Positions 1-62,639 of a stretch of 62,639 nucleotides of DNA are shown here, piece after piece (positions within the stretch are counted from its first letter, which is position 1; every line of letters starts with the position of its first letter). A program made the position numbers and the translations under genes. Source of the stretch: an uncultured bacterium (GTDB lineage Bacteria; Verrucomicrobiota; Kiritimatiellia; PWTM01); contig CAKZPT010000014.1 in assembly GCA_937139365.1 (NCBI GenBank), positions 1 to 62,639 of the forward strand, in the 5' to 3' direction. A model generated the notes under the pieces. It made no database searches and was not told where the DNA came from. It worked only from the letters and a program-made list of their open reading frames with translations.

Positions 1-384
1 GTTGGGCATCGCCCTCACCACGCGCGGTGCGCCGCCCAGACGCTCCTCGATCCGCGCCGTCGGCACCCCCGCCGCCACGCTCACCACCGTCACCGCCGGC
101 TCGATCGCCCCCCGGATGCTGTCCAGCGCCGCGCCCATCGCTTGGGGCTTCACCGCCAGCACGATCACGGCGGCCCCCCGCACCGCCGCCGCGTTGTCCG
201 TTCCGCCGACCACCCCCAGTTCGCGCCCGAACCACACCGCCCGCTCCGGACGGACGTCGCTCACCCGCATCGCCGAGGCCGGCATCCCCGTCCGCAACAG
301 CGCCCGGATCAGCGCCTCGGCCATGTTGCCCGCCCCGATCCATGCGATCGGGTCCATCCCCAGCGCCTCGCCGTCCATCCTCAT
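1..384 (-). CDS. proC: Pyrroline-5-carboxylate reductase, N-terminal part (cut by window edge)
   Basis: Cytoplasmic enzyme that reduces 1-pyrroline-5-carboxylate to proline with NAD(P)H, the last step of proline synthesis. The 128 visible codons hold the Rossmann start (AWIGAGNMAEALIRALL), the cofactor-binding VLAVKPQ motif and the SVAAGVPTARIEERLG segment typical of ProC; the catalytic C-terminal half lies beyond the left edge. The start at 384 is chosen because its ATG overlaps the TGA of the upstream yggS (ATGA) and a GGAGG ribosome site sits just before it. The yggS-proC order is a widespread bacterial pairing, which supports both calls. The protein cannot be judged for completeness here. 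Confidence 0.9.
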   Translation of the reverse strand, partial: MRMDGEALGMDPIAWIGAGNMAEALIRALLRTGMPASAMRVSDVRPERAVWFGRELGVVGGTDNAAAVRGAAVIVLAVKPQAMGAALDSIRGAIEPAVTVVSVAAGVPTARIEERLGGAPRVVRAMPN

Positions 385-1112
385 GGAGCCTCCTCCGCTC
401 CCTCCGACGGCCGCCACGGACGGCCGCGCGGGCCGAAAATGTCCGTGCCGATCCGGACCATCGTCGCGCCCTCCGAAATCGCCACCTCGAAATCGCCCGA
501 CATCCCCATGGACAACTCCGGCAGCGCCGCCTCCCGATCGCCTGCGCACCGGTCGCGCAACTCGCGCAAGGCACGAAAGAACGGCCGGGACGCCTCGGGG
601 TCCGCGGCCCACGGCGGGATCGTCATCAATCCCACCACCTCGATGTGCCGCAGCCCGTCGGCGACCTCCAGCGCCACCGGCACCGCCGCCGGTTCGAAGC
701 CGTGCTTCGACCGCTCGCCGGAGACGTTGACCTCCAGCAGCACCCGCGGTCGCCGCCCCTCCTCCGCCGCGATGGCGTCCAGCCGGCACAGCAAGTCCAC
801 CGAATCCACCGAGTGAATGACGCTGAACAGCCGCACGGCCGGGCGCGCCTTGTTCGACTGGAGATGCCCGACCAGGTGCCAGTCCAGGTGCGAGGGGCAG
901 AGGGGGATCTTCGCTGCGGCCTCCTGCACCCGGTTCTCGCCGAACACCCGCAGCCCGCACGCGGCCGCCGCCGCCACCGCTTCTGGCGGATGCGTCTTGG
1001 CAACCGCCACCACCCTCACCGAGTCTGGCGCGCGCCCCGCCGAGGCGCACGCCGCAGCGATCCGGCGGCGGACTCGCTCGACACGCTCCTCTATGGAATT
1101 CGAGGCGTCCAT
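381..1112 (-). CDS. yggS: YggS/PROSC-family PLP-binding protein
   Basis: Single-domain alanine-racemase-N barrel protein of 243 residues that binds pyridoxal phosphate and helps keep PLP homeostasis; it has no known substrate turnover. Family marks in order: VVAVAKTHP with the PLP lysine, VFGENRVQEA, WHLVGHLQSNK, LEVNVSGERSKHGF, GLMTIPP, LSMGMSGDFEVAI and VRIGTDIFGPR, which is the whole family from end to end. ATG at 1112 gives the usual N-terminus; an in-frame ATG at 1133 would add seven residues (MRRLNSR) and cannot be excluded, since neither has a strong ribosome site. The gene overlaps proC by four bases and is the first gene of that operon. Confidence 0.93.
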   Translation of the reverse strand: MDASNSIEERVERVRRRIAAACASAGRAPDSVRVVAVAKTHPPEAVAAAAACGLRVFGENRVQEAAAKIPLCPSHLDWHLVGHLQSNKARPAVRLFSVIHSVDSVDLLCRLDAIAAEEGRRPRVLLEVNVSGERSKHGFEPAAVPVALEVADGLRHIEVVGLMTIPPWAADPEASRPFFRALRELRDRCAGDREAALPELSMGMSGDFEVAISEGATMVRIGTDIFGPRGRPWRPSEGAEEAP

Positions 1113-1151
1113 CCTGGAATTCAGCCGACGCATTCGCGCCGGCCGGCGGCT

Positions 1152-1180
1152 ATGCTCGATATCGCCGCCGGCGATGTCAA
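1152..1180 (-). promoter_or_regulatory. Candidate promoter for yggS-proC
   Basis: On the minus strand there is a perfect TTGACA (1180-1175) followed after 17 bp by a poor -10 match, GAGCAT. It lies 20-40 bp before the possible yggS starts. The -35 match is exact but the -10 is weak, so this is a tentative call. It would fire divergently from the promoter at 1229. Confidence 0.35.
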
Positions 1181-1228
1181 CCGCGGCCGCTGACGCCAGG
1201 TGGGCTTCCACGGACTGCCCCCCTCGCG

Positions 1229-1234
1229 TATAGT
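1229..1234 (+). promoter_or_regulatory. -10 box of a likely leaderless promoter
   Basis: TATAGT lies exactly six bases before the GTG start at 1241, so transcription would begin at or next to the start codon. No ribosome site separates them and the -35 region (near 1206) is a poor match. The arrangement recurs before several other genes in this window. Confidence 0.5.
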
Positions 1235-1240
1235 GTCCTT

Positions 1241-3439
1241 GTGAGGCGCGGCTCCGTCACCCTCGCGGCCGCGGCCCTTGGCGTCGTCGGCCTCGTCGTA
1301 TGGGCGGCGGTGTTCCACAACGTGGAGGTGTCGCCGCCGGGGCGGGTGCGCCTGCGCTGGTCGGGCGTCACGGGGGAGGTCCACCACATCCAGCGCACCT
1401 TCGATTTGGGCCACCCCTTCTCCACGATCGCCGCCCACGTGCCCGCCGAGCCGCCGGAGAACGAGTTCGTAGACGACGCCGGTGACCCTCCGCGCGTGTT
1501 TTACCGCACGGTGGCCGATCCCGAAGCGCTCTCCTGGATGCAGCATGCGCACGATGCGCAGCGCACCGGCTACGCGCCGCGGGCCCCGCCGCATCCGTGG
1601 CGATGGGCGTGGCAATGGAACGGGTCCGACGCGACGGGCGGAGTGGCGGCCGGCAAGATCGCGCTGCCGCGCAACGTCCAGCCGATCCTCGGCGGAGGCC
1701 GGGTGTACGTCGCGCGCGGCGCCACGGGCATCACCGCGCTGGACGAGGTCACTGGCGCGCCGCTGTGGACCGCCAGCCCCGGCGGGGCCATCAACTCCTC
1801 GCCCGCGTACGATCCCGAACGGCCGGCGCTGTTCGTCGTCTCGGCCAACGGGCGGTTGTACCGCCTCAATCCGACGAACGGCGCGACCACCGGCTCCGTC
1901 CTCATCGGCCAGGGCAGTTCGCTTCCCCTGCCGCCCGCGCGCATTCGCAACCGGGTGTGGGTTTCGATGGGCCGGAACGTGGCGGCGGTGAATCCCGACA
2001 CGTTGGAGATTGTCTGGAGCTACAACGCCGGAGCCGCGGTGCACACGCCGCCGGCCTATTCCGGCTCGCGCGACTGCGTGGTGGTATGCACCGAGGACCT
2101 CTTCGTCCACGCCATCCGCAACCGCAATGGCACGCGCCTCTGGCGGGTGAAACCGAGCGTGCACCAACCCGACGAAGACCATTCGTACGCGAACGGCTGG
2201 CCGGCGATCGCCGAGCGGTATGGTCTGGTCCTGGTGCGGCAGCGCATCCATTGGGACTACCTTTGGAACGACGCGTTCGGCGTGCCGAACAACGCGGCCA
2301 TTCGCGCCGCCCTGAACGCGAGCCCAGAATTGCGCTGCCATTTCGCCCTGCGCCTGGACGACGGCGCCGTGGCGTTCGACATCAACAACGGCCTCGGAGG
2401 CTTCGGCGACGGCGGCTACATGCCCATCGGCTCGATGCCGGTCATCCGCACTTTCCCCGACGGCTCGCAGGTGGCCCTGAACGCCGTTCGCGGCGACCCC
2501 CGTTACGACGCGCGTTGGGATTCGCACTTCGGCGAGATCATGCTCTCCGCCGACACCGTGCCCGGCCTGCAACCCGGCGACGTGCGCTGGACCCGCCACG
2601 GCAACGGACCTTCGGACGACGATTTTCTGCTCACCGATGAGCAGCCGTTCATCTCCGCCGCCGGCGATTACCTTTTCGGCAACCATTGGCTGGTCACGTA
2701 CGCCCTCCGCGTGACCGATCGCGGTCCGGCGCGCGGCTCTTTCGCCAACAAGATCGAGACCGCCAATCTCTCGTGGTTCATCGTTTCCCAGGGCGCGTGC
2801 GGCCCGTGCGGATTCTCGCCCACGCACTATTGCGCCGCCGGCCTTTACGAAGACCCGTCCTGCTCACGGCGGTATGCGGGCGGGTTTTACGTCTGCTACA
2901 ACCAGGGCGAAATCCATGACGCATACTGGACCGAATACGGCTGCGTCGTGGCCACGCCCGAACGGCTGATCGTGCGCGACACGACGGGCGCCATTTTCTG
3001 CCTCGTCAGCGGCAACCCGAACAACACGCCGCCCGCCGGCATGGGTGGCGGTTCGGCGGGGCAGGGAGACGTCGCCTTCGTCATGCCAACGGCCGCACCG
3101 GCGTCCGCGTTCGAGCCCACGGCGACAATATCGACGGCGGACAGGGAAACGGACGTTGAGGCGGTTCGCGAAGGCGCGTTGGCCTATGTGTTCAACAACG
3201 GCAAGGCCATTTTGCTCTCCTTTGAGTTTCCCCATCAGGGCCACTTCAAGGCGCTCATCCGCGAACCCTTCTGGCCGCTTTTTGACGGGCTTGGAGTGGA
3301 ACTCGGCCGCAACCGGGCGACTCCATATACGGAAGGGACGCGAGTCCGTGTGCGGGGCGTGCTGAAACGCTATCAGGGCGATCCCGCCATCTACGTGGAA
3401 TCGCCGGCACAGATCGAGATCTTGCCAAGGTCGACATGA
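1241..3439 (+). CDS. Secreted or membrane-anchored PQQ-type beta-propeller protein with C-terminal OB-like domain
   Basis: A protein of 732 residues. Residues 6-24 form one hydrophobic segment (signal anchor or uncleaved signal). From about residue 97 the chain reads like PQQ-enzyme propeller repeats: MQHAHDAQRTGYAP, then GGRVYVARGATGITALDEVTG and SANGRLYRLNPTNG blades. Cysteine-rich stretches occur near residues 515-560. The last 45 residues (GTRVRVRGVLKRYQGDPAIY) resemble an OB-fold of the nucleic-acid-binding or cytochrome-related kind. The start is GTG, six bases after a TATAGT box. The stop overlaps the next gene (ATGA), so the two are cotranscribed and probably act together outside the cytoplasm on a polysaccharide. 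No catalytic residues are recognised; it could be a structural propeller rather than a quinoprotein dehydrogenase. Confidence 0.65.
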   Translation: MRRGSVTLAAAALGVVGLVVWAAVFHNVEVSPPGRVRLRWSGVTGEVHHIQRTFDLGHPFSTIAAHVPAEPPENEFVDDAGDPPRVFYRTVADPEALSWMQHAHDAQRTGYAPRAPPHPWRWAWQWNGSDATGGVAAGKIALPRNVQPILGGGRVYVARGATGITALDEVTGAPLWTASPGGAINSSPAYDPERPALFVVSANGRLYRLNPTNGATTGSVLIGQGSSLPLPPARIRNRVWVSMGRNVAAVNPDTLEIVWSYNAGAAVHTPPAYSGSRDCVVVCTEDLFVHAIRNRNGTRLWRVKPSVHQPDEDHSYANGWPAIAERYGLVLVRQRIHWDYLWNDAFGVPNNAAIRAALNASPELRCHFALRLDDGAVAFDINNGLGGFGDGGYMPIGSMPVIRTFPDGSQVALNAVRGDPRYDARWDSHFGEIMLSADTVPGLQPGDVRWTRHGNGPSDDDFLLTDEQPFISAAGDYLFGNHWLVTYALRVTDRGPARGSFANKIETANLSWFIVSQGACGPCGFSPTHYCAAGLYEDPSCSRRYAGGFYVCYNQGEIHDAYWTEYGCVVATPERLIVRDTTGAIFCLVSGNPNNTPPAGMGGGSAGQGDVAFVMPTAAPASAFEPTATISTADRETDVEAVREGALAYVFNNGKAILLSFEFPHQGHFKALIREPFWPLFDGLGVELGRNRATPYTEGTRVRVRGVLKRYQGDPAIYVESPAQIEILPRST

Positions 3440-6400
3440 AACCCGCCGTTCAGCGGTCACATCGCCACGGCCATCGTCGCCGGTGGATGGCGCTGGCGGT
3501 TGCGTGTTGCGTGCTCCCATGCGCCTCGGTGCGGGCACAGAATCTCCTCGGCAATCCGGGATTCGAAAGCGGAGTCTTGAGCCCCTGGACCGTCGCAGAG
3601 GGCAGCCCGACGATCGTTTCGGAAGGCGCTCGGAGCGGCACGAGAGCCGCGCGCCTGCCCAACGCCCGCCTGCGCCAGGGATGGATCACCGTCGTGCCCG
3701 GCCGCTCCTACAAAGCTTTTGCCTGGGTGCGCATCGTCTCCGAAAGCGGCCATGACTGGGGCGGATCGTATGTCTCGGTGATGGACTCGAACTGGCGGAC
3801 GCTGGGCACGACCGAGACGCTCCTGCGCGCAACGCACGGCGGGGAGTGGTTCAAGGTGGCGTTCCGCTTTACGGCCACCACGCCGAGCGTCCTGTTCGAG
3901 GTTGGCTATTTCGGCGGCAGTGGCCGCACGCAGGTGCTGCTCGTGGACGACTGCGCGCTGCTCGAGGCCGGCGGCGCGAATCAGCCGCCGCAGATCGGGG
4001 TCTCGCTCACCCCGACCCATATCACCGCACCCGCGACGCAGGGGTATCAGCTCCTGGGCGACGATCCCGACGGAGCGATCGTTCGCGTTGTCTGGGAATT
4101 CGGCGACGGCACGCGCGCCTTCGGGTGGAGCGGGACGCGACACGTCGGCGTTCCCGGCGGATTCACGGGCCGCGTGACGGCACTGGACGACGAAGGCGCG
4201 GTCGCGCACCACGAGTTTACGTGGAACGCCACGCGAACCGGTTGGCCGCAGGTGACCATCGTCACCGGACCTGGAGAGGGGGCCACGGTCAGCACGCCGA
4301 CCCTGGAGATCGGCGGCACCTCGAGTGGCGCCACCCAGGTGGTGGTGAGCACCGATCGAGCGTTTTGGGGCGAGGCCACCGGGACGGCCTCGTGGAATGC
4401 CCAGGTGCGCCTCGCGGCCGGATGGAATCGCATTACCGTGCAGGCGCGCGCGGCCTCGGGCGCGCTGGACACGGCCACGCGCCGTGTTCGGTATGTGCCG
4501 GCGGGCACGTTCCGCATCGGCGGCCTCACGGCGCCGGCCGCCGTCCAGCGTTGGGACCCGTTGGAGATTTCATTCGAACTCGAAAACTCCGCGGCCACGC
4601 ATCCGCAATTCCCTTACGATCCCGCCCCGCCGCCGGGACTGGGGTGGGTGGATGGCGTGAGCGTAGAGGGCCTGTTCACGCCGGACAACTGGCGCACGGT
4701 CTATCGTCGTCCGGCCTTTTTGTTTCAGCCGTACCAGCGCGATCTGCGCGGCGGCGAGGAGTGGCTGTATCCGTCGGGCCCGCCTCGCTGGCAGGTGCGA
4801 TTCGCGCCGCCGCAGCTCGGCGAATGGAAATACCGCATCGAGGCGAGGGAGGCGCGCGGCACAGCCGCCTCGGAGGAGAGAAGCTTCACCGTCACCTCGC
4901 CGACGCGCCCCACCAACCGCGGGCCGGTGCGCGTCTCGCCCACGGACCCGCGTTACTTCGAATTCGCCGACGGCTCCACATTCCTGGGCGGCGGCCACGG
5001 CATCGGATTTGCCGATCATCTCTATTCGTACGATGCCGTCGCCAAGTTCGATGCCATCGGCGCGGGCAATCAACATTTCTTCCGCTGGTGGATCTCCGGC
5101 CACCTGTGGGGCTCGGCCTGGCAGCCGTGGGCGTCGCGCACCCTGCCCTACGAGGGCACCGTACCCCCGACCGGTCTCACGGTCGACGCCGCCTACGCCG
5201 ACGGGCTGGCGGCCTGGCGGCTGGACGCCGCCAACCCGATTCTCTTTCAAGGGTTCATGAGCGAGCGCGCGGCGTTGATTCCGGGGCGCACCTACGAGGT
5301 GCTGATTCGCTGGTGCACCCGCAACGTCTCCGGGCCGGCCGTCTCGGGGCGGCCTTTCGGCGTATGCGTGAAACGCACCGGCTGGCCCGAGCCGGGCGAA
5401 ACGCACCCCATTCCCGCCACGGTCTCGCACGTCAACGGCGACACGCCGTGGCACGTCGCGCGCGGCACGTTCGTCGCTTCCGATCATCTGCTCGAGAATT
5501 TTGCGATGATCCTCGAGAACACGACCGGCGGCGTGGCGTATGTGGACGAGTGCATCGTACGCGAGGTGGCGCCCGACGGCACGCGCGGCCCGAATCTGCT
5601 GCGGACGCCCCGTGCGAATTCGCACGCCACGTTCGACCCGCGGCGCGGTGCGGGCCTCGATGCGATCCTTCGCGAAGCCAACGACCGCGGTCTCTATTTC
5701 AAGCTGGTGATCAGCGAAAAAGCGGAATACCTGCTCAACCGCTTCGCGCCCACGGGACTGCCCGATCCGCACGGCAACTACTTCAACGAAGGGCCGGGCT
5801 CGCCCACGTGGTGGTTGCACGCGGCGTACTGGCGTCACCTCTTCGCCCGCTACGGCGCGTTTCGCTCGGTGCATTCATGGGAACTCGTCAACGAAGAAGC
5901 GCCGGGCTTCGGCGACCACTTCCGGCTCACGGCCGAGCTTGCCCGGCAGGCCGCGGCGGACGGCAATCCCCATCCCGCCTCCACCTCCACGTGGGCCAGC
6001 CTGGCGGAAGGGGCGTGGAAACACCCGGAGAGCGCCGCCATCTCCTACGCGGACTTCCACTGCTACGTCCACGGCACCGGTTGGATCGAACCCCGCGCAG
6101 AACTCGCGGCCGACTCTGCGCGCTTTTTTGTCGAGTACGACCGCGCCGCCGCCGCGGCCGGATTCGGGAAACCCGTCGTCTGGGGCGAAATGGGCATCGA
6201 TGCCGGCGCCGGCTCCACCGACGACGAAGAACCGCGCCTGGCGCAGGACGCGCAGGGCATCTGGCTGCACAAAATCCTCTGGGCGCGCTGCGGCCCCGGC
6301 GGCGTTTATCCGTTGTATTGGTGGACCGACAACATCTTCAACCGCGCGCTTCACCCCCGTTTCGGAGCCTGGCATCGCTTCATGGCGGGCGTTCCGCTGT

Positions 6401-7143
6401 CCAACGGCCACTACCGAGACGCCCAGGCTACGGCCTCGCATCCCGACATCCGCGTGCTCGGCCAGAAAGACATCCAGAACGGCCGCGCCCATCTGTGGAT
6501 CGATCACCGCGGCCACACCTGGCGCAGGGTAGTGGATGGACAGGCGGCCACACCACGCAATGCCGACATTGCCGTGACGTTGCCGGGTGGCCGGCGTGGA
6601 TATCGGGTCGAATGGTGGGACACGCAGGCCGGCGCGCTCCTTCGGGTGGAGCACCGGATGGCCGACGGGGCCGGTGTACTCCGGTTCGCCGTCAGCGGCC
6701 TCGCCACGGACACGGCTGTAAAAATCGATCCGTTGCCTCCCATTCAGTCGTGGCGGCTCGACCGTTTTGGCACGATCGAAAACGCCGGGCCCGCCGCAAA
6801 CGAGGCCGATCCGGACAGCGACAGGATGGTCAACCTCTGGGAGTATGCGTGGGGGGCTGATCCGTTAACGCCGGATGCCGGACGGCTTCATCCGCCCGGC
6901 CTGGCGATTGGAGAAGCCGGAGGCTACTTCACGCTCACATACAGACACTCCAAGCAGGCCACCGACCTCGACCTGGTGGTGGAGGCCTGCTCCTCACTGA
7001 CGGTCGGCGACTGGTCGTCGCAGGGGTTAGTGGAGATCAGCCGCGCGGACGCAGGCGAGGTGTGGCTCGTAACCGTCCGCGACGCCGTGCGCATGGCGGA
7101 TCACGTCAGCCGCTTCCTACGGCTGGTCGCGTCAAGTTGGTGA
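3436..7143 (+). CDS. Large secreted clan GH-A glycoside hydrolase with DUF5060-like and PKD-like modules
   Basis: A multidomain secreted glycosidase of 1235 residues. Order: signal peptide (about 1-34), carbohydrate-binding-like module starting NLLGNPGFESG (to about 177), a PKD-like module (about 180-265), an Ig-like linker, a DUF5060-type module (about 355-480), then a TIM barrel. The barrel carries ELVNEEAPGFG with the likely acid/base Glu820 and VVWGEMGID with the likely nucleophile Glu918, the spacing expected for clan GH-A. A second binding-like module is inserted near 590-720. The C-terminus has the ADPDSD...NLWEYAWGADP tail common on exported PVC-phylum proteins. It overlaps the propeller gene by four bases. 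The substrate cannot be told from sequence alone; endo-acting beta-glycanase is the likeliest class. Confidence 0.75.
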   Translation: MKPAVQRSHRHGHRRRWMALAVACCVLPCASVRAQNLLGNPGFESGVLSPWTVAEGSPTIVSEGARSGTRAARLPNARLRQGWITVVPGRSYKAFAWVRIVSESGHDWGGSYVSVMDSNWRTLGTTETLLRATHGGEWFKVAFRFTATTPSVLFEVGYFGGSGRTQVLLVDDCALLEAGGANQPPQIGVSLTPTHITAPATQGYQLLGDDPDGAIVRVVWEFGDGTRAFGWSGTRHVGVPGGFTGRVTALDDEGAVAHHEFTWNATRTGWPQVTIVTGPGEGATVSTPTLEIGGTSSGATQVVVSTDRAFWGEATGTASWNAQVRLAAGWNRITVQARAASGALDTATRRVRYVPAGTFRIGGLTAPAAVQRWDPLEISFELENSAATHPQFPYDPAPPPGLGWVDGVSVEGLFTPDNWRTVYRRPAFLFQPYQRDLRGGEEWLYPSGPPRWQVRFAPPQLGEWKYRIEAREARGTAASEERSFTVTSPTRPTNRGPVRVSPTDPRYFEFADGSTFLGGGHGIGFADHLYSYDAVAKFDAIGAGNQHFFRWWISGHLWGSAWQPWASRTLPYEGTVPPTGLTVDAAYADGLAAWRLDAANPILFQGFMSERAALIPGRTYEVLIRWCTRNVSGPAVSGRPFGVCVKRTGWPEPGETHPIPATVSHVNGDTPWHVARGTFVASDHLLENFAMILENTTGGVAYVDECIVREVAPDGTRGPNLLRTPRANSHATFDPRRGAGLDAILREANDRGLYFKLVISEKAEYLLNRFAPTGLPDPHGNYFNEGPGSPTWWLHAAYWRHLFARYGAFRSVHSWELVNEEAPGFGDHFRLTAELARQAAADGNPHPASTSTWASLAEGAWKHPESAAISYADFHCYVHGTGWIEPRAELAADSARFFVEYDRAAAAAGFGKPVVWGEMGIDAGAGSTDDEEPRLAQDAQGIWLHKILWARCGPGGVYPLYWWTDNIFNRALHPRFGAWHRFMAGVPLSNGHYRDAQATASHPDIRVLGQKDIQNGRAHLWIDHRGHTWRRVVDGQAATPRNADIAVTLPGGRRGYRVEWWDTQAGALLRVEHRMADGAGVLRFAVSGLATDTAVKIDPLPPIQSWRLDRFGTIENAGPAANEADPDSDRMVNLWEYAWGADPLTPDAGRLHPPGLAIGEAGGYFTLTYRHSKQATDLDLVVEACSSLTVGDWSSQGLVEISRADAGEVWLVTVRDAVRMADHVSRFLRLVASSW

Positions 7144-7449
7144 GCGCAGATCCCGGTATCGAGATCGCCTCCCCAGAGCGCCGGCACGGATGGGGTGACG
7201 CCCCCCATGGCCTTTGGCCCCCCACACTTTGAACACCGTAAAGCGCCCGGTCCCACACGGACCATCGTCTTCGGCAGGCTGGCGCAAAGAGCCGGAGGTT
7301 TGGCCTCCGAAGTCATCTCGACCGTTCGTTCGGCGGCGGACGGAGGGCGCGTTCGACGCCAGCCTTAATCAAGCCAGATTCGGTGGGAGGCGCGGTCAAC
7401 GACCCTGGTCGCCACGAGGACCGTAAACGTGGCCGTGAAGGCCTAAGCA
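7144..7449. other. Intergenic stretch with one hairpin
   Basis: No convincing gene on either strand. The only structure seen is a hairpin at 7293-7309 (CGGAGG, loop TTTGG, CCTCCG). It has no T-run after it, so it is at best a weak terminator for the glycosidase gene. Confidence 0.4.
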
Positions 7450-7665
7450 GCCACGATCTTCCAATTCGGCGTTATCGTCGTTGAAAATCAAATTCTGCAC
7501 ATTGCGGTCGGCGCCGAGCGTGGTGCTGAGATTGGCGGCGCCGGGATTGTACAAGACCACAACGCCGGGAAAGCTGACTGTGTTGCCGACCCAGTTGGCT
7601 GCCGTGCCTCATGCGTCGCTGGAATCGCCGTCCGCGACGTTCGTCTGCCCGACGGGACGATCCCG
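7450..7665 (-). pseudogene. Remnant of an autotransporter-type passenger N-terminus
   Basis: Reading the minus strand downward from 7665 gives, in one frame, DGDSSDA, a TGA stop, GTAANWVGNTVSF, PGVVVLYNPGAANL, STTLGADRNVQNLIFNDDNA. The ANW...LGAD...NLIFNDD pattern is the usual opening of the beta-strand-repeat passengers that end in PEP-CTERM tails, two of which lie elsewhere in the window. There is no start, no signal peptide, an internal stop (7609-7611), and the homology ends after about 65 codons. It is therefore a decayed fragment. It sits on the 3' side of tRNA-Ser, a frequent recombination point. Confidence 0.5.
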
Positions 7666-7836
7666 GATGGCTCTACTGTCCCCATCTCGCAAGGCAGCCG
7701 CTCGGCCGGATCCCGGGTGACCTCCACATGGCGGCGCCCGGGTCCGCACGGCCCTCGAGGCAGACCCCGCTCGTGCCGGCCGCAGCTCCGCAGCGCTTAA
7801 GCCCGGCTTCGTCCTGCTGCGCTATGAAGGGAATCG

Positions 7837-7931
7837 TGGCGGAGAGGGGGGGATTCGAACCCCCGATACCGGCTTTACACCAGTATAACGGTTTAGCAAA
7901 CCGCCGCTTTCAGCCACTCAGCCACCTCTCC
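7837..7931 (-). tRNA. tRNA-Ser (anticodon GCT)
   Basis: The minus strand folds as a class II tRNA: acceptor arms GGAGAGG and CCTCTCC, D-arm region GCTGAGTGGCTGAAAG, anticodon loop with GCT in TTTGCTAAA, a long variable arm, T arm GGGGG-TTCGAAT-CCCCC, discriminator G and an encoded CCA. The 95-nt length and long variable arm fit serine. It reads AGC/AGT codons. Confidence 0.95.
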
Positions 7932-8017
7932 GCGGCGCAATCGCTGGCGCCCCTACGGTACGGGCGGGCGACAGCGTTGGCAAGCGCCGCCCCCCGTGCG
8001 TTTCGGCGGTTCAATGG

Positions 8018-8023
8018 TACGAT
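8018..8023 (+). promoter_or_regulatory. -10 box of a likely leaderless thiD promoter
   Basis: TACGAT ends six bases before the ATG at 8030, the same spacing seen before other apparently leaderless genes in the window. No good -35 is visible at the standard distance. Confidence 0.35.
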
Positions 8024-8029
8024 GTGGCC

Positions 8030-8836
8030 ATGAACACACGTCGCTCCCGCGTCCGGTCGGTCGCGTTGTCCGTCGGCGGTTCGGACAGCAGCGGCGGGGC
8101 GGGGGTGCAGGCCGACGCGAAGGTCTTTTCGATGGCCGGCCTCCACGCCGCCACCGCGCTGACCTGCATCACGGCGCAACGCCCGGGCCGGGTGAGCGGG
8201 GTTCATCCGGTTCCGCCGGAACTGGTGGAATCGCAGATCGAGGCAGCCGCGGCGTCCGGGGTGTCGGTCGTGAAGACCGGCATGTTGTTTTCTAAACCGA
8301 TCATCGCAGCCGTCGAGCGGGCGCTGCACCGACTCGGCGCCCCCGTCGTCGTGGATCCCGTGATGGTCGCCGCAGGCGGAGACCCCTTGCTGCGCCCGGA
8401 TGCGCTGGCGGCCATGCGGGCGCGCATTGTGCCCCTGGCCGCGATCGTCACGCCCAACTTGCATGAGGCCACCCTTCTGCTGGAGCGGCCGATCGGGCCC
8501 GACGACGACCTGGCGGACGTGGCCCGAGACCTGGCCGTCCGCTACGGTCGCGCGTTTCTGCTCAAGGGTGGCCACCGGCCAGGCCGCCGTATCGAGAACG
8601 TCTTCCACGACGGCCGGCGAGCGCGTCGGTTCGTGTCCCGGCGCGTCGCCGGGGTGTTCGACCACGGGGCCGGATGCCTTCTGGCGGCGGCCGTCGGCGC
8701 TGCGCTGGCGCTGGGCGCCGCGCCGGCGGAGGCGGCGGCCGTCGGCGTCCGCGCCGCCGAGGCGGCGTTCGCGGGGGCCCGCCGCGTCGGCAGGCTCCGC
8801 CTGCCCGATCTCCTCGCTGCATGGCCGCCTCCTTGA
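8030..8836 (+). CDS. thiD: Hydroxymethylpyrimidine (phosphate) kinase
   Basis: Ribokinase-fold enzyme of 268 residues that phosphorylates HMP and HMP-phosphate for thiamine synthesis in the cytoplasm. Visible family marks: SVGGSDSSGGAGVQAD near the start, VVDPVMVAAGGDPLL, IVTPNLHEA, FLLKGGH, and the anion-hole turn that is usually GTGC but here reads DHGAGC. The ATG at 8030 is chosen over an in-frame GTG at 8024 because it lies six bases from a -10-like TACGAT. The end overlaps comEC by 16 bases, so they are translationally coupled. No other thiamine gene is nearby, so a general pyridoxal/HMP kinase role is also possible. Confidence 0.85.
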   Translation: MNTRRSRVRSVALSVGGSDSSGGAGVQADAKVFSMAGLHAATALTCITAQRPGRVSGVHPVPPELVESQIEAAAASGVSVVKTGMLFSKPIIAAVERALHRLGAPVVVDPVMVAAGGDPLLRPDALAAMRARIVPLAAIVTPNLHEATLLLERPIGPDDDLADVARDLAVRYGRAFLLKGGHRPGRRIENVFHDGRRARRFVSRRVAGVFDHGAGCLLAAAVGAALALGAAPAEAAAVGVRAAEAAFAGARRVGRLRLPDLLAAWPPP

Positions 8837-11097
8837 ACGCTGGCGCGAGCCTGCCGCGGCCGCTGGTCGGACTGGCGATCTCCACGGCCGCCGGCATCGC
8901 GGCGGGCACCCTCCTGCCCCTGCGCTCGCCGATGTTCATGGCGGCGGCAGCGGTCGCTGCGACGGTCTTTGCGCTGCTCGCCCGCGGCAACGGGGCATCG
9001 AGCGGCCTTCTCCATCTGGCCGCGGCGCTGACGGCCTCCGGCCATGCGTGGCTGTCCCGTCCCGGGCGGGCGCCGAACGAGTTGCACCACCTGCTCGAGC
9101 GGCCCGGCCAGTTCATGGAGGTGGTGGTGCGTGTCGCCGGCTATCCCGTCCGGCTGTCCCCGGGCGCGGAGTCGGAGCGGAGCTGGTTCCGGTTTTCGGC
9201 CGTTCCGGAATCGGTTCGCGTCGCGGAGGACCGGTGGCGGACGGCGGGCGGGCGGATCGAGGTCCGGATGCCCGTGTCGGCGGAGGTGCCGCCACCTCAG
9301 TACGGTGATCGCTGGCATGTGGGGATGGTGGTGCGGCTGGGGCCGGACGGCCGGCTGGGCGGTGTCGTCCACAGCCGCGCGGTAAGGCTGGCCCCCGCCC
9401 GGACCGAGGGGCTTTTACGTCGGATCTATGCCCAACGCGAGCGATCCCGGCGCGCCCTGTTTCATGGCGTCGACGGCGGCTCCCGCGCAGCCGGTATCGC
9501 CGGGGCGCTGGTGTTGGGGTATCGGGAGGACGTGCCGGCGGATGTGCGTGAGCTGTTTCTTCGGACGGGCACGGCGCATGTCTTCGCGATCAGCGGTCTG
9601 CACGTCGGCATCGTCGGGGCGGTGCTGGCGGGACTGTTGCGGCTGGCAGGCGTGCCAAGGCGGTGGTGGGCGGCGGCGATGGTGCCGTTGCTGGCCCTGT
9701 ACACGGCAGCCACGGGCGCGTCGGTCAGCTCGATGCGCGCCTTCACGATGGCCGCGGCGTGGTGGCTGGCGCCGATCTTCCGGCGCCGGCCGGATCCGCC
9801 GTCGGCCCTGGCGCTGGCCGCCGTCGCGATTCTGCTGGCCGCGCCGGCGCAGATCGCCGAACCTGGATTCTGGTTCTCTTTTCTAGTAGTGGCCGCGTTG
9901 TTGGCGACGGGCCGGACCTCCGCTCCGGCGGGCGAGCCAGGGGTCGGCGCGCCGGCGGCGTGGCGTCTGGCGGCGAGGGTAGCGGACCTCGGCCGCGCGT
10001 CGCTGGCGGCATGGTGCGCCTCCACTCCATTGACAGTGTACTTAGGCAACCAGGTGGCGCCGGCGGCGGTCGTCGGCAACCTCGTGGTCATCCCCGCCTC
10101 CTTCCTGATCGTGCTGACGGGCTGTCTTTCCTTGCTGGTCCACCCCATCGCGCCGGCGGTTTCGGCCGCGTTGAATCGAGCCAACACGAGCTTCGCGGGC
10201 GGGCTGATCGCCGTCGTCGAAGTGCTGTTCGACGCGCCGGGATCGCATTGGTTCGTCCGCGCGCCGCCGCTATGGGGTATCGTTTTGGCCTACGGCGCGA
10301 TGGCGGGTTGGCGTGTGCTCGAGGGCCGGCCACGCCGGACGTTGGCGGCGGCCGCGGCGGCCGTCGCCCTTGCCGGCGCCACGCGCTACGCCACGGACTC
10401 GGCGACGGTGATCCGGTTGCCGCCGGCCGCGTTGGCGCCGGCGATCCTGGTGGACGCGCCGGGCGAGCGCGGCGACTGGTTAATCGATCCCGGTCCCGCC
10501 TGGAGGTCGGACCGGCTGCTGCGGTGGCTGCGGACGCGCGGGGTGGATCGGCTGGAGGCGGTCGTGCTGACGGTGCTCGACGCGGACCACGCCGGCGCGG
10601 CGGAGGAGGTTCTCCGGCGAGTGCGGACGAACCGCGTGCTGTTGCCCGCCACATCCGCCCGATCGGCGCCGGTGCGAGCCATGATCGACCGGTGGCGGAA
10701 CGCCGGCGTGCCGATGGAGTCCGTCGCCGCGGGCGACGCGGGATATCTGCGCGGCGGGGCGGAATGGCGGTGCTTTCACCCGCCGCCGGACGCCTCCTTT
10801 CGGCGGACGGCCGACGGAGGCCTCTGGCTTCGCCTGGCGCTGGGCGGCTCGGCCGTGTTGCTGGCGGGCCCGGCGACGGAGATCCAGCGGTTGTACGCCA
10901 CGCGGCAGCCCCACGGCGCCGCGGCCACCGTGGTGGTCATGGACCGGGCGCCGGCGGAGGACGACGCAGAGTGGCTGGTTGAGTGGCGGCCGACCACAAC
11001 GGTGATCCGTGCCCCGCCGCCGGCATGGTCGGGGGTTCGGGCTGTGCCGTCGGTCGCGATCTTCCCCGAGAACGATTGGAGCCTTCCCCTGCGCTGA
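8821..11097 (+). CDS. comEC: ComEC/Rec2-family DNA-uptake channel with a degenerate lactamase domain
   Basis: Polytopic inner-membrane protein of 758 residues that in the family moves single-stranded DNA into the cytoplasm. Order: two or three N-terminal membrane helices, a soluble DUF4131-like domain (about 80-200), the competence core with HVFAISGLHVGIVGAVLAGL and about nine helices (about 230-520), then a metallo-beta-lactamase-like domain (about 540-758). In that last domain the usual S-H-x-D-x-D-H reads LTVLDADHAG, so the first metal His is Val, and the later GD strand reads LLAGPA. The nuclease site therefore looks inactive. ATG 8821 lies inside the end of thiD. Confidence 0.88.
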   Translation: MAASLNAGASLPRPLVGLAISTAAGIAAGTLLPLRSPMFMAAAAVAATVFALLARGNGASSGLLHLAAALTASGHAWLSRPGRAPNELHHLLERPGQFMEVVVRVAGYPVRLSPGAESERSWFRFSAVPESVRVAEDRWRTAGGRIEVRMPVSAEVPPPQYGDRWHVGMVVRLGPDGRLGGVVHSRAVRLAPARTEGLLRRIYAQRERSRRALFHGVDGGSRAAGIAGALVLGYREDVPADVRELFLRTGTAHVFAISGLHVGIVGAVLAGLLRLAGVPRRWWAAAMVPLLALYTAATGASVSSMRAFTMAAAWWLAPIFRRRPDPPSALALAAVAILLAAPAQIAEPGFWFSFLVVAALLATGRTSAPAGEPGVGAPAAWRLAARVADLGRASLAAWCASTPLTVYLGNQVAPAAVVGNLVVIPASFLIVLTGCLSLLVHPIAPAVSAALNRANTSFAGGLIAVVEVLFDAPGSHWFVRAPPLWGIVLAYGAMAGWRVLEGRPRRTLAAAAAAVALAGATRYATDSATVIRLPPAALAPAILVDAPGERGDWLIDPGPAWRSDRLLRWLRTRGVDRLEAVVLTVLDADHAGAAEEVLRRVRTNRVLLPATSARSAPVRAMIDRWRNAGVPMESVAAGDAGYLRGGAEWRCFHPPPDASFRRTADGGLWLRLALGGSAVLLAGPATEIQRLYATRQPHGAAATVVVMDRAPAEDDAEWLVEWRPTTTVIRAPPPAWSGVRAVPSVAIFPENDWSLPLR

Positions 11098-11101
11098 GGG
11101 G
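11086..11101. terminator. Weak hairpin between convergent genes
   Basis: CCCCT, loop GCGCTG, AGGGG spans the comEC stop codon, just before the convergent TPR gene ends at 11107. Stem of five pairs with no T-run; it could act weakly in both directions. Confidence 0.25.
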
Positions 11102-11106
11102 TTGCG

Positions 11107-12213
11107 TCAGGGGATCGCGGAAGACAGGCGGTCGAGAAGCTGGCGGAACTTCGCCTCGCCGCGCAACGGCGCCAGCTCCGGCCGTTCGAGCCACCGCCGG
11201 GCGGTGGGATGGTCCACCATCGCCACCGCGCGATCGAGCGCCTGCAGCGCCACGCCGTTCTGACCGAGATTCGAATGAGCCCCAGCCAGATAAAACCACA
11301 CCGGTGCGGAAGGGGCCTGCTGGGCCATGTTCTCGAGCACGGCCGCCGCCTCGGCCCACCGGCGCTGGCGCACCAACGCGGCGGCGTACGTCAATCCGAT
11401 TTCGGCGTCGTCCGGGTTCTGGCGCAGAAGATTTGCGAGCATGCCGGTGGCCGCCTCCAGTTCGCCGAGGCGGTAGTGGAGCAGCGCCAGGTTACGGCGG
11501 GCCAGCAGGTAGGCGGCGTCGAGCTCTACGGCGCGCCGGAAGGCCTCGCGGGCCTCGTCGTATTGTTCGCGCCCTGCCCGCGCAACGCCGAGGTTGTTCC
11601 ATAAACCGGCAAGTGCGGGCCAGCGCGACGTCAACTGCTCGAAGGCCTCCTCCGCCCGCGCGTAGTCCCCCATTCGCAGATGGCACAGCCCGACCAGCTC
11701 CCGAAGTCGGCGCGACTCGGGAAAGACCTTCAACGCCTGCTCGTAGCCGTTCAATGCGGCGACCCAATCGTCCTCCGCCTCGGCCCTCTCGGCGCGCCGC
11801 AGGTGAACCGCCGCCGTCTGGATGACCTTCGGCGTCAGATCCGCCGGCGCGGTCGACGCCAAGAGGGGCGGAAGCGCGCCGACGTCGCTCACCATCTCAT
11901 CCAGGATGAGACGCAGATCGGGATCGAGGCCGGTTTCCGCGGGCCGCGACGGCGGTTCCCGCACTTGGGTCATTTCGTCGGCAGCGGGAACAGGGCGACG
12001 GCGATAGTAGGTCAATTCGCGGTACTGGTAGACAGCCAAGCCGATCAGAATCCCAAACAACGCCAGGATGGAAAACGCGACGAACCACGCCCCCGCGCGC
12101 TCCGCGGGCGTGGAGACGTTCCACCACACCCGCCACGGCCGCGGTCGGGCGGTCGCGTCAAGCCCGGTCGGTCTGGGCTGCTGCGTGTAGATGTCCCTGG
12201 ACACGGGGCTCAT
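11107..12213 (-). CDS. Membrane-anchored tetratricopeptide-repeat protein
   Basis: A protein of 368 residues: a short cytoplasmic N-terminus, one membrane helix at about 45-65 (FVAFSILALFGILIGLAVYQ), then a periplasmic domain with tandem TPR helices from about 140 to the end. Repeats are seen at LNGYEQALKVFPESRRLREL, AEEAFEQLTSRWPALAGLW, AREAFRRAVELDAAYLLARR and AAAVLENMAQQAPSAPVW. TPR arrays bind partner proteins; no enzymatic domain is present and the partner is unknown. The ATG is preceded by GGAGG, and a promoter lies about 40 bp upstream. It is convergent with comEC. Confidence 0.75.
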   Translation of the reverse strand: MSPVSRDIYTQQPRPTGLDATARPRPWRVWWNVSTPAERAGAWFVAFSILALFGILIGLAVYQYRELTYYRRRPVPAADEMTQVREPPSRPAETGLDPDLRLILDEMVSDVGALPPLLASTAPADLTPKVIQTAAVHLRRAERAEAEDDWVAALNGYEQALKVFPESRRLRELVGLCHLRMGDYARAEEAFEQLTSRWPALAGLWNNLGVARAGREQYDEAREAFRRAVELDAAYLLARRNLALLHYRLGELEAATGMLANLLRQNPDDAEIGLTYAAALVRQRRWAEAAAVLENMAQQAPSAPVWFYLAGAHSNLGQNGVALQALDRAVAMVDHPTARRWLERPELAPLRGEAKFRQLLDRLSSAIP

Positions 12214-12250
12214 GGCCTCCTGTGGCCCCCCGCCTCCCCGCGCCGTTCAG

Positions 12251-12277
12251 CTTATACCATCCGAGACCCGCGCTCAA
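12251..12277 (-). promoter_or_regulatory. Promoter for the TPR gene
   Basis: On the minus strand TTGAGC (12277-12272) and TATAAG (12256-12251) are 15 bp apart, giving a leader of about 30 nt that contains the GGAGG site of the TPR gene. Spacing is slightly short but both boxes match well. Confidence 0.5.
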
Positions 12278-12289
12278 CTTGGCGAAGGA

Positions 12290-12973
12290 TTATTGCTGGA
12301 TCACCGTCGTGGACCGGGTCGTGCCGCCCGAGGTCACGCGGACGGTCTGCGTCCCCGTGACGTTGGCCGCCACGTAGATCACCGTGGAGCCGCTGCCGTT
12401 GATCGCGCCGAGGGTGGGCACGGTGACGCTCCACGAATAGGATCCCGTCCCGCCCGAAGCCGTAAAGCTCGTTGAGCTGCCCCGGGCGACGGTGATGACG
12501 CCGGAAGGATTGATCACGAGGTTCCCCCCACCCCCGCCGCCGTTGGTCGGCACGGTGGCCTGCCCGTAGACGGTGCCGTACAGCGTCGCCTCGATCCATG
12601 TGCCCCTCATCGTCGCCGTCGAACCGGAAACATCGACCGTCGCCTGGAGGACGCCGGCATGGCCGGCGGTGGTGCGGCCCTCGAGGGTGATCGTCGCCCG
12701 CGATCCCGTCGCCGATCCGATCCGGCCGCGAAACACGAGGCCGTTGTTGTCCACGCCCTCGATCCGGTCGCCGTTCTGAAGGATGTTCATGGTCTTGATC
12801 GGCGCGCCGCTGTTTTGAGACACGAGCCGGCCGCCAGGATTCGCGTAGAAGCCCGCCAGCAGGATGCCCACTTCGCGGCTCACATCCTCCGGCGACCCGA
12901 TCTCGCACCCGACCGCCAAGGCCATCGCCATCGCGATGGCTGCCGCCCGACGGACCCACGCCCTCGTCTTCAT
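12290..12973 (-). CDS. Putative lipoprotein with a C-terminal Ig-like domain
   Basis: A protein of 227 residues of unknown function. A charged start and hydrophobic core end in a lipobox (LAVGC, Cys23), so the protein is probably lipid-anchored. Residues 24-130 resemble no family known to me. A run of six glycines (about 150-155) then leads to a bacterial Ig-like (Big) domain reading TFTASGG-like motifs: SSTSFTASGGTGSYSWSV and VTGTQTVRVTSGGTT. The ATG at 12973 is chosen because GGAGAA lies about 10 bases upstream and it gives a clean signal sequence; the frame is open much further upstream but that stretch is not protein-like. Confidence 0.65.
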   Translation of the reverse strand: MKTRAWVRRAAAIAMAMALAVGCEIGSPEDVSREVGILLAGFYANPGGRLVSQNSGAPIKTMNILQNGDRIEGVDNNGLVFRGRIGSATGSRATITLEGRTTAGHAGVLQATVDVSGSTATMRGTWIEATLYGTVYGQATVPTNGGGGGGNLVINPSGVITVARGSSTSFTASGGTGSYSWSVTVPTLGAINGSGSTVIYVAANVTGTQTVRVTSGGTTRSTTVIQQ

Positions 12974-13182
12974 GCCCGGTTCTCCGCGGGATACCCGCGC
13001 CGCCACTCTATGCGGCGGGGCGGCGCAGCGCAACCGGGCCGGGTTGTGAAGCGCTTCCGTCGCCTTGAATGCCGCGGAAAGGTACCATGGCGCGGCGGCC
13101 TGACGAAGACCCTGCGCGGCATCGGCGACGACCTGCTCGCCCGCCTGTCGGATCTCGATGGAGGTATCCTCAAGAAGACCGC

Positions 13183-13188
13183 TACAAT
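13183..13188 (+). promoter_or_regulatory. -10 box of a likely leaderless promoter for the ferredoxin gene
   Basis: TACAAT ends seven bases before an in-frame TTG at 13196 that would open the ferredoxin reading frame. No ribosome site is present and the -35 region is weak. Confidence 0.35.
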
Positions 13189-13195
13189 CCGACGA

Positions 13196-13904
13196 TTGAT
13201 CCCGCGGGGGCCCAGTTCGAACGCGCTGAACGTCCGCGGGCTGACGCGACTGGAAATGGAGCACCGCCGTGCGATCTGGAATCGGGTGCGGCAGTTGCGC
13301 CGCACGTCTGGCGGCGCGGGACTGTTCCTGCTCGACACCGCGCCGCAGCTGGGCGTGCGCATCTCCCGGCTGTTGACCGGCACACACCGGTTGACTCGCG
13401 CTGAGGCCCCCCGGTCCGGCCGCCCGGTGCTGTGGACGAATCCCGGTTCCGCGCCGCCTGCCTCCGCTGTGGGCAGTGCATCGCGGAATGCCCGGCCGGT
13501 GTCCTCGTCTCCGACCCCGGGGAGGCCGGATGGACGTCCTGGTGCACGCCCAAGCTCACCTTCGAATCGGACTACTGTCGGGAAACGTGCGTCCGCTGCA
13601 CACGCGTGTGCCCCAGCGGCGCGCTGCCCCGATGACGGTGGAGGAGAAATGCCGCCGCCCTGTGGGGCTGGCCCGCGTGGATCGAAACACATGCCAGTTT
13701 CCGAACGGCGGAGAATGCACAAGTTGCGTGGCCGCCTGCCCTTGGGAGGCGGTGATGGTCGCCGGAGACGGATTCGACTCCCACATCCAGGTAGACTCTG
13801 AACGCTGTACTGGTTGCGGCGCGTGCGAGGCGGTCTGTCCGGTTCGGCCGTCGCGCGCCATCGTTGTCAATCCCCCCATCCAGGCCGACCGATTCCACAA
13901 CTGA
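13196..13904 (+). pseudogene. Four-cluster 4Fe-4S ferredoxin (NapG/MauM-like), disrupted by two frameshifts
   Basis: The reading passes through three segments. Frame one runs from about 13196 (or ATG 13256) to the C6 run at 13407-13412. Frame two continues RPPGAVDESRFRAACLRCG to a stop at 13633. Frame three, from ATG 13632, continues MTVEEKCRRPVGLARVDRN to 13904. Adding one C in the C6 run and one C in the C4 run at 13627-13630 restores a single protein that matches the RPPGAL...CIRCG...CP...L-EEK...GLA-IDR order of NapG-like electron carriers. Four cluster motifs are seen: CLRCGQCIAECP, CRETCVRCTRVCP, CQFPNGGECTSCVAACP and CTGCGACEAVCP. Alternatives are two homopolymer sequencing errors, or two ORFs coupled by the ATGA overlap. 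It would carry electrons at the membrane; no partner gene is adjacent. Confidence 0.6.
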
Positions 13905-13977
13905 CAACGGGACACCGCGCGGCACAGCTAGCGAACTATGCCATCAATATATTCTTCATAAATGATTTACGACAACA

Positions 13978-14008
13978 CCATATGTGCCCGCCATATGTGC
14001 CTGTCCCC
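13978..14008 (+). repeat. CCATATGTGCC direct repeat ending in GTGCCTGTCCCC
   Basis: CCATATGTGCC occurs at 13978-13988 and again at 13991-14001; the second copy runs into GTGCCTGTCCCC (13997-14008). The 12-mer recurs at 14373, 14428, 48877, 48933, 49048 and 49115. Confidence 0.7.
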
Positions 14009-14048
14009 ATTTTCCGACCGGGGAACGGAAAAAAGTGAAATCACAACT

Positions 14049-14095
14049 TTCCAAGGATTGGAAAACTGAAGGAAAAAATCTTCCAAGCATTGGAA
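14049..14095. repeat. Paired TTCCAA-N3-TTGGAA palindromes, 32-bp pitch
   Basis: Two 15-bp elements, TTCCAAGGATTGGAA (14049-14063) and TTCCAAGCATTGGAA (14081-14095), are separated by 17 bp, so their starts are 32 bp apart, about three helical turns. The same arrangement recurs at 48659-48705. The function is unknown; an operator-like protein-binding site or a mobile REP-type repeat are the two obvious readings. Confidence 0.75.
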
Positions 14096-14363
14096 CTTTT
14101 GCCTGTCGGTCATCGCATGATGGGTCAGGGGCGGCATGGCGAGATATGATCGGAGGCCCGTGCCGGCAATGCGTCGGGGGGCTTGAGCAAGTGACCGGAG
14201 GGGGTCCCGTGCAGTTTTCCCTGCATGTCGCCACTCCCTTCCGCTTTGTTTAGCCGGCTCTCTGCTGCCCGCCCCTGTTCGCCGTAGGCAGCGCGCCGAC
14301 CTTGCCTCTCCCTGCTTTCCGTTCGCACCGTCTGCCTCCGGCTGGCCGCAGCGCCGGTCCCGG

Positions 14364-14384
14364 GGGGACCCAGTGCCTGTCCCT
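14364..14384 (+). repeat. GTGCCTGTCCC repeat with inverted arm
   Basis: GTGCCTGTCCCT at 14373-14384, preceded by GGGAC (14365-14369), which pairs with GTCCC (14379-14383) to form a small hairpin. Confidence 0.6.
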
Positions 14385-14419
14385 ACTTCTTTCGTTCATG
14401 ATGAATGGCATGGCGTAAA

Positions 14420-14439
14420 GGGACATAGTGCCTGTCCCC
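14420..14439 (+). repeat. GTGCCTGTCCCC repeat with inverted arm
   Basis: GTGCCTGTCCCC at 14428-14439; GGGACA (14420-14425) pairs with TGTCCC (14433-14438) across a seven-base loop. This is the most hairpin-like copy in region A. Confidence 0.65.
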
Positions 14440-14482
14440 ATTCCCGATTCCAGCGGAGAAATATACGATGCGGGCAAAGGCG

Positions 14483-17400
14483 CTAGGCGCCGGTTACGGT
14501 GGGGTCAACCGCGCCGGGCACGGCGGCCACTTCCGCTCTGCCGCCAGGCGCATGCCGGTTGAACTTGACGGAAACGATCTGGGAGACGCCCCGCTGTTCC
14601 ATCGTCACCCCGTACAGGATGTCCGCCGCCGCAATGGTCTGCCGGTTGTGGGTGATGACGATGAACTGCGACTTCGCAAGGAACTCCTTCACCAAGGAGA
14701 CAAACCGGCCGATGTTGGAGTCGTCAAGCGCCGCGTCCATCTCGTCGAGCACACAGAAGGGGCTCGGTTTGATCGCGTAGAGCGCGAACAGGAGCGCGAC
14801 GGCGGTCATCGTGCGTTCCCCGCCGGAGAGCAGGGAGATCGACTGCAGCTTCTTGCCCGGGGGACGGGCGACGATCTCGATGCCAGACTCGAGGACGTCC
14901 GCCTCGTCCACCAGGACCAGCCGCGCGCTGCCGCCATGGAAAAGGCGGGCGAACATTTCGCCGAACTTTTCGTTGACGCGGTTGAACGTCTCTCGGAACA
15001 TCTCGGTCGCCTGCTGGTTGATGCGGCGGATCAGATCCTGCAGTTGGTCGCGGGACTTGAGAAGGTCGTCCTGTTGGGCGACGCGGAACTCGTATTCCTT
15101 CTCGAGTTGCTCGCACTCCTCGATAGCGACCATGTTGACCGGCCCCATGGACTGGAGGCGTGCGCGCAGCTCGGCGACCCGCGACTCCCACGCCTCGAGA
15201 TCCTCGTCCGGCGGGAGATCGGCGCCTTCCGGCCGCGGCGCCGCAAGGATTTCCTCGGCCGAGCCGAGCCGGTAATCGGCCACCGCCCGGTCCGCGAGGT
15301 TTTGCCGGCGCATCCGGGCCTCGGCGACCTCGACGTCGAGCCGGCCCCGCCGGTCGCGGATCTCGTTCAGCGCCTCGCGGGCATGCCGCAATTCGGTTTC
15401 GACAGCCTGGACAGCCAGGGACTGCTCGTCGCGCTCGCGTCGCAGTTCGGTCAGCCGTCCGGTGTGCAGCCGCTCCTCGTCCTCGAGCGGCTGCAGGCTG
15501 TCGCGGGCGGCGGCGAGGGCGCACAGGGATTCCTCGATGCGTCTGCGATGGCTTTCGCCGGTGGCCTCGCGTTCGGCCGCGTGCGCCTCGAGCTCGCGCG
15601 CCCGCTGCTCCAGGGCGGCGACCCGCTGGGCCAAGGCCTCCGCCTCGCGGCGCCGATCGGCGAGGGCGATGCGCGCGTCGGCGGTCTCGCGGGTCAGCGC
15701 AGCGCGCTCCTGCTCGAGCTGACGAAGCCGGTCGGTCTGCTCGGCCAACCGGGCGCGGGCCTCGCCTTGGCGCTGCCGGGCGGCGGCGAGGTCGGCGTGG
15801 ATGGCCTCGCGGCGTTCGCGCACGGCGTGGTCGTCGTCCGAGAGCGCCTCCAGTTCGATGGCCACCGTTTCGGCCCGCCGGCGGGCCTCCTGTTCCTGTC
15901 GGGCCAGCACGGCCCCCTCGCCCTCGGCCATTGCCGCGGCCGTGCGGGCGACTTCCAGCACGCGCCGGGCTTCGGCGATCCCGCGGTCCAGATCCGCCAT
16001 CCCGGCGCGCATCCGCTCCGTCGCGGCAGCGGCCTCGGCGCGACGCCGCTCGGCCTCGGCCCGTTCGGCCTCCATCTCATCGAGCTGTCGGCGCCGCGCC
16101 ATCGGACCGGCGTCGGCCGCGCTGGGGTTCCACCATTCATGCGCGCCCCGTCCCGCCTGCAGCCGCCCGGCGGGCGTGACCCACGTCACCCCCGGCGGCG
16201 GCTCGGCCCCGTCGGTCAAGTTGGGCACCAGGTAGACCCCCTCCAACCACGCCTCCACAGCAGGCCGAAGGTCCGGCGGGCATCGCAGACGCGAGGCCAG
16301 CGAGACGGCATCCGGCCGGCCGGCTTCGGGCGGCGAACTGGCTCGCGTAGGCGGCGCCAACAGCCGGGCGGAGCCGTGGCCGCCGACCTCGAGCGCGGCC
16401 AGCAACGCCCGCGCGCCGTCAGCCGTCCGGACGACAAGCGCGTCGGCCCACGGGCGCAAGGCCGCCTCCATCGCCGGGCGGACTTCCGGTTCGGCCTCCA
16501 ACAAGCCGGCCACGGGCCCGAGGACGTCGGCGCTCTCCGCCGACACTTCTCCGGCGGCGATCAGCCGGGCGCCGGGCGGAAGGTCGGACCGCAGGGCCTC
16601 CGGCGAACGCAACGGCTCGATGCGTGCCGACAGCGTGGCGACCTGCACCTCCAGGGCGGCCCTCTCCCGCTCCCCCTGCGCAAGGGCCGCTGCGGCCTCC
16701 GCGCGGCGGCGCAAGAGATCCTCCAGCTCCGCCTCCGCGGCGCGCAGGGCCTCGCGACGGACCGCCAGCTCGGAGGCGTTGGCGCCGCGCTGGCGCTCCA
16801 TCTGTGAAAGCGCCTGTTGAAGCTGGGCCTGCTCGACGCGAAGGCGTTCGCGGCGAACCAGGTCGCCCTTCTCGCGAGCCTCGAGGTCGGCCAGCTCGTT
16901 GGTCAGACGCGCGATCCGATGATCCAATTCCACCGTTTCCGCGCGCAGCCGGTTCACCTCGCGCTGAACGGCCTCGTGATCGCGTTCGCGCTCGGCCAGG
17001 GCGGCCTCCGCGGCCGCGAGCGCGGCCTGGGCCTCCTGCCGCCGCCGGCCGGCCGCCTCCCGCTCCTCCGCCAGGCTCGCGCACTGCTGCCGGTGCTCTG
17101 CGGCCCGGGCGCGGGCGGCCTGGGCCTCACGCTGGACGTCTTCGATCAACCGCCGGTATTCGGCGATGCGCAGTTCGTGATGGGCGATCATCTCGGCCGC
17201 GTGGCTGCGCTCGGCACGGGCCTGTGCGGCGAGCTCACGAGTTTCCTCGGCCGCCCGCTCCAGCTCCGCCAGCCGCGATCGGCCCGCCTCGATCCTCGCC
17301 TCCGCCTCGCGGATCGTGGTGGCGATCGCCTCCTCACGTTCCACGAGGGCGGCGCGGCGCGCCTCCAGGGCTTCGCGTTCCCGGTCGAGCGCCTCGAGCT

Positions 17401-18097
17401 TACGCCGCACGAAGTGGAGATCGGTCCGTCGCAGCTCCTGTTCGAGTGCCTGGTAGCGGCGGGCCTTCCCGGCCTGCCGTTGCAGCGAGATGATCTGGCG
17501 CTTCGATTCGCGCAGCAGGTCGGCCAGACGGAGCAGGTTGGCCTCGGTGTGTTCGAGCTTCCGCATGGCCTCCCGCCGGTCGGCCTTGCACCGGCTGATG
17601 CCGCTGGCCTCCTCGAACACCTCCCGGCGGTCCTCGGGGCGGGAGCTGAGGATGAGATCGATGCGCCCCTGCTCCATCAGCGAGTAGGCGTTGGTGCCGA
17701 TGCCGGTGTCGAAGAAGAGCCGCTGGATGTCCTTGAGCCGGCAGGGGGTGCGGTTGATCAAGTACTCCCCTTCCCCGCTGCGGTGGACTCGTCGCGTGAT
17801 GGTGACCTCGTGGTAGTCGAGTCCGAGGGCTCCATCGCAGTCGGCGAGCGTAAGGCTGACCTCGGCCATCCCCATAGGCTTACGGGTGTCGGTGCCGTCG
17901 AAAATGAAGTCGGTCATGCCGTCGCCCCGCAGGGCGCGGGCGCTTTGCTCGCCCAGCACCCACCGGATGGCGTCGCAAATGTTGCTTTTCCCGCAGCCGT
18001 TGGGGCCGACGATGGCGATCAGGCCGGGTTCGAACTCCAGGCGCGTGCGCTCGGCGAAGCTCTTAAAGCCCGCCATCTCCAGGCGTTTTAGGTACAA
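14483..18097 (-). CDS. smc: Chromosome segregation protein SMC
   Basis: ATP-driven condensin subunit of about 1204 residues that compacts and segregates the chromosome with ScpA/ScpB. N-terminal head: KRLEMAGFKSFAERT, Walker A GPNGCGKSN, then DAIRWVLGEQS. Two long coiled coils rich in Ala, Arg and Glu flank a hinge at about 500-660. C-terminal head: signature LLSGGERTMTA, Walker B FCVLDEMDAALDD and the ITHNRQT switch. The frame is open to an ATG at 18163, but the TTG at 18097 is preferred: it yields the family start (YLKRLEM) and follows GGGGGGAG by four bases. No scpA or scpB is adjacent. Confidence 0.95.
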   Translation of the reverse strand: MYLKRLEMAGFKSFAERTRLEFEPGLIAIVGPNGCGKSNICDAIRWVLGEQSARALRGDGMTDFIFDGTDTRKPMGMAEVSLTLADCDGALGLDYHEVTITRRVHRSGEGEYLINRTPCRLKDIQRLFFDTGIGTNAYSLMEQGRIDLILSSRPEDRREVFEEASGISRCKADRREAMRKLEHTEANLLRLADLLRESKRQIISLQRQAGKARRYQALEQELRRTDLHFVRRKLEALDREREALEARRAALVEREEAIATTIREAEARIEAGRSRLAELERAAEETRELAAQARAERSHAAEMIAHHELRIAEYRRLIEDVQREAQAARARAAEHRQQCASLAEEREAAGRRRQEAQAALAAAEAALAERERDHEAVQREVNRLRAETVELDHRIARLTNELADLEAREKGDLVRRERLRVEQAQLQQALSQMERQRGANASELAVRREALRAAEAELEDLLRRRAEAAAALAQGERERAALEVQVATLSARIEPLRSPEALRSDLPPGARLIAAGEVSAESADVLGPVAGLLEAEPEVRPAMEAALRPWADALVVRTADGARALLAALEVGGHGSARLLAPPTRASSPPEAGRPDAVSLASRLRCPPDLRPAVEAWLEGVYLVPNLTDGAEPPPGVTWVTPAGRLQAGRGAHEWWNPSAADAGPMARRRQLDEMEAERAEAERRRAEAAAATERMRAGMADLDRGIAEARRVLEVARTAAAMAEGEGAVLARQEQEARRRAETVAIELEALSDDDHAVRERREAIHADLAAARQRQGEARARLAEQTDRLRQLEQERAALTRETADARIALADRRREAEALAQRVAALEQRARELEAHAAEREATGESHRRRIEESLCALAAARDSLQPLEDEERLHTGRLTELRRERDEQSLAVQAVETELRHAREALNEIRDRRGRLDVEVAEARMRRQNLADRAVADYRLGSAEEILAAPRPEGADLPPDEDLEAWESRVAELRARLQSMGPVNMVAIEECEQLEKEYEFRVAQQDDLLKSRDQLQDLIRRINQQATEMFRETFNRVNEKFGEMFARLFHGGSARLVLVDEADVLESGIEIVARPPGKKLQSISLLSGGERTMTAVALLFALYAIKPSPFCVLDEMDAALDDSNIGRFVSLVKEFLAKSQFIVITHNRQTIAAADILYGVTMEQRGVSQIVSVKFNRHAPGGRAEVAAVPGAVDPTVTGA

Positions 18098-18241
18098 CGC
18101 ACTCCCCCCGTCCGCCCGCCGGGGCGGCGGTTGCCGCGGCAGGCCGGTCTGGCTACATTCCACATGCGTTCAGGCTAGCATGTACGCGGCGCGCGGGGCA
18201 ACCCGGCGGCCGCCATCCCGGGCGGAGGTTCGACATCGGCC

Positions 18242-19015
18242 ATGGGGGTGCGACTGTCCATCGTGGTGCCCGCGCGCAACGAGGAGCGGCGGCTGGGGCG
18301 GATGCTGGACGCGTACCTTCCCCACTTCTGCCGGCCGGACCGCGCCGACACCGAGATCATCGTCGTCGTCAACGGCTCGACCGACCGCACCGCGGACCTC
18401 GCCCGGGCGGCGGCCGCGCGCTGGCCCTACCTAAGGGTGATCGAGGACCCCGCCCGGATCGGCAAGGGCGGCGCGGTCCTGCGGGGTTTTCGCGAAGCGC
18501 GGGGGGAACTGATCGGCTTCGTGGACGCGGACGGTGCGACGCCGCCGGAGGCGTTCGAGGACCTGGTCGGCCAGATCGGCGACGCCGGGGCCATCATCGC
18601 CAACCGCTGGGATCCGCGCTCGGACGTCTCGCCCCTCCAGCCGTGGCGGCGCAGGGTAGCCTCCCGGATCTTCAACGCACTGGTGCGGCTGCTGTTCCGC
18701 ATCCCGATCAGCGACACCCAGTGTGGCGCCAAGTTGCTGAAGCGGCGGGCGATGGAAGACGTGATGCCCCATCTGGGCATCACGCAATGGGCGTTTGACG
18801 TGGACCTGCTCTTTCAGCTCCGGCGCCGCGGCCACACGATTCGGCAAGTGCCGACTGTCTGGCACGACGTCGCCGGCTCCCATCTTCGCGTGAGCCGGGC
18901 GGGGCTGGAGATGTTCGTTGCGGTCGTCCGCCTGCGACTGATCTACTCACCGTTCCGCTGGGTGGTCTCGCTCTACGACCGCACCCTCGGCCGGGTCATT
19001 CACCACCGCGTCTGA
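18242..19015 (+). CDS. GT2 glycosyltransferase (dolichyl-phosphate-glucosyltransferase type)
   Basis: A protein of 257 residues with the GT-A fold: VRLSIVVPARNEERRLGRML at the start, VVNGSTDRTADLA, GKGGAVLRGFREARGEL and the metal/nucleotide motif FVDADGATPP. ISDTQCGAKLLKRR and ITQWAFDVDLLF are typical of the Alg5/DPG-synthase branch that moves a sugar from a nucleotide donor to a lipid phosphate carrier on the cytoplasmic face of the membrane. There is no membrane helix except perhaps the hydrophobic stretch near 225-240. GGAGG lies 12 bases before the ATG. The 3' end overlaps that of the convergent PEP-CTERM gene by 16 bases. The donor and acceptor are not predictable. Confidence 0.85.
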   Translation: MGVRLSIVVPARNEERRLGRMLDAYLPHFCRPDRADTEIIVVVNGSTDRTADLARAAAARWPYLRVIEDPARIGKGGAVLRGFREARGELIGFVDADGATPPEAFEDLVGQIGDAGAIIANRWDPRSDVSPLQPWRRRVASRIFNALVRLLFRIPISDTQCGAKLLKRRAMEDVMPHLGITQWAFDVDLLFQLRRRGHTIRQVPTVWHDVAGSHLRVSRAGLEMFVAVVRLRLIYSPFRWVVSLYDRTLGRVIHHRV

Positions 19016-22000
19016 ACTGCCGCCTCCCGTTCACGCATTCGCCGCCGGAGCAGGAAGGCCGCCGCCACCATGCCCAGTAGACCCAGCGTGGCCGGCTCGG
19101 GCACGACCGTCAGCGTCACGTCGTCGCCGTACCCCGTCAGGGTGCCGTAGTTGATCGTCAACTGGTTGACCCCCGCCGTGAAGGTCGTCCCCTCCGGCAG
19201 CCCCACGAAGATCGAGGAGTCGTAGGAACCCCATCCACTGACGATCGGGAAGACCGTGCCCAGCGGCAGGACGCCCGGCGCGCTCACCAGCAGGGTACCG
19301 CCGCCCGGACGGACTCCGCCTCCGGTCATCAGAACCTGGTCGTACGACAACGGTCCCAGCAGCTCCACGTCAAACGTGCCGCCGCTCTGGAACTCGAGGT
19401 CGCCTGCCAACGTCAACGCGCCAGGGCTGGCGCCCGGCGACAGCGTCGCGCCGTTCCCGACGATCAGCCCGCCGACCACCGTCCCGTTGCCCTTCAACGT
19501 CTGGCCAAGCGCCAGCGTCAGAGCGCCGGCCGCCGCGTCGAGCGTCGCCCCGGCGTCCACCTGGATGTTCGGGCTGGCCAGTGTGGCGCCCACCTGAAGA
19601 CGCAGCGTGCCCGCCGCAACCGTCGTGTCCCCGTCGTACGTGTTCGCGCTGTGCAGCGCGAGAACCCCGGCGCCGTTCTTCACGAGCCCGGCCCCGGGTA
19701 CGCCGGCGACGATCGAACCGACGACGTCCACGGCCACGCCGGAGGTGACGAAGAGCGTCGGAGTAGTGCGGAGGATCATCGTGCCCAGGAACGCCGCGCT
19801 GCGTCCCGCCGCGCCGGCGAACGCCATGTTGCCGCCGACGTTCACCGCACCGGTGACGACCGGCCGGGCCACGCTCGCCAGCTCAAACGTCGTCGTCCCC
19901 AGCGTGGTCAGCGAGTTCGCCACGCCGTATTCGGAGGTCGAGACCACAAACGTCAGGCCGTCGCCCATGTCGACCAGCGGCACGTAGGTGTCCGGGGTCG
20001 TCCCGCCCCGGCCAAGCCCATCCACCGTGAAGCCCCACACCCAGTTGCCGAACGACGGCCCGACTCCGCCGCCGCCCTGGCCGAGCCGCAGCTCGAACGA
20101 ATGGTAGCCCGGCGACAGGAGCACGTTGGTGGTGTACAACTGGTTCCACGTGGTGTGGACGATCCGGTTCGTCCCGTCGAGCTGGAAGCGGACGTTGTCG
20201 TCAAAGGCTTTCGCGAACGTCGAAGTGACCGGCTGGTTGCCGGATACGAAGAGGTACCCCGAGTACACATACGTGCTGTTGTCAGGGAACAGCGACTGCG
20301 CCTCTCGCGTGTGCGCGTAAGCGGTGCCCAACCGCACGGTCGTGGCCGGATTCGCGGAATTGGTCTCGAACGATCCGCCCAGCCGGCCCTCGTACAGTCC
20401 CGCGGCGGTGAACCGCACCACGCCGGAGGTGACGGTGATCGGGGAGTTGGTCAGCGTCGGGCCCAGCGAGAGGGCCCCGCCGGCCGCCACCTCGACCGCG
20501 GAGGCCGGAGCGCTGTCGAGCGCCAGCACGCCGCCTTCAACTCGCACACCGCCGCTCATCGTGTTGGTGCCCACCGCCTGCAGCGCGGCGATGCCCGCGC
20601 CGACCTTGCGCAGCCGGATCGAGCCGACGGCGTCGTTGATCAGACCCGACCAGTACCGCGTGTCCCCATCGCCATCGCCGATCGTCAGCACCGAAGGCGT
20701 CGCGTTCGAGTTGACGATCCGCGCCCACTGCGAGCCCTCCAGCCAGTTGGCCCGCGGACTGTTTCCGTTCAGGTCCACGTACGTCCGCGTCACGACGCCG
20801 CCACGGCCGTAGCCGTAGGGGACGGCTTCGGACGACAGCAGCCGCAGCCGGCTGTTCTGCGAGGGCATGACCAGGTTGCCGCCGAAGGTGTTCGACCCGC
20901 CCAGCAGCACGACGCCGCTGTCGGCGGGGATCGTGACCGAGCCCGGCCCGCCGATGTCGCCGTGGACCGTCAGCGTCTTGCTCCAGCCAGCCTGCAGGTT
21001 CAGGTTCGTGCCCAGCACGAGGATGCCGCGGTTGGCGTGCAGAACCGTGTCGGAATCCTGGTTCTGAAGCTTGCCGCCATAGGCCACGATGTTGTTCGCC
21101 TGTTTGGCGCCCGGCAACGCGCCCAGGGCGCCGTCGCCGATCACGTACAGCGTGCCGTTGCTGATCACCGGGCCGCCCGAGCAGGTGTTGAGGGAGTAGG
21201 TCAGTCGCAGCTCGCCGCTGCCGCTCTTGTGCAGCGCGACCACGCCCGCGCCGTCCTCGATCGTGCCGCCATAGTGGCCGCCGCCGCCGGCGCGCCCGAC
21301 CGTGAAGATGCTGGTCGTGCCGGGCGCGTTGTTGACGATGCGGCCCATCGCGCCCTGGATGGTGTTCAGCGTCTCGTCCCGGCCGTTCAGGTCCAGTACC
21401 GCGTTCGTCCACAGCATCAGCGTGCCGAAGATCTGGTCGCCGTGATCGCCGAGGATCCTCGCCGACGTGCCGTTGGTGAGGGTCAAGTTGTTGAGCGCCC
21501 GATACGTCGCGTGCAGTTCCTTGGCGAGGTCCACGCCGCCCTCGGCGACGAGGAGCTGAAGGGCGCTGTTGTCGGCCGACGAACCGCCGAGCACCAGCCG
21601 GCCCGGGCCCTCTTTCATCAGCCAGGCATTGGCTGTGCCCGCGACCTGGCCGTCGAACCGAAGCATGCCATCGGCGTGAGCGACGTCGACCGTCATCCCG
21701 CCGCCGCGGTCGACGTAGACGGTGCGAATCGTGCGGGATGTCCCACTGCCGGTCACGCGCAGTTCCGCGTCGATCAGTTGCAGGAAGCTATCCACCGGCC
21801 GCTCCGGCCGCGCCACGCCGAGGTTGCTATCGGCCTCGTCGGAGAGCCGCCCGACGCTGACCACGCCCCGGCCGATGGTCGTGGAACCCGTATAGGTATT
21901 CGCGGCGGTGGACGTGATGGCGTTGTTGTTGGTCTTCCAGGCGTTGCCGCCCCCGACGATTGGGTTGGTGAACGTCAAGTTGTCCGAGCGGTCGAACCAC

Positions 22001-22038
22001 AGCGTGCCATAGTTGACCACGTCGCCCGGCCCGACCAT
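19000..22038 (-). pseudogene. Autotransporter-type beta-strand-repeat passenger with PEP-CTERM tail, 5'-truncated
   Basis: The recognisable protein begins GDVVNYGTLWFDRSDNLTF, which is mid-passenger sequence, and continues for about 1010 residues of repeats such as NTYTGSTTIGRGVVSVGRL and NTYDGDTTVAAGTLRLQVG, then the conserved GWGSYDSSIF...NYGTLTGYGDDVTLTVV block and the sorting tail VPEPATLGLLGMVAAAFLLRRR. There is no signal peptide: the frame is open back to 22389, but that part is not passenger-like and overlaps the start region of the flippase gene. ATG 22038 is the first plausible start. Proteins of this type are exported, anchored and processed by exosortase. Without an N-terminal signal this copy is probably dead. 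Its intact-looking paralogue ends at 59896. Confidence 0.65.
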
Positions 22039-22233
22039 ACCGGTTTTATTTCTATCGAGACAAATCCGCCGTTTCCCCGCCCCATGGGAGATCCGGCATG
22101 CTTCCGGCACCAAGCGGTCTGGGCAATCGGAACTCGGCACCGTCCTTCTCTCTAGGGCGTGTTGCTCGCCCTGGTTTGCGAACGGAGCCGGGACCAGTAA
22201 AACGGATAAGGGGCAGGCCGCCGCGGTTTCCGG

Positions 22234-22239
22234 TATACT
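22234..22239 (+). promoter_or_regulatory. -10 box of a likely leaderless flippase promoter
   Basis: TATACT ends seven bases before an in-frame TTG at 22247. There is no ribosome site between them. The -35 region (near 22211) is a poor match. Confidence 0.4.
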
Positions 22240-22246
22240 CTGCCCG

Positions 22247-23764
22247 TTGGACTCGGACCGCGCCATAGCCGCATCGCCGCGCCCCGGGCCGACGCTGGCC
22301 CGAGGGCGGCTGGCGGCGGCCCTGTGGGCATCGTTCGGCTTCGTGGCGCTCCGGTTCCTACTGACCCCCCTTCGAATCAAACTGCTCACCGTGCTGCTTC
22401 CGCGGGAGGCCTACGGCAGTTTGATGTTGATCGGCGTCCTGACGACGCTGCTGACGCTTGTCCTGTCGCTGGGGGTGTTCGAATACCTTCTGCAGGCCAT
22501 GCCGGGACGGTCGCCGGCGGAGCAGAATGGCGTGTTCCGCTCCGCGCTGGGGCTGTTGGGTGCGGTGGCCGCTGGAGCTTTCGTCGTCGCCGCGGCGATG
22601 CTCCATCGCTGGCCGCCGACGAGGCTGTCGGCCGACGTGGCCTCGCACTCCGCAGCCCCCGCCGCCTTGCTGGCCAGCTCCATTCTGATCGTCGGCTGCA
22701 CGTTCGGCCTATTCGGCACCGGTCGCTACAGTCGCGCCCGGCTGCTGCAGGTGCTGGCCAGCGACGCCTGGTTCGTCCCCGTTGCGGGGTTGGCGGCCGC
22801 GGGCGTGGCGGCGACCGGCGCGGTCCTGTGGACGTGGGTGGGCTGGCTGGTCCTGACGGCCGGTGTCGGCCTGATGTGGACGGCGCCGTTGCTGCGCGGT
22901 CCGGCGCCGCGCGAGCCGGGCCGCTGGCGGGCCATGATCCGGTTCGGCCTGCCGCTGCTGCCGATGGTGCTGGGCGACTGGCTTTTTCGCGCCATCGACC
23001 AGTATGCGCTCCTTGCGGCCCGCGACGTCTCGACGGTGGCGGGTTACGCGTTGGCGGCCAACACGGCGATGGTCGGCTACTTCGCCGGCACGTCCGTGGT
23101 GGATCTTCTGATCGCGGAGTTTCACCGGCGGCGCAACGCGGCGGCGGCCGCCGAACCCACGCCCGAACTGCGTCGCATGTTCACGGCGATGGTGCGCTGG
23201 TCGCTGGCGATCGGAGCGCCGGTCGCGGTGCTGCTGGCGGGCGCGGGCCGGCCGTTGGTGCGGCTGCTCAGCAGCCGGGCCTACGACGACGCGGCCGCGC
23301 TGCTGCCGTGGGTCTCGCTCCAACCCCTGCTCTTTCTGCTGAACCTTGTCGGTTCCCGCCTGCTGGCGGCGCTCGGCCGCTCGCGGCCGGTAGGCGGCAT
23401 GACCCTCGCGGCGGCGGCCCTCGCGCTGGGACTGAACCTCACACTGACGCCACGTTGGGGTCCGCATGGGGCCGCCGTGTCCACCACCGCCGCGCTGGCC
23501 GCCCTGACGGCCGCCCTGGCCGTTCAACTGCGACCGGGCCAATGGTGGTGGCCGGGCGAGTTGCGTGGCGGCCCCCTGACGCTGGCCCTGGCCCTGATGG
23601 TCGGCGGGTTCGCCTTGCGGTCGCAGTGGCCCGACGGCCGCCCCGTGTTCGACGTTGTCCTCGCCGTCGCGCTTTGTGGCGCCGCCCTTCTGGGCACGGG
23701 CGTGGTCCGCCGCGAGGACCTTGCCCTCTTCGGCGGCGGTCGGGAGAATGACCCGCATGTCTGA
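22247..23764 (+). CDS. MOP-superfamily polysaccharide flippase (Wzx-like)
   Basis: Inner-membrane protein of about 505 residues with 12-14 predicted hydrophobic segments, beginning WASFGFVALRFLLTPLRIKLLTVLLP and then GVFEYLLQAMPGRSPAEQ. The positions of the charged loops and the DQYALLAARDVSTVAGYALA segment match oligosaccharide-lipid flippases that turn lipid-linked sugar units to the periplasmic side. The frame is open from 22013, but upstream residues are not protein-like; TTG 22247 is taken because a TATACT box lies seven bases before it. The stop overlaps the next glycosyltransferase start by eight bases, so the pair is an operon for surface polysaccharide synthesis. Confidence 0.8.
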   Translation: MDSDRAIAASPRPGPTLARGRLAAALWASFGFVALRFLLTPLRIKLLTVLLPREAYGSLMLIGVLTTLLTLVLSLGVFEYLLQAMPGRSPAEQNGVFRSALGLLGAVAAGAFVVAAAMLHRWPPTRLSADVASHSAAPAALLASSILIVGCTFGLFGTGRYSRARLLQVLASDAWFVPVAGLAAAGVAATGAVLWTWVGWLVLTAGVGLMWTAPLLRGPAPREPGRWRAMIRFGLPLLPMVLGDWLFRAIDQYALLAARDVSTVAGYALAANTAMVGYFAGTSVVDLLIAEFHRRRNAAAAAEPTPELRRMFTAMVRWSLAIGAPVAVLLAGAGRPLVRLLSSRAYDDAAALLPWVSLQPLLFLLNLVGSRLLAALGRSRPVGGMTLAAAALALGLNLTLTPRWGPHGAAVSTTAALAALTAALAVQLRPGQWWWPGELRGGPLTLALALMVGGFALRSQWPDGRPVFDVVLAVALCGAALLGTGVVRREDLALFGGGRENDPHV

Positions 23765-24710
23765 CGCGACGCAGGAACAGCGGGGCGACACCGTCGCAAT
23801 CGTACTGGGCTACAACCATCCCGGAGACACGATCGAGTGCCTTCGGAGCCTGGCCGCCTCCCGGCCGACGGCCCCCCGCCTGCTCTACGTGGACAACGGC
23901 AGCGAAATATCCGCCTGTCGACAGGTCCTCGACGCCGTGCCCGGGGCGCGCGCGATCCGGCTCGACCCGAACGTCGGCGTGGGGCGGGGCTTCAACGCCG
24001 GGCTGGCCGACGCCCTCGCCACGAGCGCGCGTCGAGTGATCCTGGTCAACAACGACGTAGTCGTCGACCCGGCCATGGTCGCGCACCTCGCGGCGGCGGC
24101 CGACACCGACCCGCGCGCCGGCATTCTGGTGCCGAAAATCTTCTACCACGCCGCCCCCGACCGGGTGTGGTCGGCCGGTTCTCGGTACCGCCGTTTTCCT
24201 CCGGCCATCGTGTTGCGCCGTACCCGTGGTCCCGACCGGGGCGAGCTGGACGCCCCGACCGATCTGGAATTCGTGACCTTCTGCGTGGCGATGCTCCACG
24301 GGGACATGTTGCGCGGAGTCGGGCTGCTGGACGGTGACTACTTCATTTTTCAAGAGGACTACGACCTCTGCCTGCGCGCACGAGCGGCCGGCTGGAGGGT
24401 CCGGCATGTGCCCGCCGCCCGCGCCTGGCACAAGGTATCCCTGTCCACGCGCGCTGGCTCACGGAACCCGGAGTTTTGGAGGTTATACGGCCGCAGCGAG
24501 GCGATTTTCGCCCGCAAACATCCAGGCCATGTATGGCTGACGGGATGGGTACACCGGGCGTACGTCGTCCTTCGCATTCTCGCAGAGGGCAAAGGCTACG
24601 GTCTGCGTCCGTTCCTACGCGGCTGGCGCGAAGGCGCACGCGTCCCCCTCGCCCCTCCCCCGCGCATCGGCGATCCCCGCATCGACCGGGTCACCGTGCT
24701 GCGTGCCTGA
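23757..24710 (+). CDS. GT2 glycosyltransferase (rhamnosyltransferase-like)
   Basis: A protein of about 317 residues with the family order AIVLGYNHPGDTIECLRSL, LLYVDNGS, NVGVGRGFNAGL, the D-x-D-like VILVNNDVVVDP and, late, YFIFQEDYDLCLRARAAGW with the catalytic-type E-D-Y-D. A C-terminal segment near 260-290 (FARKHPGHVWLTGWVHRAYV) is amphipathic and may touch the membrane. ATG 23757 is preferred over ATG 23748 because GGGAG lies at the right distance. It overlaps the flippase gene, so it should add a sugar to the same lipid-linked glycan. The sugar is unknown. Confidence 0.85.
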   Translation: MSDATQEQRGDTVAIVLGYNHPGDTIECLRSLAASRPTAPRLLYVDNGSEISACRQVLDAVPGARAIRLDPNVGVGRGFNAGLADALATSARRVILVNNDVVVDPAMVAHLAAAADTDPRAGILVPKIFYHAAPDRVWSAGSRYRRFPPAIVLRRTRGPDRGELDAPTDLEFVTFCVAMLHGDMLRGVGLLDGDYFIFQEDYDLCLRARAAGWRVRHVPAARAWHKVSLSTRAGSRNPEFWRLYGRSEAIFARKHPGHVWLTGWVHRAYVVLRILAEGKGYGLRPFLRGWREGARVPLAPPPRIGDPRIDRVTVLRA

Positions 24711-24831
24711 ACCTTGCCGGCGGCGAAACCGTCCGGCCGGCAGGCCAAGACCTTGCCTTTGTTCGACGCGTCGTTACGATGCCGGTTGGCGACGGCGGCC
24801 ACGCCGACGCCGCCCGAAGGATGGGCCTGCG

Positions 24832-26301
24832 ATGAGCTCTCGCTTGATGACGCGACGCCGGTGGATTGGACGGATCGGCCTAGCCGCGGGCTCGGCATGG
24901 GCGCTGGGCCGCGCTCGGTCGCGCGCGGCCGCGCCGCCCGCCGACGCGATCCGCGTCGCCGTAGCCGGCCTCCGCAACCGCGGCCGCCAGTTGCTGACGA
25001 GCCTGGCCCAAATCCCCGATGCGCGCCTGGTGGCCCTCTGCGATCCGGACGAAACCTTCCTCCGCTCCAACCTCCGCGAACAGGAGTATCTGGGGCGCAA
25101 GGTCGCCGTGTTCAAGGATCCGCGCAAGCTGCTTGAGCACGGCGGGGTGGACGCGCTGATCATCGCCACGCCCGACCACTGGCACGCGCTGTTGACCATC
25201 TGGGCGTGCCAGGCTGGCTGGGATGTGTTCGTGGAGAAGCCCGTTTCGTACTGCATCGAGGAAGGGCGCCGGATGCTGGCCGCGGCCGAGAAATACAACC
25301 GGATCGTCGCCGCCGGTACGCAAAACCGGTCCGACACCGGGCTGCGGGCGCTGAAGGACTTTCTCGACCGCCGTCCATTGGGCCGGCCACGGAAGATCGT
25401 CGCGCTCGACCACCATTACCGGACGGGCATCGGCCGGACTGAGGGGCCTCAGCCGATCCCCCCCGGCGTCGACTACGACGTCTACCAGGGGCCGGCACTG
25501 CTGGAGCCCCTGCGCCGCAAAAACCTCCACTACGACTGGCACTGGTTCTGGAGCACCGGCACCGGCGAATGCGGCAACTGGGGCGCCCACACGATCGACC
25601 AGATCCTCTGGCTGCTCGGCATCGCGGCTCCGCCCCGCGCCGTCTGGTCGCTGGGTGGGCGCTTCGCGTTCGACGATGATGGCCAGACCCCTAACACGCA
25701 GGTGACGTGGTACGACTGCGGTGACTTGGCGATCGTGCAGGAGATCCGAAACCTCTCCCGCGCCCCGGGCACCCGGACCATGGACGGCTACCGCGGCCTG
25801 GCGACCGACCACACCCGGACCATGTGGATCGAGTTCGAGGAGGGACGGGTCACCGGCGGCCGCGGCGGGGCGCAGGTGGCCGACCTCCAGGGTCGGCTGA
25901 TCCGGGAGTTCCCAGGCGACAGCGGCGAGACGCACCTGGTCAACTTTTTCGAGGCGGTGCGCGACCGCGCGCCGGAACGGCTGCGCGCACCGCTGTCCGA
26001 GGGCCACCTTTCGGCGATGTTCTGTCACCTGGCCAACATCTCGTACCGCTGCGGCCGGCCCGCATCGCCGGAGGAGGTGAACGAGCGAATCGGCGGCGCC
26101 GGGGCGCTCGCCGAGTTCGTGGACCGGTTGTGGCCGCACCTGCGCGCCCACGGCGTGGATCCTGCACGGACGCAGCCGACGCTCGGCGTGAAGTTGGCGC
26201 TCGATCCGGCCGGCGAACGGTGCGTCGGCGAGGCCGCCGCGGAGGCCAACGCCCTTTTCGTCCGCGAGTACCGCGCGCCCTACGTGCTGCCCGAAGTGTG
26301 A
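24832..26301 (+). CDS. TAT-exported Gfo/Idh/MocA-family oxidoreductase
   Basis: A protein of 489 residues with a twin-arginine signal (MTRRRWIGRIGLAAGSAWAL) and then the NAD(P) Rossmann domain: IRVAVAGLRNRGRQLL, ALCDPDETFL, ALIIATPDHWHALL and DVFVEKPVSY, the last with the family lysine. The C-terminal alpha/beta domain includes GTGECGNWGAHTIDQILWLLG. Secreted members in PVC bacteria act on sugars or sugar acids in the periplasm and sit beside glycan-degradation genes. Here it follows the flippase and glycosyltransferase genes after a 121-bp gap. Frame and length are intact. The exact substrate is unknown, and some exported members keep the nucleotide tightly bound as a cofactor. Confidence 0.85.
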   Translation: MSSRLMTRRRWIGRIGLAAGSAWALGRARSRAAAPPADAIRVAVAGLRNRGRQLLTSLAQIPDARLVALCDPDETFLRSNLREQEYLGRKVAVFKDPRKLLEHGGVDALIIATPDHWHALLTIWACQAGWDVFVEKPVSYCIEEGRRMLAAAEKYNRIVAAGTQNRSDTGLRALKDFLDRRPLGRPRKIVALDHHYRTGIGRTEGPQPIPPGVDYDVYQGPALLEPLRRKNLHYDWHWFWSTGTGECGNWGAHTIDQILWLLGIAAPPRAVWSLGGRFAFDDDGQTPNTQVTWYDCGDLAIVQEIRNLSRAPGTRTMDGYRGLATDHTRTMWIEFEEGRVTGGRGGAQVADLQGRLIREFPGDSGETHLVNFFEAVRDRAPERLRAPLSEGHLSAMFCHLANISYRCGRPASPEEVNERIGGAGALAEFVDRLWPHLRAHGVDPARTQPTLGVKLALDPAGERCVGEAAAEANALFVREYRAPYVLPEV

Positions 26302-26365
26302 CCGGCGCCGTCGGCGCATCCTCCGCGCACGGGCAAACCGCGCGGCATCGCGAACCACTCCCGGG

Positions 26366-27173
26366 TCATTCGGGAGCGGCGAGGTTCTTCCACGGCCAGC
26401 CGGCAAAGGGATGGCGGCTGAAGACCTGCGGGATCGCCTCCGCCACGGCGCGGACGTTGTCCCGCGTAATGGGGAGCAATTCGCCCCCCTCGTAATGGAG
26501 GTCTGGGCCGTTTCGAGAAACAGGTCGCCCGCCGGGATTATGCGCAATCGCCCCCCGCGCTATAAGTCGAGAAAACGTTCCTGCAATCCGCGAAACGCCT
26601 GATGGCTGAAATCCTGGGTGCGGTTGACCTGACCGATCCACGGCTTCTCGGTTTCCGGGTCATACCTGGCCAGCCACCTCGCTTCGTAGTTGAACCCCTC
26701 GCGGTCGGGAAACTCCGCAGCGCGCAGCTTTCCTTTCCTGTCCCTGGCCCAATCGGGCAGCCGGTCCTCCGGCGGAACCTTGCCGGCATCCATCGGCGGC
26801 CAGACTTAGTACAGGAAGACGCACCCTTCGAGATTGAGCCGCAGAAAAAGGCGCACCCCAGGTCGGTCGCTGCGCCGAGATCGCCAAAACGTCCTTCGGA
26901 CCGCCGAGGTCATGGCCCCACATGTCCGTGACGACCCGGGAAACGTCCTGTCCGACAAGCTGAAGGACGACGGCATCCCATGTCCGCCCATAGAGCTGTT
27001 TCGCGTGGTACGGCACGGAGCGGATCGTGGCCTCGTCGCTGGGGCATCGTGCCGCCGGTCAGGCTGTTGCCGAAATAAAAAACGCCGACCCGTTGCAGAG
27101 CGCCCGGTTCCGAGGCCCAGGCCCCATGGAACAAAAGAAGTACAACCGGCACACACCACCCCGTCGTCCTCAT
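26366..27173 (-). pseudogene. Decayed secreted SGNH-hydrolase-like protein gene
   Basis: Pieces of one protein appear in order on the minus strand in different frames: signal peptide from ATG 27173 (MRTTGWCVPVVLLLFHGAWA), then RVGVFYFGNSLTGGTMPQ with a GNSLT block, PYHAKQLYGRTWDAVVLQL, CVFLY, VWPPMDAGKVPPED, ARWLARYDPETEKPWIGQV, LRIIPAGDLFLET and GPDLHYEGGELLPIT. Lesions seen: a frameshift near 27040, another near 26870, a TAA inside the frame at 26806-26808, a TAG at 26560-26562 and a frameshift near 26500. The GNSLT start and the DxxH-like end suit an SGNH/GDSL-like esterase of the kind PVC bacteria export. It can no longer make protein. Confidence 0.6.
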
Positions 27174-27368
27174 TTCTTCCCCATGCACGGGGGTCGGATT
27201 TCGGGCACCGCAGTTCGATATTCTAACCACCTCGGACAACGAGGCCACCGCAGGCCCGTCGCCGGGACCGGGGCGTGGCCGCCGGCGCCGGGGCCCGGAG
27301 CCGAAGTACGGCCGGCGATGCCCGCTCGGTGGGAAGGGCAGGGATGCGGGGAATTCGTTTCGGCCGGC
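27174..27368. other. Gap between the SGNH remnant and the rpsB promoter
   Basis: No gene or clear repeat is seen here. The stretch is GC-rich; the rpsB promoter and structured leader that follow are annotated separately. Confidence 0.4.
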
Positions 27369-27396
27369 TTGATTTCCGGCGCGCCGCCGCTATTCT
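27369..27396 (+). promoter_or_regulatory. Promoter of rpsB-tsf
   Basis: TTGATT (27369-27374), 16 bp, TATTCT (27391-27396). This predicts a start near 27403 and a leader of about 124 nt before rpsB. It is one of the best sigma70-type matches in the window. Confidence 0.65.
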
Positions 27397-27423
27397 TGCC
27401 GGCTACGGTTCCGCGTCGAAGCG

Positions 27424-27483
27424 GCCGGGCAAACCCGGCGGCGCGGACTGGAAGCGAGTTCCCCCGGTTTCCTCCCGGGGGAC
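27424..27483 (+). promoter_or_regulatory. Structured rpsB leader, possible S2 autoregulatory element
   Basis: Two stable hairpins lie in the leader: GCCGGG-CAAA-CCCGGC (27424-27439), and a nine-pair stem with one bulged T (27458-27467 with 27475-27483, seven-base loop). Leaders of rpsB often bind S2 to limit their own translation, so an autoregulatory role is plausible. No match to a known leader family could be confirmed. Confidence 0.4.
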
Positions 27484-27526
27484 AAAGCGGATTGGCCCAG
27501 GGGGGCCGACGACAACGGAGGAAACC

Positions 27527-28492
27527 ATGGAACCAGCCACGCCGGCCGTTCGGCCGCCGGTGGACCTGAAGGCGCTGCTCGAAGCGGGCGTCCATTTCGG
27601 TCACCAGACCCGGCGCTGGAATCCCCAGATGCGGGAGTACATCTTCGGGGAGCGCAACGGGATCTACATCATCGATCTTGAGCAGACCCTCGTCCGGCTC
27701 CAGCGAGCCCGCGAGTTTCTGAAGGAGGTGGTCCGCTCCGGCCGGCAGGTGTTGTTCGTCGGCACCAAGAAACAAGCCCAGGAACAGGTCCGGCGCACGG
27801 CGGAGTCGCTGGGCATGCCCTACGTGATCAACCGGTGGCTCGGCGGCATGCTGACCAACAACCGCACGATCCGCCAGAGCGTGGTCCGGATGCGGAAGCT
27901 GGAGGACATGGTCCGGGACGGTACGCTCGACAAGCTGCCGAAGAAAGAGGCCGCGTCGCTGCGCCACGAACTGGAGAAGCTCTCGCGGAACCTCAGCGGC
28001 GTGGCGAACATGGCGCAGCTGCCGGGCGCGGTCTTCGTCGCCGACGTCTGCCGCGACGCGATCACCGTCTCCGAGGCGGTGCGCCTGAACATTCCGATCG
28101 TCGCGCTGGTGGACACGAACGCCGACCCCACCCCGATCACCTATCCGATTCCGGCCAACGACGACGCGATCCGTTCGATCCAGATTATCCTCGAGGACCT
28201 CGCCGCCGCGATGCGCGAGGGCCTCGCGGAATTCCGCTCGGAAACCGAGGAGCGCGCGCGGCAGCGCGCGATCGAGGAGGCCGAGGAGCGCGCGCGGCAG
28301 AAGGCCGCCGAGGAGGAGCGGCGCTCGAGGGAACGCGAAGAGCGCCGCCGGCGGCTGGAGGCCCTCGCGAAGGCTCGCGCCGCCAAGGAGGCCGCCGGAG
28401 AGGCTGCCGAAACGCCGCCGCCCCCAGCTCCCGTCGAACCCGGGGCCCACGCGGCCGGCAGCGTCTTCCAACCCGATCCGCCGGCCGGCTGA
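27527..28492 (+). CDS. rpsB: 30S ribosomal protein S2 with long charged C-terminal tail
   Basis: Small-subunit protein near the 30S neck. The core (residues 10-235) is canonical: LLEAGVHFGHQTRRWNP, NGIYIIDLEQT, VLFVGTKKQAQE, RWLGGMLTNNRTI, ADVCRDAITVSEA and IPANDDAIRSIQ. After that comes an extension of about 85 residues rich in Glu, Arg and Ala (an EERARQRAIEEAEERARQKA type of coil) ending in a Pro-rich tail, making 321 residues where about 240-260 is usual. GGAGGAAA precedes the ATG. It heads an operon with tsf, 36 bp downstream, as in most bacteria, behind a structured leader. Confidence 0.97.
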   Translation: MEPATPAVRPPVDLKALLEAGVHFGHQTRRWNPQMREYIFGERNGIYIIDLEQTLVRLQRAREFLKEVVRSGRQVLFVGTKKQAQEQVRRTAESLGMPYVINRWLGGMLTNNRTIRQSVVRMRKLEDMVRDGTLDKLPKKEAASLRHELEKLSRNLSGVANMAQLPGAVFVADVCRDAITVSEAVRLNIPIVALVDTNADPTPITYPIPANDDAIRSIQIILEDLAAAMREGLAEFRSETEERARQRAIEEAEERARQKAAEEERRSREREERRRRLEALAKARAAKEAAGEAAETPPPPAPVEPGAHAAGSVFQPDPPAG

Positions 28493-28528
28493 AGAAAGCC
28501 ATCCGACAACCACCGAGGAGATTCCGAA

Positions 28529-29365
28529 ATGAACGACATCAGCGCCGCCCTGGTGAAGGAACTGCGCGACGAGACGAACGTCGGGATGATGGAGTGCAAA
28601 CGCGCCCTGCAGGAGGCGGGCGGCGACAAGGGCCGCGCGATCCAGATCCTGCGCGAACGCGGACTGGCCGTAGCGGCCAAGAAGGCCGCCCGCGCCGCAA
28701 AGAGCGGCGTGATCGCCGCCGCCGTCTCGGACGACGGCCGCGTCGGCGCGATGATCGAGCTGAACTGCGAGACGGACTTCGTCGCCCGCAACGAGGTGTT
28801 CCGCGCCTTCGTCGCCGGCCTGCTCGCGCGCGCGCGGCAGACGGAGGGCGACTTGACCGCCGCCGCTCAGGCCGACGTGCACGCCATGATCCAGAAGACC
28901 GGCGAGAACATCGTGCTGCGGCGTCATCTGCGCTGGACGACCGGGCCGGATGGCCGGCTGGCGGCCTACGTTCATCTGGGCGACAAGCTGGGGGTGTTGG
29001 CGGAGATCGGCCTGGACGCGGAGGGCATTCCCAACGAGGACGCGTTCCGCGAGACGGCCCGCGACCTCACGCTCCACCTCGCCGCCTGTCGGCCGCCGTA
29101 CCTCGATCGCGCCGCCGTTCCGGCGGAGGTCCTCGCCGCGGAGCGGGACGTGTACGCGAAGCAGGTGAGCAACAAGCCGCCGGCGATCGTCGAGAAGATC
29201 GTTCAGGGCAAGATCGAGAAATACTACACCGGCGTGTGCCTGCTCGAGCAGCCGTTCGTGCGCGACGACACGATCAGCGTCGGCCGGTGGCTGGAGGCAA
29301 AGTCGGCCGAAATCGGCCGTCGGCTGTCCGTCCGGCGGTACATGATCTGGCAGCTCGGGGAGTAG
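28529..29365 (+). CDS. tsf: Translation elongation factor Ts
   Basis: Nucleotide exchange factor for EF-Tu, 278 residues. The N-terminal UBA-like domain reads LVKELRDETNVGMMECKRAL, the core carries the signature ELNCETDFVARNEVFRAF, and the dimerisation region ends VGRWLEAKSAEI. GAGGAG lies before the ATG. It follows rpsB by 36 bp in the standard order and shares its promoter. Length and domains are normal; nothing is missing. Confidence 0.97.
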   Translation: MNDISAALVKELRDETNVGMMECKRALQEAGGDKGRAIQILRERGLAVAAKKAARAAKSGVIAAAVSDDGRVGAMIELNCETDFVARNEVFRAFVAGLLARARQTEGDLTAAAQADVHAMIQKTGENIVLRRHLRWTTGPDGRLAAYVHLGDKLGVLAEIGLDAEGIPNEDAFRETARDLTLHLAACRPPYLDRAAVPAEVLAAERDVYAKQVSNKPPAIVEKIVQGKIEKYYTGVCLLEQPFVRDDTISVGRWLEAKSAEIGRRLSVRRYMIWQLGE

Positions 29366-29399
29366 GCGTCGGAGCATCGCACGCCGCTGGAGCCGAACG

Positions 29400-29966
29400 A
29401 TGACGACCGGGCGACCGCCGAACGTCCTCGTGCCGCTGACCACCGGCTCGGAGGAGCTGGAGGCCGTCGGCGCGGTCAATCTGTTGCGACGCGCAGGGTG
29501 CGAGGTGGTCGTGGCCGGCCTCGAGGAGCCCCCCATCGTCTGCGCCCGGAGGCTTCGCATCGTCCCGGACGCCCGTTGGGCCGACCTGCGGCCGGAGGAG
29601 TTCGATGCGCTCGCGCTTCCCGGCGGGGCGGAGGGGACACGACGGTTCCTCGATCGCCCCGACCTGATCGCCGCCGTGCGCGCCCTTCATGACGCGGGCC
29701 GGTGGGTCGCGGCGATCTGCGCGGCGCCGCTGGTGCTGCAGGCCGCGGGGTTGCTGCGCGGACGCCGGGCGACCAGCCATCCCTCGGTCCGCGAACGGTT
29801 GACCGATCCCGTCTACTCCGAGGAAGCCGTCGTAGTGGACGGCCGCGTCATCACCAGCCGCGGCGCGGGCACTGTTGTGCCGTTCGGGCTGGCGCTGGTC
29901 GGGGCCCTCTGCGGTCCCGAGGCGGCCGCCCGGGTGGCGAGGGAAATCGTTTACACCGGCGGCTGA
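29400..29966 (+). CDS. DJ-1/PfpI-family protein
   Basis: A 188-residue member of the glutamine-amidotransferase-like superfamily. It has VLVPLTTGSEELEAVGAVNLLRRAG with the DJ-1-type Glu, ALALPGGAEG, and the nucleophile elbow VAAICAAPLVLQAAGLLRG, in which the Cys would be the reactive or redox-sensing residue. TSHPSVRERL and ITSRGAGTVVPFGLALV complete the fold. Members act as deglycases, chaperone-like or oxidative-stress proteins in the cytoplasm; sequence alone does not choose between these. It lies 34 bp after tsf and may be cotranscribed. Its end overlaps the convergent permease gene by 16 bases. Confidence 0.9.
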   Translation: MTTGRPPNVLVPLTTGSEELEAVGAVNLLRRAGCEVVVAGLEEPPIVCARRLRIVPDARWADLRPEEFDALALPGGAEGTRRFLDRPDLIAAVRALHDAGRWVAAICAAPLVLQAAGLLRGRRATSHPSVRERLTDPVYSEEAVVVDGRVITSRGAGTVVPFGLALVGALCGPEAAARVAREIVYTGG

Positions 29967-30976
29967 GCCCGTGCGGCTTGGCGCCGACCGCCCGCAACCA
30001 GCGCACCCGCCAACAGGATCGTCAGCGCCACGGCAGCCGCGTGGCCGGCGGCTGTCGGGGCGGGCACGTGGCAAACCGGCGCGGCGTCGGGAAACGAGGG
30101 CAGGATCCAGCGGTCCACCACCCACCCCGTGGTCAGCGCGGTCGCCACGAGGCAGCCGAGGTACACCAGCCCCGCCCCGCGTCCCAGGATCTTCGACAGG
30201 GCGCCCAGCATGGCCGCGTTGGTGGCCGGACCGGTGATGAGGAACACCAGCGCCGCGCCCGGCGAAACGCCCGCCTGCATCAGGCCCAACGCGATCGGGA
30301 CCGAGGCCGTCGAGCAGACGTACATCGGTATGCCCACCGCCAGCATCAGCAGCATGCCCGGCCAGCCCGGCGGCACGTGGTTCCTCAAAATGTTCGGCGG
30401 CAAAAGCGCTCCCAACAGGGCCGCGATCAACAACCCTGCGAGCAGTTCGCGACCAATGTCCGCCGGCAACGTCACAAAGCCGTGCCGGAGCGCCCGCCAC
30501 CACCATGGCAGCCGCGGTCCGGCAGCGCTCTCCTCCGCCGGGACCGCGTGCGCGGGCGGCGGCAGCGCGTCCACCGTCCAGCCGCACAGGACCCCCGACA
30601 CGAGCGCCGCCAGCGGACGAACGGCGGCGATGACAGGTCCCAGCAGGGCGTAGGAGACGAGGATGCTATCCACGCCGGTCTGGGGTGTGGACATCAGAAA
30701 CGCAGCCGTCGCGCCACGACCGGCTCCCTGCCGTCGCAGCGACAGCGCCACGGGAATTACCCCGCAGGAACATAACGGGAGCGGTATGCCGAACAGGGCG
30801 GCCTTCGCCGTCGGCCAGCCTCCCCGCCCCCCAAGGTGCCGGGCGATCCAGGAGGCCGGTAAGACCACGTACAGCAGCCCGGCAACGAAAAAACCAAACA
30901 GAAGGAAGGGGGCCATCTGAGCCGCAATCCCCCACGCTGCCGCCATCACGCGGCCCGCTGAACTCCACAGGTCCAC
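29951..30976 (-). CDS. SO_0444/ArsP-type membrane permease
   Basis: Polytopic inner-membrane protein of 341 residues with about eight to ten hydrophobic helices in two halves. The motif IPLPLCSCGVIPVALSLRRQG and the second-half pair YVCSTASVPIALGLMQAG and LITGPATNAAML are diagnostic of the PF03773 permease family (ArsP and the SO_0444 Cu/Zn efflux branch). The Cys pair in PLCSCG and the other Cys support a thiophilic metal or metalloid substrate. The start is GTG at 30976, with a promoter whose -10 ends 8-9 bases upstream, so the mRNA may be leaderless. It is divergent from the GH127 remnant across an AT-rich gap holding an inverted repeat. No ArsR- or CsoR-type regulator gene is adjacent. 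Confidence 0.85.
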   Translation of the reverse strand: MDLWSSAGRVMAAAWGIAAQMAPFLLFGFFVAGLLYVVLPASWIARHLGGRGGWPTAKAALFGIPLPLCSCGVIPVALSLRRQGAGRGATAAFLMSTPQTGVDSILVSYALLGPVIAAVRPLAALVSGVLCGWTVDALPPPAHAVPAEESAAGPRLPWWWRALRHGFVTLPADIGRELLAGLLIAALLGALLPPNILRNHVPPGWPGMLLMLAVGIPMYVCSTASVPIALGLMQAGVSPGAALVFLITGPATNAAMLGALSKILGRGAGLVYLGCLVATALTTGWVVDRWILPSFPDAAPVCHVPAPTAAGHAAAVALTILLAGALVAGGRRQAARAQPPV

Positions 30977-30984
30977 CGCTGTCG

Positions 30985-31014
30985 CAAATATCCCCCCACT
31001 CCGCCGCTTTGCAA
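30985..31014 (-). promoter_or_regulatory. Promoter of the permease gene
   Basis: TTGCAA (31014-31009), 17-18 bp, ATATTT or TATTTG (30991-30985), then 8-9 bases to the GTG start. The predicted transcript would begin at or close to the start codon. Confidence 0.45.
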
Positions 31015-31082
31015 CCCGCGCGGGGCCCGTAACCCACCATTGGAAGTACGCCGGCCCGGCCGGGTTTCAGTTGACGTCTGCA

Positions 31083-31107
31083 TAACCACAATATTTTACT
31101 ATGGTTA
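31083..31107. promoter_or_regulatory. Inverted repeat TAACCA-N13-TGGTTA in an AT-rich gap
   Basis: Six-base arms at 31083-31088 and 31102-31107 frame an A/T-rich centre between the divergent permease and GH127 genes. TTGACG at 31071 lies just before it, so it would overlap a promoter reading right. It may be an operator for a metal-responsive regulator, but the arms are short. Confidence 0.3.
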
Positions 31108-31111
31108 AGAA

Positions 31112-31756
31112 ATGGATCTGTTTATGTGCTCTGTCACGACGACCGCCATACGGCTCGCGGCCGTGGCCGCTGCTGCGTTCGCCGGGGATCACGAACTGGG
31201 GCTCGCGGAGGTTGTTTCACTCGCCGCCCGTCCGTTCGCGCCTGGGGAGGTGCGGTTGCTCGACGGCCCGTTCCGCGCGGCCCAAGAACGAAATCGCGCA
31301 GTGCTACTGGCGATCGAACCCGACCGGCTCCTTCACATGTTCCGGGTGACGGCGGGCCTGCCGTCGTCCGCGGCCCCTACGCCGGCTGGGAGGCGCCGGG
31401 CTGTGAGATACGCGGCCACGCCCTCGGCCACTACTTGAGCGCCTGTTCGCGGACGCGACACGGCCGCAGGCGGCTGGTTCGAGTTCCGGATGCGCGTGAC
31501 GCCGGATCGTCCCGCCGAGCTGCGATGAACCTGGTGGGGCGACGACGACGGACGGCGCGAGTTCAACCTGATCGTGGAAGGCACCGTGATCGGCACGCTG
31601 CGTCTGAACCGCGAGCGGCCGGGCCTGTTCTTCGAGGTTGCGTACCCCCCCGCTCTCACCCGCGGCCGGACCTCGGTCGTCGTCCGGCTGCAGGCGCGAC
31701 CCGGCGCCATCGGAGGCGGCCTGTTCGGAGCTCGTACCCTGCGGACGTACGATTGA
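31112..31756 (+). pseudogene. GH127-type beta-L-arabinofuranosidase, internally deleted and frameshifted
   Basis: The N-terminal piece reads PGEVRLLDGPFRAAQERNRA and DRLLHMFRVTAGLPSSAAP, which is the GH127 (DUF1680) opening. A frameshift near 31378 moves to PYAGWEAPGCEIRGHALGHYLSAC in another frame. About 500 residues are then missing, and from about 31481 the C-terminal domain appears: GWFEFRMRVTPDRPAELR, an in-frame TGA, TWWGDDDGRREFNLIVEG, then GTLRLNRERPGLFFEVAYP and VVVRLQARPGAIGGGLFG. The catalytic core is lost, so this is a dead gene made by one large deletion, a frameshift and a nonsense change. Confidence 0.75.
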
Positions 31757-31955
31757 CCCAATCGCCGGCCCGGGCGATCGGCCAATGCAAGGCACTGGGC
31801 CGCCACTCTCCGGGGCCGGCCCCGCCATGACGGTACGGAAGTCCTGCCGATTAGCGGACCAACCATAACGTGTTGGTCCACCTCCGGACGATCCGCCGCG
31901 GCCCCGCGACGGGCATTGACGGCGGAGGGCGGGGCCGCAATGATAAGAAGGCGCC

Positions 31956-32031
<76 letters not shown>

Positions 32032-32056
32032 TCCGCTCCCGTCGCGGCGGCCACCC

Positions 32057-32085
32057 TTGAGGGGGACGGGGGACGGCGGTATAGT
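32057..32085 (+). promoter_or_regulatory. Promoter of uvrB, leaderless geometry
   Basis: TTGAGG (32057-32062), exactly 17 bp, TATAGT (32080-32085), then seven bases to the ATG at 32093. This is the clearest leaderless promoter in the window, with both boxes present and no room for a ribosome site. Confidence 0.65.
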
Positions 32086-32092
32086 CCGGGCG

Positions 32093-34150
32093 ATGAGCGG
32101 TCCGTCCTCGTTTCGGCTGGCCGCCCCCTACGCCCCCACCGGCGATCAACCCGAGGCGATCGAGGCGTTGGTCCTCGGTCTGGCCGAGGGGCGGCGCTTC
32201 CAGACCCTCGAAGGCGTGACCGGCTCGGGCAAGACGTTCACGATCGCGAACGTCATCGCCCGCCACGGCCGGCCGACGCTGGTCATCTCGCACAACAAGA
32301 CCCTCGCCGCCCAGCTCTACGCCGAGCTTAAGGGGTTCTTCCCCGACAACGCCGTGGAGTATTTCGTCAGCTACTACGACTACTATCAGCCCGAGGCGTA
32401 CATCCCCGCGACCGACACCTACATCGAAAAGGACGCCTCGATCAACGAGGCGATCGAACGCCTCCGGTTGGCGGCCACGGACGCGCTGTTGAATCGAGAC
32501 GACGTGATTATCGTCGCGACCGTCTCGTGCATCTACGGCCTCGGTTCGCCGGAGGACTACCGGGAGATGACCGTACGCATTACCCGGGGCGTCGCCGTCG
32601 GGCGCGACGCGTTGCTGCGCCGGCTCGTGGATATCCAGTATTCCCGCAACGATGTTGCGCCAGAGCCGGGCACGTTCCGGGTGCGGGGGGACACGGTGGA
32701 CGTGTTCCCCTCCTACCGCGCCGAGCAGATCCGGATCGAGTTTCTGGGCGACCGGATCGAATCCATCCGACGGCTCGATCCCGTGTCGGGGCGCACCACC
32801 GGCACGTTGGAGGCCGTCACCATCTCCCCGGCGCGGCATTTCGTGATGCCCTCGGGCAAGATCCGCCCGGCCCTGGCCGCCATCCGCGCGGAGATGGAGG
32901 AGCGGGTGGCCTGGTTTCTCGAGCGCGACCGGCATCTGGAGGCGCAGCGGCTCCGGATGCGGACCGAGTACGACCTCGAGATGCTCGCCGAGGTCGGGTT
33001 CTGCAGCGGCATCGAGAACTACTCGCGCCATCTGTCCGGCCGCGCGCCCGGCGAGCGGCCGGCCTGCCTGCTGGACTATTTTCCACGCGAATTCCTGACG
33101 GTGATCGACGAATCGCACGTGACGCTGCCGCAGCTTCGGGGGATGTTCAACGGCGACCGCGCCCGGAAGCTGACGCTCGTCGAGCACGGGTTTCGGCTGC
33201 CGTCGGCCCTCGACAACCGGCCGCTGAACCTCGAAGAATTCCTCGCGGTCACGGGGCCGGTGCTGTTCACGTCGGCGACGCCGGGCGACTTCGAACGCGA
33301 GGTGGCAGGCGAGCCGGTCCGCCAGTTGATCCGGCCGACCGGGATCGTGGACCCGCCGGTCGAGGTCCGGCCGCTGGCCAACCAGATCGACGACGTGATG
33401 GAGGAGGTTCGCGCCGCGGCGGCCCGCGGGGAGCGTGTGCTGATCACCACGCTGACCAAGCGCACCGCGGAGGACCTTGCCGCCTATCTGCGAACGGCGG
33501 GGCTGCGCGTGCGCTACCTGCACTCCGAGATCGACGCGGTGGAGCGGGTGGACATCCTGCGCGGTCTGCGAAAGGCCGACTTCGATTGCCTGGTGGGCAT
33601 CAACCTGTTGCGCGAGGGCCTCGATCTGCCGGAGGTCTCCCGCGTGGCCATCCTCGACGCGGATAAAGAGGGGTTTCTGCGGTCGGAGACCTCGCTGGTG
33701 CAGACCGCCGGGCGCGCGGCACGGCACACTGGCGGCAAGGTCATCCTCTACGCCGACGCAATCACCGATTCGATGCGGCGGATGATCGAGCTGACCGAAG
33801 AGCGTCGCGCGCGGCAGCTGGCCTACAACCGCGAGCACGGAATCACGCCGAGGGCGATCGAAAAGGGCATTCAGGAGGCCCTGGCGATCCGACGCGCTGC
33901 CGAAGAGGTCGAGGGGCGCGCGGTCCGCGAGGCTGGCGCGGATTACGACGTGGAACGCACGATCGAGGACCTGGAGCGCGAGATGTTCGAGGCCGCGGAC
34001 GCCTTGGAGTTCGAGCGCGCGGCGATGTTGCGCGACCAGATTCGCGAGCTGCGGGCGCGGCCCGCGCCGCTGGCCGCCCGGCCGTTAAACCGGCGCGAAC
34101 CGGCTGCCGCCGGAGGCGGAAAGGCCCGCCGGCGCGCCGCCCGTCGTTGA
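32093..34150 (+). CDS. uvrB: Excinuclease ABC subunit B
   Basis: DNA helicase-like damage-verification subunit of nucleotide excision repair, 685 residues. Visible: [14 protein letters not shown], Walker [16 protein letters not shown], the beta-hairpin region [20 protein letters not shown], the DEAD-like box [11 protein letters not shown], motifs [14 protein letters not shown] and [17 protein letters not shown], and a C-terminal UVR motif for UvrA/UvrC binding (about 625-665). The frame opens at 32057, but ATG 32093 gives the normal N-terminus and sits seven bases after TATAGT. The end is a short basic tail (KARRRAARR). UvrA and UvrC are not in the window. Confidence 0.97.
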
Positions 34151-34174
34151 TTCCCCGCCCTCGAACGCTAAGAT
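34147..34174 (+). promoter_or_regulatory. Promoter of nadC, leaderless geometry
   Basis: TTGATT (34147-34152), 16 bp, TAAGAT (34169-34174), then seven bases to the ATG at 34182. TTGATT overlaps the end of uvrB (its stop codon included). The same -35 and 16-bp spacer are seen at rpsB. Confidence 0.5.
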
Positions 34175-34181
34175 GCGGCGC

Positions 34182-35054
34182 ATGACGCGACACCGCCGAC
34201 GCTCCCGATCCGTCCCGTGGCGTGACGAGCTGGCCGACCTGGTCCGAAGGGCGCTGGCGGAGGATCTGGGAACGGGGGATGTCACCAGCGAGGCCCTCGT
34301 GCCCCCGGACGCCCGGGCGCGCGCCGTGATCGCCGCGCGGCGGCCATGTGTCCTCTGCGGAGTGGCGGCGGTGCAGGAGGTCTACCGCCAGCTCGACCGC
34401 GCCGTGCGGGTACGGCCTCTACGGGGCGATGGCGCCCGCGTCGTAGCGGGGGGGATCGTGATCCGGCTGGACGGACCGGCCCGCGCGCTGCTGGCCGGCG
34501 AGCGAACCTCCTTGAACTTCCTCCAACGCCTGTCGGGCATCGCGACGTTGACGGCGGAGTACGTCCGCCGTGCGGCCCCCCACGGCGTGACGATCCTCGA
34601 CACCCGCAAGACCACGCCCGGATGGCGGGCGCTGGAGAAATACGCAGTGCGCTGCGGTGGCGGCGTCAACCACCGCCTCGGCCTCCACGACCGGGTGCTC
34701 ATCAAGGACAACCACCGTCGCCTCTGGGGGCGGCACGGCCTAACCCTGGCGGAGGCCGTCCGGCGCGCCCGGAGCGCGTGCCCCGCCGTCGAGATCGAAA
34801 TCGAGGTGGAGGATGAGGCCGACCTGCGCGACGCGCTCGAGGGAGAACCGGACTGGATCCTGCTGGACAACATGAGCCCATCGCAACTGCGCAGGTTCGT
34901 CCGCCTTGTGGCGGGCCGCGCGCGGCTCGAGGCGTCCGGCGGAGTCACGCTGCGCAATGTGGCGCGGATCGCCGCCACGGGCGTGGACGCGATTTCGGTC
35001 GGCGCGCTGACGCATTCGGCCCCGGCGGCCGACCTGGGGATGGATTTTCTATGA
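34182..35054 (+). CDS. nadC: Nicotinate-nucleotide pyrophosphorylase (carboxylating)
   Basis: Quinolinate phosphoribosyltransferase that makes nicotinate mononucleotide in NAD synthesis. About 290 residues with the family order EDLGTGDVTSEALVP, GPARALLAGERTSLNFLQRLSG, ILDTRKTTPGWRALEKYAV, GGVNHRLGLHDRVLIKDNH and a barrel end ASGGVTLRNVARIAATGVD. ATG 34182 is preferred to ATG 34173 because the earlier one lies inside the -10 box. The start region is unusually basic (RHRRRSRSVPWR). The stop overlaps the birA start by four bases; the run nadC-birA-coaX is one cofactor operon. Confidence 0.95.
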   Translation: MTRHRRRSRSVPWRDELADLVRRALAEDLGTGDVTSEALVPPDARARAVIAARRPCVLCGVAAVQEVYRQLDRAVRVRPLRGDGARVVAGGIVIRLDGPARALLAGERTSLNFLQRLSGIATLTAEYVRRAAPHGVTILDTRKTTPGWRALEKYAVRCGGGVNHRLGLHDRVLIKDNHRRLWGRHGLTLAEAVRRARSACPAVEIEIEVEDEADLRDALEGEPDWILLDNMSPSQLRRFVRLVAGRARLEASGGVTLRNVARIAATGVDAISVGALTHSAPAADLGMDFL

Positions 35055-35758
35055 GCGCCTGCCCGCCGCCCGCCGGCACGGCGTACGCCGAGGAGGTCCG
35101 ATCTGCCCTGACCGCCACCTGTCCGGGCAGCGCAGGCCGCTGGCGCATCGAGGTCGTGGACGAAACTACCTCGACACAGGATCTTTGCCGGCGGATGGCG
35201 GAGGCCGGCGAGCGCGGGCCGGCGGCAGCGATGGCGCTCTTCCAGACGGGCGGCCGCGGGCGGCGCGGCCGGCGCTGGTGGTCGGCGCCGGGGGCGGGGT
35301 TGTACCTGTCGGCCCTTGTCCGACCCGTATGGCCCCCTTCAGACGCCGGATGGCTGCCCGTGCTTGCGGTACTGGCGCTTGCCATCGGCCTGGAGAAGCG
35401 CGGATTGACCGCCGCCCGGATCAAGCCTCCGAACGACCTCGTGACGCCTCGGGGCAAGCTGGCGGGGGTGCTGGTGGAACCTTCGATCCGCGGCGGCACG
35501 CTGGAGTTCGCAGTGGTCGGAGCGGGACTGAACCTCCTGCAGACGGAGGAGGACTGGCGGCGGGCCGGCCTCGAGGGCCGCGCGACGTCGTGCCGGGCCG
35601 AAGGGCTCGAGCTGACGCCCGCCGTAGCGGCGGCGATGTGGATCGGGGAATTCGACGCGCTGTACACGCCGGAACCGCCGGACGCGGCCGTCCGCGCCGG
35701 ATGGCAGGCAGCATGGACGGCGAGGGGCGGCTCGGGCGGGATGCCGGACTGGCGATGA
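35051..35758 (+). CDS. birA: Biotin-[acetyl-CoA-carboxylase] ligase, catalytic domain only
   Basis: Attaches biotin to carboxyl-carrier proteins through a biotinyl-AMP intermediate. It has 235 residues: DETTSTQDLCRRMAEAG, the nucleotide loop GGRGRRGRRWWSAPG, IKPPNDLVTPRGKLAGVLVE and VVGAGLNLL. There is no N-terminal winged helix, so it is a class I enzyme that does not repress transcription, and the C-terminal SH3-like part appears short. It overlaps nadC and coaX by four bases each (ATGA type). This tight packing points to translational coupling. Confidence 0.92.
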   Translation: MSACPPPAGTAYAEEVRSALTATCPGSAGRWRIEVVDETTSTQDLCRRMAEAGERGPAAAMALFQTGGRGRRGRRWWSAPGAGLYLSALVRPVWPPSDAGWLPVLAVLALAIGLEKRGLTAARIKPPNDLVTPRGKLAGVLVEPSIRGGTLEFAVVGAGLNLLQTEEDWRRAGLEGRATSCRAEGLELTPAVAAAMWIGEFDALYTPEPPDAAVRAGWQAAWTARGGSGGMPDWR

Positions 35759-36585
35759 GTCGGCCGCCTCCACGGCGCAGCAGCCCGATCGCGGTGGTGT
35801 GCGTGGGCAACACGCACACGCGCGGAGCGTTGCTGTACGGCGAACGGGTGACGCGGCTACGGGTCGCCCGCACCGCCACGCTCGGTCCCTCGCAGGCGCG
35901 ACGGTGGCTGGCGGAGTTCCGGTTGGCTGGCGCGGCGGGCCTGGCGTTCGCCTCCGTGGTTCCCGCCGGCAGCCGGCTGTGGCGGGCGGCCTTGCGGCGC
36001 GGATGGACCGGTCCGGTCCGCATCATCCGTTGGAACCGGGTGCCCGGCCTTCGCTTCGAGTATCCGCAGCCGCGGACACTTGGGGCGGACCGGCTGGCGT
36101 CGCTAGCCGCTGTCGTCGGCCCGCGGGATCGCCCCACGCTGATCATCGACGCTGGCACCGCGACGACATTCAACGCGGTGGACAGGAACGGTACATTCCT
36201 CGGGGGGGCGATCGCGCCAGGGCTGGCGGCCATGCTGGACGCCCTCGCGTGCCGCACCGCGCTGCTGCCGCGGTTGCCGCCGGGGCCGCCCGGCCGCGCG
36301 CCGGCCAAAAGCACGGGCGCATCCATGCGGCTAGGTGTGGCACTCGGCTGGCAGGCGATGGTGCGGGAGGTGACCCAGGCCATTCTGACTCATCCGCGAA
36401 TGCGCGGAGCGACCGTGATCGCCACCGGCGGCGGTGCACGGGAGGTCCGTCGCGCGCTGGGAAAGGCGGTGGTGCAGCCTCACCTGGCCCTGGTGGGGCT
36501 GGCCCGCTGGTACCAAGCGGTCACGGCCGCGCCGGCGCGCCGGCGCGCAGCGGGGTCCACACGCGCCCGGCGGGCGGCAGGTTGA
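35755..36585 (+). CDS. coaX: Type III pantothenate kinase
   Basis: First enzyme of coenzyme A synthesis, ASKHA fold, 276 residues. The phosphate motif is CVGNTHTRGALL, followed by the pantothenate motif TLGADRLASLAAVV, PTLIIDAGTATTFNAVDRNG with GGAIAPGLAAML, and late TVIATGGGAREVRRAL. ATG 35755 overlaps the birA TGA. The end is a basic, low-complexity tail (ARRRAAGSTRARRAAG). The type III enzyme replaces CoaA in many phyla and is not inhibited by CoA. Confidence 0.93.
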   Translation: MSRPPPRRSSPIAVVCVGNTHTRGALLYGERVTRLRVARTATLGPSQARRWLAEFRLAGAAGLAFASVVPAGSRLWRAALRRGWTGPVRIIRWNRVPGLRFEYPQPRTLGADRLASLAAVVGPRDRPTLIIDAGTATTFNAVDRNGTFLGGAIAPGLAAMLDALACRTALLPRLPPGPPGRAPAKSTGASMRLGVALGWQAMVREVTQAILTHPRMRGATVIATGGGAREVRRALGKAVVQPHLALVGLARWYQAVTAAPARRRAAGSTRARRAAG

Positions 36586-36622
36586 CCCGCCCCAGCCCCG
36601 GCCGTACGCTAGCCCCACCCCG

Positions 36623-36653
36623 GCCCTCCCGCTCGAGGGTGGCCCCGGAGGGC
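36623..36653 (+). terminator. Hairpin between coaX and the isomerase-like gene
   Basis: GCCCTCC (36623-36629) pairs with GGAGGGC (36647-36653) around a 17-base loop that has its own short stem. There is no T-run. It could end the nadC-birA-coaX transcript. Confidence 0.3.
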
Positions 36654-36673
36654 TAACGAAGGAGTCAACTGCG

Positions 36674-37552
36674 ATGACGATGACCCGACGCGCGTTCGTC
36701 CGCCGCGCGGCCGCCGGCCTGGCCGCGGCGGCCGCCGTTCCAACCGTCCGCGCCGCCAGCGTGGTGCTGCCCGCCCCGGAACCCGGGGAGAAGTTCCACA
36801 TCGGCATGGCTGGATACACCTTCCGGAAGTTCACGCTGGAGGACACGTTGAAAGCACTCCAGAAGGTGGACGTGCGGCTGCTGTGCATCAAGGATTTCCA
36901 CCTGCCGCTGACCTGCACCGAGGCGGAGGCTGCCGCCTTCCACGAGACCTGCCGCAAATACAACGTCACCGGCTACGGGGTCGGGCCGATCTACATGGTC
37001 GGCGAAGCCGAGGTGGACGCCGCCTTCGACTACGCCCGCCGGGTGGGCGTGAAGCTCATCGTCGGCGTCCCTTGCAAACTGGCGGACAAGCGACGGGTGG
37101 AAGACACCGCGCTGCTGCGACATGTGGAGCGGCGGGTCCGCGAGTACGACATGCGGTACGCCATCCACAATCACGGCCCCGACAACTTGCCCTACCCCAC
37201 CGCGGGCGAGATCATGAAGCTGATCGGCGATCTGGACCCCCGGATCGGCATCTGCCTCGACATCGGCCACAACCTCCGGTCCGGCGCCTGCCCGATCGAG
37301 GAACTTCTGCGGTACCGCGACCGCATCCACGACATCCACTTGAAGGACGTCACGGCCGCCAGCAAGGAGGGCAAGACGGTGGAGGTCGGGCGCGGAATCA
37401 TCGACATCCCGAAGTTCGTCCGCGCGCTCCGCGAGGCGGGCTACGCCGGATCGTGCAGCCTGGAATTCGAGAAGGACGCCGACGACCCGGTGGCGGGTGT
37501 GGCGGAATCCATCGGCTACTTCCGCGGCGTGCTGCGGGCGACCCGCGCCTGA
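36674..37552 (+). CDS. TAT-exported sugar phosphate isomerase/epimerase-like (xylose-isomerase-type TIM barrel) protein
   Basis: A protein of 292 residues. A twin-arginine signal (TRRAFVRRAAAGLAAAAAVP) is followed by an AP-endonuclease-2/xylose-isomerase barrel: FHIGMAGYTFRKFTLEDTL, GYGVGPIYM, GVKLIVGVPC, MRYAIHNHGPD, IGICLDIGHNLRSG, IHDIHLKDVTAAS and SCSLEFEKDADDP, which hold the metal-binding His, Asp and Glu positions. Exported members in PVC bacteria accompany Gfo/Idh/MocA proteins and likely epimerise or keto-isomerise sugars. AAGGAG lies 11 bases before ATG 36674; ATG 36680 is also possible. The substrate is unknown. Confidence 0.85.
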   Translation: MTMTRRAFVRRAAAGLAAAAAVPTVRAASVVLPAPEPGEKFHIGMAGYTFRKFTLEDTLKALQKVDVRLLCIKDFHLPLTCTEAEAAAFHETCRKYNVTGYGVGPIYMVGEAEVDAAFDYARRVGVKLIVGVPCKLADKRRVEDTALLRHVERRVREYDMRYAIHNHGPDNLPYPTAGEIMKLIGDLDPRIGICLDIGHNLRSGACPIEELLRYRDRIHDIHLKDVTAASKEGKTVEVGRGIIDIPKFVRALREAGYAGSCSLEFEKDADDPVAGVAESIGYFRGVLRATRA

Positions 37553-37564
37553 GGCGCGGTCCCC

Positions 37565-37903
37565 TCAGGGCGCCAGCCCGCGGATCATGATCAGCAGCAT
37601 CTTGAACGGTTGACGGGCCCGCACCGAGTGGGGCACGCCGGCGGGTATGATGAGCATCGAACCGGCAGGCGCCCGGTGCGCCGATCCGCCGACGACGAAC
37701 TCCCCCTCGCCTTCGAGGACCAGGACGGTCGCGTCGTAGGGGGCGGTGTGTTCGCTCAATCCCTGGCCGGCGTCGAACGCGAACACCGTCAGCGTCCCGG
37801 CGGGCCGGTCCACCAGCGTCCGGCTGACCACCGCGCTGGGGCCGACGGCGACGAGGTCGGCGGGCGCGAGGACGCGGTTCTTCAGGTCGTTGGCGTCGGT
37901 CAT
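37565..37903 (-). CDS. Small cupin-domain protein
   Basis: A single cupin barrel of 112 residues: FAFDAGQGLSEHTAPYDATV carries the first motif (one His, one Glu-type position), VLEGEGEFVVGG the middle and MLIIPAGVPHSVRA the second motif with its His. Such proteins bind a metal and often sense or modify a small molecule. The stop codon of the upstream Fe-S gene (TGA) forms part of the GAGGAGG ribosome site nine bases before the ATG, so the two are coupled. Similar cupins with this Fe-S partner are familiar in anaerobes; the role is not established. Confidence 0.85.
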   Translation of the reverse strand: MTDANDLKNRVLAPADLVAVGPSAVVSRTLVDRPAGTLTVFAFDAGQGLSEHTAPYDATVLVLEGEGEFVVGGSAHRAPAGSMLIIPAGVPHSVRARQPFKMLLIMIRGLAP

Positions 37904-37916
37904 GGTTCCAGCCTCC

Positions 37917-38750
37917 TCATCGTGCCGGCGGGCCGGCGATTCGTTCGGTGGCGATGACGTCTCCGTCGAGGGAGAGCGTCACCTCGTCCAACGCCAGATC
38001 GGAGCGCCCGGATTGCTCGAGCGCCTCGGCGGCGATCGCGGTCAGCCCCCCGCAGCAGGGGACCTCCATTCGCACGACGATGGCGCGCGGGATGGTGCGG
38101 TCCTGGAAGATGGCCGCCAGCTTGGAGGCGTACGGCCCGGTGTCGTCCAGCTTCGGGCAGGCAACGACCACGGCGCGGCCGCGTAGGAAGCGCCAGTGGA
38201 CGTCGGCCGAGGCGATCGGGCCGCACGTGCTCATGAGGACCAGCTCGCGGCCGCGGAAAAAGGGCGCCCCGGCGGGAACCAGGTGCAGTTGGACCGGCCA
38301 TTGCCGCAGCTCCGACGGCTGGATCTTCGGCGGCAGGCCGTCGTCGGCGACGGGCGCGGCGGTGGCCGGCGCCGAGGGCATCCGAACCCGCGAACCCGGA
38401 CATCCACCGAAGGCCATCGGAGCGGGCCGCAACGGGCGATGGGCCGCCCCGGCGCCCGCATGGCGCGCGGCGGCCTCGTCGAACCTGCGCACCGCCTCGG
38501 CGCCGCCAGTGCGGGCGACGTGCGCGCGGGCCGCGACCGGATCGAACTCCGGCACGTCGCGCTCGATGATCTTCAAGGCCCCGGTGGGGCAGGTGCCAAT
38601 GCAGTCGCCGAAGCCGTCGCAGAAATCCTCTTTGACAAGCTTCGCCTTACCGTTCACCAGTTGAAGCGCGCCCTCGGAACAGGCGGTGATGCACTCGCCG
38701 CACCCGTTGCAGAGGGTTTCGTCGATCTCGATGATCTTTCGCCTGGCCAT
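37917..38750 (-). CDS. Two-cluster 4Fe-4S protein with C-terminal CCGG domain
   Basis: A protein of 277 residues. The N-terminus has two clusters: ETLCNGCGECITACSEGAL and FCDGFGDCIGTCPTGAL (about residues 10-60), the latter the CDGxGxCxGxCP signature of a conserved anaerobe family. After a spacer rich in Ala and Pro comes a second domain (about 150-270): FRGRELVLMSTCGPIASAD, VVVACPKLDDTGPYASKL and VRMEVPCCGGLTAIAAEAL, whose Cys residues may hold another metal centre. ATG 38750 is chosen for its GGAGAA site; an earlier in-frame ATG gives an unlikely N-terminus. It is cytoplasmic, probably redox or radical-protection related, and cotranscribed with the cupin. Confidence 0.85.
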   Translation of the reverse strand: MARRKIIEIDETLCNGCGECITACSEGALQLVNGKAKLVKEDFCDGFGDCIGTCPTGALKIIERDVPEFDPVAARAHVARTGGAEAVRRFDEAAARHAGAGAAHRPLRPAPMAFGGCPGSRVRMPSAPATAAPVADDGLPPKIQPSELRQWPVQLHLVPAGAPFFRGRELVLMSTCGPIASADVHWRFLRGRAVVVACPKLDDTGPYASKLAAIFQDRTIPRAIVVRMEVPCCGGLTAIAAEALEQSGRSDLALDEVTLSLDGDVIATERIAGPPAR

Positions 38751-38907
38751 GTTCGTTCTCCGCAGCCCTCTCGGGGCTGGGGGAACGATACACAAACGGC
38801 CGCCGACCGGGCTTGACCCGGATCAAGAAACCCGCGCGGCGCTCCAGGGGACTCAGGGCGCCGGGAGGACGTGGACGGCGTCGATGCAGACGTGGCCTGG
38901 GCCGCCG

Positions 38908-39150
38908 ACGGCGGCCGAACGCGTCCGCACGCCGTTCCTAATCCTGCATGGATCCCAGGACACCGTCGTCCGGCCCGAACAATCGGAGGCTTTGAAGACG
39001 ATCCTAGATCGGAACCGAGCGTCCAACGAACGCCACGTCTTCCCCGGCGAAGGCCACAACATCCCCGGTACCCGCAAGGACGAGGTGGTGGACGCCGTGG
39101 TCGGCTGGTTCGCGCGCCACCGCCTCGCGGGATCCGACCGGGACCCGTAG
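38908..39150 (+). pseudogene. C-terminal fragment of an alpha/beta hydrolase
   Basis: Only the last 80 residues of a hydrolase are readable: RVRTPFLILHGSQDTVVRPE holds the acid Asp of the triad and HVFPGEGHNIPGTRKDEV the His, followed by VVGWFARHRLAG. The nucleophile Ser elbow and the first two thirds are absent, and the frame upstream is the antisense of the Fe-S gene. It is a truncated relic. Confidence 0.55.
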
Positions 39151-39280
39151 CGCGGTTCACCCATTCCCGACATTGCGGCTGGAGGTTCCGACGGGGCCGG
39201 TGCACCGGGATGCAATGGTGGGCGGTTCCCATTCGTTGACCGAACAGGACGGTCCCTCCGAGGGACGCTGGAGGTGTGCG

Positions 39281-40474
39281 ATGCAGGCAGGGCCATGGCT
39301 GGCGGCGGCAATCGGCGCGGCGGCGGCAGGCGGCGCGGAGGGCGTTCCGCCGGCGGCCGTCCCGATGCCGCCGGGATCGAACGCCATGGCGCGAGCAGCG
39401 GAATACTCGGCGAGCCGCGGCGGCCGTGCGTTTCTCGTGCAGGTGGACGGCCGCGTCGTGTTCGAACGGTACGACGGCTGGCCGCCCAACCTTCCCCACC
39501 CGCTGGCCTCCGGCACCAAGTCGTTCACCGGCGTGCTGGCGATGCTGGCGGTGCAGGACGGATTGTTGCAGCTGGACGAGCGCGCGGCGGACACGCTGAC
39601 GGAGTGGGCAGGCGACCCGGGCAAATCGAAGATCACGGTCCGGCAGCTGTTGCAGCTTTCTTCCGGCCTGCCCGCCGGCGACCGGCAGGTGAAGGGCGGC
39701 GGGCGGTCGGGCGCCCGGCTGCTGGGCTGGGCAGCCTCCAACCGCACAGCGCGCCTCGGATTGGACGACGCGCCGGAGGTTGCCGATGGGGTACGCGCGG
39801 CCCTCGAGCTTCCGCTGGCGCACGAGCCCGGCACGAAGTTCGACTATGGTCCCAGCCACTTCTACGCCTTCGTCGGCCTACTCCGTCGAAAGCTGGAGTC
39901 CTCGGATCGTCCCGAGAAGAACGTGATTGTGTATCTCCATCGCCGCCTGCTGGAGACGATCGGCATTCCCAACGGCCGCGTCGGCCGCGACCGGGCCGGC
40001 CATCCGGACCTGGCCGGCGGCATGTTGCTGACGGCCCGAGAGTGGGCGCGGTTCGGGCAATTCATCGCGGACCGGGGCGCGCGGCGGCGGGAAGATGGAA
40101 CGTTGGAGCCGTGGTTGAAGCCCGAACTGCTGGCCGAGTGTTTCCGCCCCAGCCCGGCAAATCCCCGCTACGGTTTAACGTGGTGGCTGCCGAGCGGCGC
40201 GGGCGCGCAAGGGGAGAACCCGGCGGATGGGCTCGGGGAAGGCCGGCGGCGGTTCGCCCGCATGTCTCCAGTCCGCGACGCCGCCGGCCGTCCCGTGACG
40301 GCGTACATGGCGGCCGGTCTGGGCACGCAACGGCTGTTGGTGCTGTCCGACCAAGGATGGGTGATCGTCCGGTTCGCGGACGGCTCGCAGCGAACCATCA
40401 GCTATTCCGACGCGGAACTGGTGCGGTTGCTGTTCGACGCCCCGTCGGCCCCGTCGGCGAACGGCGGGAGCTGA
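39281..40474 (+). CDS. Secreted beta-lactamase-fold serine hydrolase
   Basis: A protein of 397 residues with a short signal (MQAGPWLAAAIGAAAAGG). The penicillin-binding fold is shown by PLASGTKSFTGVLAMLAVQDG with the S-x-x-K type S-G-T-K, FDYGPSHFYAFVGLL for the Y-x-N-like motif (here Y-G-P-S), and ISYSDAEL late in the chain. Members of this class (beta-lactamase, esterase, D-Ala peptidase) act in the periplasm; the changed Tyr motif and a missing K-T-G make a true beta-lactamase unlikely, so an esterase-type role is better supported. GGAGG lies six bases before the ATG. It follows the alpha/beta hydrolase remnant. Confidence 0.8.
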   Translation: MQAGPWLAAAIGAAAAGGAEGVPPAAVPMPPGSNAMARAAEYSASRGGRAFLVQVDGRVVFERYDGWPPNLPHPLASGTKSFTGVLAMLAVQDGLLQLDERAADTLTEWAGDPGKSKITVRQLLQLSSGLPAGDRQVKGGGRSGARLLGWAASNRTARLGLDDAPEVADGVRAALELPLAHEPGTKFDYGPSHFYAFVGLLRRKLESSDRPEKNVIVYLHRRLLETIGIPNGRVGRDRAGHPDLAGGMLLTAREWARFGQFIADRGARRREDGTLEPWLKPELLAECFRPSPANPRYGLTWWLPSGAGAQGENPADGLGEGRRRFARMSPVRDAAGRPVTAYMAAGLGTQRLLVLSDQGWVIVRFADGSQRTISYSDAELVRLLFDAPSAPSANGGS

Positions 40475-40637
40475 GCCCCGTCCTCGGGCGCAGACGGCGT
40501 GGCCGGCCGCCGCCCTCACCGCCCGGCCCCCGTCGCTGTTCCCCAGTTTTGCGGTATCGTCGACGCCGGGGGACCGGCGAAGTTTGACGCGCCGCTTCGG
40601 TCTAGGTAATGCTGACAATGGACGAGAAGGGGCGCGA

Positions 40638-41873
40638 ATGAACGTTGTCGCGGTGATCATGGGCGGGGGCGCAGGCACGCGGCTGCAGCCGTTGACGCGC
40701 GACCGGGCCAAACCGGCGGTTCCGATTGCCGGCAAATACCGGCTGGTGGACATCCCCATCAGCAACTGCCTCAACAGCCGGCTGCGCAAGATCTATCTGC
40801 TGACGCAGTACAACAGCGTGTCGCTGCACGAGCACGTCGCCAACACCTATCAGTTCGACCAGTTCCACCGCGGCTTCGTGCGGATCATCGCGGCGCAGCA
40901 AACGCCCGATTCCGAGTCTTGGTACGAAGGCACGGCGGACGCGGTGCGCAAGTCGTTCCGCTACTTCATGGACGAGTCGCCGGACCTGATTGTGGTCCTG
41001 TCCGGCGACCAGCTCTACCGGATGGACTTCCAGCAGGTGATCGAGCAACACCTGGCCAACCGGGCGGACGTCACGATCGCGACGAAGCCGGTGCCGAGAA
41101 GCGAAGCCGCCGCGCTGGGCATCATGCAGGTGGGCGAGCACAACCGGATCCTCCGGTTCGTCGAGAAGCCCGGCGACACGCCGCGGCTGACCGAGCTGCG
41201 CGCCCCGATGTACGGCGAAGAGCGGTACCTGGCCAGCATGGGCATCTACGTCTTCAACCGCCAGGTCCTCCAGGATCTGCTGGCGGACGGCTCGCGCACC
41301 GACTTCGGAAAGCACATCATCCCGTCGGCGATCGAGCACTACAACGTCCACAGCTACATCTTCGAGGGCTACTGGCGCGACATCGGGACGATCGGTGCCT
41401 TCTGGGAGGCCAACCTCGAGCTGACCAGCCCGCGCCCCCCGTTCACGTTCTACGACTCCCGCGCGCCGGTCTACACCCACATGCGGTTTCTGCCCTCGTC
41501 CAAGATCAACTGCTGCGACCTGAACCGCACCCTGCTGGCCGAGGGCTGCATCATCAGCGGCCACCGGATCCTGCACTCGATCATCGGCGTGCGGGCCACC
41601 ATCGGCGAGGGCACCGTGATCGAGCACTCGATCATCATGGGCGCCGACTACTACGAGTTCGAGCGCAAGGCCGGCGACGGCCCGCCGATGGGCATCGGGC
41701 GCGACTGCTTCATCCGCAACGCGATCATCGACAAGAACGCCCGGATCGGCGACGGGGCCTACATCACCCCGGACGGCAAGGCCGACGGGACCGCCACGCC
41801 GCTGTTCACCGTGCGGGACGGCGTGATCGTCATCCCGAAGAACACCGTGATCCCCCCGGGGACGCGGCTGTGA
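40638..41873 (+). CDS. glgC: Glucose-1-phosphate adenylyltransferase
   Basis: Makes ADP-glucose for glycogen synthesis; 411 residues. The nucleotidyltransferase start is VIMGGGAGTRLQPLTRDRAK, then PISNCLNSRLRKIYLLTQYN, the sugar-binding VLSGDQLYRMDF, VEKPGDTPRL, and the C-terminal left-handed beta-helix (about 290-411). The frame opens at 40584, but ATG 40638 gives the normal N-terminus with an AAGGGG-type site six bases before it. It overlaps folB by GTGA. No glycogen synthase or branching enzyme is in the window. Confidence 0.95.
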   Translation: MNVVAVIMGGGAGTRLQPLTRDRAKPAVPIAGKYRLVDIPISNCLNSRLRKIYLLTQYNSVSLHEHVANTYQFDQFHRGFVRIIAAQQTPDSESWYEGTADAVRKSFRYFMDESPDLIVVLSGDQLYRMDFQQVIEQHLANRADVTIATKPVPRSEAAALGIMQVGEHNRILRFVEKPGDTPRLTELRAPMYGEERYLASMGIYVFNRQVLQDLLADGSRTDFGKHIIPSAIEHYNVHSYIFEGYWRDIGTIGAFWEANLELTSPRPPFTFYDSRAPVYTHMRFLPSSKINCCDLNRTLLAEGCIISGHRILHSIIGVRATIGEGTVIEHSIIMGADYYEFERKAGDGPPMGIGRDCFIRNAIIDKNARIGDGAYITPDGKADGTATPLFTVRDGVIVIPKNTVIPPGTRL

Positions 41874-42232
41874 CCGACCGGATCCTGATCCGCGACTTGG
41901 CGCTGCGGTGTATCATTGGCGTGCAGCCGGAGGAACGCCGGGCGCGCCAGGACGTCGTACTGAACATCGCGATGGAGGCCGACTGCCGGCGCGCCGCGCG
42001 CACCGACGATCTCGCCGACGCGGTGGACTACAAGGCCATCAAGCGCGACATCATCGAGATGGTCGAGGCCAGCTCGTACCACCTGCTCGAGACGCTCGCT
42101 GAACGGGTGGCCGACATCTGCCTGCGCCCCCGCGGCGTCCGGCGGGTGACCGTCACCGTCGACAAGCCCGGCGCGCTGAGGTTCGCCCGCAGCGTGGCCG
42201 TCGAGATCCGCCGGACGCGCCGACGCTCCTGA
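41870..42232 (+). CDS. folB: Dihydroneopterin aldolase
   Basis: Folate-pathway enzyme (7,8-dihydroneopterin to 6-hydroxymethyl-dihydropterin), 120 residues: ILIRDLALRCIIGVQPEERR, DDLADAVDYKAIKRDI with the D-Y motif, SYHLLETLAERVADICL with the catalytic-type Glu, and VTVDKPGALRFARSVAVEI with the Lys. The start is GTG overlapping the glgC stop (GTGA). Coupling of a glycogen gene with a folate gene is odd in function but is fixed here by the overlap. It ends six bases from the convergent porin gene. Confidence 0.92.
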   Translation: MTDRILIRDLALRCIIGVQPEERRARQDVVLNIAMEADCRRAARTDDLADAVDYKAIKRDIIEMVEASSYHLLETLAERVADICLRPRGVRRVTVTVDKPGALRFARSVAVEIRRTRRRS

Positions 42233-42238
42233 CAACGT

Positions 42239-43333
42239 CTACAGCAGCAGCTGCAGGCCGAGGATCCACTGGTCCGGGCTGTCGCCCCACCGGAACTCCA
42301 GACCCCCGCGGAGGTTGTGTCCCTTCCCGAACACGTGCAGGCCGACCGTGTAGTCCTCGGCGGTGGCGCCGGTGTCCGGATCCTGCCACGAATACTTGGC
42401 CACCGGCATCACGCGCCCGGCCAGCAACACCCCCGTCTCGACGAAGGCGGTGTTCCCCTGGAACAGCGCGTTGTCCCATTCGTACCACGCCGCGTTCAGC
42501 GTCAGCCCGACCCCGCCGACCTCGAAGCCGGACTGCAGGTCCACCACCCAGTTCTCCGAATCGATGATCTCCGGAGCCGGCGCCGGGCTGGCCGCCCCCT
42601 CCGGCAGCGCCGAAACGCTGCTGGTGGCCTTGTTCTGCCGGTCCACGCCTGCGCCGATGGACACGTAGTCCCCCGCCTTGCCCAGCCGGCACTGGTTGAA
42701 GAACCAGCCCGTCTCGGCCTTGCCGAGCAGGTTGACGGCCAGGTGGCCGGTCAGGCGCACGTCCGCGTCCGGGTTCTTCGTCCCGCCACTCTCGTCGTAG
42801 CCGTCGAAGACGCCGACGAAATAGGCGATCCGCTGGTCGAGGAACGAACCGTGCAGCTCGGCGCCGATGTCGCGCCACACGAAGGCGTTGGGGAGCTTGA
42901 GGACTTCGGCGTTGAAGTCGTGGCCGAGGAGGGTGGAGGCGCCGGAGCGGCTCTCGAACGAGAACGGCAGCAGGATCAGACCGGCCTTGACATAGTGGTT
43001 GGTCACGACCGGCAGGCGCAGGTCCACAAAAAGGTCCTGCATTTTCACCTGCGCATCCACGCCGTGCTTGCCGAAGTTCGGGCTGTCCGTCTCGGCAAAG
43101 AACTGGACGCCTTCCATGACCTGGCCCGACAGGATGATGCGCGCCCGGCGGACGAAGAAGTCATTCTCCGGCGAGGCGCCGTCGGTGCGCGTGGCGTTGA
43201 TCTGACCCAGAAAGGCGAACTGCATCCAGCTGTCGTCCGAGATCTGCACCTTCGGCCCGGCCGCCGCACCCACCACCGCCATGGCGGCCGCCACCACGGT
43301 GATCTTTTCCACACGAATCCGTTCATGCATCAT
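42239..43333 (-). CDS. Outer-membrane porin (phosphate-selective porin O/P type)
   Basis: A protein of 364 residues. The signal peptide ends near VVGAAAG; the mature part is alternating beta strands rich in aromatic residues: VQISDDSWMQFAFLGQINAT, FFVRRARIILSGQVMEGVQF, KMQDLFVDLRLPVVTNHYVK, FGYD-like loops and a terminal strand DQWILGLQLLL with a hydrophobic last residue, as outer-membrane porins require. The R-R-A-R-I motif is that of the OprO/OprP family. ATG 43333 is used; the region before it is not coding. The substrate is unknown; family members pass anions. It is convergent with folB and divergent from the GH106-like gene. Confidence 0.8.
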   Translation of the reverse strand: MMHERIRVEKITVVAAAMAVVGAAAGPKVQISDDSWMQFAFLGQINATRTDGASPENDFFVRRARIILSGQVMEGVQFFAETDSPNFGKHGVDAQVKMQDLFVDLRLPVVTNHYVKAGLILLPFSFESRSGASTLLGHDFNAEVLKLPNAFVWRDIGAELHGSFLDQRIAYFVGVFDGYDESGGTKNPDADVRLTGHLAVNLLGKAETGWFFNQCRLGKAGDYVSIGAGVDRQNKATSSVSALPEGAASPAPAPEIIDSENWVVDLQSGFEVGGVGLTLNAAWYEWDNALFQGNTAFVETGVLLAGRVMPVAKYSWQDPDTGATAEDYTVGLHVFGKGHNLRGGLEFRWGDSPDQWILGLQLLL

Positions 43334-43463
43334 GTTGAGGTTTTCCCGGCCGGCGCGCCGCAACAGCCGCACCCGGCCCTGACGATGGAACCGTGCGGCG
43401 CCGGCAGCGTCAAGTCGATCCGCGGCGCGGGACGGCCGGGAGAAGGCCTTGGAGGCGACGCTG

Positions 43464-46400
43464 ATGCGCACAAACCCGTGGATCCGGATGGCCGCGGCGG
43501 TCGCGCTGGCAGCCGCGGCGGAGGAAAGGGACCACCTTGCGGCCGGCTTCGCCGCCCCGCCGGCGGGGTTCGACACCGCGCCGTTCTGGGTTTGGAACGA
43601 CGAGGTCTCCCCTGCACAGGTCGAGGCCGGCCTGCGCGAACTGGCCGCGGCCGGCATGCGCTCGGTCATCGTCCATCCCCGCCCGGGCCTCACCGTGCCC
43701 TACCTGGGGGAACGATGGTTCGAGATGTGGCGCAGGGCGATCGAGTCGGCCCGCGAACTCGGCATGGAGCTTTGGATCTACGACGAGAACTCGTACCCCT
43801 CAGGGTTCGCCGGCGGCTGGGTGCCGGAGGCCATGCCGGACGCAAAGGCAGTCAACCTCGTCGCCGCCGAATCGACCAACCCGCCGGCCGTCGGGGAGGC
43901 CACCGTGGCGGTGTTCCGGATCGACGGCGACGAGGTCCGGGACGTGACCGCCGCCTTGCGCTCCGGCGGGGCGCCCGGCGGAGGGCGCTACCTTGCGGTC
44001 GCGCGTAAGACCGAGGGCCGCGCGGCGGAGTGGTACGGCGGGTGGTGGTACGTGGACCTGTTGCGGCCAGGCGTGACGGAGCGCTTCCTCGAGGTCACGC
44101 TAGAACCATACCGCCAGCGGTTCGGCGATGAATTCGGACGCCTGATCCGCGGCGTGTTCACCGACGAGCCGCACATCTCGGGTACGGGTGGCCTGCCATG
44201 GACGGACGATTTCGCGGAGCAGTTCGAACGCCGCCGCGGTTACGCCCTGCCGCCGCACCTGGCGTCGCTCTTCGCCGAAGTCGGCGACTGGCGGCGCGTC
44301 CGTCACGATTTTTACCGCACGGCGCACGAGCTGTTCGTGGAGCGGTGGGCGATGCCCTACCACGAATACTGCCGCCGGCACCGCCTCGAGCTGACGGGGC
44401 ACTACTGGGAACACGGCTGGCCGATGGCCCGCCAGGTGCCGGACAACATGGCGATGTACCTCTGGATGCAGCGGCCGGGCATCGACATCCTGTTCAACCA
44501 GTACGCGGAGCGGCCCAACGCACAATTCGGGAACGTCCGGTCGGTGCGGGAGGTGCACAGCGCCGCGCTGCAGGCCGGCCGCCCCCGCAACCTCTGCGAG
44601 GCCTACGGCGGGTCCGGCTGGGACGTCCGCTTCGAAGACCTACGCCGGATCGGCGACTGGCTGCTGGCGCTGGGGATCAACACGATCAACCAGCACCTGT
44701 CCCACCTGAGCATCCGCGGCGCCCGCAAACGCGACTATCCCGTTTCGTTCTCCGAGCACGCCCCGTGGTGGCCGCTGTATCCGCTGCAGGCCCGCTACTT
44801 CGCCCGCCTCCAGTACGCCCTGACGCGGGGCGACGCCCCGCCCGCCGCCGCGCTGGTGCTGGAGCCGACCACAACCTGCTGGATGTACCAGGACGGCCCC
44901 AAGGCCGGCCCCCGCGCCGTGGAGATTGCCGAGGCGTTCACGGACCTGCTCGGCCGGCTCGAGGCGGCCCAGGTGGAATACGAGCTCGGCAGCGAGGACA
45001 TCCTCGAGCGCATCGGGGCCGTCGAGGACGGCCGCCTGCGGGTCGGCTGCCGCGTCTACCACACGGTCGTCCTGCCGGCGGGTGCCGAGAACCTGTTCCG
45101 TTCCACGCTGCGCCGCCTTCAGGCGTTCGCCGAGGCCGGCGGACGGATCTTCGCGCTAGGCCCCCCGCCCCGTTGCATCGACGGCCGGGAGTCCGACGAA
45201 GCCGCGGCGCTGGCGGCCACGCCAGCATGGACGCAAACGGATCCCGACGCCCTCCTGGCCGCGCTCGCCGCCCGCCTCGCCCCCGGTGCCCGAATCCACC
45301 GCGCCGACGGCGACGCGGGCAAATTGTTCCATCTCCGCCGCGTGCTGCCGGATGGGGAGTTCCTCTTCCTCGCCAACGCCAGCTCCAACGAATGGAGCCG
45401 CGGTCGTGTCACGTCTCCGGCCCGGTCGGCCGAGGACTGGGACGCGTTCACTGGCGGCACCGCCCCCGCCTACTTCGTACCCACCGCCGACGGCATCGAG
45501 GCGCCGTTCGAGCTGCCGCCCTCCTCGAGCCGGCTGCTGCGGTTCTCGACCGCCTCCGCCCCGCCGGCGCCGGCGGGCGCCGTGCGTCGAGCCGTGCCGG
45601 TGCCGCCGGCCGGCCCGTTCGCCGTACGGCGCATGGACCCCGCTATGCTGACGCTGGACTTCGTGGATGTCGAATGCGCCGGCGAACGCCGCACCAATCT
45701 CCACGTCGCGGCCGCCGGCGACTGGGTCTGGAGCCGGCACGGGTTCGAGAAGAACCCCTGGCGGCACGCCGTCCAGTTCCGCGACCGGATCGTCCGCCGC
45801 ACATTCCCGCCCGACAGCGGGTTCACGCTGGTGTACCGGTTCGTGATCGAGGGCGACCCTCCGTCCGCGCTCGAGGCAGTGGTCGAGCGGCCCGACCTTT
45901 ATTCGATCCAGTGTAACGGCCGCGAGGTCCGCGCCCGCGAGGGCGAGTGGTGGTTGGACCGCTCGTTCGGACGGGTGCCACTCGGCGGCGCCGTGCGCAG
46001 CGGGACCAACGAACTGACGCTGACGGCGCGGCCAATGACGGTCTGGCACGAGCCGGACCATGTGACGCTGCTGGGCGCTTTTTCGGCCCGGCCCTCGGAG
46101 CGCGGCTATATCCTCGCCGCCGAAACGCCCCTTGGGATCGGGCCGTGGCCCGCCCAGGGCCATCCCCACTACGCCGGCCGGATGTCGTACGCGGCGGAGT
46201 TCGACGCACCGCGGGCCGGCCGGCATCGCGTGCGCCTGCCCGCCTGGCACGGGGCCGTCGCCGAGGTGCGCGTGGACCGCCGCGCGGTGGGCGTGATCGC
46301 CGGACCTCCCTACGAGCTAGAGCTGGCGCGGCCGCTCTCCGTCGGCCGGCACCGCGTTGAGGTCGTGGTGTACGGACTGCTGAAAAATCTCCTCGGCCCG

Positions 46401-46574
46401 TTCCACGCAGGGCCGGTCCGCGGCCTCGCCTCGCCGTTCCACATGATGCAGGCGCCCAAAACCGGCCAGCCGCCGGGGAGCGAGTATGACGTGATTCCGT
46501 GCGGGTTGTTCGAGCCGTTCGTGGTCGAGCGCCTGGAGGAGGACGCGCCCGCCGGCGGCGCCGGTCAGCCGTAG
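43464..46574 (+). CDS. Large secreted glycoside hydrolase, GH106-like (alpha-L-rhamnosidase-type)
   Basis: A protein of about 1036 residues with a signal peptide (IRMAAAVALAAAA). A barrel domain begins with FWVWNDEVSPAQVEAGLREL and VIVHPRPGLTVPYLGERWFE, then LWIYDENSYPSGFAGGWVPE; these resemble the GH106 family. GVFTDEPHISG and LTGHYWEHGWPMARQ carry acidic residues that suit catalysis, but I cannot assign the two glutamates with certainty. The C-terminal half (about 700-1036) looks like a beta-sandwich, with FVIEGDPPSALEAVVERPD. GGAGG lies eight bases before ATG 43464. It is convergent with the broken FAD oxidoreductase and next to a porin, so it belongs to a polysaccharide-use region. Confidence 0.72.
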   Translation: MRTNPWIRMAAAVALAAAAEERDHLAAGFAAPPAGFDTAPFWVWNDEVSPAQVEAGLRELAAAGMRSVIVHPRPGLTVPYLGERWFEMWRRAIESARELGMELWIYDENSYPSGFAGGWVPEAMPDAKAVNLVAAESTNPPAVGEATVAVFRIDGDEVRDVTAALRSGGAPGGGRYLAVARKTEGRAAEWYGGWWYVDLLRPGVTERFLEVTLEPYRQRFGDEFGRLIRGVFTDEPHISGTGGLPWTDDFAEQFERRRGYALPPHLASLFAEVGDWRRVRHDFYRTAHELFVERWAMPYHEYCRRHRLELTGHYWEHGWPMARQVPDNMAMYLWMQRPGIDILFNQYAERPNAQFGNVRSVREVHSAALQAGRPRNLCEAYGGSGWDVRFEDLRRIGDWLLALGINTINQHLSHLSIRGARKRDYPVSFSEHAPWWPLYPLQARYFARLQYALTRGDAPPAAALVLEPTTTCWMYQDGPKAGPRAVEIAEAFTDLLGRLEAAQVEYELGSEDILERIGAVEDGRLRVGCRVYHTVVLPAGAENLFRSTLRRLQAFAEAGGRIFALGPPPRCIDGRESDEAAALAATPAWTQTDPDALLAALAARLAPGARIHRADGDAGKLFHLRRVLPDGEFLFLANASSNEWSRGRVTSPARSAEDWDAFTGGTAPAYFVPTADGIEAPFELPPSSSRLLRFSTASAPPAPAGAVRRAVPVPPAGPFAVRRMDPAMLTLDFVDVECAGERRTNLHVAAAGDWVWSRHGFEKNPWRHAVQFRDRIVRRTFPPDSGFTLVYRFVIEGDPPSALEAVVERPDLYSIQCNGREVRAREGEWWLDRSFGRVPLGGAVRSGTNELTLTARPMTVWHEPDHVTLLGAFSARPSERGYILAAETPLGIGPWPAQGHPHYAGRMSYAAEFDAPRAGRHRVRLPAWHGAVAEVRVDRRAVGVIAGPPYELELARPLSVGRHRVEVVVYGLLKNLLGPFHAGPVRGLASPFHMMQAPKTGQPPGSEYDVIPCGLFEPFVVERLEEDAPAGGAGQP

Positions 46575-48549
46575 GCGCGCATCTCGTAGAGCCGCGCCTC
46601 CGGCGCCCCGTGTGTCTCCCGACAGACCAGCCGCACGGCGGACAGCTCGACCGGCTCGAAGTCGTGGCGGCGCAGCCGCTGGTAGTTGAACGCCTCGCCC
46701 GCCAGCTCGACCTCGCCGCCGTCCGGCGCGCGGCCGACCCGTCGGTAGCTTTTCATCGTCTCCGGCTGCGGCTCGCGGACGATCCGGGCGTTGATCGAGT
46801 CGCTGGCCGTCAGCGTCAGCTCGCGCTCGAAACCCGTGTCGAAGGTGAGCTGAACGCGCCGCAGGCGCACCGGCTGCGGCCACGACAACTCGATTCAGGG
46901 CGGCGCGCCGCCGGCGACGGGCGCGGCCCACCGGTGCGCCCACTGGCGCGGCAGGTCGCGGGTGACGCCGGTCAGAACGTTTTCTGGGCGCGTGGCCGCC
47001 GTCGAGGCGGACGCGGCCGCCCGCGCGCGGCGCGCCAGGTCGGCCGGGTCCTCGTTGACGGCGTTCCGGATCGTCTGGTCGTTGCGCAGCAAGGTCTGTT
47101 GCAGCTCCCGCACGGCCGCGGCGTCCGCGCGCAGCTCGCGCGGCGTGCCCCCGCGCCGGGCGCACATCGCGGCGGCGGTCCCGACCGCCTGCCCGACGAC
47201 CGCGCAGGTCGCCATCACGCGGGTGGAGCAAAACGCGACGTGAGTGCAACTGATGTTGCGGCCGGCCATCATCAGGTTGGCGATGTTGCGCGAATAGAGC
47301 GCGCCGAGGGGGATGTTGTAGGGTTCGGCGATCTTCGTCGGAATGAAGGGTTGTTTTTCCGGGGCATCGAAACCCTCGGAGGGGTGGTCGTCAAAGGGCC
47401 AGCCGCCGATGGCGACGGCATCCGGAAACCCTTTCCATGCGCCCTCCAGGTCGGCCTGGCACAGGATGTGGTCGCCCATCACGCGCCGCGACTCGCGCTT
47501 GCCCGGGATCATGCCGACGGTCTCCAGCGCCCAGTTCGCGGCCTCGGGAAAGCGGCCGCTGTTCTTGATGTGGTCCCAGACGCCCAGCACGATCGCTAGC
47601 AGCTCGAAGCGCAGACGTTCGTTATCACGGATGGTGTCGTAGCGCCCGCCGAGTTCGATCCACCAGAATAGCCGTACTCCCACGAAGTCCGGCCCACAGG
47701 CCGGTGCTGGAGGTGTTCGGTGGAGATCTTCCGCGCCCACGGAGGCGGACGGAAGGGAATGGGGCGGTCGTGACGGCGCGCGGTGAACAAGATGCTCGAG
47801 CCCTGCGTCTGCGGGGAAGCCTCGTCGGCGGCCAGCGACTCGCCGAACTCCGCCTTGTCCTCCCGGCCGACGCGGAAGTCGGCCCCTGCCTCGAATGCCA
47901 GCCGACTGTCGCCGGTCGCGTCGATGAACACCTTCGCCGTGATGCGGTAGATATGCTCCGTCTTGTCGCAGCGGGCGATCGCGCGGCGGATGCGTCCGGC
48001 CTCCACCTCGGCCGCGATCAGGGCGGTATCGAGCAGCAGCGTCAGGTTCGGCTCGCGGATGCACTTATCGTAGAGCATCAGATCCCAAAGCTCCCATGCC
48101 CGGTGTGGGTTCCAGACGGCATCCTCGAGCCGCAGCTCCTCGATCAACCCGCCCTCGCGCCAGCCCGACCGGTGGCCGTGGTGGTCGGCGCCGACGATGT
48201 GCATCCGGATCTCGCTGCTCGCGTTGCCGCCGAGGCACGAGCGCTCCTGCACGAGGATGACCTTCGCCCCCTCCCGCGCCGCTACCAGCGCGGCGCACAC
48301 GCCGGACATGCCGCCGCCGGCAACAAAGACGTCCGCTTCGAGGTCGACGAGCGCCATGTTCGGATCCGGCGCCCAGCCGCCGCGATGGGGCGACGCCGGT
48401 GCGACGGGAGCAAAGCGAAGTCGGTTGGCCGTCAGCCGAGCCTCCTCGCTGTCCGTCGGCGCGGCATCAGCGGTGGGCGGGCGGACCCAAAGCACATATC
48501 CCGTCGTCGCGGCCGAGGCCAGAAACCGCCGTCGGGAAATCAGGCTCAT
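46565..48549 (-). pseudogene. Secreted FAD-dependent oxidoreductase gene (FAD_oxidored family), one frameshift and one nonsense
   Basis: A RR-type signal (MSLISRRRFLASAATTGYVL) is followed by ADVFVAGGGMSGVCAALVAA, the FAD dinucleotide site, and QERSCLGGNASSEIRMHIVG. Near 47666 the reading must gain one base: in one frame WEYGY, in the next WWIELGGRYDTIRDNERLRF. Downstream the chain is normal (SRNIANLMMAGRNISCTHVA) until GGAPP, a TGA at 46895-46897, then IELSWPQPVRLRRVQLTFDT, where the stop lies where a Trp codon (TGG) would fit. The C-terminal piece runs to 46565. The two lesions suggest an inactive copy of a large exported enzyme that accompanies glycosidases in PVC bacteria. Confidence 0.75.
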
Positions 48550-48658
48550 TGGACCCCCCTTGTCGCATGTCCGTTTTGTCGAGAGTCACGGCTAAAGTAA
48601 AGGGGGACGGCCCAGGTCAAGAGCCCCAGGGCTCGCAAGCCGGATCACGGGCCGGCCG

Positions 48659-48705
48659 CTCCAAGCATTGGACAATCCCCGGGCCAAGTGTTCCAAGGGT
48701 TGGAA
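48659..48705. repeat. Second paired TTCCAA palindrome, 32-bp pitch
   Basis: CTCCAAGCATTGGAC (48659-48673) and TTCCAAGGGTTGGAA (48691-48705), again 17 bp apart with starts 32 bp apart. A half-element (CTTGGAA) follows at 48714-48720. The geometry matches region A exactly, although spacer sequences differ. Confidence 0.75.
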
Positions 48706-48876
48706 CCGGTGGTCTTGGAACTGCGCGGCAGCAGGGATCGCTCCCTCCGCCGGCCAGTGCAATGCCTTCGCCATTCGTCTTTGGTCGCGCGCGCGATACT
48801 TACATGCCGGCCGGCCTGCCGAAGATCGGCCGTATCCGCCCCAGTCCGTCGAACGCGAACATCCTCATCGCTGTAT

Positions 48877-49126
48877 GTGCCTGTCCCCATCTCGTCCCAT
48901 TGGTAATGAATGTATTGCGATCACTCCTTCGCGTGCCTGTCCCCTCTGACTGTCACTGCCAGTCCTGTTTGTCTGTCCCCCTTTCATGCGGCCGCTGGAG
49001 AAGAGGGCCGTCATCCACACGCCCGCCGTCAAACATGCCCGAGAAACGTGCCTGTCCCCAAAAACGGCACAAACCAACACTTTGATGACGAACATGGTGC
49101 GCGTGCAGCCTTGCGTGCCTGTCCCC
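48877..49126 (+). repeat. Cluster of GTGCCTGTCCCC copies
   Basis: Exact copies at 48877-48888, 48933-48944, 49048-49059 and 49115-49126, plus a shortened GTCTGTCCCC at 48971-48980. All point the same way as in region A. They occupy the stretch before ilvD and are unevenly spaced (36-79 bp). Confidence 0.75.
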
Positions 49127-49179
49127 GTTTTGGGTCGGCGGAAGGATCGGATGGAGTTTGCGCCACAACAGCCAGAGGG

Positions 49180-49185
49180 TACATT
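49180..49185 (+). promoter_or_regulatory. Candidate -10 box for ilvD
   Basis: TACATT lies 25 bp before the ATG at 49211, leaving room for a short leader. The -35 is unclear. This is a tentative call. Confidence 0.3.
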
Positions 49186-49210
49186 GGCCCCATCGCAGGG
49201 AGCCCCGACG

Positions 49211-50920
49211 ATGAGCCCAGCCGAGCAACGCAAGTCGCGACCCAGTCTCTGGCGAGCCTGGTCGCGCGCGATCACGGAGTCTGACGAGCGGGCGCCCAGC
49301 CGGGCCATGCTGCGCGCCGTCGGTTTCCGCCGCGCGGATTTCCGCAAGCCGATCGTCGGCATCGCCTCGGCATGGAGCGAGGTGACGCCGTGCAACATCC
49401 ACCTGGACCGGCTGGCCCGCCTCGCCGCTGGCGGCACGGAGGCGGCGGGCGCGAAGGCCATGGTGTTCAACACGATCACCGTCTCGGACGGAATCCCGAT
49501 GGGCACAGAGGGCATGAAATACTCGCTCGTCTCGCGCGAGGTGATCGCCGATTCGATCGAGACGGTCGCCGGTGCCGCGCACTTCGACGGCCTGGTCGCC
49601 CTCGGCGGCTGCGACAAGAACATGCCGGGCTGCCTGATGGCCATCGCGCGGCTGAACCGCCCCGCCGTCTTTGTGTACGGGGGCACCATCCTCCCCGGTC
49701 GCTGCGACGGCGAGGCCGTGGACATCGTGTCGGTCTTCGAGGCCGTCGGCCGCCGCGCCTCGGGTCGGCTCTCCGCCCGCGGCCTTCGGGAGCTGGAGGA
49801 CTGCGCCATCCCCGGCCCCGGCTCGTGCGGCGGCATGTACACGGCCAACACGATGGCCTCGGCCATCGAAACGCTCGGCATGAGCCTGCCGGGCAGCAGC
49901 GCCCAGACCGCCATCTCGGCCGCCAAGCGCCGTGACTGCCGAGAGGCCGGCCGCGCCGTCGTCGCAATGATGCGCCGCGGCATCCGCCCCTCGGACATCC
50001 TCACCCGCGAGGCCTTTCTCAACGCCATCACGATCGTCACCGCACTGGGGGGCTCGACCAACGCGGTGCTCCACCTGCCCGCGATGGCTTACGCCGCCGG
50101 CGTCCGAGTGACCCTCGACGATTTCGCCGCCGTCGGCCACCGCACGCCCGTACTGGCCGACCTCAAGCCCTTCGGACGCCACCACATGGCCGACCTCGTC
50201 CGCATCGGCGGAATCCGACCGCTGATCCGCATGCTGATCGACGCCGGCCTGATCAACGGCGACTGTCCGACCGTCACCGGCCGCACGCTCCGCGAGAACG
50301 TCGCGGATGCCCGCCCTTATCCCCGTGGCCAGACGGTCATCCGTCCGCTGGATCGGCCGATCAAACCCACGGGCCACCTGGTCATCCTGCGGGGCAACCT
50401 CGCCCCCGACGGCGCCGTCGCCAAGATCACCGGACACGAGGGCACGCGGTTTTCCGGGCGCGCGGTCGTCTTCGAATCGGAAGAGGCCGCCCTCGAGGCG
50501 ATCCTCGCCGGCCGCGTGAGGGCGGGCCACGTGGTTGTGATCCGTTACGAAGGCCCGCGCGGCGGCCCGGGCATGCGCGAAATGCTCGCGCCGACATCGG
50601 CGATCGCGGGCCGCGGGCTCGCCCGCGAGGTCGCCTTGATCACCGACGGCCGCTTCTCGGGCGGCAGCCACGGCTTCGTCGTCGGCCACGTCACGCCCGA
50701 GGCCGCCTGCGGCGGGCCGATCGCGCTCGTTCGCAATGGCGATCCGATCACGATCGACGCGGAATCGGCGACGATCACCCTGAGCGTACCGGAGGAGGAA
50801 CTCGCCCGGCGACGCGCCGCATGGACGCCGACGCCTCCGCGCCACACCCGAGGCGTGTTGGCCAAATACGCCCGCCTCGTCGGCCCCGCCTCGGAAGGCG
50901 CCATCACGGACCGGTTCTGA
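49211..50920 (+). CDS. ilvD: Dihydroxy-acid dehydratase
   Basis: Fe-S dehydratase of valine, leucine and isoleucine synthesis, 569 residues. Marks: [60 protein letters not shown] with a cluster Cys, [20 protein letters not shown] with another, [16 protein letters not shown] and [20 protein letters not shown] near the end. ATG 49211 gives the family length. It is divergent from the broken FAD gene and alone in its transcript; no other branched-chain gene lies nearby. Confidence 0.95.
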
Positions 50921-50941
50921 GCGCGAACGGGCGCGCGGGCC

Positions 50942-51427
50942 TCACAGGAAGGCAGCGGCCGTGGGATGGCCCGCGAGCAGCCGCTCGGCCTCGTTGGGGA
51001 GGTCGCGCAACAGTTCGAAGTCCTCGAACTCGAACCCCGGTCCGACCACGCAGGCGACCAGAGAGAAGTCCCCCTCGCTTCTCGCCGCCTGCCACGCTCC
51101 GGCCGGGACGACGCAGATGGGCTCCCCGCCCTTCCCCTCCGCTGGCCCAAGTCGCATCGCCTCGATCCGGGGCGGGGCCAAATGTGCGGTCCACAATTCC
51201 ACCGGTGCACCGTCGAGGTGGCTCCAGATCTCGTCCGACGCCAGACGGTGCCACCGGCTGACCTCGCCCGCGCCGAGGAGGAAGTAAATCGCCGTCAGGG
51301 CCGATCGCCCGCCGCGCCCGTCGGCCGTCGCAACGCAGGCCGCGGACCGGAACACCTCGCGGTACGCGCCGCCCTCCGGGTGCGGTTCCAGCCTCAGGCG
51401 GCGTCGAATCTCGGCGGCGCGATCCAT
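50942..51427 (-). CDS. DUF985-type cupin protein
   Basis: A protein of 161 residues of the cupin_5 (DUF985) family: HPEGGAYREVFRS at the start, YFLLGAGEVSRWHRLASDEI with the His of the first motif, PVELWTAHLAP, CVVPAGAWQAARSEG and LVACVVGPGFEFEDFELL. Members bind metal in a beta barrel; the role is unknown. The ATG has AAGGGGG upstream. It lies 46 bp before the next minus-strand gene on its right and may or may not be cotranscribed. Everything matches the family; nothing is truncated. Confidence 0.9.
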   Translation of the reverse strand: MDRAAEIRRRLRLEPHPEGGAYREVFRSAACVATADGRGGRSALTAIYFLLGAGEVSRWHRLASDEIWSHLDGAPVELWTAHLAPPRIEAMRLGPAEGKGGEPICVVPAGAWQAARSEGDFSLVACVVGPGFEFEDFELLRDLPNEAERLLAGHPTAAAFL

Positions 51428-51473
51428 CGTTGTCGCCCCCTTCCGTTCCGTCTCGGCGCCCGCCGCCCCGCGC

Positions 51474-52280
51474 TCAGCCGCCGGCGGGCGAACGGTCGAG
51501 CCGCGAGCCGGTCACGCGCGCCGGAATCCCCACCGCAATGGCGTAGGGGGGCACGTCTTGCGTGACGAGCGCATGCGCGCCAACGATCGCGTGTTCGCCG
51601 ACCTTCACGCCGTCGAGGACGGTCGCCTTCGCGCCGATCCACGCGCCGTCGCCGACCTCCGCTCCGCCGCGGGTGGTGTAGGGCTGGTCAAGGATGGGGA
51701 TGTCCGTGCGCGCCGTCTCATGGCCTGCGCCGACGATGTAGACGTAGGCGGCCAGGAGGGCTTTTCGTCCGATCCGGGTGCGGCCGTAGGATCCGATCCG
51801 GCAGAAGGCGCCGATGTTGCAGCCCTCCGCCAGCTCGATCGTGCCGTCGGTGGTGGTCACCACGCTGTGCAAGCCGACGAAGACCCGGTCCCCGATCCGG
51901 ATCCCGTCGCCGGCCTGTCCCCTGGCGTCGAGCACCACTCCGTCGCTGAGGATGACGTCGTCGCCAAGCGAGATACGCTTCGCATGGCGCAGGATCAGGC
52001 GCCGCCCGAAGACCACGTGCCGTCCGCAGCTCCGAAAGAGGCGCGGATAGAATTTCGCCCGCAGCCAGTAGCCGAGCGCGCCGGGCCAATCCCCGAACAG
52101 GCCGGTCACCAGCTCGTACCACAGGAAGGCGCCCGCGCCGACGTCGCCGACGACCATCCGCCAGTACTTCGCCCACGCGCCCCGCCGCGGGTCTTGCAAG
52201 GCATCCTGCGCGCCGCGTCGGCCGCCACGCGGGTCCGCGTCCGACGCCTCGGGCGCCGCTCGGTGGAGGGGATCGCTCAT
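51474..52280 (-). CDS. Left-handed beta-helix acyltransferase (WcaF/maltose-acetyltransferase type)
   Basis: A protein of 268 residues. The N-terminus is poorly conserved ([15 protein letters not shown]); from about 100 to 255 hexapeptide repeats form a left-handed beta-helix: [75 protein letters not shown] and [19 protein letters not shown]. The family moves an acetyl or similar group onto a sugar or nucleotide-sugar in the cytoplasm. The ATG overlaps the end of top6B (ATGA), so it is last in that operon. The start at 52280 is preferred over earlier in-frame codons. Confidence 0.82.
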
Positions 52281-54025
52281 GCCTCCAGGTGCGTCCGTTC
52301 GAGCATTCGTTCCAACCGGCGGCGAAGGTCGGCCTCCGCCCGGTCGGACAGGTCCAGGATCTGTCGCAGGCCGAGCGTCAGGTGGGGCAGATAGGTTTGG
52401 ATGTACTCCCGTTTGCGCTGCGCCTCGGCCTCGCGACGACGCCGGCGGAGGAACACCGCCAGGCGCCGACCGCATTCCTGTAGCGCGAACGTCGCCTCGC
52501 GCAGGATTTCGGGGTAGGCGGCCACCGCGTCCTTGCTTTCGCTGGTGAACGGCACCCAGACGCTGGCGATGTGCAACAGCAGCACAACCGGCCCCACCGG
52601 CAACGCGCCCTTCGGCTGCGCCAGGCCGTACGTCTTCCAGTTGACGCCCAGCACGGCTTTCGTCAGCGCGCACGCGCCGGCCTGGTAGAGCAGCGGCACG
52701 CGGTTGGCGAACCGCAACACCCTCACCGGCTCGTCGGCGGCCTCCGCGCCTTCGCCGGGCCGCCAGCACGCCAGGCCGGCCTCGATCAGAAACGGATTGC
52801 CCCGGTACACGGCCGGCTCGCGGCTAACCGCCGTGTAGAACTCTGCGGTCACCTCCTTCCGCAAGCCGGCGAGCAGCGCCGACTCGCCGATCGGCGACAG
52901 GCAGTCCATCGGCGGTCGCATTAGCCGGGTGGACCCGATGGCGCGGTACAGCGTCTCGGCCTCGCGATGAGCGATCCGCGAGGGCCGGGCCGCCGGATCG
53001 AGCCCCGCGCGCCGGCAGATGTCGAGCGCGGTCCGGTCGCTGACGCGCGAAAACTCCGTGGCCGGCGCCGACCGCAGCGTCCGGGCCGTCGTGTCCTTCA
53101 GAATCTGTATCCACATCCCTAGCTCGACGCCGTGGGGATGGGGGAGGATCTCGGCCGGCGGCCGCGGCAGTTCCTGCAAGGCGCGGCGAAAGGTCTGCCA
53201 GGCGGCGTCCATCGGCTCCGCGCCCCCTTCACCTCCTCCGGCCGTTGTAACCTCCGTCGACGTGGAGGCCGACGCGGCGGGTTCCCCGTTGTCGCCGGGC
53301 TCCTTGCCGTGCTCCTTCGGCATCAGCAGGACGCGGTAATGAAGCTGCAGCTGCGGATTGGCGACCGCGCACTGCCGCAGGAACTCGTCCACCGACAGGC
53401 GCCCGCGGACGTAGGCGGCCTCCAGCTCGATGGCCACGCGCGTGCCATGGCCGGCCGGGACCGCTTGGCCGGGGCGGTCTGGATCAGAAAATGAGGGCCG
53501 CCAGTCGCATTCCTCGTCCTTCAGGATCACCGGGCGGTTGGCCCGCGTGTCGATCTGGACCTCGATCGCATGGGCGGTCCGCCCCCGCGCCGTCCGCGAC
53601 CTGATCTCCGTGGACCGGCCGGTCGTCAACTGGCCGTACATGCCCGCGGCGCTGATGCCGATGCCCTGCTGCCCGCGGGACATCCGCAGCCGGTGAAACT
53701 TCGATCCGTACAGGAGCTTCGCGAAGATTTTTGGAATCTGCGCCCGCACGATGCCCGGGCCGTTGTCGGTGACCTCGACGCGGAACCGTTGGGCGGCCAC
53801 CTGCCGGATCTCGACGGCAATCTCCGGCAGTACCCCCGCCTCCTCACAGGCGTCGAGCGAGTTGTCCACCGCCTCCTTGACCGCGGTCAGCAGCGCCCGC
53901 CGAGGGCTGTCGAAGCCGAGCAGATGCCGGTTCTTGAGAAAAAACTCGGAGACCGAGATCTCCCGCTGCTGTTGAGCCATGCTCTCGGCCGTCGCGGCCG
54001 CGGCGCCCTTCGCCAGCTTTCCCAT
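52277..54025 (-). CDS. top6B: DNA topoisomerase VI subunit B
   Basis: GHKL ATPase subunit of the type IIB topoisomerase, 582 residues. The ATP site shows [14 protein letters not shown] (N-box, residues 51-64), VTDNGPGI (87-92) and [20 protein letters not shown] (106-125); the transducer carries [20 protein letters not shown] with the K-loop, and [18 protein letters not shown]. The protein is near archaeal length with an inserted acidic, low-complexity loop (about 245-275). No Spo11-like subunit A gene lies next to it, whereas A normally follows B; here an acyltransferase follows. Such genes are uncommon in bacteria and suggest transfer or a distinct role. ATG 54025 follows a GGGGAG site. Confidence 0.92.
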
Positions 54026-54032
54026 GCGCGCC

Positions 54033-54347
54033 CTACTCCCCCGTCCACCGGATTGCGCGCCAGACGCCGGCCGGGTCGCCCGACGGCGTGACGAGGCCCA
54101 GCCGCGCCCAGCTCGCCCATTCCGGCGCGAAGGCGCCGTCGTCGGCCGGCACGACCGAGCGCATCCGGTCGGGCATCCGGCGCCACGATTCGAGGCGCCG
54201 CGCCTCTGGGCCGAGCAGGACCGCCAGCGGCGCTCCGTCGGGAAAGGCGTCCAGCGCCGCCCGCGCGATCGCCGGATGCGATCCCCACGCCGCCGCGACG
54301 CCCGCCGCGCCGAGGACCGCCGCCAGCGCCCGCCGCAGCCCGCTCAT
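54033..54347 (-). CDS. Small secreted hypothetical protein
   Basis: A protein of 104 residues that resembles nothing I know. It begins with a signal-like stretch ([18 protein letters not shown]), then [20 protein letters not shown] and a Trp-rich end with [20 protein letters not shown]. It shares four bases with the OsmC gene before it and ends seven bases before top6B, so it belongs to that operon. It may be exported or membrane-tethered. Its conserved place next to top6B is untested. Confidence 0.5.
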
Positions 54348-54766
54348 TGCACCGCGCAGTCGAGCGTGAACTCGACCGGAACATTTACCGCCGCGCTCAG
54401 CGGGCAGTACTTCTCCGCCAGCCGGACGGCCTCGCGCAGGTTGTCTGCGTCCGGCTGTGTGGCGACGCGCACGGTGATCCGCACCTCGATCTTCGTGAAC
54501 CGCAGACCCGAAGGCCCCTTCTCCATCGTGCCCACCGCGCGGCTGGTCCAACTTTTCAGCCCGATGTTTCGGCGCTGAACGAAGTAGAGGGTCGTCAGCA
54601 GGATGCAGGCCTCCACGCCGCCCACGAGCATCTCCTCCGGCGTCCAGCGGCCGGCCTCGCCGCCGAACTGCGGCGGTGACGAAACGTCCAGCGCCAGGCC
54701 GCCCTCCGTGCGGGTCACGAGCCGCTCGCCGCCCTGCCATTCGGTCGCGGTGATAAACGTGTGCAT
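54344..54766 (-). CDS. OsmC/Ohr-family peroxide-reducing protein
   Basis: A protein of 140 residues of the OsmC fold: ERLVTRTEGGLALDVSSPPQ, TPEEMLVGGVEACILLTTLY with the first active Cys, then EKYCPLSAAVNVPVEFTLDC with the second. Such proteins reduce organic or fatty-acid hydroperoxides with dithiol help. ATG 54766 gives the family start; the longer open frame to 54964 is not protein-like. It is first in an operon with a small secreted protein, top6B and an acyltransferase. Confidence 0.88.
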   Translation of the reverse strand: MHTFITATEWQGGERLVTRTEGGLALDVSSPPQFGGEAGRWTPEEMLVGGVEACILLTTLYFVQRRNIGLKSWTSRAVGTMEKGPSGLRFTKIEVRITVRVATQPDADNLREAVRLAEKYCPLSAAVNVPVEFTLDCAVQ

Positions 54767-54833
54767 GGGTCGCTCCGGGGTTGCGGGCCACGATATCCCA
54801 TTTTTTCGGGCGCGAAAAGGCGGCCGCGTTGCC

Positions 54834-55961
54834 TCAGCCGAGGAGAGGGCGTAGCAGGTCGAACAGCTCCGCGGCGGCGTCGCGGCGTTCGAACCGTTCG
54901 AGCCGCCGGCGCTGGGCGTCCTGCACGCCTCGGCGCAGCGCCGGATCCCGGGCCAGCCGGCCAATGGTCTCCGCGATCAGGTCCCACCGCTTCTGGCGGA
55001 ACAGCACGCCGGCGCCGTCGAGCGTCTCCGGCACCGCGCCGGCCGCGTAGGCGACAACCGGCACGCCGTGCGCCATCGCCTCGACCAGCGGCACGCAGAA
55101 TCCCTCGTGCTCGCTCATGCACACGAACGCCGTGGCCGCGGCATACGCCGCCGAGAGGGCCCGCTGCGGCAGCGGCCCGGCGAAGACCACATCCCGCAAC
55201 CGCCACTCGCGCGCGCGGGCCTGCAGCAGCCCGAGGTATCGTTCGGTCCCGGCGAACGACCCGACATGGATCAGCCGCGCTGCCGGCTCGACCCAGCGCT
55301 GGACGTAGTGCAGCACGGCCAGCAGGTCCTCGATCCGCTTGTTCGGCGCCCCGCGGCCGACGAAGAGCAGGTTCGTCCGCCCGTCCGCCCACTCGCGCAG
55401 CCGCGTCGGATCCGGCGCGGCGCGGATCTGCGAAAAGTCGAGGGCCAGCGGATAGATCTTCACGTCCCGGTGTCCCATCGCGGCCAGCTCGCCGGCGTTG
55501 AAGGCGCTGTCGGCCAGCGTGACCTGCGCGGTTCCCGCCAGCTGCCGCGCCTGCTGGAGGCCCAGCGCCAGGAGCCGCGCCGTTGCCTCGTTCAGCCCTT
55601 CGAACCACTCCGGCGGCGTGACGTTGTGGTAGAGGATCGCCCGGCGGGTCCGCAGCCGCCAAAAGATCTCGTTGACCACGGATCCGATGGACAGGTGCAG
55701 CAGGACGGCGTCCTCCGGGCCGAGCTCGGCCTCCGCACGGGCGACGTCGCGCACCTCGCGGCGCAGCTCGGGCAGGACGCGGGCCGGCTCGCAGTAGATG
55801 TCGGACGCCAGACCCCGGTCGCGCGCGAAGCGCCGCAACAGCAGCGCTTCGTTGCTGATCGCGTCGCCGTGGTTGAAGCCGGCGACGAACTGATGCAGCG
55901 ACCGCGCGGTCAAGGCCGCCGCCCCGCCCGGCCGCGCGCGCCGGCCCGCGGCGGCCGGCAT
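54834..55961 (-). CDS. GT4-family glycosyltransferase
   Basis: A protein of about 375 residues with the GT-B fold: LHQFVAGFNHGDAISNEALL, AVLLHLSIGSVVNEIFWRLR, then NLLFVGRGAPNKRIEDLLAV, VVFAGPLPQRALSAAYAAA and the donor-phosphate motif CMSEHEGFCVPLVEAMAHGV with its E-x7-E signature, then VPVVAYAAGAVPETL. The start is uncertain: ATG 55961 is the first with a protein-like sequence after it, although the first 22 residues are Arg/Ala-rich. It is separated by 67 bp from the OsmC gene, so the transcript may continue. The sugar and acceptor are unknown. Confidence 0.85.
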   Translation of the reverse strand: MPAAAGRRARPGGAAALTARSLHQFVAGFNHGDAISNEALLLRRFARDRGLASDIYCEPARVLPELRREVRDVARAEAELGPEDAVLLHLSIGSVVNEIFWRLRTRRAILYHNVTPPEWFEGLNEATARLLALGLQQARQLAGTAQVTLADSAFNAGELAAMGHRDVKIYPLALDFSQIRAAPDPTRLREWADGRTNLLFVGRGAPNKRIEDLLAVLHYVQRWVEPAARLIHVGSFAGTERYLGLLQARAREWRLRDVVFAGPLPQRALSAAYAAATAFVCMSEHEGFCVPLVEAMAHGVPVVAYAAGAVPETLDGAGVLFRQKRWDLIAETIGRLARDPALRRGVQDAQRRRLERFERRDAAAELFDLLRPLLG

Positions 55962-56100
55962 GTGCGAATCGTGGTCTGGATGACGTCCGTGCTCATGGCG
56001 GCCGGTCCGCCCCAAGCTGTACCGCAGCCCGCTTCCGGGGGCAACCTTCGGCGCGTCGCGTGGGGCGCGACCCCGTCGGGGCGGCGAGGTTCCCCGCTCA

Positions 56101-56385
56101 GTGGCGGAACAGGATCGACCGGACCTCGACCCCTTCGATCGCCTCGAGGTCGCGCCGCAGCGCCGCGGCTTCGCGCGGCGTCCCGGCGACGTCGAGGACG
56201 ATCAGACCGCTGGGCGAGCCGCCTTCGCCGTGGACGTCGTGGAGCCCGAGCCGCACGCGGATCCGGTCGCCGTGGCGGGTGAGGACCGTCTGCACACGCC
56301 CCGCCTGCCGCGTCCGCTCGGTCACATGCACGGCAAGGATCACGTGGTCCCCGCGCCGCCGCATCGTCCGTGGGCTGTTCGTCAT
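56101..56385 (-). CDS. TM1266-like small ACT-domain regulator
   Basis: A protein of 94 residues related to the TM1266 group (the iron-only hydrogenase system regulator label): VILAVHVTERTRQAGRVQTV, LTRHGDRIRVRLGLHDVH, LIVLDVAGTPREAAALRRDL and EGVEVRSILFRH. The fold is an ACT-like beta-alpha-beta unit and probably binds a small ligand. It begins 31 bp after the kinase-flavoprotein fusion and reads the same way, so the two are likely cotranscribed. No hydrogenase gene is present here, so a wider redox role is possible. Confidence 0.75.
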
Positions 56386-56416
56386 GGCCGCACCTCCGTC
56401 TCGCCGTCCGTCCTCC

Positions 56417-58843
56417 TCAGGCGCCGTACACCTTTTCGAAGGGCCACATCAGGACGCCGCCGTCCAAAACGCGGACGTCCGCGTAGCCGGCATGGCGCAA
56501 CAGGATGGAGGCCTCGTAGGCCCGCAGCGAATTGCGGCAGCAGAGCAGCAGCGCACCGTCGCGCGGCAGCTCGCGTAGCCGGCCGCGCAGCGATCCGAGC
56601 GGGATGCACCGGGAACCCGGGATGCGCATCTCCTCGTACTCGCGTGGCGTGCTGACGTCGACGAGGACGGCGTCCGGCCGCTCCGCCAGCCACCGGCGCG
56701 CCTCGAGCGGAGAAAGGCCGGGCATGTGGCCGTCGAGCTTGTTGCGCGCGACGTTGCAGGCGGTGATCAAGTTGTCCAGCGCCGGCGAGTACGGCGGCGC
56801 GTAGCCGAGGTCCAGGTGCGCGATGCGGTCCACGGTCATGCCGGCCGCGATCGCGGTGGCGGCCACGTCGAGGCGCTTGTCGCCGCGGCCGGGGCCGAGC
56901 GTCTGGATCCCCAGCAGCCGCCGCGTCGGGCGCTCGACGACGAGCTTGAGCATCAGCAAGCTGGCCCCCGGCAGGAAATGCTCGCGGTCGGGCGCGGCGC
57001 AATGCGCGCAGACAACGTCGCGGCCGGCCGCCCGCGCATCGCGCTCGCTGAGCCCCGTGCGGCCCACGCAGTAGTCGAACACCTCGCAGACCACCGTGCC
57101 CAGGATCCCCTCGAAGCGGTCGTCGCCCCCGCAGATGTGCACCGCGGCGACCCGCCCCTGCTTGTTCGCCGTCGAGCCCAGCGGCACGTAGGTCGGTCGG
57201 CCGGTCAACAGGTCGAGGTTCTCGACGCAATCGCCGGCGGCGTAGATGTCCGGATCGCTGGTTTGCATGTGCTCGTTGACGCGGATGCCGCCGGTGACGC
57301 CGAGCTCAAGCCCGGCCGCCTGGGCCAGCGACGTCTCCGGCCGCACCCCCGCGGCCAGCACGACCAGGTCGGCGGGGATCCCACCGTGGTCCGTCTCGAC
57401 GCACCGGACGACGTCCTCGCCTCGGAATCCGCGCACCTCGACGCCGGTGAGCACCCGCACCCCGTTGGCCTCGAGATGCTGCTGAAGCAGCAGCGCCATT
57501 TCCTCGTCGAGCATGCCGAGGATCTGCGGCATCCGTTCGACGATCGTGACGCGGCAGCCCCGTTCGGCCAGCGCCTTGGTCATCTCGACGGCGATCAGAC
57601 CGCCGCCGACCATGACCACGTCCAACGCCCGTTGGCCGGCGACCGCCTGGCGGATGCCCTCCGCGTCGTGCACGCCGTGCAGGGTATAGATGCCCCGCAG
57701 CGAGCGGCCGGGCAGGTCCGGGACGACCGGACGCGCGCCGGTGGCCAGCACCAGCTTGTCGTAGGGCACCCACCGTTCCTCGCCGTTGGCCAGATCCCGG
57801 ACGCGGACGCGCCGTCCCCTGCGATCGATCTCCTCCGCCTGCGTACAGCTAAGCACACAGACGTTGCGGACGTTTTGGAAGAAGATCGGGTCCCGGACCG
57901 CGCCCAGCGGAGTCGAGAGCAGCGCGCGGCGGTCCTTCACCGTGCCGGACACGTAGTACGGCAGGCCGCAGCCGGCGTAGGACATCAGCTCGCCGCGTTC
58001 GACGATCGTCACCTCGGCGTCGGGATCCAGCCGCATCACCTTCGAGGCCACCTTGGGCCCGGCGGCCACGCCGCCGACGATCACGACGCGGCGGCGAGCG
58101 CGCGGCGGCGCGGCGGACTCAGGGGCCACGGCGGCCGGCCAGTCCACCAGAAACTCCGCCCCGCCGAGGTCCGAGCCGGCGACCCGCACCCACCCGCCCG
58201 CTCCCTCCACCAGCGCACGCACGAAGGCCAGCCCCAGCCCGACCCCCGGCGTCCGCCCCTCCGCCGGCGCGGCCCCCCGGTGAAAGGGCTCGAAAATGCG
58301 CTCGCGTTCCTCCGGCGGAACGCCGGGACCCGAATCTCCGACCGCCATCCGGATGCGGTCGTCCTCCTCCCGCGCCACCAGCACCCGCACCTGCCCGTGG
58401 CGGGGCGTGTACTTCAGGGCGTTCTCGATCAGCGCCCGCAGGACTTCCACCAGCGTAGCTTCGCTCGCGCGCACGAAGGCGGGATCGGCGCGGATGTCGG
58501 CGGACAGGGCGATGTCACGGCGGCCAGCCTCGTCGAGCCACTGTTGATGCACCCGGCGCACCACGGCGACGGCGTCCGCCGCCTCCTCCGCCGCCGCGGC
58601 GGGCCGCCGTACGATCGCCAGAATGCGGCGGACGGTCTCCAGGGCCTCGGCCAGCCGACCGTCGGCCCGTTCGAGGAGGTCCCTCTGCCGGGGCGAGAGC
58701 GGACCGGCGAGGTCGCCCAGCAGCGTGCGCAGCACCGTCTCCGCCGCACCGATCGGCGACTTGAGCTGATGCGCGATCACCGCCGCGAAGCGAAGGGGAT
58801 CGGACAGGGAATTGCCGGAGCCAGGCTGCGCGGGCTGCGTCAT
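56417..58843 (-). CDS. Three-part fusion: histidine kinase - CoA-disulfide-reductase-like flavoprotein - rhodanese
   Basis: One frame of 808 residues. Residues 15-75: HisKA-like dimer helix with the phospho-acceptor His25 (VIAHQLKSPIGAAE). Residues 130-235: HATPase_c with N-box LIENALKY, G1 DSGPG, FEPFHRG and GVGLGLAFV. Residues 252-690: FAD/NAD(P) disulfide oxidoreductase with RRVVIVGGVAAGPKVASKV, the CoA-disulfide-reductase Cys292 in SYAGCGLPYYVSG, VMVGGGLIAVEMTKALAE and PDIYAAGDCVENLDLL. Residues 710-808: rhodanese with LLLCCRNSLRAYEA, active Cys769. No membrane helix or PAS domain is seen, so it is cytoplasmic. The flavoprotein and rhodanese parts likely sense a sulfur or thiol/NAD(P)H state for the kinase. 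No response regulator is in the window. The start is 58843 or 58855 (GTP between two ATGs). Confidence 0.9.
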   Translation of the reverse strand: MTQPAQPGSGNSLSDPLRFAAVIAHQLKSPIGAAETVLRTLLGDLAGPLSPRQRDLLERADGRLAEALETVRRILAIVRRPAAAAEEAADAVAVVRRVHQQWLDEAGRRDIALSADIRADPAFVRASEATLVEVLRALIENALKYTPRHGQVRVLVAREEDDRIRMAVGDSGPGVPPEERERIFEPFHRGAAPAEGRTPGVGLGLAFVRALVEGAGGWVRVAGSDLGGAEFLVDWPAAVAPESAAPPRARRRVVIVGGVAAGPKVASKVMRLDPDAEVTIVERGELMSYAGCGLPYYVSGTVKDRRALLSTPLGAVRDPIFFQNVRNVCVLSCTQAEEIDRRGRRVRVRDLANGEERWVPYDKLVLATGARPVVPDLPGRSLRGIYTLHGVHDAEGIRQAVAGQRALDVVMVGGGLIAVEMTKALAERGCRVTIVERMPQILGMLDEEMALLLQQHLEANGVRVLTGVEVRGFRGEDVVRCVETDHGGIPADLVVLAAGVRPETSLAQAAGLELGVTGGIRVNEHMQTSDPDIYAAGDCVENLDLLTGRPTYVPLGSTANKQGRVAAVHICGGDDRFEGILGTVVCEVFDYCVGRTGLSERDARAAGRDVVCAHCAAPDREHFLPGASLLMLKLVVERPTRRLLGIQTLGPGRGDKRLDVAATAIAAGMTVDRIAHLDLGYAPPYSPALDNLITACNVARNKLDGHMPGLSPLEARRWLAERPDAVLVDVSTPREYEEMRIPGSRCIPLGSLRGRLRELPRDGALLLCCRNSLRAYEASILLRHAGYADVRVLDGGVLMWPFEKVYGA

Positions 58844-58931
58844 GGGCGTGCCCATCTTGGCGCGGCCGACAGCCCCGCGCAAGAGGGCCCGGCCGTTCCC
58901 CTTTTTCGCCTTACGGGCCGCGGCCGGCGCG

Positions 58932-59837
58932 CTACGGTCCAGCCGCGCCCACCGGCTCCGCGCCGCCCGCACGGGCGGCCAGGACGCGCCGGTACACCGA
59001 CTCCGCCCGGTAGCTGGACCGAACCCACGGCCCGGCTTCGCAATGGCGAAACCCGCGGCGAAGCGCATCCGACCTCAACCCCACGAACTCCTCCGGCGTC
59101 CAGTACCGTTCCACCGGGGCGCGCTGACGCGTCGGCTGAAGGTACTGACCGATCATCAACACCTCCACGCCGGCGGCGAGAAGATCGTCCATCGTCCGGG
59201 CGACCTCCTCCGCCGTCTCGCCGAGTCCGACCATCATGGCGGACTTGATCACCGCCCGCGGCTCCAATCTCCGGTACGCCCGCAGCACGGCGAGGGAGCG
59301 GTCGTAGTCCGCCCCGCGCCGGACGGCTGGCGTCAGCCGCCGGACGGTCTCGATGTTGTGGCCGAACACCTCCGGCGCGACGGCGGCGAGCGTCTCGAGG
59401 GCGGACTCGGAGCCGCCGAAGTCCGAGGGCAGAACCTCTACCCCACACCCCGGCACGATGGCGCGGATGGTTTGCACCGTCCGGGCCATCTGCGACGCCC
59501 CGCCGTCGGCCAGATCGTCCCGGGTGACCATCGTGACGACGACAAAGCGAAGGCCCATCGCCGCCGCGGCCTCCGCCACGCGGCGAGGCTCGGCCGGGTC
59601 GGGCGCGGCCGGCCGGCCGCGCCGGATGCCGCAGAAGGTGCAGCCGCGGGTGCACAGGTCGCCCAGGATCAAAAAGGTCGCCGTCCCCTCGCGGCCCCAG
59701 CATTCGTGGCGGTTCGGGCAGCGCGCCTCCTCGCAGACCGTGTGCAGACGGGTAGCCGCAACCGTCCGGCGCACGGCGCTGTCGCCGTGCACCAGCGGTT
59801 TTCGGAGCCAAGACGGTTTGGGGGCGGGCGGCGTCAT
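58932..59837 (-). CDS. lipA: Lipoyl synthase
   Basis: Radical-SAM enzyme that inserts two sulfurs into protein-bound octanoyl groups; 301 residues. The auxiliary cluster motif is VCEEARCPNRHECW, the radical-SAM motif CTRGCTFCGI, then VTMVTRDDLADGGAS, EVLPSDFGG, FGHNIETVRRLTPAVR, MMVGLGETAEEV, IGQYLQPT and the C-terminal RSSYRAE. ATG 59837 is used; a TTG just before it is in frame but unlikely. A 35-bp perfect palindrome lies immediately upstream. LipB is not adjacent. The gene reads the same way as the upstream PEP-CTERM gene. Confidence 0.96.
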   Translation of the reverse strand: MTPPAPKPSWLRKPLVHGDSAVRRTVAATRLHTVCEEARCPNRHECWGREGTATFLILGDLCTRGCTFCGIRRGRPAAPDPAEPRRVAEAAAAMGLRFVVVTMVTRDDLADGGASQMARTVQTIRAIVPGCGVEVLPSDFGGSESALETLAAVAPEVFGHNIETVRRLTPAVRRGADYDRSLAVLRAYRRLEPRAVIKSAMMVGLGETAEEVARTMDDLLAAGVEVLMIGQYLQPTRQRAPVERYWTPEEFVGLRSDALRRGFRHCEAGPWVRSSYRAESVYRRVLAARAGGAEPVGAAGP

Positions 59838-59842
59838 CAACG

Positions 59843-59877
59843 TTGATCCGACGGATCGGACCGATCCGTCGGATCAA
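59843..59877. repeat. 35-bp perfect palindrome built of GATC units
   Basis: Arms of 17 bp (59843-59859 and 59861-59877) pair perfectly around one central A. The arms themselves contain nested short palindromes of GATCCG and CGGATC type. It lies between the end of the PEP-CTERM gene and the lipA start, so it could terminate the former, bind a protein, or be a REP-type repeat. Confidence 0.8.
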
Positions 59878-59895
59878 TCTAGGCCGGCTCGCCCG

Positions 59896-62639
59896 TCAGC
59901 GCAACTGCCGGCGCAACCGACGGCGCAACAACTTCGCGACCGCCGCCGCCAGGCCGACCAGCCCCAGCGTCGCCGGCTCCGGCACCACGGTCAGCGTCAC
60001 GTCATCCTCGTAGCCGGTCAAGGTGCCGTAGTTAACCCGGAACACGTTGCCCCCCGCCGTGAACTCCGCGTTCTCCGCGAGCCCGCTGAAGGTCGAGCTG
60101 TCGATCGAGCCCCATCCGCTGATGATCGGGATCACCGCTCCCAACGTCAACGGGTTCGGCGCCGTTACCAACAGGGTCGCGTTGCCCAGCGTCAACGTTT
60201 GGGGAGCGCTCATCAGCAGCTGGTCGTACTGGCCGGCGAGCGTGCCGAGGATCTCCACGTCGAAGGACGAACCAGCTTGGAACGTGACATCGCCGCCGGT
60301 CACCGTGAGCGCGCCCGGGCTGACGCCGGGGGCCACCGTCGCGCCGGCGCCGACGATGAGGCCGCCGAGGAGCGTGCCATTGCCGCTCAGGGTCTGGCCC
60401 GAGGCCAGCGTCAGCGCCCTGTCCGTTCGGCCCGACACGCTCAGCGTCGCGCCGGCATCGATGCGGATGGTATTAGCTGCCGCGAACATGGCGTTGGTCA
60501 GCAGCTCCAGCGTCCCGTTCATGATCCGGGCCATGCCCGTGAACGTGTTGGTGTTGATCATCGACACCGTCGCGGGGCCGTCCTTCACGAACGAAATTGG
60601 CCCCGCGATCGTCGTCCGATTGGTCGCGGCCACGGTCTGGTGCACCGTGAACGTCGCGAGCGTGGAGCTGCGGTTGGTGACGAACGAGCGGTACAGGTTG
60701 GTGATGCCCGAGGTCAGGTTGCCGATCCGTTGGTCGAAGCCGTTGAGGTCGAGGGTGCCGGCGGTGTCGCCGGTCGTCGGATCGCCGATCGTCAGGTTCA
60801 CGTTGGTCGGCAGCGCGTTCGCGAGGCCCAGGACCAACAGACCGCCCTGCCAGATGCGGGCATTCGTGAACACGTTCCCGCCGACGTTCAGGTAGTTGGT
60901 GCCGAGGTTGTTGTTGCCGCCAGAGAAGAAGAAAATGTCCGACGCGCTGGAGACGATCGGGACGTTCTCGATGAAGAACGACCCGTTCTGCGCGGAGAAG
61001 TTGATACCGTTCACCCCGTAAATGCCGTTCGTGACCCGGATCGTCGCGCTGTTCCAGACCGTCAAGCGCGTCAGCGCGCTGGACACGCTGATGGGCCCGC
61101 CGAGGACAACGACGCCTCCGGTGGCCTGCAGCGCGCCGTTGTAAGAGGTTGACGCGTCGCCGCCGTGGAACACGAGCGGGTTCGTGATCGAGAGCCCGCC
61201 GGCCAAGAAGATCTGCCCCCCGTTGGTCGACACGATCACCCCGCGGCCGAAGGCGTCCGAGTGCGTGGCGTAGATCCGGCTGTTGAGCGAATGGCCGCTG
61301 ACGCCGGCCACGATGGTCCCTCCCGAGTAGTCGTTCGAGGTGCTCAACACCAGCCAGCCGGTCCCGGTCTTGACCAGCCGGCCGGAGCCGGTGATCTCGT
61401 TGGTGATGGCCAATGTTCGGTTGGCGTCCACGTGGATCGTGCCGCCGCCGGGCATCAGGGTCACTTTGCGGTCGCGCAGCGTCATCAGGCCGCTGCCGCT
61501 GACCTGCAGCGTGCCGCCATCGAACCGGAGACCGCCGCCGATCTCGCCCAGGGTCTCGTTGGTGATGTTCAACACCCCGGAGGTCAGGCGGGTGCCGCCG
61601 CCGTAACTGTTCCACGTGTTGTGCAACACGGTGGTGCCGCCGCCGACCACATGCAGCTCGCCGGCGCCGGCGACCGTGCTGTCCACGCGCAGCACCCGTC
61701 CGGACGCCGCGCCGAGCCCGCCGAAGGTCTCGACCACGATCAGCCGCTCAGCCAGGAGCCTCACGTTGTTCGACACGGCCAGCAGCGAGCCGCCGCGCAG
61801 GGCGATGTTGGTTTCGGTCGTGACGGACGGCACCGTGCCCAGCGCGGCGTCGTTCGTGATCGCCAGCGCGCCCGATTGGAGCACCGTCAGGCCGTGGTAG
61901 TTCGTCGCCGTCAGCAGCACGACCACGCTGTTCGGGTCGCCGCCGACGGGGCCGACATACAACAGGTTGGTGGTGTCGGCGACGATCGACCCTCCCGGCA
62001 CGACCAGCGTCCCGCCGCCGCCGCCCAGCCGCACGCGGTCCGATCCCCACGCCACCGTCCCGCTGAACACCATGTTGCTCAGCGGCGCCGCGCCGAGGAA
62101 GGAGTTCGTCAGGTCCGGGCGGAACGAATCGTCGAAGCTGATGCTGCTGGCGCTGTTGGCGCCGAGCGCATAGGCCGGCGCCGCGCGGCCCATTTTGTCG
62201 TAGGCGGCGTCAATGAAGATCTGGTCCATTCCGTAGGTCGGGCCGATCGCCCCGCCGGCGTTGACCGTCAGCGAGGCCGCCGTGCCGAGGGCCGCGATGT
62301 TCGTCAGCAGCAGCGTTCCGCCGTTGACCGTCACCGGGCTGTTGAGAATTTGCCCATCCGCCACCACCTGCAGGGTTCCGCCCTCGACGATCGTGTCGCC
62401 GGTATGGGCGTTGGGCGACGCCAGCCCGAAGGTTGCGGCGCCCCGCTTCACGACGCTCACCGCGCCGGTGAACCGCCCGGCGAAGTTGTTGATGAACCCG
62501 CTGGTCGGGTTGTGGTAGGTGAAAATCGCCGGGTTCGTGCTCGTTACGTAGTGGTTCGTGACGAGCGCGGCGGTCTGGTTGGTGAACGTGATCGTGGCGA
62601 CCGTGATGTTGTTCGAGTTCAGGTCGAGCCAGTTGGCCG
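59896..62639 (-). CDS. Autotransporter-type passenger with PEP-CTERM sorting tail (cut by window edge)
   Basis: More than 910 residues are visible; the reading frame continues past the right edge, so the signal peptide is not seen. It is a beta-strand-repeat passenger with many units of the type GDTIVEGGTLQVVADGQILN, DYSGGTIVAGVSGHSLNSRI and FTGMARIMNGTLELLTNAMF, then the block GWGSIDSSTF and NYGTLTGYEDDVTLTVV, and the sorting tail VPEPATLGLVGLAAAVAKLL with the basic end RRRLRRQLR. The exosortase/archaeosortase pathway recognises this PEP motif, helix and basic tail. The last 200 residues resemble the copy ending at 19000, so the two are paralogues. The frame is open throughout. It is a surface or exopolymer-linked protein. 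Confidence 0.88.
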   Translation of the reverse strand, partial: ANWLDLNSNNITVATITFTNQTAALVTNHYVTSTNPAIFTYHNPTSGFINNFAGRFTGAVSVVKRGAATFGLASPNAHTGDTIVEGGTLQVVADGQILNSPVTVNGGTLLLTNIAALGTAASLTVNAGGAIGPTYGMDQIFIDAAYDKMGRAAPAYALGANSASSISFDDSFRPDLTNSFLGAAPLSNMVFSGTVAWGSDRVRLGGGGGTLVVPGGSIVADTTNLLYVGPVGGDPNSVVVLLTATNYHGLTVLQSGALAITNDAALGTVPSVTTETNIALRGGSLLAVSNNVRLLAERLIVVETFGGLGAASGRVLRVDSTVAGAGELHVVGGGTTVLHNTWNSYGGGTRLTSGVLNITNETLGEIGGGLRFDGGTLQVSGSGLMTLRDRKVTLMPGGGTIHVDANRTLAITNEITGSGRLVKTGTGWLVLSTSNDYSGGTIVAGVSGHSLNSRIYATHSDAFGRGVIVSTNGGQIFLAGGLSITNPLVFHGGDASTSYNGALQATGGVVVLGGPISVSSALTRLTVWNSATIRVTNGIYGVNGINFSAQNGSFFIENVPIVSSASDIFFFSGGNNNLGTNYLNVGGNVFTNARIWQGGLLVLGLANALPTNVNLTIGDPTTGDTAGTLDLNGFDQRIGNLTSGITNLYRSFVTNRSSTLATFTVHQTVAATNRTTIAGPISFVKDGPATVSMINTNTFTGMARIMNGTLELLTNAMFAAANTIRIDAGATLSVSGRTDRALTLASGQTLSGNGTLLGGLIVGAGATVAPGVSPGALTVTGGDVTFQAGSSFDVEILGTLAGQYDQLLMSAPQTLTLGNATLLVTAPNPLTLGAVIPIISGWGSIDSSTFSGLAENAEFTAGGNVFRVNYGTLTGYEDDVTLTVVPEPATLGLVGLAAAVAKLLRRRLRRQLR

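What the first reader, a model, noticed from the sequence alone, without database searches (positions are those of the whole stretch)
56101..58843. Histidine kinase fused to a CoA-disulfide-reductase-like flavoprotein and a rhodanese, beside a TM1266-like protein
One uninterrupted 808-residue frame joins a soluble kinase (His25, N, G1, G2 boxes), an FAD/NAD(P) disulfide reductase with the CoA-disulfide-reductase Cys292 and a rhodanese with Cys769. CoA-disulfide reductase plus rhodanese is a known pair; putting a kinase in front makes a one-protein route from thiol, persulfide or NAD(P)H state to phosphotransfer. The TM1266-like protein 31 bp downstream is usually linked to redox enzyme control. 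The partner regulator is not in the window. I know of no described system with this exact order.
Basis: partly seen in the sequence, partly recalled or inferred. Interest (0 to 1): 0.78.

Follow-up and report, generated by a model that had tools for sequence, protein, structure and literature searches.

The report
Persulfide-reductase-fused kinase linked to hydrogenases
A bacterial signalling kinase is built into the same protein chain as an NADH-dependent persulfide-reductase-like enzyme; the arrangement recurs in about 20 genomes from several phyla, almost always with NAD-linked hydrogenase genes and a hydrogenase-operon receiver protein, so it is probably a redox or sulfur sensor that controls hydrogen metabolism.

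Summary
Window 56417-58843 encodes one 808-residue protein: HisKA + HATPase_c kinase, NADH persulfide-reductase-like flavoprotein, rhodanese. Thirty-one bp downstream lies a 95-aa ACT-like protein; it is CPF_0552-like and fails the TM1266 cut-offs. The fusion is not an artefact: 20 genomes (Kiritimatiellae-type, Lentisphaerae, Planctomycetota, a Spirochaete MAG) carry it, and His25, the N/G1/G2 boxes and Cys292 are invariant in 16 aligned fusions. The flavoprotein is closest to Archaeoglobus NADH-dependent persulfide reductase (43% identity), including its 'GAVR' loop, so CoA-disulfide is an unlikely substrate. New: the fusion is tied to hydrogenases. It sits in hyp operons (G059, G060, G605), beside hox genes (L047, G015), and in a hydrogenase island with a nickel transporter and HydEFG (G390). 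A stand-alone receiver ending the hox operon, in the window's own genome too, occurs in 17 of 20 fusion genomes but only 8 of several hundred sampled others. Best explanation: a soluble kinase whose C-terminal enzyme reports NADH/persulfide state and which, with that receiver, controls hydrogenase. Phosphotransfer and the signal are inferred, not shown. I found no published description. New variant of a known kind.

The parts
56417..58843 (-). Kinase-Npsr-rhodanese fusion gene, 808 aa (P0001)
   Evidence: Open frame without stops; Pfam domains; conserved in about 20 genomes
58607..58798 (-). DHp/HisKA helical hairpin, residues 16-79; phosphoacceptor candidate His25 at 58769-58771
   Evidence: HisKA 26.0 bits; helices 16-42 and 51-79 in the model; His25 invariant in 16 fusions, followed by Gln26
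58133..58462 (-). HATPase_c (CA) domain, residues 128-237, with N box N141, G1 D170/G172/G174, G2 G200/G202/G204
   Evidence: 78.5 bits, cut-off 26.4; invariant in 16 fusions
56774..58090 (-). FAD/NAD(P) flavoprotein of CoADR/Npsr type, residues 252-690; active-site Cys292 at 57968-57970; STPLGAVR loop; Glu436 after beta2 of the NAD fold
   Evidence: structure match to 6pfz, TMt 0.96, 43% identity
56444..56701 (-). Rhodanese domain, residues 715-800; catalytic Cys769 at 56537-56539
   Evidence: 50.6 bits; aligned to the rhodanese Cys of 6pfz, 3icr and 3nta
56098..56385 (-). 95-aa CPF_0552-like (ACT-like) protein, 31 bp downstream
   Evidence: CPF_0552 80.2 bits vs cut-off 85; TM1266 25.3 vs 60.8. 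Directly follows the fusion in 4 same-genus genomes; in G006 a CBS gene lies between
58932..59840 (-). Upstream same-strand gene, lipoyl-synthase-like radical SAM protein, 88 bp before the fusion (context only)
   Evidence: Radical_SAM 67.3 bits; lipA naming is from sequence inspection

Best explanation
The protein is a soluble, dimeric histidine kinase whose sensor is a persulfide-reductase-type flavoenzyme attached at the C-terminal side of the ATPase domain. The enzyme's redox or ligand state (NADH/NAD+, persulfide or polysulfide on Cys769 or bound CoA, reduced or oxidised Cys292/FAD) changes the shared dimer and shifts the kinase/phosphatase balance at His25. The most likely phosphoryl partner is the stand-alone receiver encoded at the end of the NAD-linked [NiFe]-hydrogenase (hox-type) operon; the output is control of hydrogenase synthesis, maturation or activity according to NADH and sulfur supply. 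Shown: fusion, conserved catalytic residues, predicted fold, co-occurrence and gene linkage with hydrogenase and receiver. Inferred: catalytic activity, direction of the signal, phosphotransfer to this receiver, and how a receiver without a DNA-binding domain acts.
For: Fusion and catalytic residues conserved across about 20 genomes. Predicted fold: mean pLDDT 86.7, closest structure AfNpsr 6pfz. Hydrogenase linkage in six separate lineages: hypD-hypE-hypA-FUSION-hypB-CBS in G060 and hypE-FUSION-hypB in G059; hypA-hypB-FUSION in G605; fusion divergent from hoxEF-U-Y-H in L047 and from a hoxE-like gene in G015; Rex - GAF-kinase - receiver - FUSION in L054, near NAD/FAD and 4Fe-4S subunits; Rex, HoxN nickel transporter, FUSION, HydF/E/G, an [FeFe]-hydrogenase-kinase and a hox operon on one contig of G390. 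Receiver after the hox operon in the window's own genome, G000:C41. Receiver in 9 of 11 fusion carriers vs 7 of 335 others in the class, p = 3e-12; with families as units p = 9e-4. In the genomes of L047-L050, L054 and L062 the receiver follows the large subunit by 549-760 bp. In G005/G008 the fusion is followed by a PAS kinase and a REC...REC protein.
Against: No activity, expression or interaction data. In the window's own family the fusion is not adjacent to the hox or hyp genes. Eight sampled genomes have the receiver without the fusion, some with other kinases in the cluster. G003 (68% complete), G015 and L053's genome (G350) lack a clear orthologue of the receiver. The receiver has no DNA-binding domain. 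Co-occurrence is inflated by relatedness. Distance trees of kinase, receiver and HoxH all correlate, so co-inheritance of the whole set explains that as well as pairing does. Gln after the phosphoacceptor is unusual. The L062 copy has an in-frame stop right after its H box.
Confidence: 0.55

Rival explanations
1. General sulfur/redox sensor kinase whose real targets are sulfur or thiol-stress genes; the hydrogenase association reflects shared anaerobic life and co-inheritance.
For: Kinase-less relatives (53-62% identical) sit with ArsR-type repressors, OsmC, thioredoxin and Acr3-like genes. The window has an OsmC gene two genes downstream of the small protein. Same-family fusions are not next to hox or hyp genes.
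Against: Direct insertion into hyp operons and hydrogenase islands in several unrelated lineages, and the receiver in 17 of 20 fusion genomes. HypD occurs in 9 of 11 carriers vs 99 of 335 others.
Confidence: 0.2
2. The kinase part is mainly a phosphatase or a degenerate scaffold that sets the phosphorylation of a receiver charged by a second kinase (PAS or GAF kinase next door).
For: HQxxS/T/A in place of HExxT; a second kinase is encoded next to the fusion in G005, G008 and L054.
Against: All ATP-binding boxes and the histidine are invariant in 16 fusions. Some active kinases with HQ boxes exist, e.g. BceS type (own knowledge, not tested here). Most fusion genomes show no second kinase beside the fusion.
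Confidence: 0.12
3. The kinase domain regulates the attached persulfide reductase; the protein is an enzyme with an ATP/phospho switch, not a sensor.
For: All enzyme residues are conserved, so the flavoprotein is probably catalytic.
Against: Hydrogenase and receiver linkage has no place in this model; typical kinase boxes are kept.
Confidence: 0.08
4. Assembly artefact or chance readthrough joining two genes.
For: None beyond the high GC content of the window, which makes long chance frames common.
Against: Same order and length in about 20 independent assemblies, down to 48% identity.
Confidence: 0.01

Closest known systems
NADH-dependent persulfide reductase (Npsr) of Archaeoglobus fulgidus, PDB 6pfz, PMC7969121
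   Same: Flavoprotein plus rhodanese architecture, active-site Cys (C42), rhodanese Cys (C519), loop TTYGAVR matched by STPLGAVR; 43% identity, TMt 0.96
   Different: AfNpsr has no kinase; its in vivo role is metabolic or unknown
CoADR-RHD of Bacillus anthracis (3icr) and Npsr of Shewanella loihica (3nta)
   Same: Same two-domain enzyme, 35-37% identity
   Different: No kinase; open CoA pocket without the GAVR loop; the fusion scores below the CoADR equivalog cut-offs
Sensory [FeFe]-hydrogenases (group C) with a histidine kinase domain, e.g. PMC11406978; one is encoded in G390 (L231:616-2631)
   Same: A redox enzyme domain fused to a histidine kinase, encoded among hydrogenase genes
   Different: Enzyme part is a hydrogenase at the N-terminal side; here a persulfide-reductase-type flavoprotein at the C-terminal side
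SurR of Thermococcales (works-like comparison only)
   Same: Would couple sulfur supply to hydrogenase control
   Different: SurR is a one-protein DNA-binding redox switch; no sequence relation; comparison from the literature listed and own knowledge
TM1266 / CPF_0552 small ACT-like proteins
   Same: The downstream 95-aa protein is related to both
   Different: It fails the TM1266 cut-offs; role unknown

Membership tests
Orthodox histidine kinase (HisKA type) | HATPase_c with N, G1 and G2 boxes | tested here: met
   78.5 bits vs 26.4; boxes invariant in 16 fusions
Orthodox histidine kinase (HisKA type) | DHp two-helix hairpin with phosphoacceptor His | tested here: met
   HisKA 26.0 bits, just under the 26.9 cut-off; helices 16-42/51-79 in the model; His25 invariant
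Orthodox histidine kinase (HisKA type) | Acidic residue directly after the phosphoacceptor (HE/DxxT/N) | tested here: not met
   Gln26 in all 16 fusions
Orthodox histidine kinase (HisKA type) | Sensor domain on the N-terminal side of DHp | tested here: not met
   Only about 15 low-confidence residues precede helix 1; the enzyme lies C-terminal to the CA domain
Npsr (CoADR plus rhodanese) | Pyr_redox_2 + dimerisation domain + rhodanese, active-site Cys and rhodanese Cys | tested here: met
Npsr (CoADR plus rhodanese) | NADH-dependent per/polysulfide reductase activity | not testable with these tools
   Only inferred from closest relative AfNpsr and invariant Glu436
CoA-disulfide reductase equivalog (TIGR03385, PRK09564) | Score over the curated cut-off | tested here: not met
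   384 vs 578.8 and 341 vs 458 bits
TM1266 family regulator (downstream gene) | Score over the curated cut-off | tested here: not met
   25.3 vs 60.8 (TIGR03959), 17.3 vs 27 (Pfam)
CPF_0552 family (downstream gene) | Score over the curated cut-off | tested here: inconclusive
   80.2 vs 85 for the window protein; its G006 relative passes with 101
Two-component pair with the hox-linked receiver | Co-occurrence with a receiver | tested here: met
   17 of 20 fusion genomes; 9/11 vs 7/335 in the class
Two-component pair with the hox-linked receiver | Phosphotransfer between the two proteins | not testable with these tools
   No experiment; matched distance trees do not separate pairing from co-inheritance
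Sensory [FeFe]-hydrogenase kinase | Fe-hydrogenase domain in the same protein | tested here: not met
   No Fe_hyd domain in the fusion

The most novel reading that the evidence does not exclude
A single-protein metabolic switch: a persulfide reductase whose turnover (NADH in, polysulfide as acceptor) directly sets a kinase that tells the cell whether to send electrons to protons (hydrogenase) or to sulfur, working like SurR of archaea but as a two-component system that spread across several bacterial phyla with its hydrogenase operon and a dedicated receiver.
Probability: 0.3. Interest if true: 0.8.

Novelty: new variant of a known kind. Interest (0 to 1): 0.62.

Why it matters
How anaerobes that make or use hydrogen sense NADH and sulfur supply is poorly known outside Rex, SurR and the H2-sensing hydrogenases. 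A kinase carrying a full NADH/persulfide-reductase-type enzyme as its sensor, conserved with NAD-linked hydrogenases and a receiver encoded in the hydrogenase operon, gives a defined two-protein system that can be tested in vitro. It also shows an enzyme used as a C-terminal sensor of a kinase, opposite to the usual order.

Tried and rejected
Literature searches for a kinase-CoADR-rhodanese fusion gave no paper describing one; only open-licence papers are held. TM1266 as an explanation of the small neighbour was rejected on cut-offs; its orthologues in G005, G008 and G049 have no hydrogenase gene in the about 1.5 kb around them. Mirror-tree distances were computed but give no decision between pairing and co-inheritance. 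The viral structure library gave only generic kinases. The HypD association alone (p = 7e-4) was judged weak because eight of the eleven carriers are one family. Assembly artefact rejected by conservation. CoA-disulfide as the natural substrate judged unlikely from AfNpsr kinetics and the missed CoADR cut-offs.

Full report
WHAT IS THERE. On the minus strand the window holds, in transcription order, a lipoyl-synthase-like gene (59840-58932), the fusion gene (58843-56417), a 95-aa gene (56385-56098) and a glycosyltransferase-like gene (named by eye); gaps are 88, 31 and 82 bp. The fusion reads through 808 codons. Pfam gives HisKA (18-80, 26.0 bits, cut-off 26.9), HATPase_c (128-237), Pyr_redox_2 (252-547), Pyr_redox_dim (588-690) and Rhodanese (715-800). 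The start could also be the ATG four codons upstream. The AlphaFold2 model (24 sequences, mean pLDDT 86.7, pTM 0.68) shows a two-helix DHp hairpin, the ATPase fold, a short weak linker (242-248) and the full reductase plus rhodanese.

IT IS REAL. The same order, uninterrupted, occurs in all of the window's family genomes but one (G000-G003, G005-G008; not G004), in G015, G059 and G060 of the same class, in G388, G390 and G605 of the same phylum, and in loci named as Lentisphaerae (L048, L049), Planctomycetota (L050; L053 partial), Sedimentisphaerales (L054), a Spirochaete MAG (L062, one in-frame stop) and a MAG labelled Paceibacterota (L047; at 3.4 Mb probably misnamed, and its frame breaks in the rhodanese part). 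In 16 aligned fusions H25, Q26, N141, K144, D170, G172, G174, G200, G202, G204 and C292 never vary; C769 is present in all that reach it.

THE ENZYME PART. The best solved relative by sequence and by structure is the NADH-dependent persulfide reductase of Archaeoglobus fulgidus (6pfz; 43% identity, TMt 0.96). C292 aligns with its active-site Cys and C769 with its rhodanese Cys. The loop TTYGAVR, which in AfNpsr closes over the bound CoA and is absent from the Bacillus and Shewanella enzymes (PMC7969121), is present here as STPLGAVR. AfNpsr reduces per- and polysulfides with NADH and shows no activity with CoA-disulfide (same paper). The fusion also misses the curated CoA-disulfide-reductase cut-offs. 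So the likely chemistry is NADH plus persulfide or polysulfide. This is inference from the closest relative.

THE KINASE PART. There is no N-terminal sensor; the kinase starts almost at residue 15. Both the DHp hairpin and this class of flavoenzyme are homodimers (family knowledge; PMC7969121 for the enzyme class), so the chain would have two dimer contacts, which offers a way to couple enzyme state to the kinase (inference). The usual acidic residue after the histidine is Gln in every member. I leave open whether this favours kinase or phosphatase action.

THE HYDROGENASE LINK (new). Outside the window's own family the fusion often sits among hydrogenase genes. G060: hypD-hypE-hypA-FUSION-hypB-CBS; G059: hypE-FUSION-hypB. 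G605: hypA-hypB-FUSION. L047: divergent from a hox-type operon with fused NuoE-NuoF subunit and [NiFe] large subunit. G015: divergent from a hoxE-like gene at a contig end. L054: Rex, GAF kinase, receiver, FUSION, with NAD/FAD and 4Fe-4S subunits upstream. G390: Rex, HoxN-type nickel transporter, FUSION, then HydF, HydE, HydG, a hybrid receiver-kinase, a receiver, an [FeFe]-hydrogenase fused to a kinase, and a hox operon, all on one contig. I call the operon hox-type because of its diaphorase subunit; its large subunit scores best against VhuA, below that model's cut-off. HoxU, HoxY and the protease were named by eye.

THE LIKELY PARTNER. The hox-type operon of the window's own genome (G000:C41) ends with a stand-alone receiver domain of 128 aa. 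The same gene follows the hydrogenase large subunit, usually after the maturation protease, in G001, G002, G006, G007, G059, G060 and G390 and, 549-760 bp after the large-subunit match, in the genomes of L047, L048, L049, L050, L054 and L062. In the class it occurs in 9 of 11 fusion carriers and 7 of 335 others; in the wider phylum sample in 10 of 11 carriers and 4 of 377 others (counted from the listed handles). Overall 17 of 20 fusion genomes have it; the exceptions are a 68% complete genome, G015 and G350. With families as units the association stays (4 of 5 vs 8 of 85, p = 9e-4; the number of families is an estimate from the handles). In three non-carriers the hydrogenase cluster holds other kinases: a PAS kinase after hypA in G344, Cache-type kinases in G345 and G076. 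So the fusion looks like one of several sensors plugged into a hydrogenase receiver circuit (inference). In G005 and G008 the fusion is followed by a PAS kinase and a two-receiver protein, while the hox-type receiver is elsewhere in those genomes.

CONTRAST. The closest kinase-less relatives (53-62% identical) occur with ArsR-type repressors, OsmC, thioredoxin, Acr3-like and MinD/ferredoxin genes (named by eye), that is sulfur or metal contexts. The kinase was therefore joined to an enzyme of sulfur chemistry, and the joined form went with hydrogenases.

LIMITS. Everything beyond sequence is inferred. Co-occurrence cannot tell pairing from co-inheritance, and distance trees of kinase, enzyme, receiver and HoxH all agree. 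The receiver has no DNA-binding domain, so its output is unknown.

Noticed in passing
window 52277-54025 (-): A bacterial topoisomerase VI B subunit homologue (Topo-VIb_trans 182.7 bits); I saw no A subunit next to it.
   Followed up: partly
window 59896-62637 (-): Large passenger-repeat (PATR) protein with a C-terminal PEP-CTERM signal, cut by the window edge.
   Followed up: no
L231:616-2631 (-), genome G390: An [FeFe]-hydrogenase large-subunit domain fused to a HisKA/HATPase kinase, several kb from the persulfide-reductase-fused kinase: two redox-enzyme kinases in one hydrogenase island.
   Followed up: partly
L023:7247-7687, L145:9368-9802, L204:5576-6076: A two-CBS-domain protein recurs next to the fusion or to the other hydrogenase-cluster kinase in three genera, possibly an adenylate-sensing partner.
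   Followed up: partly
L062:5402-7771: The Spirochaete MAG copy has one in-frame stop right after the H box (HQM*SPL), beside an Mrp-type antiporter operon; pseudogene or sequencing error not resolved.
   Followed up: no
L026:4696-6240 and L027:6260-8257: Receiver - degenerate-kinase-like middle - receiver proteins downstream of the fusion in G005 and G008; only the two receivers are recognised by Pfam.
   Followed up: partly
window 29400-30976: DJ-1/PfpI gene facing an ArsP_1-type permease gene.
   Followed up: no
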